This document shows, one piece after another, positions 1 through 36,423 of a stretch of DNA of 36,423 nt. Source of the stretch: Alicyclobacillus pomorum DSM 14955 (GTDB lineage Bacteria; Bacillota; Bacilli; Alicyclobacillales; Alicyclobacillaceae); contig NZ_AXAR01000017.1 in NCBI RefSeq assembly GCF_000472905.1, positions 1-36,423 of the forward strand, written 5' to 3'. Every line of letters begins with the position of its first letter. The first letter of the stretch is position 1. The translations under genes were made by a program, and so were the position numbers. Under the pieces are notes generated by a model that did no database searches, had not been told where the DNA came from, and saw only the letters and a program-made list of their open reading frames with translations.

Positions 1-48
1 GAAGGATGTAACTCAACGCACAAGATGTGCGATGAGCATACATAGATG

Positions 49-165
49 TCTGGTGGCAATGGCGGAGGGGAAACACGCGTACCCATCCCGAACACGACCG
101 TTAAGACCTCCAGCGCCGATGATACTTGGGGCGGGAGCCCCTGGGAAAGTAGGACGCCGCCAGGC
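49..165 (+). rRNA. rrf: 5S ribosomal RNA
   Basis: The 5' arm CTGGTGGC (50-57) pairs with GCCGCCAG (156-163) to form helix I. Between them lie the conserved 5S landmarks, including ACCCATCCCGAACACG and the GGGAAAGTAGG-type segment near the 3' end. The length of about 116 nt is normal. Bases 1-48 are taken as the end of the 23S-5S spacer, so the window opens at the 3' end of an rRNA operon transcribed rightward. The ends are approximate by a few bases. Confidence 0.95.
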
Positions 166-173
166 AAGAGAGC

Positions 174-212
174 AAAAGAGCTCAGTGCTACACGCACTGG
201 GCTCTTTTATGT
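174..212 (+). terminator. Intrinsic terminator of the rRNA operon
   Basis: AAAAGAGCTCAGTGC (174-188) pairs with GCACTGGGCTCTTTT (194-208) with a single wobble and a 5-nt loop. It lies immediately after the 5S gene and ends in a T-run. Confidence 0.9.
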
Positions 213-292
213 AACGGGGCGTTAGCACTTATCTTGGGTTTGTGAAGTCTAGCCCGCAGGCACGTAATTTCTAACCTCTCACAACCTACCTA

Positions 293-321
293 TTGCATCA
301 TGTGGTTGCCTGATGTATTTT
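293..321 (+). promoter_or_regulatory. Candidate sigma-A promoter of the PTS operon
   Basis: TTGCAT (293-298), a 17-bp spacer and TATTTT (316-321). It lies about 120 bp before the first PTS gene, so transcription from here would include the antiterminator/terminator leader described next. Position and spacing are good; the hexamers are only moderate matches. Confidence 0.5.
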
Positions 322-330
322 AGGACCAAG

Positions 331-372
331 GTTAGCGTATTACTGCGGATGGCATGCAGGTATGAGCTACGT
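331..372 (+). promoter_or_regulatory. RAT-type RNA antiterminator in the PTS leader
   Basis: The leader contains TTACTG (340-345) and CAGGTATGAG (357-366). This is the arrangement I recall for the GlcT antiterminator of ptsG (TTACTG...CAGGCATGAG). CGTA (336-339) can pair with TACG (368-371), and CTGC (343-346) with GCAG (356-359), leaving RAT-like internal loops. GCAG is also part of the downstream terminator stem, so the two structures exclude each other. The inferred model is that a BglG/GlcT-family PRD protein binds the RAT and prevents termination when the sugar is present. No such antiterminator gene lies in the window. Confidence 0.65.
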
Positions 373-395
373 GATAGTTCATGTCTGCATTTTTT
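354..395 (+). terminator. Leader terminator (attenuator) of the PTS operon
   Basis: ATGCAGGTATGAGCT (354-368) pairs with AGTTCATGTCTGCAT (376-390) as a 15-bp stem with three wobble pairs and a 7-nt loop, followed directly by a run of Ts ending at 395. It lies upstream of the first gene start (442), which is the attenuator position. Its 5' arm overlaps the RAT. Confidence 0.75.
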
Positions 396-405
396 CGTCC
401 ATGGC

Positions 406-419
406 GGCAAACGCTTACA
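406..419 (+). promoter_or_regulatory. Candidate cre site (CcpA)
   Basis: GGCAAACGCTTACA matches the catabolite-responsive-element pattern TGNAANCGNWNNCA except for the first base. It lies downstream of the promoter and 22 bp before the start codon, where CcpA would act as a roadblock. If real, the operon is both antiterminated by its sugar and repressed by better carbon sources. Confidence 0.5.
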
Positions 420-441
420 CTACAACAAAAGGGGGATGTTT

Positions 442-912
442 ATGCAAAACAACGGGAGCCTCTTAAAAGTCGTTCTCTTGATGGCTGTTATTTTCCTCAT
501 AGGCGCTATCCTATACTACTTGGGACTGCCCAGTGGGCTGAACGTGCCATTCCTGCTCTCTGTGGGGTACGGAATCCTATCCAATTATTCGGCCATCCTG
601 GCCATTGGTCTGGCTGTGGCCATTGCGAGAGAAAACCAAGGTGCGGCTGGATTGGCTGCTTTCCTGGGATATGAGGTCATCATTCAAGGCGCGACGGCCA
701 TTCAAAACTCCATCGACGCGAGTGATAAAAGCGCGTTTGTTCTTGTTGCTGGACTTATCTCTGGTGTACTTGCCGGCTTAATGTACAACAGATTCTACAA
801 CACAAAACTGCCCAGTTGGCTTGGATTCTTCGGCGGCCGTCGCTTCGTTCCAATGGTCACAGCCTTTGCTTCACTGTTCATCGCGTTGATTCTTGGACAC
901 ACCTGGCACTAA
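442..912 (+). CDS. Half-length PTS EIIC protein (N-terminal half only)
   Basis: This is a 156-aa membrane protein that aligns with the N-terminal half of glucose/GlcNAc-family EIIC. It has LNVPF near residue 32, AIGLAVAIARENQGAAGLA, and a KLPSWLGFFGGRRFVP segment at about residues 122-137, and it stops after the next hydrophobic helix. It lacks the GITEP sugar-site region, the second half of EIIC and any EIIB Cys. The ATG at 442 is chosen because AAAAGGGGG ends 6 nt upstream; the frame is open further upstream but without a ribosome site. The gene is first in the operon, 35 bp before a complete EIICB with its own strong ribosome site. The frame is clean and conserved-looking, so a functional partner subunit is possible, but a relic of tandem duplication cannot be excluded. 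Confidence 0.75.
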   Translation: MQNNGSLLKVVLLMAVIFLIGAILYYLGLPSGLNVPFLLSVGYGILSNYSAILAIGLAVAIARENQGAAGLAAFLGYEVIIQGATAIQNSIDASDKSAFVLVAGLISGVLAGLMYNRFYNTKLPSWLGFFGGRRFVPMVTAFASLFIALILGHTWH

Positions 913-947
913 TTCTTTTGATGCTCAGGCGATAAAGGGGGATACTC

Positions 948-2393
948 ATGCTCGGTCAACTACAGAGAATTGGCAAGGCGCTCATGTTGCCGATTGCCGT
1001 CATGCCCGTTGCGGGCCTCTTGCTGCGGTTAGGGCAACCGGACACGTTGAATATACCGTTCATGGCGGCTGCGGGGAATGCGGTGTTCAACTTCCTACCG
1101 CTTCTCTTTGCGATTGGTATCGCGGTAGGGTTCGCAAGAAACAATCACGGGCTCGCCGGTTTAGCTGGATTTATCTCGTATCAAATCTTGTCCTGGGGCG
1201 CCGTTGCCATCAACAAGGATAACAACCTGAGTTATCTGGGAGCCATCATTTGCGGCCTGTTAACAGGTTGGTTGTTTAACAAGTTTAGTGAAATGAAATC
1301 TCGGTCAAGGATGCTCGAGTACATCGGTGGTGGACGCGGACTCGCCGTCATTCTGATTTCTATTTTGTCCATTGTACTTGCCATTGTGGCTGGACTCATT
1401 TGGCCTTACGTACAAGACCTATTTAATGCGCTCGGTAAGTGGCTGGGCGAAACGGGCGCGATAGGCGCCGGGTTCTACGGTTTGTTCAACCGCTTGCTCA
1501 TTCCGCTTGGTCTCCACCACGTCATCAACACGTACATCTGGTTCGTATATGGAACCTACCACGGCCCACACGGTGTCGTGACGGGTGACCTCAGCCGCTT
1601 CTTTGCGGGCGATCCGCATGCTGGCGGCTACATGGCAGGTATGTTTCCTATCATGATGTTCGGCCTACCAGGTGCTGCATTGGCGATGATTCTGGTCGCC
1701 AAGCCGGAACGACGCAGCGTTGTCGCGGGTGTTCTGGGGAGCGCTGCATTCACCGCATTTCTAACCGGTATCACCGAACCGATTGAGTTTGCATTCATGT
1801 TCCTTGCGCCCGTGCTGTTTGTATTCCACGCGGTGCTCACTGGTGTCTCGATGTTTGTGTGTTACGCGCTGGGTATTCGCGACGGGTTTACGTTTTCGGC
1901 CGGTGTGATTGACTATGTGTTGAATCGAAACTACGCGACCCATGGCTGGTGGATCATCCCCATCGGCTTGGTCTTTGGCGTCATTTACTTTGTGGTGTTC
2001 TACTTTAGCATTAAAGCGTTCGATATCAAGACCCCTGGACGTGAAGACGAAGACGCGAGTGGGCCGGTAGGCGGCGGATTCATCCTTGATGAATATCAGG
2101 TTGCGGGTGACCCCGAACAGCGCACAGATTCAGCAACCTCTGCGAAAGCAAACCCGATGTCTGTTCAGGCCAAGGGGTATGTGGAAGCGCTCGGAGGAGC
2201 GGATAACATCGTGGAAGTGGAAGCGTGCACGACGCGCTTACGGCTCAATTTGAAGGACGTAAGCAAGCTGAATGAGGCTCAGTTGAAGGCCCTTGGTGCC
2301 AGCGGCGTAATCAAGCTGAATCAGCACAATGCGCAGGTCGTCGTGGGTACCATCGCCGATACGCTTGTCGACGAAATGAAGCAGCACATGTAA
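948..2393 (+). CDS. PTS EIICB transporter, N-acetylglucosamine type (NagP/NagE-like)
   Basis: Imports and phosphorylates a hexose, probably N-acetylglucosamine, across the cytoplasmic membrane. The 481-aa protein has an EIIC domain (about 1-370) with FNRLLIPLGLHHV and FLTGITEPIEFAF (Glu277 in GITEP). A hydrophilic linker follows, then a C-terminal EIIB domain with phospho-Cys427 in EACTTRLRLNL. Overall order and wording match Bacillus NagP better than PtsG. There is no EIIA domain, so EIIA must come from elsewhere. The segment that normally reads KLPxxLGFFxGxRxVP is here diverged to MKSRSRMLEYIGGGRGL (from about residue 115), whereas the preceding half-EIIC keeps it. Start ATG 948 has AAAGGGGG upstream. 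Regulation is by the RAT/terminator and cre-like site upstream. Sugar specificity is inferred. Confidence 0.9.
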   Translation: MLGQLQRIGKALMLPIAVMPVAGLLLRLGQPDTLNIPFMAAAGNAVFNFLPLLFAIGIAVGFARNNHGLAGLAGFISYQILSWGAVAINKDNNLSYLGAIICGLLTGWLFNKFSEMKSRSRMLEYIGGGRGLAVILISILSIVLAIVAGLIWPYVQDLFNALGKWLGETGAIGAGFYGLFNRLLIPLGLHHVINTYIWFVYGTYHGPHGVVTGDLSRFFAGDPHAGGYMAGMFPIMMFGLPGAALAMILVAKPERRSVVAGVLGSAAFTAFLTGITEPIEFAFMFLAPVLFVFHAVLTGVSMFVCYALGIRDGFTFSAGVIDYVLNRNYATHGWWIIPIGLVFGVIYFVVFYFSIKAFDIKTPGREDEDASGPVGGGFILDEYQVAGDPEQRTDSATSAKANPMSVQAKGYVEALGGADNIVEVEACTTRLRLNLKDVSKLNEAQLKALGASGVIKLNQHNAQVVVGTIADTLVDEMKQHM

Positions 2394-2416
2394 TGGATCA
2401 AGGACTGCATAAAAAA

Positions 2417-2462
2417 GGGCTGTCCGAGCGGGTGGTTTACAATACCCGCTTGAGACAGCCCC
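2417..2462. terminator. Bidirectional terminator between the PTS operon and odhB
   Basis: GGGCTGTC...GAGCGGGT (2417-2433) pairs with ACCCGCTTGAGACAGCCC (from 2444) with a small bulge. It is flanked by an A-run on the left (T-run for the minus strand) and GTTTCAT on the right. It sits in the short gap between converging genes and can serve both. Confidence 0.85.
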
Positions 2463-2479
2463 GTTTCATATTGTCGAAC

Positions 2480-3760
2480 TTAGCCTTCAATCAACAGAGA
2501 TTCCGGATCTTCGACGAGTTCCTTGATCTTTGCGAGGAACTGAACGGCTTCCGCACCGTCGACGATGCGGTGATCGTATGACAGGGCAATGTACATCATT
2601 GGCCGAATCTCAACTTGTCCATTCACAGCGACCGGGCGCTCCTTGATGCCGTGCATACCCAGGATACCCACTTGTGGCGCATTCAGGATAGGCGTAGACA
2701 TCAAGGACCCGAAGACGCCGCCATTGGTAATGGTGAACGTACCGCCTTGCAGGTCTTGGAGGCTGAGTTTGTTCTCGCGTGCGCGTTTCGCCAGCGTGGC
2801 AATCTCGCGTTCGATTTCCGCAAAGCTCAACCGATCCGCGTTCCGTACCACCGGAACGACCAAGCCTTGTTCGGTCGCGACGGCGACGCCGATGTCGTAG
2901 TACTTCTTGATGATGATGTCTTCGCCTTGAATTTCTGCATTCAGCAGCGGGAATGCTTTCAATGCACCAACGGTAGCCTTGGTAAAGAAGGACATGAAGC
3001 CAAGGCCAACGCCATGCTTCTCCTTGAATGCTTCCTTGCGGCGCTTGCGAACTTCCATGATGGCGGTCATGTCGACTTCGTTGAACGTGGTCAACATGGC
3101 AGCGGTATGCTGCGCTTCGACCAAACGCTTCGCGATGGTGCTGCGGCGACGAGACATGCGCACGCGCTCTTCTTCGCGGAACGACCCCTTGTTCACAATT
3201 GCGGGCGCAGCCGGTGCTGGGGCCTTCGGAGCTGCAGGTGTAGCAGCAGGTGCACTTGCACTCGGCGCCACATGGGCCAGAAGATCTCGAAGTTCAATGC
3301 GCCCGTTTTCGCCGGTACCCTTCACTTTATTGATGTCCACGCCAAATTCCAGCGCAGCCCGACGGATTGCAGGGGTTGCCCGGACTGGACCATTGGACTC
3401 TGCTTCCGGCGCTGCCGTGGGCTGAGCTGCAGGTGTTGGCGCAGGCGCAGCGGCAGGAGCCGAGGCAGCCACTTCTTGTGCTGCAGGCGCAGCGGCAGAT
3501 GCTGCAGCCGGCGTAGGAGCGGACCCAGCAGCGCCAATCACAGCCAGCGTCTCACCAATCGCCACGGTGTCTCCGGTTTGTTTTGCAATAGACTGCAGCA
3601 CACCTGCTTCGTCGGCAATGACTTCAATATTCACTTTATCCGTTTCGAGCTCGACGAGGGCTTCGCCGGCATCGACAGTATCGCCCACTTTTTTCAACCA
3701 TGTCCCCACCGTTGCTTCGACGATGGATTCGCCTAACTCTGGAACTTTCACTTCACTCAC
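2480..3760 (-). CDS. odhB: 2-oxoglutarate dehydrogenase E2, dihydrolipoyl succinyltransferase
   Basis: This is the core of the 2-oxoglutarate dehydrogenase complex; it transfers the succinyl group from E1 to CoA via a lipoyl arm. The 426-aa protein has an N-terminal lipoyl domain with Lys42 in ETDKVNIEV and a long Ala/Pro-rich linker. A peripheral-subunit-binding domain ([20 protein letters not shown]) follows, then the acyltransferase domain ending with the SYDHRIVDG catalytic motif (HxxxDG). The open frame extends to a GTG at 3778 overlapping the odhA stop. The GTG at 3760 is preferred because GGGAGG lies 8 nt ahead and the protein then begins [12 protein letters not shown], as in the family. 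It is co-transcribed downstream of odhA; no E3 (lpd) gene is adjacent. Confidence 0.95.
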
Positions 3761-3774
3761 TGTGACAGCCTCCC

Positions 3775-6624
3775 TCACTGTAAAACAGCAGATAATGTTG
3801 GTTGCAGTGCTTCGTCGAGAATGCGAGCTTGTTCCGCATTGTGTGCATGTGCGTGACCTTCAGCCGGGCTGGCTTGTTCTGGACGACCGACGTAGCGCAA
3901 CTTCACCTTCGCAGGCAGCAGGGCTTGCAGTTTCGGTTGCATGTAGGTCCATGCGCCCATGTTCTCCGGTTCTTCCTGCAGCCAGACGATTTCTTTCAAT
4001 CCCGGGTACTGCGCGATGACATCTTGCAACTCTTCTTCCGGGAATGGGTAGAGCTGCTCGATACGAGCCACGGCCACCCACGTGAGGTCTTGTTCAGACT
4101 TTTCCATCGCGTTTTCGAGGTCTACAGCCACTTTGCCGCTGCATAGGATTAACCGCTTGATGTCTTTCGCTTTCAAGGCGCGAGTGTCGCGCAGAATCGG
4201 TTCGAAACGGCCTTCGCTGAACGCGGTGCCGTCCGACATCGCCTTCTGATTGCGAAGCAGGCTCTTTGGCGTCATGATGACGAGCGGACGAGCGGTTTTA
4301 CCCAGTCTTGCCGCTTGCAGACGAAGCAAGTGGAAGTACTGCGCTGCCGTCGTGACGTTGGCCACCATCCAGTTATTCTGGGCTGACAGCTGCAGATAGC
4401 GTTCCAGGCGAGCGCTGGAGTGCTCTGGGCCCTGTCCTTCGTATCCGTGCGGCAGCAACAGCACCAGACCAGACGACTGTCCCCACTTGGAGATGCCGGC
4501 AGAGATGAATTGGTCAATCAGAACTTGCGCTGTATTGGCAAAGTCGCCGAATTGCGCTTCCCACATGACCAGCGCGTCTTTGGCGTATACCGAATAGCCG
4601 TATTCAAAGCCGAGCACAGCTGCTTCCGACAGAGCGCTGTTATACACCGCAAACGAAGCCTTTGCTTGTGGCAGCGCCTGCAGTGGAACGAATTCTTTGT
4701 TTGTGTTCACGTCATGCAACACGAGGTGGCGATGGCCGAACGTGCCGCGTTCTGAATCCTGACCTGTCAAGCGAATGGGTGTGCCGTTCGCCAAAATGGT
4801 GGAGAACGCCAGGGATTCTGCCAGCGCCCAGTCCACTTTCCCGCCTTCGTCCAACGCGTTGCGGCGACGCTCCAAGATGCGTTTCAGCTTTGGATAGACC
4901 GCGAAGTCGGACGGGAACGTGAGCAAGGCCTCGTTAATTTTCTTGAGTTCCTCAAGCGAGACGGGTGCAGGGGCAACGTCTGAGACCGCCCATTCGGTAA
5001 ACGGAACGTCTTCCTCGACCTCGCCGACTCTTGCGTACGCTTCTTTCAGCTTTTGTTGGACTTCTGCTTCCATCGCCGCTGCGTCTTGCTCGGACAACAC
5101 GCCTTCAGTCTTCAGAGCGTTCGCATACAGCGTGCGAACCGTCGGGTGTTCGGAAATCTTCTTGTAGAGCAGCGGTTGCGTCGGAGATGGGTCATCTCCT
5201 TCGTTGTGACCCCAGCGACGATATCCAATGAGGTCAATCAAGAAGTCCTTGTGGAAGCGTTCGCGGTACATGTGCGCCAGGCGAATCGCTGTCAGGCACG
5301 CTTCTGGGTTGTCTGCAGACACGTGCACCACAGGGATTTCGAAACCTTTCGCGAGATCGCTCGCGTACCGGGTGGAGCGGCCCTCGTCTGCCTCAGCCGT
5401 AAAGCCAAGGTGGTTGTTGGCGATGATGTGAATCGTGCCACCCGTCGAGTAGGCGCGCAGTCGAGACAGGTTCAACGTTTCAGCAACGACGCCTTCCCCA
5501 GGGAATGCTGCGTCACCGTGAATTTGTACCGCAATCGCCTTTTGCACATCTTGCGAGGGTGCGCCGCCGTGCGTGCGGTCGTCCTGCGCTGCGCGTGTAT
5601 ATCCTTCAATCACCGGGTTGACGAATTCCAAGTGACTGGGATTGTTTGCGAGTGTGATGCGGACTTCCACTTGCGTGCCTTCGCCAATCACGCGGTTCGC
5701 ACCCATGTGGTATTTGACGTCGCCCGTCCAACCGTGGTTGATGCCCGTGGAACCTTCCGACGGAACCAGGTCTTTGTTTGGCGATCCGTGAAATTCTGCA
5801 AAGATTTTTTCGTACGGTTTGCGAAGAATGTGTGCAAGTACGTTCAGGCGTCCCCGGTGGGCCATGCCAATCATCACGTTGTGCGTACCTGCGGAAGCCG
5901 ACAACTCGACCAGTTTGTCGAGCATCGGGACCATCGCGTCAACGCCTTCAATGGAGAACCGTTTTTGACCGGCAAATGTGCGATGCAGGAACTTCTCGAA
6001 CGATTCCACTTCAGTCAGGCGATACAGGAGTTGGCGTTTTTCTTCTGGAGAATAAGGTCTGTGTAATTCATCGGACTCAACGACTTGATCCAGCCACTTG
6101 CGCTCTTCCACATCCGTGACCTGGTTAAATTCATAGGCCAAATCGCCAGTGTAAATCGCTTTCAGCCGTTTGACGGCGTCCAAGCCCGTCCGGACATCTT
6201 GTGGCGCGTTGGGCCAAATCATGGACGCGGGAATCGACGCCAAATCAGCTTCGGTCAACTGGTACTCGGCCAGTTCCAGAATGGGAACCGGAGTGGGTTC
6301 GGAGAGCGGATCGATATGAGCCGCCAAATGGCCGTAGTTGCGGATGTTTCGTACGAGTTCCGTCGCTGCGACTAGACGGCGCGCGAAATCCGGGCTCAGG
6401 ACACTGCTCGGTACGTTTGCTGCGAGCGGTGCGTCGCCTGCGGATCCGCTGCCGACAAAGTCCGCCGGGTTGCCGAATTGGTCAAACAGCGCACGAGTTT
6501 CCTCATCAACCGAGGTTGGGTCTTGTAAATATTGCTCGTAAAGCTCGAGAATGTAGCCACGATTGGGACCGTGAAAATCCTGCCAGAACTGTGCTCTGGT
6601 CGTTGTTGCTGCATTGTCCCCCAC
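3775..6624 (-). CDS. odhA: 2-oxoglutarate dehydrogenase E1 (thiamine diphosphate dependent)
   Basis: Decarboxylates 2-oxoglutarate and passes the succinyl group to the lipoyl arm of OdhB in the TCA cycle. The 949-aa length is that of Bacillus OdhA. Recognisable blocks in order are [22 protein letters not shown] (subunit/E2-contact N-terminus, given here in outline), [35 protein letters not shown], the ThDP/Mg site around [13 protein letters not shown], and [13 protein letters not shown]. The frame opens at a GTG at 6648 that lacks a ribosome site. The GTG at 6624 has AGAGGGG 7 nt upstream and is taken as the start. It is first in the two-gene operon odhA-odhB, divergent from the HPr gene. Its cofactor links it to the thiamine salvage operon at 28.6 kb. 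Confidence 0.95.
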
Positions 6625-6669
6625 AGTGCAACCCCTCTTTGCTGTCACATTTTGTTGTATATGAACGAA

Positions 6670-6699
6670 TAAATACTCCGGCCTTCTTTGATCCTACAA
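6670..6699 (-). promoter_or_regulatory. Candidate odhAB promoter
   Basis: On the minus strand, TTGTAG (6694-6699) and TATTTA (6670-6675) are separated by 18 bp, 45 bp before the chosen odhA start. The matches are moderate. Confidence 0.4.
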
Positions 6700-6826
6700 G
6701 GTAGCGCACGCGTGTTCCAATGCCGGATTTCGATGAACTGTATCACAAAGTGAGAATGAAAGGAGGCACGGAAATCGGGTATGTTAAGACCAAAAGCACC
6801 CATGGACAAGAGTGGAGGTAGATATC

Positions 6827-7084
6827 ATGTATGAACGGAGCGTTGTTGTATTACTCCGCCAGGGATTGCATGCTCGTCCGGCGGCTGAGTTTGTCAAACG
6901 GGCAAACACATTCAGAAGCCAGATCACGGTTACGAAGGACGGTAGGTCCGTGGATGCCAAGAGTATTCTTGGGCTCATGGGATTAGCAGCGGGTCACGGA
7001 AGCGAGATCACCATCAGTGCCAACGGCACGGACGAAGAGCAGGCCGTCGAGACGCTTGTACAACTGGTCTCCCAAGAAGGATAG
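6827..7084 (+). CDS. HPr-family phosphocarrier protein
   Basis: Small cytosolic PTS protein of 85 aa. His15, in GLHARPAAEFV, is the site phosphorylated by enzyme I. Ser46, in DAKSILGLMGLA, is the HPr-kinase site that allows partnership with CcpA. Both fall at canonical numbering when the ATG at 6827 is used; GGAGG lies 8 nt upstream. The rest of the sequence (KRANTF, TKDGRSVDAKSI) looks closer to Crh than to B. subtilis HPr, yet the His that Crh lacks is present. No ptsI or hprK gene adjoins it, so it is a stand-alone HPr. It could serve both PTS operons in the window and catabolite repression. Confidence 0.9.
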   Translation: MYERSVVVLLRQGLHARPAAEFVKRANTFRSQITVTKDGRSVDAKSILGLMGLAAGHGSEITISANGTDEEQAVETLVQLVSQEG

Positions 7085-7193
7085 GCCTTAGGGCACATGT
7101 TGTGATAACGGATTCGGCCGGAAGCATCGACGTTGTTTCTCCAAGCTTGCCTGACAAACGCCGCCCTGTCGGCAGGCGATTCTCCGCTGGTAT

Positions 7194-7222
7194 TTGTCAT
7201 GCGCCGCGCCCAGGCGGATAAT
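7194..7222 (+). promoter_or_regulatory. Candidate promoter of the 120-aa gene
   Basis: TTGTCA (7194-7199), 17 bp, GATAAT (7217-7222), 61 bp before the start at 7284. It is among the better sigma-A-like matches in this part of the window. Confidence 0.45.
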
Positions 7223-7283
7223 ATATCGTGGTGGTTTGCCCCCGGCATCCACGACAAACTTACATACAACGGGTGGCGTATGC

Positions 7284-7646
7284 ATGGTCAAATTGGAAGT
7301 ACAAAAGCGGATTATCGAGAGGGCATTCAAGAAACATCCCCTCCCTTTCGATGTGGAACAGGAGACGTTTCGTTGGACGGGAAGTACCAAAGTCACAAGT
7401 AGACAAACCGAACGAACGTATGAAATCAACGTGGACATTTCCCTGAAGCCGAATAAGCGGCTGTTTGGAGAGGTGTCTGCTTGTTTGTGCAAACCAGAGG
7501 GGGTTCGGTTTGAAGACTTGGTGATAGTGACCATGATTGATCCGAAAATCCAGGGGACCATTCGGCTCACTGGATTGCCGAGAGCAGATGAGTCGCATGA
7601 CTTTGCGAAATTCGTCAAAAAGGTGAGTGAGGCAGCGGAGAAGTAA
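7284..7646 (+). CDS. Unrecognised 120-aa protein
   Basis: I do not recognise a family. The protein is soluble and basic, with no signal peptide, membrane segment or Cys pair. It starts MVKLEVQKRIIERAFKK and has a central beta-rich stretch (TYEINVDISLKPNKR, EDLVIVTMIDPKIQG). The end is helical and charged (DFAKFVKKVSEAAEK). The open frame begins upstream at 7194, but the ATG at 7284 fits better, with GGGTGG about 8 nt ahead and the candidate promoter in front of it. It stands alone between HPr and the palindromic repeats. Coding status is supported by ORF length and the ribosome-site/promoter arrangement only. Confidence 0.65.
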   Translation: MVKLEVQKRIIERAFKKHPLPFDVEQETFRWTGSTKVTSRQTERTYEINVDISLKPNKRLFGEVSACLCKPEGVRFEDLVIVTMIDPKIQGTIRLTGLPRADESHDFAKFVKKVSEAAEK

Positions 7647-7670
7647 CGTGGCCGTCAAAGTTCGCTTAGC

Positions 7671-7754
7671 AATTTGCAAAATCACTAGACTACCACTGGT
7701 TCAGCACAAACCATCGCGTTTGTGTGCTGAACCATTCCAAATGGAATTTTGCAA
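7671..7754. repeat. Palindromic intergenic repeat, copy 1, with nested hairpin
   Basis: The arms AATTTGCAAAAT (7671-7682) and GGAATTTTGCAA (7743-7754) are inverted copies of the same unit seen at 20875-20928. Between them lies a second stem, GGTTCAGCACAAAC (7698-7711) against GTTTGTGTGCTGAACC (7718-7733), perfect apart from a 2-nt bulge. No open frame runs through it. The lack of a T-run argues against a simple terminator. Confidence 0.7.
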
Positions 7755-7773
7755 GACGCATCCCGGGTCTGCT

Positions 7774-7827
7774 GAGCGACGCCAGTGGAATCTTGTACAT
7801 CGCTGTAATTTGGAAGTTATTACAGCG
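7774..7827. repeat. Degenerate repeat copy and adjacent 9-bp hairpin
   Basis: GAGCGA (7774-7779) followed by GGAATCTTGTACATCGCT (7787-7804) resembles a shortened, mutated copy of the GAGCGATTTGCAAAAT palindrome. Directly after it, CGCTGTAAT (7801-7809) and ATTACAGCG (7819-7827) form a perfect 9-bp stem. The gap 7647-7929 therefore holds repeats and hairpins but no gene that I can support. An AAGGAGG sequence near 7844 is not followed by a usable start codon. Confidence 0.5.
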
Positions 7828-7929
7828 CATCCGAACGTTCAGATAAGGAGGAAATTAGGGAGAATCGAAGAATATTTATAGTTGAAGGGATACAATTGGA
7901 AATTGTCTGACAGTGAGAGGATATGTGTT

Positions 7930-9624
7930 GTGGATATGAAACACAGGGATCATGAGTGGAGGAAAATCCATATAACTCCGGTGAAACAAAGGGTATTCTA
8001 CGTCCTTATTGGCTTAATGTGGATATTTTTTTCTGGATGGTTGATGACGCACTGGGTACAGTATCCTGTCACTGTATTTGGTTTGTGGATTTTCGGAACC
8101 GTAGTCGTACCGGTGGTTCTGCTCATCCTTTTCCGACAGCACAAAGCATTGCGCGATACGCGCGAGGAATACAGGTTGTTTGTTGAGCGCATTCGACAAC
8201 CGATTTTGATTCACGGTGATGGCATCATTCTCGATGCCAATCGGTATGCCGTGGATCTTTTTTGTGCGCGCAACAAAGAGGAACTCATTGGGAAGCCTGT
8301 CTTTGACTTCGTTTGTCCGGAATATCGCGAAGTTGTACAGGAGAGAATTGGTCGATTGAAGCAAGGCATCGCTACGGATGCTTTGGAGGAACAGATTCTG
8401 ACACTGACTGGAGAGGTTCGGGTCGTCGAGATTGTTGGCGTGCCCGTGACGTATAATGGTCGACCAGCCATCAAATGCATGATTCGGGACATGACGCAAC
8501 GGAAGCAGACGGAGGAGAACCTCAAGCGCGTGGCGGAGTTGTTTCGCTTAATAGAACAAAACATGACTGATGCGATAGCTGTCATGAACGTGGATGGAAC
8601 CGCAGAGTATATTTCCCCGTCACACACACATTTGATTGGTCGTCACCTCGTTGCAGAAGGTGGAAAATATATTTCCGAAGCTGTGCATCCAGATGATTTG
8701 CCGCGTATCAAAACATTGTTTCAAGGACATAGTCCATTCCGGACGGAGTGCCGTGTGAAGCATGCATCGGGCCGGTGGATCACGGTAGAAATGAGTGGGG
8801 TCCCGGTCATCGATGAGCAGCAGAACGTGAGACGCATGGTGTTGGTATGTCGGGACATCACGGAGCGCAAAGAATCTGAAGCGATGTTGCGAAAGTCGGA
8901 CAAGCTGGCAGCGGTCGGAGAGTTGGCCGCAGGCGTGGCGCACGAGATCCGGAACCCGTTGACCGCCTTGAAGGGATTTACTCAGATCCTGCGGGCCAAG
9001 GCATCGTCCCACGACCTGCCCTTCTACGAGATTATGCACAGTGAATTGCAGCGTATCGAGGTGATTACGAATGAACTCCTCATGCTTGCAAAGCCTCGAG
9101 AGTGCAAATTCAAAGCGGTTCAGGTGGTCTCCATCGTACAGGAGGTCATCACCCTTTTGAGTTCACGGGCGGTCCTGAACAACGTACAAATTCACCAGGA
9201 GTTTGAGCAGAACACGCCGATGGTCCAATGCGATGAGAACCAGTTGAAACAGGTATTCATCAATGTCATCAAGAATGCCATCGAGGCGATGCCTCGCGGT
9301 GGTAACTTGTATGTGAGGATCCAGTCGCAGGGAGACAGGGTGTACTTGGAGTTCGTGGACGAGGGGAATGGGATTGCAGCCGAGCATTTGCCCCTGATTG
9401 GACAACCGTTCTTCACCACTAAGGAAACCGGTACGGGGCTTGGTCTGATGGTCAGTTATAAAATCATTCAAGGCCATGGCGGCACGATGGACATTCAAAG
9501 TCAAGTTGGGTCTGGGACCACCGTGACCATCTCGCTTCCTGCTGTCACGATGGCTTCTGACCAACTACGGAATCACACTCGTGAAAACTTCGTCAATACA
9601 GATTCCTTCGGCATCGCTCAATGA
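7930..9624 (+). CDS. Membrane-anchored PAS sensor histidine kinase (sporulation-kinase type)
   Basis: Autophosphorylating sensor kinase of about 564 aa. Two N-terminal membrane helices (about residues 20-70) are followed by a PAS domain (about 85-200), a second PAS/PAC domain (about 205-325), and a HisKA domain with His338 in GVAHEIRNPL. The C-terminal HATPase has an N box (NVIKNAIEAMP), a G1-type DEGNGI and GTGLGL. This architecture is typical of the Kin kinases that feed Spo0F/Spo0A, but the signal is unknown. No response regulator is adjacent, so it is an orphan. The frame extends to a TTG at 7882; the GTG at 7930 is preferred because GAGAGG ends 9 nt before it, with the ATG at 7936 as alternative. 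Confidence 0.88.
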   Translation: MDMKHRDHEWRKIHITPVKQRVFYVLIGLMWIFFSGWLMTHWVQYPVTVFGLWIFGTVVVPVVLLILFRQHKALRDTREEYRLFVERIRQPILIHGDGIILDANRYAVDLFCARNKEELIGKPVFDFVCPEYREVVQERIGRLKQGIATDALEEQILTLTGEVRVVEIVGVPVTYNGRPAIKCMIRDMTQRKQTEENLKRVAELFRLIEQNMTDAIAVMNVDGTAEYISPSHTHLIGRHLVAEGGKYISEAVHPDDLPRIKTLFQGHSPFRTECRVKHASGRWITVEMSGVPVIDEQQNVRRMVLVCRDITERKESEAMLRKSDKLAAVGELAAGVAHEIRNPLTALKGFTQILRAKASSHDLPFYEIMHSELQRIEVITNELLMLAKPRECKFKAVQVVSIVQEVITLLSSRAVLNNVQIHQEFEQNTPMVQCDENQLKQVFINVIKNAIEAMPRGGNLYVRIQSQGDRVYLEFVDEGNGIAAEHLPLIGQPFFTTKETGTGLGLMVSYKIIQGHGGTMDIQSQVGSGTTVTISLPAVTMASDQLRNHTRENFVNTDSFGIAQ

Positions 9625-9710
9625 GCTGTCCAGGGGCTTGTACAAAGATGCTTCGGTGGATGGTCTTTAGCGCTTTCCATGTTGGAATGAGCGATTGCAA
9701 TTGGCTTGCC

Positions 9711-9749
9711 ATAAGAAATACCCCGCTGCTCAAGCGGGGTATTTCTTAT
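9711..9749. terminator. Bidirectional terminator between the kinase and the permease
   Basis: AGAAATACCCCGCT and AGCGGGGTATTTCT form a perfect 14-bp stem with a very short loop. A/T-rich flanks on both sides suit both converging genes. Just upstream, AATGAGCGATTGCAA (about 9686-9700) may be a fragment of the palindromic repeat family. Confidence 0.9.
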
Positions 9750-9755
9750 TCTCTC

Positions 9756-11084
9756 CTAGGCGTCCTGCTGTTTCAGGGGAGTGGAAATCGGAACTAACCC
9801 TTTCGGTAGTACCCAGTAACTGGCGGCAATGGCGACCAGTCCTACAAGGGTGATAAGGGTAGCGATGATGGGCGTGGTACACACCACTCCTATCAGTACG
9901 GCGACTGTGACCACGCAGGAAACCAACGCGGAAAAGGTCACACCACCGCGCTTCATCCTGCTCACCAGCAGCAGGATCCACACGAGAATGACCGTGTAGC
10001 CGGGGAACACCATTAGATCTTGAAACGTCTGTCCTTTTGCAAAGAACGCCACGATGACACCTACGTACAGAAACAAGGTGCTGCAGAGCAGTGCGCGTAC
10101 AGGTACTTTACCTCGTGAAAGTCGGGCCAAAAACTGGGGTGCCTGACCGTGCACAGCTTGTGCGTAGAGAATGCGGGATGCTGCGTACATTCCTGTATTG
10201 ACCGCAGATAGGACAGCGGTGAGCAGGACTGCGTTCATGATACTCCCGACGTAGGGAATGCCAACCGCGCGAAAGACTTGGACAAACGGGCTCTCCGTAA
10301 ATCCCAAGGTATTCCACGGAACGAGGCTTACGATGACGAGAATTGGAAGCACGTAAAACAAAATTACGCGAAGGATGACACCGCGAACCGCCCGCGGAAT
10401 CGTTCTTTCGGGGTCCTGCGTTTCACCCAGAGTCATACCAATCATTTCAACGCCACCAAAAGAAAACATCACCACAAGCATGGCTGACAATAAGCCACTG
10501 ACTCCATGCGGAAATATCCCACCGTGTCCAAGCAAATTCTGCGCAGCTTCGTGAGGGTGTCGACCCAATACCAATACGGAACCGAGGACAACAAATAGTA
10601 CGAGTGTGGCAATCTTTACGCCTGCCAACCAATACTCCATCTCCCCGTAGATTTGAACGGGAAATAGGTTCGCGATGGTCATGATGAGAGACATGACAAG
10701 TGCAAGAACCCAGAGTGGAACGTTTGGCAACCAATATTGCATGAACGATGCAGCTGCGGCCATTTCTGCGGCCATGACCAGAACCCAGTTGACCCAGTAC
10801 AACCAACCTACGCTGTACCCTGTAAATTTGCCCAAAATCGGTTCCATCAGGTCGCGCAAGGTCCTTGCATTCGGTTGGCTTACGGCCAGCTCCGCCATAC
10901 TTTTCATCACGATATACAGAATCATTCCGCCGATGAGATATGGAATGATTACGCCCGGCCCTGCCAGTCCAATGGACGAACTACTCCCTTTGAAGATTCC
11001 AGACCCGATGGTTCCGCCAAGTGTCAGCATCATGATGTGACGAGGCTTTAACCGCCTGTCCATGTCAGATTTGATGTCGCTCAT
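9756..11084 (-). CDS. APC-family amino acid permease
   Basis: Secondary transporter of 442 aa with about 12 membrane helices. The signature near the N-terminus (RHIMMLTLGGTIGSGIFKGS, residues about 15-35) and the VFSFGGVEMIGMTLGE segment are those of the amino-acid transporter subfamily of APC (GabP/CycA/LysP-like). The ATG at 11084 is chosen because GGAAGGAG lies just ahead; the frame opens 18 nt earlier. It is divergent from aspartate 4-decarboxylase across 239 bp, so aspartate or alanine transport is a reasonable guess, not shown by the sequence. Confidence 0.88.
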   Translation of the reverse strand: MSDIKSDMDRRLKPRHIMMLTLGGTIGSGIFKGSSSSIGLAGPGVIIPYLIGGMILYIVMKSMAELAVSQPNARTLRDLMEPILGKFTGYSVGWLYWVNWVLVMAAEMAAAASFMQYWLPNVPLWVLALVMSLIMTIANLFPVQIYGEMEYWLAGVKIATLVLFVVLGSVLVLGRHPHEAAQNLLGHGGIFPHGVSGLLSAMLVVMFSFGGVEMIGMTLGETQDPERTIPRAVRGVILRVILFYVLPILVIVSLVPWNTLGFTESPFVQVFRAVGIPYVGSIMNAVLLTAVLSAVNTGMYAASRILYAQAVHGQAPQFLARLSRGKVPVRALLCSTLFLYVGVIVAFFAKGQTFQDLMVFPGYTVILVWILLLVSRMKRGGVTFSALVSCVVTVAVLIGVVCTTPIIATLITLVGLVAIAASYWVLPKGLVPISTPLKQQDA

Positions 11085-11176
11085 GTTGTCTCCTTCCCAC
11101 ATTGAGGCACGTCATTGCCGTGTCAAAGATGCCCCTTTATCGCTGTTATGCTTTTGTGCTTTTATGCAATAAAGTG

Positions 11177-11213
11177 AGTGTATGAGGAGAGATAGGTTTT
11201 GTCAAATGGACAA
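11177..11213 (-). promoter_or_regulatory. Strong promoter of the permease, with overlapping dyad
   Basis: On the minus strand, a perfect TTGACA (11200-11205), a 17-bp spacer and TACACT (11177-11182). The -35 box is covered by the small dyad TTGTC-AAATG-GACAA (11199-11213), a possible operator. Confidence 0.65.
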
Positions 11214-11323
11214 TCGTGGGCTGAACGCAGAATAGCTCCAGCACGCAAAGCGAATAATGATCTTCGGCTTCAAGAACGGACAGAACTGCACTGTGTGCGC
11301 CGCAGCGTAAGGAGTTGTTGGAC

Positions 11324-12958
11324 ATGGACTATGAACAAGCAGAACGTCGCATCATGGAGCGAGCATATGAGGGAATCAGCCCTTTCGAGTTTCGGAACCA
11401 ACTCATCCGTCTCGCGAAAGAGGGAGAGAAGAAAAGTGCACGAGCAATGCTGGACGCAGGCCGGGGAAACCCAAACTGGATTGCGGCGACACCCAGGGAG
11501 GCGTTCTTCGCATTAGGGTACTTTGCGGTTCAAGAAAGCCGCCGAGTGTGGGACGAGCACGACCTGGCCGGAAAGCCGAATGTCGCAGGGATTGCTGGCC
11601 GATTTCAGGACTTCGTACGGAACAACGAGCAGATGCCGGGCATGAAGCTCCTATATGACATCGTGGAATACGGGATACGGGAGAAGGGCTTTGACCCGGA
11701 CGCGTGGGTCTACGAGTTGGTCGACGGTACGATTGGTGACAACTATCCGATGCCGGACAGGATGTTGGTGCACGTGGAAAAGGTGGTTCACGACTACCTG
11801 ATTCAAGAGATGTGCAACCACGACACATCCTCTGGCAAGTTTGATGTGTTTGCGGTAGAAGGCGCAACGGCCGCCATGTGTTACATTTTTGACTCGCTTC
11901 TGGAGAACTACCTCCTTTCCTGTGGCGACAAGATTGCCATCATGGTTCCAATCTTCCCACCCTATGTAGAGATTCCGCATTTGGCACGCTACAACTTCGA
12001 CGTCGTGCGTATCAAGGCGACAGGGATGACCGACGCAGGCATCCATTCCTGGCAATATCCAACGACGGAGTTGGAAAAGCTCAAAGATCCGTCCATCAAA
12101 GCGCTGTTTTTGGTGAACCCGAGCAATCCTCCCTCAGTGGCGATACAGCCGGAATCCGTGCAACAGCTGGTCGACATTGTGAAACAGCACAATCCGAATT
12201 TGATGATTATATCAGACGACGTGTACTGCACGTTCGCTGATCACTTCCGTTCTCTGATGGCGGACTTGCCATTCAATACGATTGGTGTGTACTCGTATTC
12301 AAAGTACTTCGGGGTGACGGGATGGCGTTTAGGCGTTGTGGCGATTCATGAACACAATGTGTTTGACCACCTACTGAAGCAGTTGCCGGAAGACAAAGTG
12401 GAGATTTTGAACAAACGCTACGCTTCGCTGACTCAGCACCCGGAAGGCATTCGATTTATCGACCGCATGGTGGCCGACAGTCGCCAGGTGGCGTTAAATC
12501 ACACGGCTGGTTTGTCTACGCCGCAGCAAGTGCAGATGGCGCTGTTTTCTGTGTTTGCTCTATTGGACAAAGAGCAACGCTACAAGCAACTGACGAAGGA
12601 CATTTGCCGTCGACGCAAGCAGCTTCTTTACGAAGGACTGGGATTGCCAGTACCGAACGTGCCATACGATGTCAACTATTACACGGAGTTCGACCTGGCC
12701 GAGTGGGCCAATGCGAAATATGGCAGCGCCTTCGCGGATTACTTGACGCAGCACTATGAGCCGGTGGATATTCTGTTTCGTCTGGCGGAGAACTCTTCCA
12801 TCGTACTGCTGAGCGGGGGCGGATTTTACGGTCCAGAATGGTCCATCCGGGTCTCTCTCGCAAATTTGGATGACGACGCATATGCGCAGATTGGGCGCGA
12901 ACTGCACACCGCGTTAGAAGGTTACGTTGACGAGTGGAGACGGGCGAACGGAGGCTAG
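11324..12958 (+). CDS. Aspartate 4-decarboxylase (aspartate beta-decarboxylase)
   Basis: PLP enzyme of fold type I that converts L-aspartate to L-alanine and CO2, with side aspartate aminotransferase activity. The 544 aa match the unusually long AspD/Asd family, longer than ordinary aminotransferases. Visible landmarks are GRGNPNW near residue 48, VEGATAAMCYIF, VNPSNPPS, DDVYCTF, and the PLP-binding Lys327 in YSYSKYFGVTGWRLG. The ATG at 11324 has TAAGGAG 9 nt ahead; TTG codons just upstream are less likely. In several bacteria this enzyme is paired with the aspartate/alanine exchanger AspT to generate a proton gradient and consume acid. Here no AspT is present and the only transporter beside it is the divergent APC permease. 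Confidence 0.92.
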   Translation: MDYEQAERRIMERAYEGISPFEFRNQLIRLAKEGEKKSARAMLDAGRGNPNWIAATPREAFFALGYFAVQESRRVWDEHDLAGKPNVAGIAGRFQDFVRNNEQMPGMKLLYDIVEYGIREKGFDPDAWVYELVDGTIGDNYPMPDRMLVHVEKVVHDYLIQEMCNHDTSSGKFDVFAVEGATAAMCYIFDSLLENYLLSCGDKIAIMVPIFPPYVEIPHLARYNFDVVRIKATGMTDAGIHSWQYPTTELEKLKDPSIKALFLVNPSNPPSVAIQPESVQQLVDIVKQHNPNLMIISDDVYCTFADHFRSLMADLPFNTIGVYSYSKYFGVTGWRLGVVAIHEHNVFDHLLKQLPEDKVEILNKRYASLTQHPEGIRFIDRMVADSRQVALNHTAGLSTPQQVQMALFSVFALLDKEQRYKQLTKDICRRRKQLLYEGLGLPVPNVPYDVNYYTEFDLAEWANAKYGSAFADYLTQHYEPVDILFRLAENSSIVLLSGGGFYGPEWSIRVSLANLDDDAYAQIGRELHTALEGYVDEWRRANGG

Positions 12959-13011
12959 GTCACTATTTCGCACCTTTCTTCCGCTACATAACGGAAATTA
13001 GATGCTGTTTT

Positions 13012-13085
13012 TTGCAATTGAATTCACCATTCCATAGGCATAAAATCAACTCTGTAAGGGCTTTCATAGAATTCAATTCTTGCAA
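13012..13085. promoter_or_regulatory. Promoter flanked by long inverted repeat upstream of the PRD regulator
   Basis: TTGAAT (13018-13023), 17 bp and TAAAAT (13041-13046) form a good sigma-A promoter. The -35 lies inside TTGCAATTGAATTC (13012-13025). An inverted copy, GAATTCAATTCTTGCAA (13069-13085), follows 43 bp later with a 3-base insertion. The paired sites bracket the transcription start and suggest a regulator-binding pair or looping operator, possibly autoregulation by the gene at 13124. Confidence 0.6.
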
Positions 13086-13123
13086 TACACTTCCGGATCG
13101 TCAACGTGCAGGAGGGGTGAAAC

Positions 13124-15346
13124 GTGAACACGGAAGCACTGCTGGCGACGTTGCGTTTCAGGAAGTCCCGTGTTCGAGAGATATTTCACGACCTGCTGGG
13201 ACGCTCTGGAGCGACAACGACTGGAGAGTTGGCGGAGCGGTACCATCTGAGCACACGAAGTATCCGCTATGACCTCGATGAGATTGCGAAGCTGTGCGAG
13301 GACTTGCCGGTACGACTGATTCGTCAGCGTAACGGTGTGTGGCTGGACGGAGAACCCGACGCGAAGGCACACATCCAAGAGCAACTGCGGCAATCTCCTG
13401 GGCTTTCGGCGGTGGCTGTTCCGGAGCTCAGGTTGCACCGGCTACTTTCCGTATTGTTGACGGCGGAACAGCCGATTGTCGTCAAACAGATTCAGGATTT
13501 GCTCCAAGCCAGTCCACGTACGGTGTACGCCGACATGGACAGAGCAGAGTCCTGGCTGGTTGGATTGGGCTTACAGTTGACTCGCAAGCCGCATTACGGG
13601 GCGAAGGTGGAAGGCTCCGAGTTGTTGCGGCGCCACGCTTGTTTCAAGTTGCTGCTCATGGCTTGCCAACGGGTGGAGGACTTGGATTTGTGTGACGGCC
13701 CCGAGTCATTCTGCGAACGCCTGACGACTCAGGTGGACGGTCATGTGCTGGAAGGTTTTCTGGACGTTGAGGATCTGGTCCGGATTGTTCAACTACTTGG
13801 TGGAACGGTCCGGCAGCGTCCGCACAGCTCGCCGTGGTGGACGAAGGTCGCACTGTACGCCGCTGTCACTTTGAAACGAGTGAAACGCGGACACCAGGTT
13901 TTATTGACGAAATCTAACGTCAGGCAGCTTCAGGAGACGAGCGAGTACGCCTTCGCGGTTCAATTCGTGGACCAGCTGCGGAATGTGTTTCGCGTGACGC
14001 TGGGTGACGAGGAGTCTGCCGCGCTGACTCTGCACATGCTGGGATTGTACCCCAATCTTGAACTCGACGCGGCAGATGTAGAGTCTCAATATGATCCGTT
14101 TTCAGAAACCTTGGTGAGACAGATGTTGTCTGCCGTCGACACCGGACTTGGGGTCATGTTTAGCACGGATGAAGAGCTGTTTCGCGGGCTTATTCTTCAC
14201 ATCAAGCCAATGGTCTACCGCTTGTTGCACGGGGTGGCCATCCAGAATGAGTTGTTGGATGAGATCAAAGAGGATCACGCGTTGGCGTATTATGCTGCGG
14301 TGGTTGCAGGACAGCGGCTCGAAAGTCTAATAGGAAAGTCCATCAACGCGGCGGAGATTGGTTACATTGCATTGCACTTTGGAGCTGCACTGGAGCGCAG
14401 GCGAGAACGACCGCAAGGTGGCAGCGGCAAAATCCGGGCTTGGGTGGTCTGTGCTGGAGGAATCGGCACAGGGAAGATTCTGCAGTCCCGCATTGAGGCC
14501 AGTTTGACGAATCTACACGTGGTCCGAGTCGTGGATCAGGAGCAAGTGCAGAGAAAATCACTCGTGGACGCCGATGTCATCGTATCCACGGTGCCTTTGA
14601 CTCATGTTCCCTGTCCGCACATCGTGGTCAACCCGTTGTTGCCGCTTCCGGATTACCACAGACTCCAACGTTGGGTGGCGACCGTGGTTGGCGAGTCGAA
14701 CGCGGCATCTGTTGCAGCCCGTTTGAAAGCATCGATGCAAACACTGATCAGCCAGTATTTCGAGATTTTGGAACCGACAGCGGTCGAAGAGGAAATCGAC
14801 CGCATGCTCGATAGAGTGAGCCCATACCTCTTCTTGCGACAGGGTAGACAGGACAGCGAAATGAACACGGTAGAGAGAAACAGAAAGAAGGTTTTACGAA
14901 TGCTCGATGTACTGACCGAGGATTGTATCCGGGTTCAGAATCGCGCCCAGAACCGAGCCGAAGTCATTGAGGTGGCAGGTGAATTGCTGGTCCAGGCGGG
15001 GGCAGTGGAACCTCGATATGTGGAGGCCGTGAAAACGTCCTTGGAAGTGAACGGGCCGTATATGGTGATTGTGCCTGGCGTAGCCATTCTGCATGCGAGA
15101 CCGGAAGATGGGGTGCGACGTGTGTGCATGAGTCTAGTGACGCTCTCGGAAGGAATTCGATTTGGTCACAAGGATAACGATCCAGTGGATATCGCGATTG
15201 CCTTTGCCGCCGTGGATCAGCACCAGCACTTGCAGGCGCTCTCTGATTTAATGCGGCTTCTGGCGGACGAAACTGCGCTCAAAGACATTCGCTCGGCGGA
15301 TTCCGTGGCGCGCGTACTTGAAACCATTGGACGGGTCGTTGCCTAA
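13124..15346 (+). CDS. PRD-containing PTS regulator with EIIB-like and EIIA domains (BglG/MtlR type)
   Basis: Transcription regulator of 740 aa. It has N-terminal DNA-binding HTH modules (TTTGELAERYHLSTRSIRYD, about 27-46, and a second at about 115-140). Two PTS-regulation domains follow (about 275-330 with LTLHMLGLY, and about 350-430 with EIGYIALHFG). Next is an EIIB-like domain with Cys443 in VCAGGIGTGK, and a C-terminal EIIA domain with His657 in GVAILHARPEDGV. Such proteins are MtlR-type activators controlled by PTS phosphorylation. It starts at GTG 13124 with GGAGGGG ahead and is first in an operon with EIIB and EIIC. As no separate EIIA gene is present, its EIIA domain may also phosphorylate the EIIB; that is inference. 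Confidence 0.9.
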   Translation: MNTEALLATLRFRKSRVREIFHDLLGRSGATTTGELAERYHLSTRSIRYDLDEIAKLCEDLPVRLIRQRNGVWLDGEPDAKAHIQEQLRQSPGLSAVAVPELRLHRLLSVLLTAEQPIVVKQIQDLLQASPRTVYADMDRAESWLVGLGLQLTRKPHYGAKVEGSELLRRHACFKLLLMACQRVEDLDLCDGPESFCERLTTQVDGHVLEGFLDVEDLVRIVQLLGGTVRQRPHSSPWWTKVALYAAVTLKRVKRGHQVLLTKSNVRQLQETSEYAFAVQFVDQLRNVFRVTLGDEESAALTLHMLGLYPNLELDAADVESQYDPFSETLVRQMLSAVDTGLGVMFSTDEELFRGLILHIKPMVYRLLHGVAIQNELLDEIKEDHALAYYAAVVAGQRLESLIGKSINAAEIGYIALHFGAALERRRERPQGGSGKIRAWVVCAGGIGTGKILQSRIEASLTNLHVVRVVDQEQVQRKSLVDADVIVSTVPLTHVPCPHIVVNPLLPLPDYHRLQRWVATVVGESNAASVAARLKASMQTLISQYFEILEPTAVEEEIDRMLDRVSPYLFLRQGRQDSEMNTVERNRKKVLRMLDVLTEDCIRVQNRAQNRAEVIEVAGELLVQAGAVEPRYVEAVKTSLEVNGPYMVIVPGVAILHARPEDGVRRVCMSLVTLSEGIRFGHKDNDPVDIAIAFAAVDQHQHLQALSDLMRLLADETALKDIRSADSVARVLETIGRVVA

Positions 15347-15378
15347 TACGTTGAACTGGATAAGGAGGATGCAAATCA

Positions 15379-15648
15379 ATGAAAATTCTCGCGGTATGTG
15401 GAATGGGATTTGGTAGCAGCATGGTGCTCCGGATGACGATTGAGTCTGTATTGAAGGAACTGGGTGTCACTGCAACGGTGGCCACCTCGGACATCGGCAT
15501 GGCGAAGTCTGAGATGGCGGACATCATTGTGACGTCGTCCGAGTTTGCTCCCCTGTTGAAAGACAAAGGGGTACCGATTTTGGAAATCAAAAACTACGTC
15601 GACAAACAAGAAATGAAAGACAAACTGTTGACCGTGCTGCCGAAATAA
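15379..15648 (+). CDS. PTS EIIB subunit, ascorbate (Ula/Sga) type
   Basis: Cytosolic 89-aa EIIB with phospho-Cys8 in ILAVCGMGFGSSMVLRM, the P-loop of the UlaB/SgaB family. It carries phosphate from EIIA to the sugar bound by EIIC. AAGGAGG lies ahead of the ATG. It sits between the regulator (33 bp) and EIIC (18 bp), clearly one operon. The substrate may be ascorbate or another acid sugar/pentitol; none of the ula catabolic genes is nearby to settle it. Confidence 0.9.
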   Translation: MKILAVCGMGFGSSMVLRMTIESVLKELGVTATVATSDIGMAKSEMADIIVTSSEFAPLLKDKGVPILEIKNYVDKQEMKDKLLTVLPK

Positions 15649-15666
15649 GAAAGGGGACTGGCGCAA

Positions 15667-17043
15667 ATGGGCATCATCCACTTTATTGTTCATGAAATTT
15701 TGGACCAAGCCGAACTGCTGGTTGGTATCATCGCGCTCATCGGTTTAATTACCCTTCGCAAGTCCTTCAGCGACATTATCACTGGAACGCTGAAAGTGAT
15801 TGTCGGCTTCCTCATTCTGTCTGGTGGCGCCAACATCATTGTCGGTGCGCTGGCGCCGCTCGGAAATATGGTTCAAGCCGGATTCCACCTGCACGGTGTC
15901 ATTCCCACCAATGAAGCGATTGTCGGCGTCGCACAAAAGGCATTCGGCGCACAGACCGCCATCATCATGGGGCTCGGGTTTGTGGTCAACTTGCTCCTTG
16001 CACGGTTTACCCGGGCGAAGTTCATCTTCCTCACTGGCCACCACCTTTTCTTCATGGCGACTGTGATTGCCGTTGTGCTGGGAAGTGCCGGAATCACGGG
16101 GACCAACCAAGCCATCATTGGCGCTATTTTGGCGGGCACCGTTTCCACCATCATGCCTGCATTTGTGCATCCATTCACGAAAAAGGTGACAGGCGGCGCG
16201 GAATTCGCCTTGGGACACTTTAACACGCTGGGTTACATCACGTCTGCTGTAGTCGGTAAATTCGTCGGCAAAAACAGCCGAACCACGGAGGAAATCAAGG
16301 TTTCGCCAAAGATGGGATTCCTACGGGATTCTCTGGTGATGACTACGCTCACGATGATGATTCTCTACCTGATCCTCGCCATTGCGGCAGGACCGAAGGC
16401 CATTGCGGATTACACGCAGGGTAGCAACTACATTATGTACTCTCTGGTTCAAGCGATGACGTTTGGCGCTGGTATCGCTGTCGTGTTGATGGGCGTGCGG
16501 ATGATTCTGGCGGAAATCATTCCGGCTTTCCAGGGGATTGCACAAAAGATTGTCCCGAATGCGGTTCCGGCACTCGACTGTCCGACGGTGTTTCCGTTTG
16601 CACCAACGGCTGTGTTGGTCGGGTTCATCTCCAGTCTCGTCGGCGGTATTGTCGGCATGTTTCTCATGGGCCCGCTGGGCCTGGCACTCATCATACCAGG
16701 CATGGTGCCGCACTTCTTCGATGGCGGTACGGCAGGTGTCTTTGGGAATGCAACAGGGGGACGCCGCGGCGCCGTCATTGGGGCCTTCATCAATGGCCTC
16801 TTGATCACTGTCCTTCCGGCACTGTTGCTCGCGTTCCTTGGATCTCTCGGACTGGCGAACACCACGTTCGGTGACAGTGATTTCTGCTGGGTCGGTATTT
16901 TTGGTGGGTTGATTGCCAAAACTGGCGTGGCTGGCGCGTACATCTTGACCATTGTCATCTGCGTCATCCTGGTTGGACTCGCGAGCTTGGTTACGAAGCG
17001 GAGTGCTGCGAAAGCCACTTCAGACTCTTCCATTCAGGCGTGA
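15667..17043 (+). CDS. PTS EIIC transporter, ascorbate (UlaA/SgaT) type
   Basis: Integral membrane sugar channel of 458 aa with about 11-12 helices, of the UlaA fold rather than the glucose superfamily seen at 948. Supporting segments are GLITLRKSFSDIITGTLK near the N-terminus, HLHGVIPTNEAIVG, VPALDCPTVFPFAPTAVL and HFFDGGTAGVFGNATGGRRG. A ribosome site AAAGGGG precedes the ATG. It is last in the three-gene operon and followed by a strong terminator. The transporter lacks any separate EIIA partner in the operon. Confidence 0.92.
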   Translation: MGIIHFIVHEILDQAELLVGIIALIGLITLRKSFSDIITGTLKVIVGFLILSGGANIIVGALAPLGNMVQAGFHLHGVIPTNEAIVGVAQKAFGAQTAIIMGLGFVVNLLLARFTRAKFIFLTGHHLFFMATVIAVVLGSAGITGTNQAIIGAILAGTVSTIMPAFVHPFTKKVTGGAEFALGHFNTLGYITSAVVGKFVGKNSRTTEEIKVSPKMGFLRDSLVMTTLTMMILYLILAIAAGPKAIADYTQGSNYIMYSLVQAMTFGAGIAVVLMGVRMILAEIIPAFQGIAQKIVPNAVPALDCPTVFPFAPTAVLVGFISSLVGGIVGMFLMGPLGLALIIPGMVPHFFDGGTAGVFGNATGGRRGAVIGAFINGLLITVLPALLLAFLGSLGLANTTFGDSDFCWVGIFGGLIAKTGVAGAYILTIVICVILVGLASLVTKRSAAKATSDSSIQA

Positions 17044-17090
17044 AAGAGCGGTCTCCTGAGCATGTTCGCACAGGAGACCGCTCTTTTTGT
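17043..17090. terminator. Bidirectional terminator between EIIC and the GntP permease
   Basis: AAAGAGCGGTCTCCTG (17043-17058) pairs perfectly with CAGGAGACCGCTCTTT (17071-17086) over 16 bp, followed by more Ts. The opposite strand also ends in a T-run. Confidence 0.92.
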
Positions 17091-17118
17091 GCTTTTCCCA
17101 CCCAACAACCCGTTTGAC

Positions 17119-18453
17119 TCAAAAGATGGAGAACAGTGCGATGGCGACAAACATGCCAATGGTCGTGATGACGACGCTGACCACAGCGAGTGGTCCGTAG
17201 GCGCGCTTGTGGGTATCTTTCGCGATGGAACGGATGAGGGTCACCACGTATCCGTTGTGCGGCAACGCGTCAAGACCACCGGAGGCGAGGGCGGAGACGC
17301 GGTGCATTGCGCCCGGATCAATCCCCATCTTCGTGTAAATGGGCGCCAAAATCGGCAGAGCGATACCGAGACCGCCAGAAGCTGAGCCTGTGACACCGGC
17401 AATCAAGGTCACGGCGATACCAAGGCCCAGCAGCGGGGGCCCCGGCATGTGCGTCACGGCATCCACCACTTGCTTAAAGCCTTGCGTATTGGCCACCACA
17501 GAACCGAATCCGACGACGGCACAGGTGTTACAGATGGCTACGACTGAATCCTGTACGCCGTCAGCCAACGTGCCCCAGAAGCGCTTGACATGGGTGATCA
17601 TCAACAGCAGGGCTATCACGATGCCAGCTGTCAACGCGTACACCGCGGCAATCGTCGATTCGACGTGAAAGGCGTTGGTCATCACGGCGAGGCTGATGAC
17701 CACCATGGCCAACGGAACCACCGCCACTCCCCAATGCGGTAATGTCCGTTCAGCCGCGACTTCTGAAGTGGCCGCCATTTCAACGGCGGAGTCCGAAAGT
17801 TTGAGGCCTGAATGGGAATCTTCAAAGTGTTCTCCCCGTGCCACCGCACGTTTCACCGCAAGCATCAGGTACACGCAACCGGAGACAGCGATACCCGCGG
17901 CGACCAGCATGCCAATGATTCCGCCTGCCCACGGCGTTGTATGAAAGTATTTCGTGGGAATGAGATTCTGGATTTCCGGGGAACCGGGCATCGTCATGGT
18001 AAACGATACGGACCCTAGAATGATGGCTGCGGGAATGTACCGACGCGGCAGGTTTGCCTGCCGGAACAAAGCCAGCGCCAAAGGAAAAACGGAGAATCCG
18101 ACGACGAACAGCGATACGCCGCCATAGGTCATGATGGCGCAGGTAAGGACAGTGGCGAGAATAACCCAGCGTTCGCCCAAAAACCGCATGAGTGCGCTGG
18201 CGATGGCGTCCGCGGCACCGGTATCCGCCATCACCTTGCCGAATACGGCGCCCAGCAGGAACAAAATAAACCACGAGGCAAAGAATCCTGAAAACCCTTT
18301 CATATACGTCCCCGTGAGCACTGCAGCGACGTCCTGGCCTGCGGTCACTGCCACGACTGCGGATGCAATGATGCCGGCCACAATGATGTTGATGCCGCGC
18401 ATTGTCATCCAGATCAGCAGTCCAAGGGCAATGACAAGAAAGAGAATCGCCAT
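17119..18453 (-). CDS. GntP-family permease (gluconate/organic acid:H+ symporter type)
   Basis: Integral membrane transporter of 444 aa with about 12-13 helices. The run MTMPGSPEIQNLIPTKYF (about residues 152-169), the FILFLLGAVFGKVMADTGAA segment near residue 65 and the TGSASGGLGIALPIL segment near 360 are typical of GntP. Known relatives carry gluconate, other sugar acids, D-serine or short hydroxy acids; the substrate here is open. The ATG at 18453 is favoured by GAGGAG about 8 nt upstream. It is convergent with the ascorbate-type PTS, and a shared role in sugar-acid uptake is only suggested by position. Confidence 0.88.
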   Translation of the reverse strand: MAILFLVIALGLLIWMTMRGINIIVAGIIASAVVAVTAGQDVAAVLTGTYMKGFSGFFASWFILFLLGAVFGKVMADTGAADAIASALMRFLGERWVILATVLTCAIMTYGGVSLFVVGFSVFPLALALFRQANLPRRYIPAAIILGSVSFTMTMPGSPEIQNLIPTKYFHTTPWAGGIIGMLVAAGIAVSGCVYLMLAVKRAVARGEHFEDSHSGLKLSDSAVEMAATSEVAAERTLPHWGVAVVPLAMVVISLAVMTNAFHVESTIAAVYALTAGIVIALLLMITHVKRFWGTLADGVQDSVVAICNTCAVVGFGSVVANTQGFKQVVDAVTHMPGPPLLGLGIAVTLIAGVTGSASGGLGIALPILAPIYTKMGIDPGAMHRVSALASGGLDALPHNGYVVTLIRSIAKDTHKRAYGPLAVVSVVITTIGMFVAIALFSIF

Positions 18454-18594
18454 AGAATTCACTCCTCTCACTAAAATGTTGAATCATTCTGTAAAATCAA
18501 GATGAATGCGTAACCGACGCGGAAGACGAAAACAGCTGAAATCGCGAGATGGAACAAGTTGGTCACTTGAAAACGTGTCGACTATCACCGTCCC

Positions 18595-18623
18595 ATGATA
18601 TCAATATTACATAAAAAACGTAA
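18595..18623 (-). promoter_or_regulatory. Candidate promoter of the GntP gene
   Basis: On the minus strand, TTACGT (18618-18623), 17 bp and TATCAT (18595-18600), which leaves a leader of about 140 nt. The region is AT-rich compared with its surroundings. Confidence 0.4.
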
Positions 18624-18859
18624 CATTCGTTAGATTTGTGTCCACGATGATTCTATCATACCCAATCATTGGTGGAGCGTGAGGGGAGATGGACGCGTAT
18701 ACTCATGAAGTAGAGTCCGTTCAAAAAATTTCCTATCGATTATTTATTGTTGACGGCATGCATGGTACGTTAGATTCATCGAAGTTTGGATGTTGGGAGC
18801 ATCTATAGCGTCGCGGTGGTGGTCGCGGTATCTCCGGAGCTGTGGACGGGGGTGATCTG
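18624..18859. other. Intergenic stretch before the coiled-coil gene
   Basis: I see no gene here. A TTGACG at about 18752 is followed 15 bp later by TAGATT, a weak promoter for the next gene because the spacing is short. No terminator or strong repeat was noticed. Confidence 0.3.
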
Positions 18860-19195
18860 ATGGACAAGGAACTGCTGGAGTTCTTGACCGGGATGGAACA
18901 GCGGCTCGATCAACGAGTGGCAGATCTGGAACAGCGATTTGAGCGACAGATAGCTGGCCTTGAACAGCGCATCATGCAGCATGTCGATGAACAGATGGAC
19001 GACGTTCGTAAACGTTTCGATGACGTTTATGTGCGCATCGATCAAGTTCATAAGCGCATTGATGCCGTTGTGCAAGAAGTGCAAGCTGTAGGCCAGTCGG
19101 TTATCGAAACACGGGAGATGGTGGACAAGCTGTCCGGCAGACTCCAAGATACCGAGCTTGACGTGAAGTTGCTGAAGAAGGTCGTAGCAGGTTGA
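18860..19195 (+). CDS. Small coiled-coil protein of unknown function
   Basis: A 111-aa, highly charged soluble protein made almost entirely of heptad-like repeats. LEQRF/LEQRI units at about residues 25-45 are followed by VRKRFDDVYVRIDQVHKRIDAVVQEVQAV (described in outline), then VDKLSGRLQDTELDVKLLKKV. There is no membrane segment, signal or Cys. It should form a long helical coiled coil. Proteins like this are common and mostly uncharacterised in Bacillales. The ATG at 18860 has GGGGGTGA 6-8 nt ahead; the frame also contains a GTG at 18842. It is monocistronic and convergent with the GabP-like gene. Confidence 0.75.
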   Translation: MDKELLEFLTGMEQRLDQRVADLEQRFERQIAGLEQRIMQHVDEQMDDVRKRFDDVYVRIDQVHKRIDAVVQEVQAVGQSVIETREMVDKLSGRLQDTELDVKLLKKVVAG

Positions 19196-19287
19196 AATGA
19201 ACGGGTGTGCCCAGTGGGGTATGCCTTTTTGCTATTGCGCGCCATTGGAACCCTTGTCCTCACATGGCCCTACAATGGTCAAACATA

Positions 19288-19323
19288 GCGGCGTGCCAGA
19301 GCAGATGTGCCTTGGCACGCCGC
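19288..19323. terminator. Perfect 11-bp hairpin between convergent genes
   Basis: GCGGCGTGCCA (19288-19298) pairs with TGGCACGCCGC (19313-19323). It sits 6 bp past the permease stop, between converging genes. It has no clear T-run on either side, so termination is probable rather than certain. Confidence 0.5.
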
Positions 19324-19328
19324 GCCGT

Positions 19329-20702
19329 TTACATGTTGCCAGGGAGTTTAGAATTTCGGGACATCGTTTGTTTTACAGCAAAGATTATCATCAAAATCAC
19401 GACACTCACGAGGCTGAGGATCAACTGGGAACGATTGTCTGCTGTAAAGGCCATGGAAGCGATTACAACGACTATCGCAATGATTGTTAAATACGTGAGA
19501 TACGGGTACGCCCACATGCGCACGCGCAGCGACTCTGGCGACTCCCGTTCTAGCTTGCGCCGTATGCGCAGTTCCGATACAGCAATCAACAGGTAGATGA
19601 ACAATCCGACAGCACCAGAGGAATTCAGCAGGAACAGGAACACGGTGTTCGGCGACAGATAGTCCATCGCTACGGAGAGATAGCCAATCACCATGCAAAA
19701 CAGAATGGCTTTGACCGGCACGCCGCGGTCGTTCGTGTCCACTAAGCCCTTTGGTGCGTGACCTTGGTTAGCGAGTGCAAACAGCATCCGCGAAGCGGTG
19801 TAAAGTCCAGAGTTCAAACAGGACAAAACGGCGGTCAATACAACGAGATTCATGATCCAAGCGGCGCCTGGGATTCCGATGACTTTCAACGCACTGACAT
19901 AAGGACTGACCATCGCGCTCTTGTCATTCCATGGCAAGATGGTGACGATGAGAAAAATAGATCCGATGTAGAAAACCAGCACGCGCCAAATGACCGAGTT
20001 CGTCGCCCGAGAAACGGCCTGCCGGGGTTCTGCTGACTCGGCGGCAGCCACCGTCACAATCTCTGACCCGAAGAAGGAGAAGACGAGCGTTGTCACGCTA
20101 GAAAATAGGGCGACAATACCAAGCGGTGCAAACCCGCCGTGCCGCGTCAGGTTGCTGAAATCCAGATGTGCGTGCGGCCAGAGGCCGAGGACGTACAGTG
20201 CGCCAAAGAAAATAAATAACACGATGGCGGCCACCTTGATGGAGGCAAACCAGTACTCAAATTCCCCGTAGGACCGAACGGAGACCAGGTTGGTCAGCGT
20301 CAACAAGAGCAACAGGATGGAAGCAAGGACCCACAGTGGGACGTTCGGTAGAAACCAATTCTGAAGTGTTTTGGCGCCTGCCGTGGCTTCCACTGCAACA
20401 ACGATGACCCAGAAATACCAATACAACCACCCGACAAGAAAGCCAGCCCAATCTCCCAGTGCTTCGCGGGCGTATGCGGCGAACGATCCGAGCGAGGGAT
20501 GTGCCACTGCCATTTCCCCGAGCATCCGCATGACCAAGACGACAAGAACGCCGGCGAGTGCGTATGAAATGACGGCTGCGGGACCCGCAGATTGGATGAC
20601 TGCACCACTGCCGACAAACAGTCCAGCGCCGATAACGCCGCCGAGCGAGATCATGGTCATGTGACGCATTTTGAGGTCTTTCTTGAGCGATTTTTGGCTC
20701 AC
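19329..20702 (-). CDS. GABA permease-like amino acid transporter (APC family)
   Basis: APC transporter of 457 aa with 12 helices. It follows Bacillus GabP closely through the whole length: KMRHMTMISLGGVIGAGLFVGSG at about 10-32, VMRMLGEMAVAHPSLGSFA, SYGEFEYWFASIKV, VLSCLNSGLYTASRMLF, and MWAYPYLTYLTIIAI near the C-terminus. The probable role is uptake of gamma-aminobutyrate or a similar amino acid. The start is taken as GTG 20702 because AAAGGGG lies 8 nt before it; the frame opens at a TTG 18 nt earlier. No GABA-degrading genes adjoin, so the substrate is inferred from sequence only. Confidence 0.88.
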   Translation of the reverse strand: MSQKSLKKDLKMRHMTMISLGGVIGAGLFVGSGAVIQSAGPAAVISYALAGVLVVLVMRMLGEMAVAHPSLGSFAAYAREALGDWAGFLVGWLYWYFWVIVVAVEATAGAKTLQNWFLPNVPLWVLASILLLLLTLTNLVSVRSYGEFEYWFASIKVAAIVLFIFFGALYVLGLWPHAHLDFSNLTRHGGFAPLGIVALFSSVTTLVFSFFGSEIVTVAAAESAEPRQAVSRATNSVIWRVLVFYIGSIFLIVTILPWNDKSAMVSPYVSALKVIGIPGAAWIMNLVVLTAVLSCLNSGLYTASRMLFALANQGHAPKGLVDTNDRGVPVKAILFCMVIGYLSVAMDYLSPNTVFLFLLNSSGAVGLFIYLLIAVSELRIRRKLERESPESLRVRMWAYPYLTYLTIIAIVVVIASMAFTADNRSQLILSLVSVVILMIIFAVKQTMSRNSKLPGNM

Positions 20703-20750
20703 AAATAAATCCCCTTTCAAAACTACGTCTCAATGATTTACACATAACGA

Positions 20751-20779
20751 ATATTATCAGAAGTTTAATTTCATTTTAA
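20751..20779 (-). promoter_or_regulatory. Candidate promoter of the GabP-like gene
   Basis: On the minus strand, TTAAAA (20774-20779), 17 bp and TAATAT (20751-20756), 49 bp before the start. Further upstream (20825-20839) is the dyad TGATTC-CTT-GAATCA, a possible operator. Confidence 0.55.
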
Positions 20780-20874
20780 CCCTTCGAAAACTGCATGATC
20801 CTGGATTTGCAGGTAACACCTTTTTGATTCCTTGAATCATTCGGGATAAAAACGAAATCTTCTCTCGGTGAAAT

Positions 20875-20928
20875 GAGCGATTTGCAAAATAACGACGAAC
20901 CGCTCTAGAGGAATTTTGCAAATCACTC
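20875..20928. repeat. Palindromic intergenic repeat, copy 2 (best preserved)
   Basis: GAGCGATTTGCAAAAT (20875-20890) and ATTTTGCAAATCACTC (20913-20928) are inverted copies with one mismatch in 16. They enclose 22 bp that contain the small palindrome CTCTAGAG. The same arms occur at 7671-7754. It lies between the GabP-like gene and the acyl-CoA dehydrogenase terminator. Confidence 0.75.
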
Positions 20929-20933
20929 AAATT

Positions 20934-20972
20934 AAGAAAGGGACCAGTGCCCTCTCAGGCATTCCGGTCCCT
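20934..20972 (-). terminator. Probable terminator of the acyl-CoA dehydrogenase gene
   Basis: AGGGACC (20939-20945) pairs with GGTCCCT (20966-20972), with further GCC/GGC pairing inside. On the minus strand it is followed by TTTCTT. It lies about 80 bp past the stop codon. Confidence 0.6.
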
Positions 20973-21050
20973 ATGGTTCGCTTTGTAAGTGGCTAATATG
21001 TTGGCACAGGTGGTTTGCGACTGAGCACCAGCTACTCAGGAATGCTCCAC

Positions 21051-22652
21051 TTATGCATCGAGGTCCGCTCCCCACACCTGTTCGTCCGTGAAGGCCCAGT
21101 CTGGGTACTCCTGATGCTCTATGAACCGGTTCACGTACAATCCTGCGAGTTTGGCATACAACTCTCCTTGTGTTTCCGAGAGGTTGTATAGTAAGGCAGC
21201 CTGCGTCGCGTCGGCAATCTGCTGCAAAGCGTGTTTGGCATACCATTGTGCGGCTGGGCCATTGAGGGAAGTAAGGTGCGTTAACGTCTTCTGAATGCAT
21301 TCCGATGCGTCTCGAGCTTCCCTCGTATCGGCGCGTTCCAGCATCGGGAGAACTTCCTCCAGGTACTTCTCGTAGGACTTGTGCTTGTTCACGGTCTCCA
21401 GAAAATCGAGGGACTGTATGTTGCTGGGACCTTCCCAGATGGGCGTGATCAGCGCTTCGCGGTGCCAGCGGGCCACAGCGTATTCTTCCAGGAAGCCGAG
21501 ACCTCCGAATAATTCCATGCCCATGGCTGTCATGGCAGCCGCGTGATCGGCTGTGCGATTCTTGGCGAGATGGGAGAGGAAACGCGCGTGATGGTAGGCC
21601 GGCGTATACGGTGGACGAGCATCCCAAGCCTGGTCAAACTTCTCGATGGCGTGGAAGGAAAGCGCAAGGCCACCGGCCAGTCGGACGGAAAAATCGGTCA
21701 AATCGCGGCGAATGAGCGGGTGGTCCTTCAGTAACTTTCCAAACGTGCGTCGGCGCGACACACGACCCAACACTTCGAGGTGGGATTTGCGCGCAGTACC
21801 CATGGCGCTGACTGCGTTCGCGAGGCGGGAAACCGTGAGGTTTTCGAGCGTGTAGTAAATGCCCTCTTCGGGGCGACCGATAAGATACGCCTCGCTGTTG
21901 TTCAGTTCAGCTTCGCCGGACGGGACAGCGCGGGTCGCGCTCTTGTCCTTCAGGCGGCGGACGTGGTAATTCAGATTTCCATTGCGGTCGAGGCGAGGCA
22001 GAAGGAATAGAGCCAGGCCTTTTGGACCGGATGGCGCGCCCTCTGGCCGAGCGGTTGTGATGGCGTAGTCGGTGAGGCCTGCGCCGCTCGCGAAGTATTT
22101 GTCGGCCGTAATCCGCCACACGTCTCCGTCCTGGCGGGCGGTGGCGAGGTTTGCGCCGAGATCACTACCACCTTGCGACTCCGTCATCCACGTGGCCCCG
22201 AATGCTTCACCAGACAACAGCTGTTCCTTCCACGCGGAAAACGCAGGCGCGTACTTGTGGATGGCGTACGCGGCTTGCCCGGTGATAGTCACGACGCAGT
22301 AGAGCCCGGGGTCTCCAATGAGATAGCCAAGGGCAAAGTGATGGTGCCAGCTTCCGCCTTCGTAAGGAGGACGGTTGATACGCGCCGCTTCTTTCAACAC
22401 GGCGCGGTGGACTGGGCTGAGCCGCACTCTGTCAATCCGTTGCCCGTCTATGTCGTGGTGAACCAGGATGGGGCGAGCGTCGTGATCGACATGGTAAACG
22501 GTTTCATACACATCGCGACCGGCGAATGCTCCGAAAGCGCGCAAATCCGCTTGGTGCTGCTGAAAGTCTTTCCAGTAGTGTTGCAGCACAGCTTTCAGAT
22601 GAGAATCGCTGTCGTAGTGGTTTTTCCCGTACGCGTAGGAAATGTGGTTCAT
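21051..22652 (-). CDS. AidB-type acyl-CoA dehydrogenase
   Basis: FAD-dependent acyl-CoA dehydrogenase-fold protein of 533 aa, long like the AidB branch rather than the usual 380-aa enzymes. The FAD/substrate segment TWMTESQGGSDLGANLAT (about 155-172), ENLTVSRLANAVSAMG, FGGLGFLEEYAVARWHREALI and the C-terminal IWEGPSNIQSLDFL with a Glu in the catalytic-base position are visible. An extra C-terminal helical domain follows, as in AidB. It may oxidise acyl-CoA or, like AidB, have a role linked to DNA alkylation stress; the sequence does not decide. GGGAGGAG precedes the ATG at 22652. It is a single-gene unit, divergent from the protease. Confidence 0.88.
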   Translation of the reverse strand: MNHISYAYGKNHYDSDSHLKAVLQHYWKDFQQHQADLRAFGAFAGRDVYETVYHVDHDARPILVHHDIDGQRIDRVRLSPVHRAVLKEAARINRPPYEGGSWHHHFALGYLIGDPGLYCVVTITGQAAYAIHKYAPAFSAWKEQLLSGEAFGATWMTESQGGSDLGANLATARQDGDVWRITADKYFASGAGLTDYAITTARPEGAPSGPKGLALFLLPRLDRNGNLNYHVRRLKDKSATRAVPSGEAELNNSEAYLIGRPEEGIYYTLENLTVSRLANAVSAMGTARKSHLEVLGRVSRRRTFGKLLKDHPLIRRDLTDFSVRLAGGLALSFHAIEKFDQAWDARPPYTPAYHHARFLSHLAKNRTADHAAAMTAMGMELFGGLGFLEEYAVARWHREALITPIWEGPSNIQSLDFLETVNKHKSYEKYLEEVLPMLERADTREARDASECIQKTLTHLTSLNGPAAQWYAKHALQQIADATQAALLYNLSETQGELYAKLAGLYVNRFIEHQEYPDWAFTDEQVWGADLDA

Positions 22653-23060
22653 TCTTTTCGGACTCCTCCCAGTTTTTCATTCAGCGATGGAAGCAGGTGG
22701 CTTCGCAGTTCCAACTCTTCAGTTAGGAGATGATGTACTGTCGGTGGACGTGAAGCGTTCCTTGTGCACAGGATTCATTTAATATGAAATATACGGAAAA
22801 TTTACATGAACGACTACAGGAATCTGGGGCAGCCTGGACAATTTATGTTTCATAAGTGTTGCCATGTACACAAAAAGAGACGTTCACTGCGGATGAAATG
22901 CGAGGATGGATAGGTGGTACGCGCCGGATATTCATCATATTTTACAACCTAGGAACGGCAAAAGCGGCGGCGAAACAGGTGTATACGCGACACATCTTAG
23001 AGGGTATGACATTGCAATCCATCAACCGGAGATGTAAATCCGGACAGGGGAGGGCTACTT
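22653..23060. other. Intergenic region between acyl-CoA dehydrogenase and protease
   Basis: Both divergent genes must be driven from here. The middle (22780-22815) is AT-rich, but I see no convincing hexamer pair on either strand. A 35-codon frame from about 22807 lacks a ribosome site. No repeat or terminator noticed. Confidence 0.4.
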
Positions 23061-25274
23061 GTGAGGGAGTGGCATCACGCAGTCAAAGTGGCACTCGGGT
23101 TGGTCGGGCTCATCGGGGCAATGGCGCTGCCATCGGCCCCACGTGCATTTGCACAGGGCAACTCGTCGATTATGGTGTTGCCAAACAACGCGAATGCGTC
23201 CAAGCATGGCAAGTTGCTGGGACACGCCGATGCGAACAAAAAGGTTTCGGTGACCATCAGTCTGCATCTGCGCAATGCGGACAAAGTTGACGGCTTCATT
23301 GCAGATCTGTACAATCCTTCGTCACCGAACTACAAGCATTTTCTCACGCCACAGCAGTTCGCGCAGATGTTTGGCCCATCTAGTGACACCATCAACCAAG
23401 TCACCCATTACTTCACGTCGAAAGGGTTGCATGTAGACAGCGTATCGCCGGAAAGGACGCTGATCCAGGTCAGTGGTACCGTTGCACAAGTAGAGCGCGC
23501 GTTTGGGGTCACCATGAACAACTATCAAAACGCGGAGGGACATCAGTACTACGCAAATGCGAACAACCCGCAGTTGCCGAGCGACATTGCCGACGTGGTT
23601 ACCGGTATTACAGGTCTCGACAACGAGCCCCACTGGCGGCATGCTGCGCAAGGTCGACAATCTTCACCGCATGTGTCCGGTAAACCAAACACGGAGGCAT
23701 CACATGTAGGGAGTGGTCCGGCGGGAGGATACACGCCGAGTGAACTGCGGGCTGCGTACGACGTGAACCCGCTGAACAGCGGGGGGACGAATGGCTCAGG
23801 TCAAACCGTAGCGCTCTTCGAATTGGATGGTTACGTGAAATCGAACATCACGACCTACGACAACTACTATAGCCTCGGTAGTCCCGCCCCGACCAACGTC
23901 CTGGTGGATGGATACAACGGTGCTGCCGGACAGGGCGAAGGCGAAGTGGAGCTGGACATTGAAGTGATCAACGCCATGGCTCCGAAAGCCAACGTCACTG
24001 TGTACGAGGGCCCGAATTCGGATCAAGGTGTCATTGACACCTACCAAAAAATCGCATCGGACGACAAGGCCAAACAGGTCAGTGTCAGTTGGGGACTGTC
24101 TGAGTTGCAGAGCAGTGCATCCACGATGAACAGCATGCACACGATTTTCCAACAGATGGCCACCCAGGGGCAGAGTGTCTTCGCTGCATCCGGTGACAGT
24201 GGCGCGTACGACGGTGGGGATACCCAACTTGCAGTAGATAGCCCCGCGAACGATCCATATGTTACAGGCGTCGGTGGCACACACTTGACCTTGAGTGGCG
24301 GTAGTTACGGCAGCGAGTCTGTATGGTCCAACTCGACCAACAAGACTGGCGGCGGTGGCGGGCTGTCGACGGTGTACAGCCAGCCTAGTTGGCAGACGGG
24401 GACAGGGGTTCAGAACAGTTACAGCAACGGGAAGCGAGAGGTACCGGATGTCTCGGCGGACGCGGATCCCAATACGGGGTACTCCATCTACAGTGCGGGC
24501 CAATGGGTGGTCTATGGAGGCACATCGTGCGCAGCCCCACTTTGGGCTGGATTGGCCGCCTTGAACAACCAGTATGCCGAGGCAAACGGAAAGGCCGACT
24601 TGGGTTACGCCAATCCGACACTGTACAAGATGTTCAACACCACGCAGACCTACCCGGCGTACCACGATGTAACGCAGGGGAACAACCTGTATTATCCAGC
24701 GACGGCCGGCTACGACATGGCCAGCGGCATCGGAACACCTGATGCGTACAACCTCGTCCGGGACCTCAACGGAGGGAGCTCCGGTGGCGGAGGAGGTGGC
24801 GGTGGAGGCGGAACGCAGACACAGCTCCTCAGCAACGGTGGCTTTGAAAACGGGAAGACACCGTGGGTAGAAAGCAGTTCCGGTGGATACGAACTGATTG
24901 ACACCACGTATCCTCACACGGGCAGCTACTCTGCCTATCTGGCGGGGTACAACAATGGCACGGACACGATATACCAAACCATCTCCGTGCCGTCCACGGC
25001 CAAGACCGTCACGTTGACGTACTGGACTGATGTGGACACCACTGAGACCACACACAGTTACGACTACTTGTACGTGCAGGTTCGCAACGCCAGCGGCACC
25101 GTGTTGAAGACGCTGCAGACGCAGAGTGACGGCACGGCAGCTGGCTGGCGGAGTCAATCGTTTGACCTCGGCGCGTACAAAGGGCAGACGATTCAAATCG
25201 CATTCAAGGCCACCAACGACTACAGCAATCCTACCAGTTTCTTCGTGGATGACGTCAGCGTCACAGCGCAGTAA
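23061..25274 (+). CDS. Secreted sedolisin (kumamolisin-type S53 acid protease) with C-terminal beta domain
   Basis: Secreted serine-carboxyl endopeptidase made as a preproenzyme of 737 aa. Signal peptide: about 1-31 (KVALGLVGLIGAMALPSAPRAFA). Activation pro-domain: about 40-190, including YNPSSPNYKHFLTPQQFA and the double-hairpin region. Catalytic domain: about 220-570, with Glu295 and Asp299 in GEVELDIEV, oxyanion Asp379 in AASGDSGAY, nucleophile Ser489 in GGTSCAAP and the calcium-site region YHDVT...GYDMASGIGTPD. A run of ten glycines (about 576-585) links to a C-terminal domain of about 150 aa (NGGFENG to FFVDDVSVTAQ) like jelly-roll carbohydrate- or surface-binding modules. Alicyclobacillus and relatives are the classic source of such acid collagenases. 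It starts at GTG 23061 with GGGGAGGG ahead. Confidence 0.95.
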   Translation: MREWHHAVKVALGLVGLIGAMALPSAPRAFAQGNSSIMVLPNNANASKHGKLLGHADANKKVSVTISLHLRNADKVDGFIADLYNPSSPNYKHFLTPQQFAQMFGPSSDTINQVTHYFTSKGLHVDSVSPERTLIQVSGTVAQVERAFGVTMNNYQNAEGHQYYANANNPQLPSDIADVVTGITGLDNEPHWRHAAQGRQSSPHVSGKPNTEASHVGSGPAGGYTPSELRAAYDVNPLNSGGTNGSGQTVALFELDGYVKSNITTYDNYYSLGSPAPTNVLVDGYNGAAGQGEGEVELDIEVINAMAPKANVTVYEGPNSDQGVIDTYQKIASDDKAKQVSVSWGLSELQSSASTMNSMHTIFQQMATQGQSVFAASGDSGAYDGGDTQLAVDSPANDPYVTGVGGTHLTLSGGSYGSESVWSNSTNKTGGGGGLSTVYSQPSWQTGTGVQNSYSNGKREVPDVSADADPNTGYSIYSAGQWVVYGGTSCAAPLWAGLAALNNQYAEANGKADLGYANPTLYKMFNTTQTYPAYHDVTQGNNLYYPATAGYDMASGIGTPDAYNLVRDLNGGSSGGGGGGGGGGTQTQLLSNGGFENGKTPWVESSSGGYELIDTTYPHTGSYSAYLAGYNNGTDTIYQTISVPSTAKTVTLTYWTDVDTTETTHSYDYLYVQVRNASGTVLKTLQTQSDGTAAGWRSQSFDLGAYKGQTIQIAFKATNDYSNPTSFFVDDVSVTAQ

Positions 25275-25295
25275 GCAATCACCGGGTAATGTCAC

Positions 25296-25330
25296 AAGGC
25301 CCCGCTCTTGGACAAGAGGGCGGGGCTTTG
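25296..25330 (+). terminator. Terminator of the sedolisin gene
   Basis: AAGCCCCGC-type stem: AAGGCCCCGCTCTTG pairs with CAAGAGGGCGGGGCTTT, with a short loop, ending in TTTG. It lies 22 bp after the stop. Confidence 0.85.
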
Positions 25331-25342
25331 TCTGTGTGCGGT

Positions 25343-25371
25343 TTGATCCATTGTGGCAACTTCGCTACGCT
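25343..25371 (+). promoter_or_regulatory. Candidate promoter of the first aldo/keto reductase gene
   Basis: TTGATC (25343-25348), 17 bp, TACGCT (25366-25371), 41 bp before the start. Moderate match. Confidence 0.35.
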
Positions 25372-25411
25372 CAAACTAAACGACTACAGGCATATCGGAG
25401 GAGTGACCACA

Positions 25412-26383
25412 GTGCAGTATCGTCGATTGGGAGCGAGTGGCCTGGAGGTATCCGTACTCGGGCTTGGCACGAACGCATTTGGAGGACGCGCGGACAAGGA
25501 GACATCCATCCGGATTGTCCATGCCGCGCTGGACGCAGGTATCAACTTCATCGACACCGCGAATATTTACACGAACACCGCCTCGGAAAGTATCATCGGT
25601 GAAGCGCTGGAAGGGCGGCGCCACGAAGTGGTGCTGGCCACAAAGGCAGGATTGCCGAAGCGTGAGGGGCCGAATTGGCGGGGATCGTCCAGAGTGCACC
25701 TGATGCGCGAATTGGAGGGGAGTCTGAAGCGACTGCGCACAGACTACGTGGATCTGTATCAAATTCACTCGTTCGATCCGCACACACCCCTCGAAGAAAC
25801 CCTGCGCACGTTGGACGACATGGTGCGGTCTGGCAAAGTGCGCTACATCGGCGCGTCGAACTACGCGGCGTGGGAGTTGATGAAGGCACTGGCTGTCAGT
25901 GACCGGCTGGGATTGAATCGGTACGTGTCCATTCAGCCGTGCTACTCGCTGGCTGACCGGACACCGGAGTTGGAACTGGTGCCGTTGTGCCTGGACCAAG
26001 GCTTGGGTATCATCCCGTACTTCCCGCTTGCAGGTGGAATTTTGACCGGGAAGTACGCAGGGGGAGAGACTCCGAGCGGATCGCGCGCAGACAAAGACCC
26101 GAATTTTGCAAAGCGGCTGGATGAGAAACGATTGACTCTTGGTGCCAACGTGGCTCGCCTGGCGGAGGAGTTAGGCTACACGGCAAGTGCGTTGTCACTC
26201 GCCTGGCTGATGCAGCGCCCAGCTGTGTCCACGATTATCGTCGGGGCTACGCGCGTTGAACAGGTACAGGAAAACTTGAAGAGCCTCGATGTCACGCTGA
26301 CGGACGAAACGGTTCAAGCGCTGGACGAGATGAGTCAGGACTTTGTGTACGGGCCTCCGTTTGCAGCGTATCGGTTGGGATAA
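25412..26383 (+). CDS. Aldo/keto reductase
   Basis: Cytosolic NAD(P)H-dependent oxidoreductase of 323 aa with the AKR TIM-barrel. It begins VQYRRLGASGLEVSVLGLG. The catalytic tetrad is visible as Asp and Tyr in FIDTANIYTNTASE, Lys in VVLATKAG and His in LYQIHSFD. The cofactor-binding end is STIIVGATRVEQVQENL. It resembles the YccK/Tas-like AKR11/12 group; the substrate is unknown. The frame opens at 25289, inside the preceding terminator. The GTG at 25412 is chosen because GGAGGA lies 9 nt ahead and the protein then has the family's usual N-terminus. Single-gene unit. Confidence 0.9.
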   Translation: MQYRRLGASGLEVSVLGLGTNAFGGRADKETSIRIVHAALDAGINFIDTANIYTNTASESIIGEALEGRRHEVVLATKAGLPKREGPNWRGSSRVHLMRELEGSLKRLRTDYVDLYQIHSFDPHTPLEETLRTLDDMVRSGKVRYIGASNYAAWELMKALAVSDRLGLNRYVSIQPCYSLADRTPELELVPLCLDQGLGIIPYFPLAGGILTGKYAGGETPSGSRADKDPNFAKRLDEKRLTLGANVARLAEELGYTASALSLAWLMQRPAVSTIIVGATRVEQVQENLKSLDVTLTDETVQALDEMSQDFVYGPPFAAYRLG

Positions 26384-26387
26384 GATG

Positions 26388-26407
26388 AGGGTGGAATCCT
26401 CCGCCCT
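26388..26407. terminator. Small hairpin between converging genes
   Basis: AGGGTGGA (26388-26395) pairs with TCCGCCCT (26400-26407) with one wobble and a 4-nt loop. It is placed exactly between the two stops, but neither side has a real T-run. Confidence 0.35.
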
Positions 26408-27637
26408 TCACACGGTCAATCCTTCGGGCTCCACCCGTTCAATGTTTCCCACCTCTGCCTGATGGAACTGCGCAAAGGCATGCAGCGCACGAAATAGCCG
26501 GTCGCAGAGCGTCTTCGTCCAACGGATACCGGGTTCAATCTGGAGTAGCTGGACGTCCAGTCGTGCGCGTGCCCGGTCCAACCGGGGATCCATGCGGCCA
26601 ATGAGTCTGTCGCCCGCCAGGATGGGCATGGCGTAGTACCCGAATTTGCGCTTGGCCGCGGGGATGTAGACCTCCCAGGTGTAGGAGAAGTCAAACAGGT
26701 CCATGATACGTTCTCGCCGCCATAAAAGGTTGTCCAGCGGCGGCAGGAACCGGATGTTGCCCACCCGAACAGGCCATGGGTCGGCGCTGGACGCCTGGTG
26801 TTCTAGCAACCGGTCGACGTCTTCGGAGCGCACGTAGTGGACGCTCTTCACGCCTTCTATGTGGATGGGGACGAGGGTACCCTGTGCTACCCGCTGTTCA
26901 ACCGCCTGCCTGCGCTCGCCTGCGGTCATGCGGTGCCAGCCGAAGCGGGGGTCCCCTGGATGGAACACGCTGTACGCTCGGATGTACTTGTCCACCAAGG
27001 CTGCTCGCGCGTCGGCGTCATCCATCTGCGATGCCTGGTCCAGCAAGTCTTGGGGTACCGCCCGTTCCCGAAGGTCGAAGAAGCGGGTGGCTCCTTCGCG
27101 CCGGACGACCTGGATGCGGCCGATATCGTGGAGAAGGTTCAGCGCATGCGACGTGGCCTTGGTCTTCGGATGCGTGTTGTCCCAGTAGCCATGGACCTTA
27201 TCCGAAGATTCAAACGCCTTGGCTGGCAGCGGACCTTCCACTTCCAGCCGCGTCAAGACCTCCTCGACCACGGAACCCAGTTTATCTAGTTCCGGCTGAA
27301 GCCGTTCGCAACGTTGGCGTCGAATTACTTCAAACATCGGATAGTCCTTCATCGGGATGACACATGCGGCGTTGGCCCAGAACTCGAATACTCGTCCCTC
27401 GCTGAGCAACTGCTCGAGCGCCGCCGGTCTATATCCGCGCATGCGGGCAGAGAGAACCAGGTGTTGGTTCCTCTCCACGGCTGCGACCGGATCCAGCTGA
27501 ACGCATTCGAGCGTCTCAATCATGTGCAGGACGTCGTCCGGTTCAGATACCTTCGCACTTCCCTCAGCGTGAAGTCTCTGTTTCTCCAACAGGAATCTCC
27601 GCACGGCCACTTTGTTCACGTTGAGTTGTGTGGGCAT
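26408..27637 (-). CDS. Winged-helix DNA glycosylase, AlkX/YcaQ type (HTH_42)
   Basis: DNA-repair glycosylase of the AlkZ/YcaQ superfamily, 409 aa, built of tandem winged helices. E. coli YcaQ (AlkX) removes bulky N7-alkylguanine and unhooks interstrand crosslinks. The catalytic motif in that group is Q-phi-D, seen here as Gln47-Leu-Asp49 in ECVQLDPV; AlkZ-type enzymes have Q-phi-Q. Other landmarks are HGYWDNTHPKTKATSHALN and RFLPPLDNLLWRRERIMDLFDF. Two adjacent ATGs (27640, 27637) follow GAGGTGG; the second has the better spacing. It stands alone. A link with the AidB-type gene 4 kb away, as a second alkylation-damage function, is only suggestive. Confidence 0.88.
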   Translation of the reverse strand: MPTQLNVNKVAVRRFLLEKQRLHAEGSAKVSEPDDVLHMIETLECVQLDPVAAVERNQHLVLSARMRGYRPAALEQLLSEGRVFEFWANAACVIPMKDYPMFEVIRRQRCERLQPELDKLGSVVEEVLTRLEVEGPLPAKAFESSDKVHGYWDNTHPKTKATSHALNLLHDIGRIQVVRREGATRFFDLRERAVPQDLLDQASQMDDADARAALVDKYIRAYSVFHPGDPRFGWHRMTAGERRQAVEQRVAQGTLVPIHIEGVKSVHYVRSEDVDRLLEHQASSADPWPVRVGNIRFLPPLDNLLWRRERIMDLFDFSYTWEVYIPAAKRKFGYYAMPILAGDRLIGRMDPRLDRARARLDVQLLQIEPGIRWTKTLCDRLFRALHAFAQFHQAEVGNIERVEPEGLTV

Positions 27638-27771
27638 CATTTCCACCTCTGCCTGTACTGTACCACGCCATGCGCCAGAGAACAAATGTTCCCCATGCAC
27701 CTGGAAAGATTGAAATGCGCCACAAAGTAAGCGAAACTTCCCTCTACACTCGGTGGCGCATGTTTACAATG

Positions 27772-28299
27772 CTATAAGGAGCGAAATTCTTGGACTGTAG
27801 AAGCGAGAATCCCCAACAGAATGACTCCGCCTCCCGTGAATCCAACAATGGCGGACGGATGGAGCCAGTTCGAAGCCAGTCCAGACAGGTAGGATCCAAG
27901 TGGAACACCAACACTTATCAGGGAAGAACGAATCCCAAATACGCGACCCTGTAACTCTGTCGGGACCATCAGCTGGACCATCGTTCGCGCCATGGGCGGA
28001 TGCACCGCAAAAGTAGCCCCCGCAAGCCCCATGCAAATCACTGTGGTCCAAGCGTGGTGGAGCCATATCATCGGTAACAGCGAAGCTCCCCATGCGATAA
28101 TCATACAAATCATCACAATCCCCTGGTGTTTGGGTGTCTTCATCAGTCCATATACGGCGGATCCGAGTATAGAACCGATGGAGTACGCGGTCCCCAACAA
28201 TCCCAATGTGACGGCGGACAACATGAGCTCGCGATGGACAAGCAGTGGAAGAGACACCTTCAGGACCGCAACAGAAAAATGTGTAAGAAGAATAACCGT
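27772..28299 (-). pseudogene. Remnant of a major-facilitator transporter (C-terminal half)
   Basis: About 170 codons encode five or six membrane helices that match the second half of MFS exporters of the EntS/MFS_3 type (SAVTLGLLGTAYSIGSILGS, then RTMVQLMVPTELQGRVFGIRSS). The frame runs back past a GTG at 28257 to an in-frame TAA at 28300-28302 while still reading as a helix (VILLTHFSVAVLKV). The first six helices are absent upstream. There is no good ribosome site. I conclude that the 5' half was deleted, probably when the thiamine promoter region came to lie next to it. Confidence 0.75.
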
Positions 28300-28337
28300 T
28301 TACATATTCCTATCAAGCAACTCTAGCGTTACGCTCT

Positions 28338-28365
28338 TTGCAACGGTTGTTTTCCGTGATATCTT
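28338..28365 (+). promoter_or_regulatory. Candidate promoter of the thiamine operon
   Basis: TTGCAA (28338-28343), 16 bp, TATCTT (28360-28365), ending 24 bp before the riboswitch, the expected place for it. Confidence 0.45.
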
Positions 28366-28388
28366 AACCTTGAACCAAATGAATTGGA

Positions 28389-28477
28389 GCCACTAGGGGA
28401 GCTACACTGCTGAGACAAGGGATTTTCCCTTGGACCCTTAGCACCTGAACTGGGTAATACCAGCGTAGGAAAGTGGC
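28389..28477 (+). promoter_or_regulatory. TPP riboswitch (THI element)
   Basis: All hallmark blocks are present in order: P1 GCCACT (28389-28394) with AGTGGC (28472-28477), AGGGGAGC, GCTGAGA, GACCCTTAGCACCTGAACT in outline, then GGGTAATACCAGCGTAGGAAAG. It senses thiamine diphosphate and should shut off the tenA operon. Confidence 0.97.
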
Positions 28478-28544
28478 GTGAAGCAATCGTGTCGGGTCCA
28501 TGCCATTTGTACAATCCGACATTCCTTGCTTCCTACCCCCAGCG

Positions 28545-28574
28545 GCCTCCGATACTAGGGAGGCTATTTTCATG
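28545..28574 (+). promoter_or_regulatory. SD-sequestering hairpin before tenA
   Basis: GCCTCC (28545-28550) pairs with GGAGGC (28559-28564), and the latter contains the AGGGAGG ribosome site of tenA (ATG 28572). The hairpin is followed by TATTTT. It can act as the riboswitch expression platform by hiding the ribosome site, perhaps with partial termination. Confidence 0.65.
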
Positions 28575-29273
28575 TCCTTTTCTGAGCAGCTCCGACGCGA
28601 GGCAGACCATGTGTTCCAAGCCATCCGGCAACATCCCTTCGTGCAGGGACTGGCCCACCAGAACTTGTCCCGCGAGACACTGATCCACTACGTGAAGCAA
28701 GACGTCCAGTACCTAAAGACGTATGCGAAAGTCTACGGGCTGGCCTTGGCTAAATCGCAAACCATCGAACAGATGAAGTTTTTCCACGAGCGGATTGGCG
28801 TCGTCCTCGACGGGGAAGCCCTGCCGCATCAGAATCTCTGCCGTGCTGCGGACGTGCAGTATGAAGACCTGAAAACCCATGCCACACATATGGCGCCGAC
28901 GGCTCACCACTATGCCCACCAAATGCTTGCCACTGCGTACGCGGGCACCCTGGGTGAGATTTTGGCTGCCCTGTTGCCGTGTCACTGGGTCTACGTGGAC
29001 GCAGCCGAATACCTGCTTCGCGAATATCGCCCCACGAAAGAACATCTGTTTTACGACTGGATTTCGTTCTATGCCAGTGATCCGATGCAAACCAGTTTGC
29101 AAGACTTCTTGCATCTCTTGGACGCGTACGCTGACAAAGCTGGGACGGACGAACTTGAGCGAATGAAAGCCGCATTCCTTGCAGGATGCCACCTCGAGTA
29201 CCGATTCTTTGACATGGCTTACACGCTAGAAGATTGGACTCTACCTGTCACACAGTCGCAATCACGCAAGTAG
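28572..29273 (+). CDS. tenA: Thiaminase II / aminopyrimidine aminohydrolase
   Basis: Hydrolyses amino-HMP derived from degraded thiamine to HMP for re-use. The 233 aa form the all-helical TenA fold. Cys137 in LAALLPCHWVYVD corresponds to the nucleophile Cys135 of B. subtilis TenA, and the Glu in AGCHLEYRFFDMAY to its Glu205. The ATG at 28572 is used because AGGGAGG lies 8 nt ahead; the longer frame would run through the riboswitch platform. It is first in the operon, under TPP control, followed after 18 bp by thiD. Confidence 0.95.
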   Translation: MSFSEQLRREADHVFQAIRQHPFVQGLAHQNLSRETLIHYVKQDVQYLKTYAKVYGLALAKSQTIEQMKFFHERIGVVLDGEALPHQNLCRAADVQYEDLKTHATHMAPTAHHYAHQMLATAYAGTLGEILAALLPCHWVYVDAAEYLLREYRPTKEHLFYDWISFYASDPMQTSLQDFLHLLDAYADKAGTDELERMKAAFLAGCHLEYRFFDMAYTLEDWTLPVTQSQSRK

Positions 29274-29291
29274 AATCAGGGGGAATACAGA

Positions 29292-30224
29292 TTGCAGCAA
29301 TTGCTAAACGGCCATATTCCGCGCGCATTGACCATCGCTGGCTCGGACAGTGGCGGCGGAGCCGGCATTCAGGCGGATCTCAAGACCATGCATCAGTTTG
29401 GCGTATACGGTATGTCCGTTATTACGGCGCTGACTGCCCAGAATACGCAGGGCGTCCAAGGCATTCACGAAGTACCTGCAGCGTTTGTGCGGCAACAACT
29501 GGAGTCGGTTTACTCAGACATCAGGGCGGATGCCGTCAAAACCGGTATGTTGTCGTCCGAGCCCATCATTCGGGAAGTCGCGTCCTTCCTGGACTCCGTC
29601 CATGCACAACAAGTTGTTGTGGATCCCGTGATGGTTGCAAAAGGGGGATCCCGCCTGCTGTCGGAAGACGCGGTGGAGGCACTCCAACGCACACTCCTGC
29701 CGCTGGCGTACATGGTGACCCCGAACCTGCCGGAAGCAGAAGTGTTGTGCGGTTATCCTCTGAAAGACTGGGAGGCGTGCCATCAGGCAGCTCGGGATAT
29801 CGCCAATTTAGGACCTCGCGTGGTCATCATCAAAGGTGGGCACGCCCCTGTGGAATGGAGTCACGAGGTACCGGGCGGCGTGGACGTCGAGGATCATCCT
29901 GTGGTTGACATCGTGTACCACAGTGGGGAATTTACGTACTTTGCCACGCCTCGGATTGAGACAAAAAACACGCACGGGACGGGTTGTACGTTCTCGGCGG
30001 CCGTGACGGCGATGCTCGCGCGGGGGGCGGCTCTGCTCGAGGCCATCTCGGCGGCCAAGGCGTTTGTGTTCCGCGCCATCGAAGGGGGGCGCAACTGGGA
30101 CGTTGGGACTGGACATGGCCCTACGGATCATAGTGCGCCAGTAGGCAGCCCCGGTGCACCTCGCCCCGGCGGGTTCTACCTATATACTGGAATCGACTGG
30201 ATGGAATTATCGAAGGTGGAATGA
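29292..30224 (+). CDS. thiD: HMP/HMP-phosphate kinase
   Basis: Ribokinase-fold enzyme that phosphorylates hydroxymethylpyrimidine twice, giving HMP-PP for thiamine synthesis. N-terminal TIAGSDSGGGAGIQADLKT and ALTAQNTQGV are the substrate site. VVVDPVMVAKGG and the anion-hole motif NTHGTGCTFSAA lie in the C-terminal half. At 310 aa it is about 40 residues longer than usual because of a Pro/Gly-rich C-terminal tail. The start is TTG 29292 with AGGGGGA 8 nt ahead. It is the second gene of the operon, overlapping the region of the thiM ribosome site. Confidence 0.95.
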   Translation: MQQLLNGHIPRALTIAGSDSGGGAGIQADLKTMHQFGVYGMSVITALTAQNTQGVQGIHEVPAAFVRQQLESVYSDIRADAVKTGMLSSEPIIREVASFLDSVHAQQVVVDPVMVAKGGSRLLSEDAVEALQRTLLPLAYMVTPNLPEAEVLCGYPLKDWEACHQAARDIANLGPRVVIIKGGHAPVEWSHEVPGGVDVEDHPVVDIVYHSGEFTYFATPRIETKNTHGTGCTFSAAVTAMLARGAALLEAISAAKAFVFRAIEGGRNWDVGTGHGPTDHSAPVGSPGAPRPGGFYLYTGIDWMELSKVE

Positions 30225-30241
30225 GAACGGAGGATGTATTC

Positions 30242-31060
30242 ATGAACGTCGGGTACTGGCTGAAAGAAGTACGGGAGCATCGACCATTAGTCCACAATAT
30301 CACGAACATCGTGGTCACGAACATTGCGGCAAACGTGCTACTGTCCGCTGGGGCATCTCCGGTGATGGCCGATGCCAAGGAGGAAGTTGCCGACATGGCA
30401 CGGATTGCAAACGCTCTGTCCCTCAACATGGGCACCATCTCGGCGGACATCGTGGACGCCATGCTTCTCGCGGGTAAATCCGCAAACACGCACGGTGTAC
30501 CGATTGTGTTCGATCCGGTCGGCATCGGAGCCACTCCTTACCGCACGGAAGTAGCCCATAGACTCACGTCCGAGTTGGATATCCAGGTGTTGCGCGGGAA
30601 CGCGGGCGAAGTGGGCGTGTTGCTGGGCTGCGGCGGGGAAGTGAGAGGCGTGGACTCCGCAGGCGCGAGCGAAGATTTACCTGCTGCCATGAAGGCATAC
30701 GCGAAGCAGCATGGTACGGTGGTGTTGGCGACAGGAGAAGTGGATCTCGTCACAGACGGAGAGTCTGTGTGGCGACTGCACAACGGTCACCCTTTGATGG
30801 CTGCCATCACGGGATCCGGGTGCATGTTGACTGCCTTGTTGGGTGGCTTCGTCGGCGTGGTACCGAAAGGCAGCCCGCTTCGCGTTTATGCAGAGGCGGC
30901 GGTGTCGGCCGTGACGTGCATGAATGTGGCAGGCGAGTTGGCGGCACGCGGATGCGACGGGCCAGGGACGTTCCAGGCGCGGCTGTTTGATGCACTGTAT
31001 CAACTGCGGGAAGATGTGGTCAATGAATGCGCGAAGATAGAGCAGGTGAAGGTGGACTGA
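30242..31060 (+). CDS. thiM: Hydroxyethylthiazole kinase
   Basis: Phosphorylates the thiazole moiety of thiamine (salvage route). The 272 aa contain PLVHNITNIVVTNIAANVLL at the N-terminus, PIVFDPVGIGATPYR, VLRGNAGEV and the nucleotide/catalytic motif AITGSGCMLTALLGG. The ATG at 30242 has GGAGG 8 nt ahead and gives the usual N-terminus. An in-frame ATG at 30221 overlapping the thiD stop is less likely. Located between thiD and thiE with almost no gaps. Confidence 0.95.
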   Translation: MNVGYWLKEVREHRPLVHNITNIVVTNIAANVLLSAGASPVMADAKEEVADMARIANALSLNMGTISADIVDAMLLAGKSANTHGVPIVFDPVGIGATPYRTEVAHRLTSELDIQVLRGNAGEVGVLLGCGGEVRGVDSAGASEDLPAAMKAYAKQHGTVVLATGEVDLVTDGESVWRLHNGHPLMAAITGSGCMLTALLGGFVGVVPKGSPLRVYAEAAVSAVTCMNVAGELAARGCDGPGTFQARLFDALYQLREDVVNECAKIEQVKVD

Positions 31061-31061
31061 C

Positions 31062-31709
31062 GTGGCTGAGAGAGACTTAGGATATCTGAAAGACAGGTTG
31101 CAATTATACGTCGTGACAGATGAACGGCCCGACACGGACAGCGTTCTGCAGGCGGTGCGTGAGGCCGTCGCTGGCGGAGCGACAGCTGTGCAATTGCGGC
31201 GCAAAAACGAAGACGGGCGCCGTCTTGTGGAGATGGGGCATGCCATTCGCCGGATCACACGGGAATTTGGCGCGCTGTATTTCGTGAATGACAGGGTGGA
31301 TATTGCCCTCGTGACGGATGCGGATGGGGTACACGTCGGACAATCGGACATTCCTTGCAAGGACGTCCGGGCCTTGATGGGCGATAAATTTGTCGGCATC
31401 TCAGCGGCGACTGTTGAAGAAGCCAAGCAGGCTGAGCGGGACGGGGCGGATTACCTTGGTGTAGGCGCCCTCTATCCCACATCATCCAAGGCGGATGCCG
31501 AAGTGTGCGGCGTGGAAGCGTTGGAGGAGATCTTGCAAGTAGTCAGCATTCCTGTAGTCGGCATTGGGGGCATCAGCCTGGAAAACGTACAGGACGTGAT
31601 TCGGGCCGGTGCGGACGGCGTTGCCGTCGTCTCTGCTGTCATGTTGGCGGCGAATCCGCGTTCAGCGAGCCAACAATTCCTGGAACAAATTCGAGCGGCA
31701 CGCGGTTAA
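31062..31709 (+). CDS. thiE: Thiamine phosphate synthase
   Basis: TIM-barrel enzyme that joins HMP-PP (from ThiD) and thiazole phosphate (from ThiM) to thiamine phosphate. The 215 aa show LYVVTDE, VQLRRKNEDGR, FVNDRVDIALVTDADGVHVGQ, GVGALYPTSSKADA and PVVGIGGIS, all conserved family blocks. It starts at GTG 31062, one base after the thiM stop, so translation is coupled. Last gene of the salvage operon, followed by a terminator. Confidence 0.96.
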   Translation: MAERDLGYLKDRLQLYVVTDERPDTDSVLQAVREAVAGGATAVQLRRKNEDGRRLVEMGHAIRRITREFGALYFVNDRVDIALVTDADGVHVGQSDIPCKDVRALMGDKFVGISAATVEEAKQAERDGADYLGVGALYPTSSKADAEVCGVEALEEILQVVSIPVVGIGGISLENVQDVIRAGADGVAVVSAVMLAANPRSASQQFLEQIRAARG

Positions 31710-31728
31710 ATCAGCGAGCGAATATCCC

Positions 31729-31762
31729 GGGGCACGTGTGGATGACACGTGCCCCACTGTTT
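31729..31762 (+). terminator. Terminator of the thiamine operon
   Basis: GGGGCACGTGT (31729-31739) pairs perfectly with ACACGTGCCCC (31745-31755) around a 5-nt loop, followed by ACTGTTTG. Confidence 0.8.
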
Positions 31763-31764
31763 GA

Positions 31765-31793
31765 TTGCGTGCTGTATACTGGACACATATACC
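31765..31793 (+). promoter_or_regulatory. Candidate promoter of the second aldo/keto reductase gene
   Basis: TTGCGT (31765-31770), 17 bp, TATACC (31788-31793), about 20 bp before the start at 31814. Confidence 0.4.
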
Positions 31794-31813
31794 AGCGGGA
31801 CGGGAGATGAAAC

Positions 31814-32716
31814 ATGGACAAGAGGCGCCTTGGTACAAGCGACTTATGGGTGTACCCCATAGGTGTGGGGTGTATGTCGTTCACATCGGAAGAGAATGCG
31901 CGGGAACTGATTCATGCTGCGTTGGAGAAAGGCGCAAACTTTTTTGATACAGCTGACTTGTACGGTCAAGGATTGAACGAAGAGTGGGTCGGGAAGGCGC
32001 TCAAACACCGCCGTCGGGATGTCATCCTTGCCACCAAAGTGGGCAATCGTTGGGAACCGGGCAAGCCAGGATGGTACTGGGGGCCCACGAAAGACTATAT
32101 TCTTCATGCCGTTCGCGACAGCTTACGCCGCCTGCAAACGGACTATATTGACCTGTATCAATTACATGGAGGCACTTTGGAAGACCCGATAGACGACATT
32201 ATCGAAGCCTTCGAGCAGCTGAAGTCGGAAGGACTGATTCGGTACTACGGGATTTCCTCCATTCGGCCGAACGTGATTCGGGAGTACGTCCGGCGCTCAA
32301 ATATCGTCAGTGTGATGAGCCAATACAGTCTGTTGGATAGGCGCCCCGAGGAGAGCGTATTGGATCTGCTTCAAGATCACAATATTAGTGTGATTGCACG
32401 TGGCCCGCTGGCGCGTGGGTGGCTGTCCACAAAGGGGAAAAGCGGCCAAGAGCGTTTTCTGGATTACACGGCCCCTGAGATTCGGACTGTGCGCCAACAG
32501 CTGGGTGAAAGGATGGGTACAGACAGAACATTGACCGAGTTGGCGTTTGCCTACATTTTCGCGCATCCGGCTGTGACCGTGGCCATCCCTGGTGCGAGTC
32601 GTTTGGAACAGTTACTCGAGAACCTGGATAGTGTGCCGACCCGCTCGCTGTCACCGGAGGAGCTCTCGTGCATTCGGTCATACCTCAAGCCGCAACAGTA
32701 CGAAGCACATCGTTGA
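31814..32716 (+). CDS. Aldo/keto reductase
   Basis: Cytosolic NAD(P)H-dependent oxidoreductase of 300 aa. Catalytic residues appear as Asp and Tyr in FFDTADLYGQG, Lys in VILATKVGN and His in LYQLHGG. AIPGASRLEQLLENL forms the cofactor end. It is a different subgroup from the reductase at 25412 (they share the fold but not the loop around the active site). Substrate unknown. GGGAGA precedes the ATG. Probably a single-gene unit with its own promoter. Confidence 0.9.
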   Translation: MDKRRLGTSDLWVYPIGVGCMSFTSEENARELIHAALEKGANFFDTADLYGQGLNEEWVGKALKHRRRDVILATKVGNRWEPGKPGWYWGPTKDYILHAVRDSLRRLQTDYIDLYQLHGGTLEDPIDDIIEAFEQLKSEGLIRYYGISSIRPNVIREYVRRSNIVSVMSQYSLLDRRPEESVLDLLQDHNISVIARGPLARGWLSTKGKSGQERFLDYTAPEIRTVRQQLGERMGTDRTLTELAFAYIFAHPAVTVAIPGASRLEQLLENLDSVPTRSLSPEELSCIRSYLKPQQYEAHR

Positions 32717-32853
32717 GTGGAATAGTCCCACCAATGGAAAGGAGAGCGATGTAGAGGGTATATCCGCCTTTGCAAAGGGCTACAGTGAAAGGTGTATACG
32801 TGCAACTTTTGCCCCCACGCGGCGTAATGACTTGGACATAAGGGGGATACACC

Positions 32854-33633
32854 ATGCGCAATATTCGGACAAGCCTCATTGTGTCAGTCGTTCTTGTTGC
32901 CGCCGCTTATGGCGGCATGCACTGGGCGTTTGATACGACTCGACCACTCTCCGATTCTCCCCAGATCAAGCGAAATTCGTTGAAAACAACAACAGACAAG
33001 CCCAACGCAGCGTCGCTGTCACATGCGGCACCGCCAGACGCCGTTCAGGTGGTTTCGAATCCCACCAGTCTTGAGGTGCTGGTGAACAAGGACTTCGCAT
33101 TGCCCGCCAACTACACGCCACCGGATTTGGTAGATCCGAACGTGCCGTTCATCTTTTCTGGAAAAAGCGAGAAACGGCTCATGCGCAAGCCTGCCGCTGA
33201 AGCGCTGGAGCAGATGTTTGCTGCGGCGAAAAGAGACGGTATTTACCTGTCAGGGGTGTCAGCCTACCGTGCGTATGCCACGCAAAAATGGTTGTTCGAC
33301 GATTACGCCAAACAGGACGGCTACCCAGCGGCCAATCGCTACAGCGCGTTACCTGGTGAAAGTGAGCACGAGACCGGTCTCGCTATTGACGTGAGTGGCA
33401 GCACCGGCCAGTATGCAGTGACGGACGCATTTGCCAATACGAAGGAAGCAACCTGGCTGGCGAAACATGCGTATAAGTTTGGATTTATCATCCGCTACCC
33501 CAAAGGTAAAGAAGCTATCACTGGGTATAAGTATGAACCTTGGCATCTCCGTTACGTGGGGCAAGAAGTGGCGGAAGTGATGACGAAAAAGGGAATGACG
33601 CTGGAAGAATACTTGGATAAAACACCGGTATAA
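32854..33633 (+). CDS. D-alanyl-D-alanine carboxypeptidase, VanY/DdcB type (M15B)
   Basis: Zinc peptidase acting on peptidoglycan stem peptides outside the membrane. The 259 aa comprise an N-terminal membrane anchor or uncleaved signal (about 6-24), a low-complexity spacer to about 90, and the M15B catalytic domain. Zn/catalytic residues are His172 and Asp179 in SEHETGLAIDVS and Glu228 and His231 in EPWHLRYVG. It may be D,D- or L,D-specific (DdcB/LdcB). AAGGGGG lies ahead of the ATG. There is no resistance-gene context (no vanS/R/H), so it is a housekeeping wall-remodelling enzyme rather than a vancomycin-resistance gene. Confidence 0.92.
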   Translation: MRNIRTSLIVSVVLVAAAYGGMHWAFDTTRPLSDSPQIKRNSLKTTTDKPNAASLSHAAPPDAVQVVSNPTSLEVLVNKDFALPANYTPPDLVDPNVPFIFSGKSEKRLMRKPAAEALEQMFAAAKRDGIYLSGVSAYRAYATQKWLFDDYAKQDGYPAANRYSALPGESEHETGLAIDVSGSTGQYAVTDAFANTKEATWLAKHAYKFGFIIRYPKGKEAITGYKYEPWHLRYVGQEVAEVMTKKGMTLEEYLDKTPV

Positions 33634-33684
33634 CCATCGGGGGCGAAAAGGCGGGGGGCACCAAAATGTTGTTCCCTGACGCGT

Positions 33685-34133
33685 TTGTCCACAGCCATCC
33701 ATCCTGGATTGGCGAGCATTGGAAACGCATCAGTGTTATCCCCACAGAGAATGAGGCCGCAAGAAATTGCTGGCGATGTGCTTGCCTTTCTCGGAAGGTA
33801 GTCGTGTGAACTGCTGTTTTCCGGTGATCAGACCCTGGCTGTGATGGCTAGGGTCTTTTTGCTGTGAACAACTTGTCCACAACCAATCCAAAGCTGTGGA
33901 TAAGTCCAGTTCCTGCGAATGAACTCTGCCATGGAGATCACCAAAAAAGCCTTGTGGCACCTACATTTACGAGGACAAAGGACAGTACCGTAGATGGCCA
34001 TTTCATCGATTCGCAGGGAATTCAGACTAGCCTGTTATGTGGGTAAGGTCGCTGCTTATCCACACCGATTTTGCACATATCCACAATATCCACTGCACAG
34101 TGTGGATAAGTTCGTGGATAAGTAAGTGGATAA
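33685..34133. other. DnaA-box cluster in a gene-free region
   Basis: Of the 643 bp without a gene (33634-34276), this part holds three perfect DnaA boxes (TTATCCACA or its complement) at 33895-33903, 34056-34064 and 34101-34109. Seven more have a single mismatch: 33685, 33736, 33873, 34038, 34077, 34113 and 34125. A further two-mismatch site is at 34086. Six boxes fall within 34056-34133. Boxes lie on both strands. There is no dnaA, dnaN or rep gene nearby, nor an obvious AT-rich unwinding element. It looks like a DnaA-titration or regulatory cluster of the kind known in B. subtilis, not a proven origin. Confidence 0.75.
33831..33860 (+). terminator. Intrinsic terminator about 200 bp after the carboxypeptidase gene
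   Basis: GACCCT-GGC-type stem: GACCCT (33831-33836) pairs with AGGGTC (33850-33855), extended by GC pairs inside, then five Ts. It ends rightward transcription in the middle of the DnaA-box region. Confidence 0.75.
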
Positions 34134-34276
34134 CCCAGAATACAAGATCAATGCGGATCGGGATAGATGATTCAACTGTTGCGGTCTTTGCAGTAGGGTG
34201 GCCGGCACCGGTAATGAATAACTTGCCTACCGTCAAGGGAACCTAATCCAGAATCGGGCGAAAGGAGATGGAAGGG

Positions 34277-34621
34277 ATGCAGGGACAGAATCAGCAGCAG
34301 GGTATGCCAGGACAGAACCAGGCTCAGGCACTCAGTCAAATGCAGCAGCAAAACCAAATACAGCAACAAGCGGTGATGCAGACGCCGCCACAGGTCATCA
34401 CTTCGAAGGATTTGAGTTATCTGAAGGACGAGATGTCGTGGGAACTCATTGCGATGAAAAAGTGTGCGCATTACGCACAGGAGTGCACAGATCCAGAGGT
34501 TAGAGCGTGCATCGAGAACATTGAGAAGATGCACGAGCGGCACTACAATCTATTGCTCCAACAGTGCCAACCTACACCTGCAAACACAAGTGCGCAGGGT
34601 GCCACGGCGCAAATGCATTAA
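34277..34621 (+). CDS. Small Gln-rich spore-coat-type protein
   Basis: A 114-aa protein with a Gln/Met-rich, disordered N-terminus (about 1-40) and a helical C-terminal half (TSKDLSYLKDEMSWELIAMKKC, given in outline, then CIENIEKMHERHYNLLLQQCQP). This is reminiscent of the ferritin-like helical coat proteins that pair with CotF in Bacillales. It has four Cys. The start ATG 34277 is chosen over ATG 34268 because AAAGGAG ends at 34267. It forms an operon with the CotF-like gene 14 bp downstream, which supports a sporulation role. No convincing sigma-K or sigma-G promoter was recognised. Confidence 0.75.
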   Translation: MQGQNQQQGMPGQNQAQALSQMQQQNQIQQQAVMQTPPQVITSKDLSYLKDEMSWELIAMKKCAHYAQECTDPEVRACIENIEKMHERHYNLLLQQCQPTPANTSAQGATAQMH

Positions 34622-34635
34622 GGAGGGAGCGCGCA

Positions 34636-34992
34636 ATGCAACAACAGAACCGGACCATCCAAAACCCGAAACCCGCCAACGAGCCAAAGGTCAAAGGACC
34701 GCAGATGAATGACAGAGACAGGCTGAACGATATTCTGTCAACAGAAAAATACTTGACAGACAGCTTCAACACGGCGGCACGTGAGGCAAGCCACGACCGT
34801 CTGCACCAAACGGTGATGACCGTTCTGACGGAGACGCATCAGGCTTCGAGAGATGCGTACAACATGATGTTTAAAAAAGGTTGGTACAAGCTCGAGGCCG
34901 AGACACCGCAAAGAATTCAGCAGGCACAACAACAGTTTCAGAATTACTCTACGCAGTTCCCGTACGGAAGCGGTCATCAAACTTTGCAATAG
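34636..34992 (+). CDS. CotF-family spore coat protein
   Basis: A 118-aa protein carrying the CotF helical domain: MNDRDRLNDILSTEKYLTDSF (in outline; from about residue 24), then HQTVMTVLTETHQASRDAYNMM, and the end motif MFKKGWYKLEAE. A short Gln-rich N-terminal stretch precedes it. CotF-like proteins are deposited in the spore coat. The start ATG 34636 has AAGGAGGGA 7-8 nt ahead; the frame opens 72 nt earlier inside the previous gene. Second gene of a two-gene coat operon. Confidence 0.85.
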   Translation: MQQQNRTIQNPKPANEPKVKGPQMNDRDRLNDILSTEKYLTDSFNTAAREASHDRLHQTVMTVLTETHQASRDAYNMMFKKGWYKLEAETPQRIQQAQQQFQNYSTQFPYGSGHQTLQ

Positions 34993-34999
34993 ACATGAC

Positions 35000-35026
35000 G
35001 AGCCCACACGAGGTATCGGTGGGCTC
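35000..35026 (+). terminator. Probable terminator of the coat operon
   Basis: GAGCCCAC (35000-35007) pairs with GTGGGCTC (35019-35026). The T-run is weak (AACCTTGTT). Confidence 0.5.
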
Positions 35027-35116
35027 AACCTTGTTCAACCCTTCTTGCCAGAAAGCCTCTTGCTGCGTGAGCTCATTGGCAAACTGCACATGGGTGTACC
35101 CGCCCAGGGCGGCCTG

Positions 35117-36166
35117 TCAAAACCTTGTGATGACATTGAATCCTTTTGTCCGAAAATGGGTCATGTTATCAAACACTTCATTGACGTCCTCTAGGTACAC
35201 CTCTCGCTCAACAAGTGATTTCGGGTTCAGGCGACCTTCTGACACCAAAGACAACAGCCCTCGATAATCCGGATGGGGAATGCCCAAACTACCCACAATT
35301 TCAATCTCTGCGCAGGTGATGAAGTCCATCGGTAATGCGACGAATCCGCCTTCTTCCGAGGTCGTTAAACCGATTTGCACGTGTCGACCACCTTTGCGTA
35401 AGGAAGACACAGAATTGAGTACTGTTTCCTTAATTCCTAAGGCGTCGATTCCAACATGTGCGCCACCCTTTGTGATTTCTTTGATGGCTTCCGGTACGAT
35501 TTCTTTACGCGCATTGACGCCAGCGACCGCGCCTTCCTGTCGCGCTTTTTCCAGCTTCTCATCGTCCACATCCACTGCGATAACCTGGGCACCTACCGCG
35601 TAAGCTGTTTGAATCGCGGACAGACCTACACCGCCTGCGCCATGAATGGCAACCCATTCACCTGGCTTGACGTTGCCACGCATCACACCGTGATAACCGG
35701 TCATAAATCGACAGCCAATGGCAGCTGCCGTCACCGCGTCGACATTTTCAGGGAGGGGGATTAAATTGAAACTCGCATTTCGCACGACGACATATTCGGC
35801 AAAACTTCCATCCCAGTTGAAACCGTAAATTCCTAAGTTTTCACATCGGTTCGGAACCCCGCTATGGCAATACTCACAATGGCCGCAAGCGTAATGAAAG
35901 GGTACGGTGACTTTGTCGCCAATCTTGAATCCTTGGACGTCCTTGCCTAACGCCACCACTTCGCCGCCAAATTCATGTCCCGGAGTAATCGGCAATTCGG
36001 GGGCTAGTCCAATCCATGACCAGTCTCCCATCCATGCGTGCCAATCACTCCGACAAATTCCACTGGCCTCCACACGAACCACCGCGTCCTGGGGGCCTGG
36101 CGTCGGATCAGGGATGTTTTCAATGACCAGAGGTGTGCGATGTTCGACAACGCGTGCAGCTTTCAA
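35117..36166 (-). CDS. Zinc-dependent alcohol dehydrogenase (MDR family)
   Basis: NAD(P)-dependent medium-chain dehydrogenase of 349 aa. Catalytic zinc ligands are visible in SGICRSDWH and PGHEFGGEV; structural zinc is bound by CGHCEYCHSGVPNRC. The Rossmann motif is GAGGVGLSAIQ and is followed by the acidic VIAVDVDDEKL, favouring NAD. The start is taken as TTG 36166: AAAAAGGAG lies 9 nt ahead and the protein then begins MKAARVVEHRTPL, the standard length. Upstream ATGs in frame (36250, 36187) lack ribosome sites. It is transcribed toward the coat operon. A cre-like site 180 bp upstream suggests carbon control. Substrate unknown. Confidence 0.9.
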   Translation of the reverse strand: MKAARVVEHRTPLVIENIPDPTPGPQDAVVRVEASGICRSDWHAWMGDWSWIGLAPELPITPGHEFGGEVVALGKDVQGFKIGDKVTVPFHYACGHCEYCHSGVPNRCENLGIYGFNWDGSFAEYVVVRNASFNLIPLPENVDAVTAAAIGCRFMTGYHGVMRGNVKPGEWVAIHGAGGVGLSAIQTAYAVGAQVIAVDVDDEKLEKARQEGAVAGVNARKEIVPEAIKEITKGGAHVGIDALGIKETVLNSVSSLRKGGRHVQIGLTTSEEGGFVALPMDFITCAEIEIVGSLGIPHPDYRGLLSLVSEGRLNPKSLVEREVYLEDVNEVFDNMTHFRTKGFNVITRF

Positions 36167-36346
36167 TGAACTCAGCTCCTTTTTCATTTGCTTTTTTAGA
36201 TGAGAGAGACCAAAGATGGTCCGTTGCGACTTACGGTGACCGATATTCATGTTATGGGTGAATCTTCAGGACATTCCTCCGGAGGGTTCTCTTTTGAGGG
36301 TTGTTTCAGCTGATTCGATAACAGTTCCATCTTGTAGCCCGAGTGT

Positions 36347-36360
36347 AGTAAGCGCTTTCA
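36347..36360 (-). promoter_or_regulatory. cre site (CcpA) upstream of the alcohol dehydrogenase
   Basis: Read on the minus strand, TGAAAGCGCTTACT preceded by T fits the consensus WTGNAANCGNWNNCW at every fixed position. It lies about 40 bp downstream of a TATAAT box (36402-36407) reading the same way, a repressing position. Confidence 0.65.
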
Positions 36361-36401
36361 ATTGTTTTTACATGCATCCCCCCTCACTGTTCGCTAACTC
36401 C

Positions 36402-36407
36402 ATTATA
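36402..36407 (-). promoter_or_regulatory. Partial promoter (-10 box) at the window edge
   Basis: A perfect TATAAT on the minus strand. The -35 box would lie just beyond the end of the window. If it drives the alcohol dehydrogenase, the leader is about 230 nt and contains the cre-like site. Confidence 0.35.
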
Positions 36408-36423
36408 GCTTCAATCCGAGAAA

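Follow-up and report, generated by a model that had tools for sequence, protein, structure and literature searches.

A half-length EIIC gene and the complete EIICB gene beside it in Alicyclobacillus pomorum DSM 14955 probably encode the two subunits of an asymmetric EIIC heterodimer, an obligate complex with a single elevator that serves an N-acetylglucosamine (GlcNAc) phosphotransferase system (PTS), a reading drawn from sequence and published structures. As the original prediction held, each protein has what the other lacks. In the analysis, the half-length proteins (halves) keep a conserved cytoplasmic loop and have lost a segment of the first transmembrane helix (TM1), and the complete proteins paired with them (paired fulls) show the reverse.

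The half and full genes

Both genes lie on the forward strand of the window, the whole stretch of 36,423 nucleotides that was analyzed. The half gene (442-912) opens with an ATG behind an AGGGGGA ribosome-binding site; the full gene (948-2393) follows after 35 bases, and the two have separate ribosome-binding sites. The half product (156 residues) consists of the scaffold domain only (TM1-5), without a transport domain and without EIIB, and it was predicted to be just the N-terminal part of a GlcNAc/glucose-type EIIC. This is what the profile matches describe, as the half covers positions 35-177 of 319 in Pfam PTS_EIIC (PF02378; 55 bits, gathering cut-off 30.7) and positions 13-165 of 475 in TIGR01998 PTS-II-BC-nag (109.5 bits, below the curated cut-off of 553.2). 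Its C-terminal end falls one to two residues past the equivalent of PtsG W172, as it does in all 12 halves found, and in PMC11393339 the scaffold domain of E. coli IICB-Glc is compared over residues 4-173. The AlphaFold2 model of the half (pLDDT 90.7, pTM 0.83) has the E. coli and V. cholerae EIIC-Glc proteins as its top solved matches, so that the half matches the scaffold domain of the glucose-superfamily EIIC in structure as well. When the 3.4-Mb genome was searched at the protein level with the half as query, only the half and the full were found at E ≤0.001.

The full product (481 residues; PTS_EIIC plus PTS_EIIB, GlcNAc/glucose superfamily) passed the PTS_EIIC cut-off with 208.6 bits and matched TIGR01998 from end to end with 532.6 bits, slightly below the curated cut-off. 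TIGR01998 is the top-scoring family for both proteins, and the pair is NagE-like yet below the cut-off of that family. The scaffold regions of half and full are 33% identical. The full resembles the EIICBs of the glucose superfamily (E. coli PtsG, V. cholerae EIIC-Glc, NagE) in fold, domain order, substrate site, and EIIB cysteine, and its AlphaFold2 model (pLDDT 87.1) matches solved EIIC-Glc and EIIB structures. It was expected to have kept GITEP and the EIIB cysteine, and both are present: GITEP at 1767-1781, with the equivalents of PtsG T297 and E298, and Cys427 (2226-2228) within the EIIB domain (2154-2390), where the C-x-TRLR pattern occurs in all 12 paired fulls. GLHH (1509-1520), which holds the equivalents of H211 and H212, is also intact. 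Throughout the 12 paired fulls, the EIIB cysteine and the substrate-site equivalents R203, H211, H212, N215, T297, E298, and F337 are retained.

The segment of the type KLPxxLGFFxGxRxVP assigned to the half at residues 122-137 was found there as KLPSWLGFFGGRRFVP (805-852), corresponding to PtsG 139-154. The pattern is matched by 12 of 12 halves, the half of genome G043 having S at F152, and the loop residues are identical across 11 aligned halves. At the other end of the half, the conserved TM1 segment (PtsG 9-26, including M17, P19, and P24) has been lost (442-516), as judged from the alignment and pairwise identity; the full retains it as MLGQLQRIGKALMLPIAVMPVA (948-1013). In the AlphaFold2 models, the first helix of the half is continuous over residues 4-28, and that of the full has a break at residue 14.

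In the full, the family motif was said to be replaced by unrelated residues. KLPxxLGFFGGRRFVP is indeed absent from the TM4-TM5 cytoplasmic loop (1287-1349; residues 114-134), as is the family motif from all 12 paired fulls, but by alignment the segment is a remodeled loop with residual homology in which GG and R/K are retained. None of the 12 paired fulls has P141, F147, F152, V153, P154, or T157 (PtsG numbering), and all of them keep G149; position R151 holds K in seven and R in five, and position F146 holds F in nine and Y in two. The alignment, which sets the full against the remaining 11 paired fulls and the 99 lone EIICBs, also shows a one-residue insertion after the R151 position. Such a loop is not dead; it may retain a function, conceivably that of gating in a homodimer of the full.

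The loop motif in lone EIICBs

The expectation for EIICBs that stand alone was taken from 398 genomes of the class, which were searched with the transport domain only to avoid selection by motif. At least 150 matches were obtained; among the 150 listed, 10 were paired fulls, and the best 100 of the 140 others formed the panel (L176-L193, 80 more loci, L013, and L014). The frameshifted L181, from genome G158, was dropped, leaving 99 proteins equivalent to 46.8 effective sequences, with genome G238 contributing two. Another 80 loci, from a contig-wide pattern scan, were excluded from the motif count because FFGGRRFV was among the scan patterns and would have biased it; one of these loci, L064, is a half.

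In this best-scoring class sample, all 99 lone EIICBs keep FFxGxRFVP on the chain that bears their transport domain, whereas none of the 12 paired fulls has it there. The full motif pattern is present in 98 of the 99 (0/12 paired fulls, 12/12 halves); the exception, L256, has His in place of the first Pro and retains GFFAGKRFVP.

Occurrence in relatives

Among 59 genomes of the order, 12 have an intact tandem pair, one a decayed pair (G048), and two a lone motif-bearing EIICB; 44 gave no match. At the level of the family (41 genomes), the half and full occur in tandem in 11, a lone full EIICB in two, and no match in 28, so the wider set contributes one further intact pair, which belongs to a second family (G043), and the decayed pair. 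Alicyclobacillus kakegawensis (L064) has the pair, and Alicyclobacillus macrosporangiidus (L067) has a lone EIICB. Both lone EIICBs of the order carry RLPDWLGFFGGRRFVP. When the 59 genomes were searched with the transport domain only (window 1425-2390), EIICBs were found in the same 15 genomes.

Every intact half lies next to an EIICB without the motif, and in each of the 12 pairs it is the half that carries it. Relatives with an absent or frameshifted half next to such an EIICB were looked for: the half is intact in 12 genomes, and in G048 half and full have decayed together. Neither the half search nor the transport-domain search of the 59 genomes found an intact motif-less EIICB on its own, which makes 0 cases in the 15 EIICB-bearing genomes of the order and 0 among the 99 lone EIICBs of the class. 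In G048 (L155 5312-9023), the remnants of half and full merge and are interrupted; by eye, an EIIA and a nagA-like gene lie downstream and antiterminator pieces upstream.

Outside the order, G158 was the only genome with a half-length frame among the matches listed in the class search (398 genomes). It was considered as a second kind of half and rejected, as its frame of 176 residues opens an EIICB whose remainder lies in a different frame, with the motif kept. The locus (L058 1480-2840) is a lone EIICB whose frame is broken just past the loop motif, by an error or a real mutation. In a phylum search (398 genomes, E ≤1e-28), the 43 matches listed, some of them frames of 316 to 407 residues, include two of half length, the half of the window itself and G770. 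G770, a 198-residue frame at bases 112-516 of its contig, stands outside the count of halves, as do L077, L129, and L135, which end at contig edges. A plasmid search (265 records) gave one record at 60-80% identity.

In maximum-likelihood trees that included 28 of the 99 lone EIICBs and were rooted at the midpoint, the 12 halves form one clade and the 12 fulls form one clade, a topology that fits one origin. Because the halves form one clade, their co-occurrence with motif-less fulls may represent a single evolutionary event rather than 12. By the transport-domain tree, the nearest relatives of the paired fulls are the lone EIICBs of G023, G025, G170, and G278 (support 100/100), which differ from the pair in being single genes with the motif present and no half found. 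We infer that the half arose by duplication within the lineage; its long branch (0.92), the midpoint root, and an attachment that the tree does not resolve keep this origin at that strength.

Reciprocal losses and selection

The division of conserved positions was assessed in an alignment of the halves and paired fulls (12 each) with the 99 lone EIICBs. Conservation of at least 85% in the lone set picks out 41 scaffold columns. Seventeen of these columns are lost in the half, 12 in the full, and three in both, an overlap that does not fall significantly below expectation (hypergeometric P = 0.15; an overlap this small also arises in 11 of 41 circular shifts). The losses differ in position: those of the half cluster in TM1 (PtsG 9-26) and at 55-63 and 118-122, and eight of the 12 in the full fall within PtsG 132-157. 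Mean pairwise identity in TM1 is 0.42 for the halves, 0.91 for the paired fulls, and 0.74 for the lone EIICBs (n = 12, 12, and 99), and in the loop it is 0.82, 0.55, and 0.77, respectively. This contrast was reached by none of 20,000 column permutations, the blocks having been picked after the pattern was seen.

Synonymous and nonsynonymous changes were compared by the Nei-Gojobori method for 11 of the 12 pairs in nine genome comparisons, of which three have dS <0.6 and six have reached or are close to saturation. In the three, the half has dN/dS values of 0.013, 0.100, and 0.098; the full has 0.012-0.026 in its scaffold and 0.023-0.042 in its transport domain. Purifying selection thus acts on the half, although in two of these genome pairs the constraint is looser than on the full. 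A sequencing or assembly error, or a pseudogene, was considered as the source of the short frame and was rejected in view of its occurrence in 12 genomes, the open frame, and this selection.

Another idea is that the half is a functionless leftover of a duplication. In its favor it can be said that the system is losable (G048 has a decayed pair), but we regard it as very improbable given that the frame is intact and preceded by a ribosome-binding site across 12 genomes from two families, the low dN/dS (0.013-0.100), loop residues invariant in 11 aligned halves, and a leader conserved before the half in 12 of 12. These results give reason not to annotate the short gene as a fragment.

Leader and PTS context

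Upstream of the half on the forward strand lies a leader (331-395) with an antiterminator-like sequence (AGCGTATTACTGC...) that overlaps an intrinsic terminator (hairpin at about 355-389, T run at 390-395). The pattern is one that we take to be that of a BglG/GlcT-type RNA target, a putative assignment made from the pattern and from the antiterminator gene upstream in relatives. The leader could be aligned upstream of the half in all 12 pair-bearing genomes, and the terminator hairpin was called in 11, the exception being G043. Since the conserved leader precedes the half, half and full are probably under one control point.

In relative G004, the upstream gene is an antiterminator by profile, with GlcT as the top model (285 bits, under the cut-off of 320). 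Profile searches also found HPr, EIIA, nagA, and nagB genes downstream of the pair, nagA and nagB lying beyond EIIA and scoring over their cut-offs. The HPr gene in this genome (L144 7846-8151) begins where the full EIICB ends, which places it between the full and EIIA. Genome G043, of the second family, has by profile an EIIA and a complete EI downstream of the pair (L154 1194-4592), and by eye the other relatives have similar neighbors, the antiterminator included.

The A. pomorum genome has its antiterminator, HPr, EI, EIIA, and nagA genes clustered on another contig (C4), with HPr next to EI and with nagA, which scores over its cut-off, next to EIIA and EI. The gene after nagA was named by no NCBIfam model at E 1e-10, so nagB is not confirmed there. 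Profile searches of the genome found EIIA, EI, and the antiterminator once each, and one EIICB. Because these components are single and nagA lies on the same contig, this genome very likely has just one PTS of this type, for GlcNAc, with the pair as its membrane component.

The pair itself adjoins a 5S rRNA (window 49-165) at the start of contig C9, apart from the PTS genes of C4, and further upstream is the contig edge. The convergent genes downstream of the pair are, by eye, presumably those of 2-oxoglutarate dehydrogenase components. A TPP riboswitch scoring above the Rfam gathering score lies at window 28385-28488.

Proposed mechanism and alternatives

The original prediction proposed a two-component channel in which the half supplies the missing part. 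Co-occurrence, selection, and published structures lend partial support to the two-component arrangement; the word channel is wrong, as the family is one of elevator-type carriers. In PMC11393339, the TM4-TM5 loop of E. coli IICB-Glc reaches toward the transport domain of the adjacent protomer, and the inward occluded gate is formed by M17, H211, H212, E298, and F146' of the opposite protomer's loop. According to the same paper, F146' also forms a bond with S286 when the carrier is in its outward state, and S21' and R151 are bonded between the protomers. The backbone of V118 touches the transport domain in the E. coli protein. PMC12900739 likewise describes contact between the loop of the V. 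cholerae EIIC and the neighboring transport domain, and the trans role of the EIIC-Glc loop is derived from structures and simulations (PMC11393339, PMC12900739). F146 and R151 fall in the loop motif, and M17 and S21 in the TM1 segment. In these structures the loop acts in trans and, going by the notation of the E. coli paper, M17 of TM1 acts in cis.

Applied to the pair, the moving elevator would be the transport domain of the full, the sole one in the complex; the full would also bring the substrate-site residues and EIIB, and the half would be a scaffold-only subunit replacing the second protomer at the dimer interface. The TM4-TM5 loop of the half would cross over and act as the gate at the full's substrate site, like the neighbor's loop in EIIC-Glc homodimers. 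One complete gate would be left, made up of TM1 and the transport domain of the full and the loop of the half. For such a complex, we infer a 1:1 stoichiometry and single-elevator transport. Because the half is without a transport domain, its TM1 gate segment would have been freed to change; because the partner half offers no transport domain to gate, so would the loop of the full. The absent transport domain of the half would thus explain most of the losses, with the exceptions of V118 (altered in both half and full), F146 (mostly kept in the fulls), and S21 (a position that is Ala in lone EIICBs).

A less probable arrangement, although one that deserves some weight, would have the full working as a homodimer with its remodeled loop. 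The half would then not be the partner protomer but an accessory or regulatory subunit in the membrane, with a role, for instance, in assembly, stability, or antiterminator signaling. The loop of the full keeps GG, R/K, and often F146 and could still function, and antiterminator genes accompany the pair in relatives. Antiterminator regulators respond to the state of the permease. However, P141, F147, V153, P154, and T157, all lost in 12 of 12 fulls, have a weighted conservation of 96-100% in the lone EIICBs, and an accessory role does not predict that the half should keep the trans-acting loop while losing the TM1 gate segment.

We consider it unlikely that the subunits form higher-order or mixed assemblies, be it two halves with two fulls or an expression-dependent exchange between full:full and half:full complexes with graded activity. 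The separate ribosome-binding sites of the two adjacent genes would permit varied ratios, but a full:full complex would set two remodeled loops against two transport domains, and the conservation pattern argues against this.

Beyond the obligate heterodimer itself, we think it reasonably likely that a homodimer with two elevators passed through duplication of its scaffold to an obligate one-elevator heterodimer with a scaffold-and-gate subunit, convergent with the Q/M organization of TRAP transporters.

Relation to known systems and significance

In solved EIIC-Glc structures, which are homodimers, the TM1 segment and loop motif lie in one chain, whereas here they are split over two, one of which is without a transport domain. 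A search of titles and abstract openings, mostly of papers outside subscription, found no earlier description of a split or scaffold-only EIIC, and the consulted portions of PMC11212667 and PMC10154347 (Alicyclobacillus, EIIC) hold nothing on a split EIIC.

In working principle, the Q and M subunits of TRAP transporters appear to be the nearest known arrangement, the half being scaffold-only as judged from its sequence and model. For PpSiaQM, PMC10942642 describes a Q subunit that is wholly scaffold and Q-M heterodimerization instead of homodimerization; HiSiaQM, according to the same paper, can dimerize. Unlike TRAP Q, the half resembles the transporter's own scaffold domain and bears the gate loop, and the two systems are not known to be related.

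If the heterodimer reading is true, evolution has run a separation experiment that lends independent support to trans gating by the EIIC loop. The pattern suggests that one elevator per dimer can suffice, and the pair is a natural system for mutating loop, gate, and elevator separately. Some bacteria related to Alicyclobacillus would then have a naturally lopsided form of a transporter that is normally built from two identical proteins.
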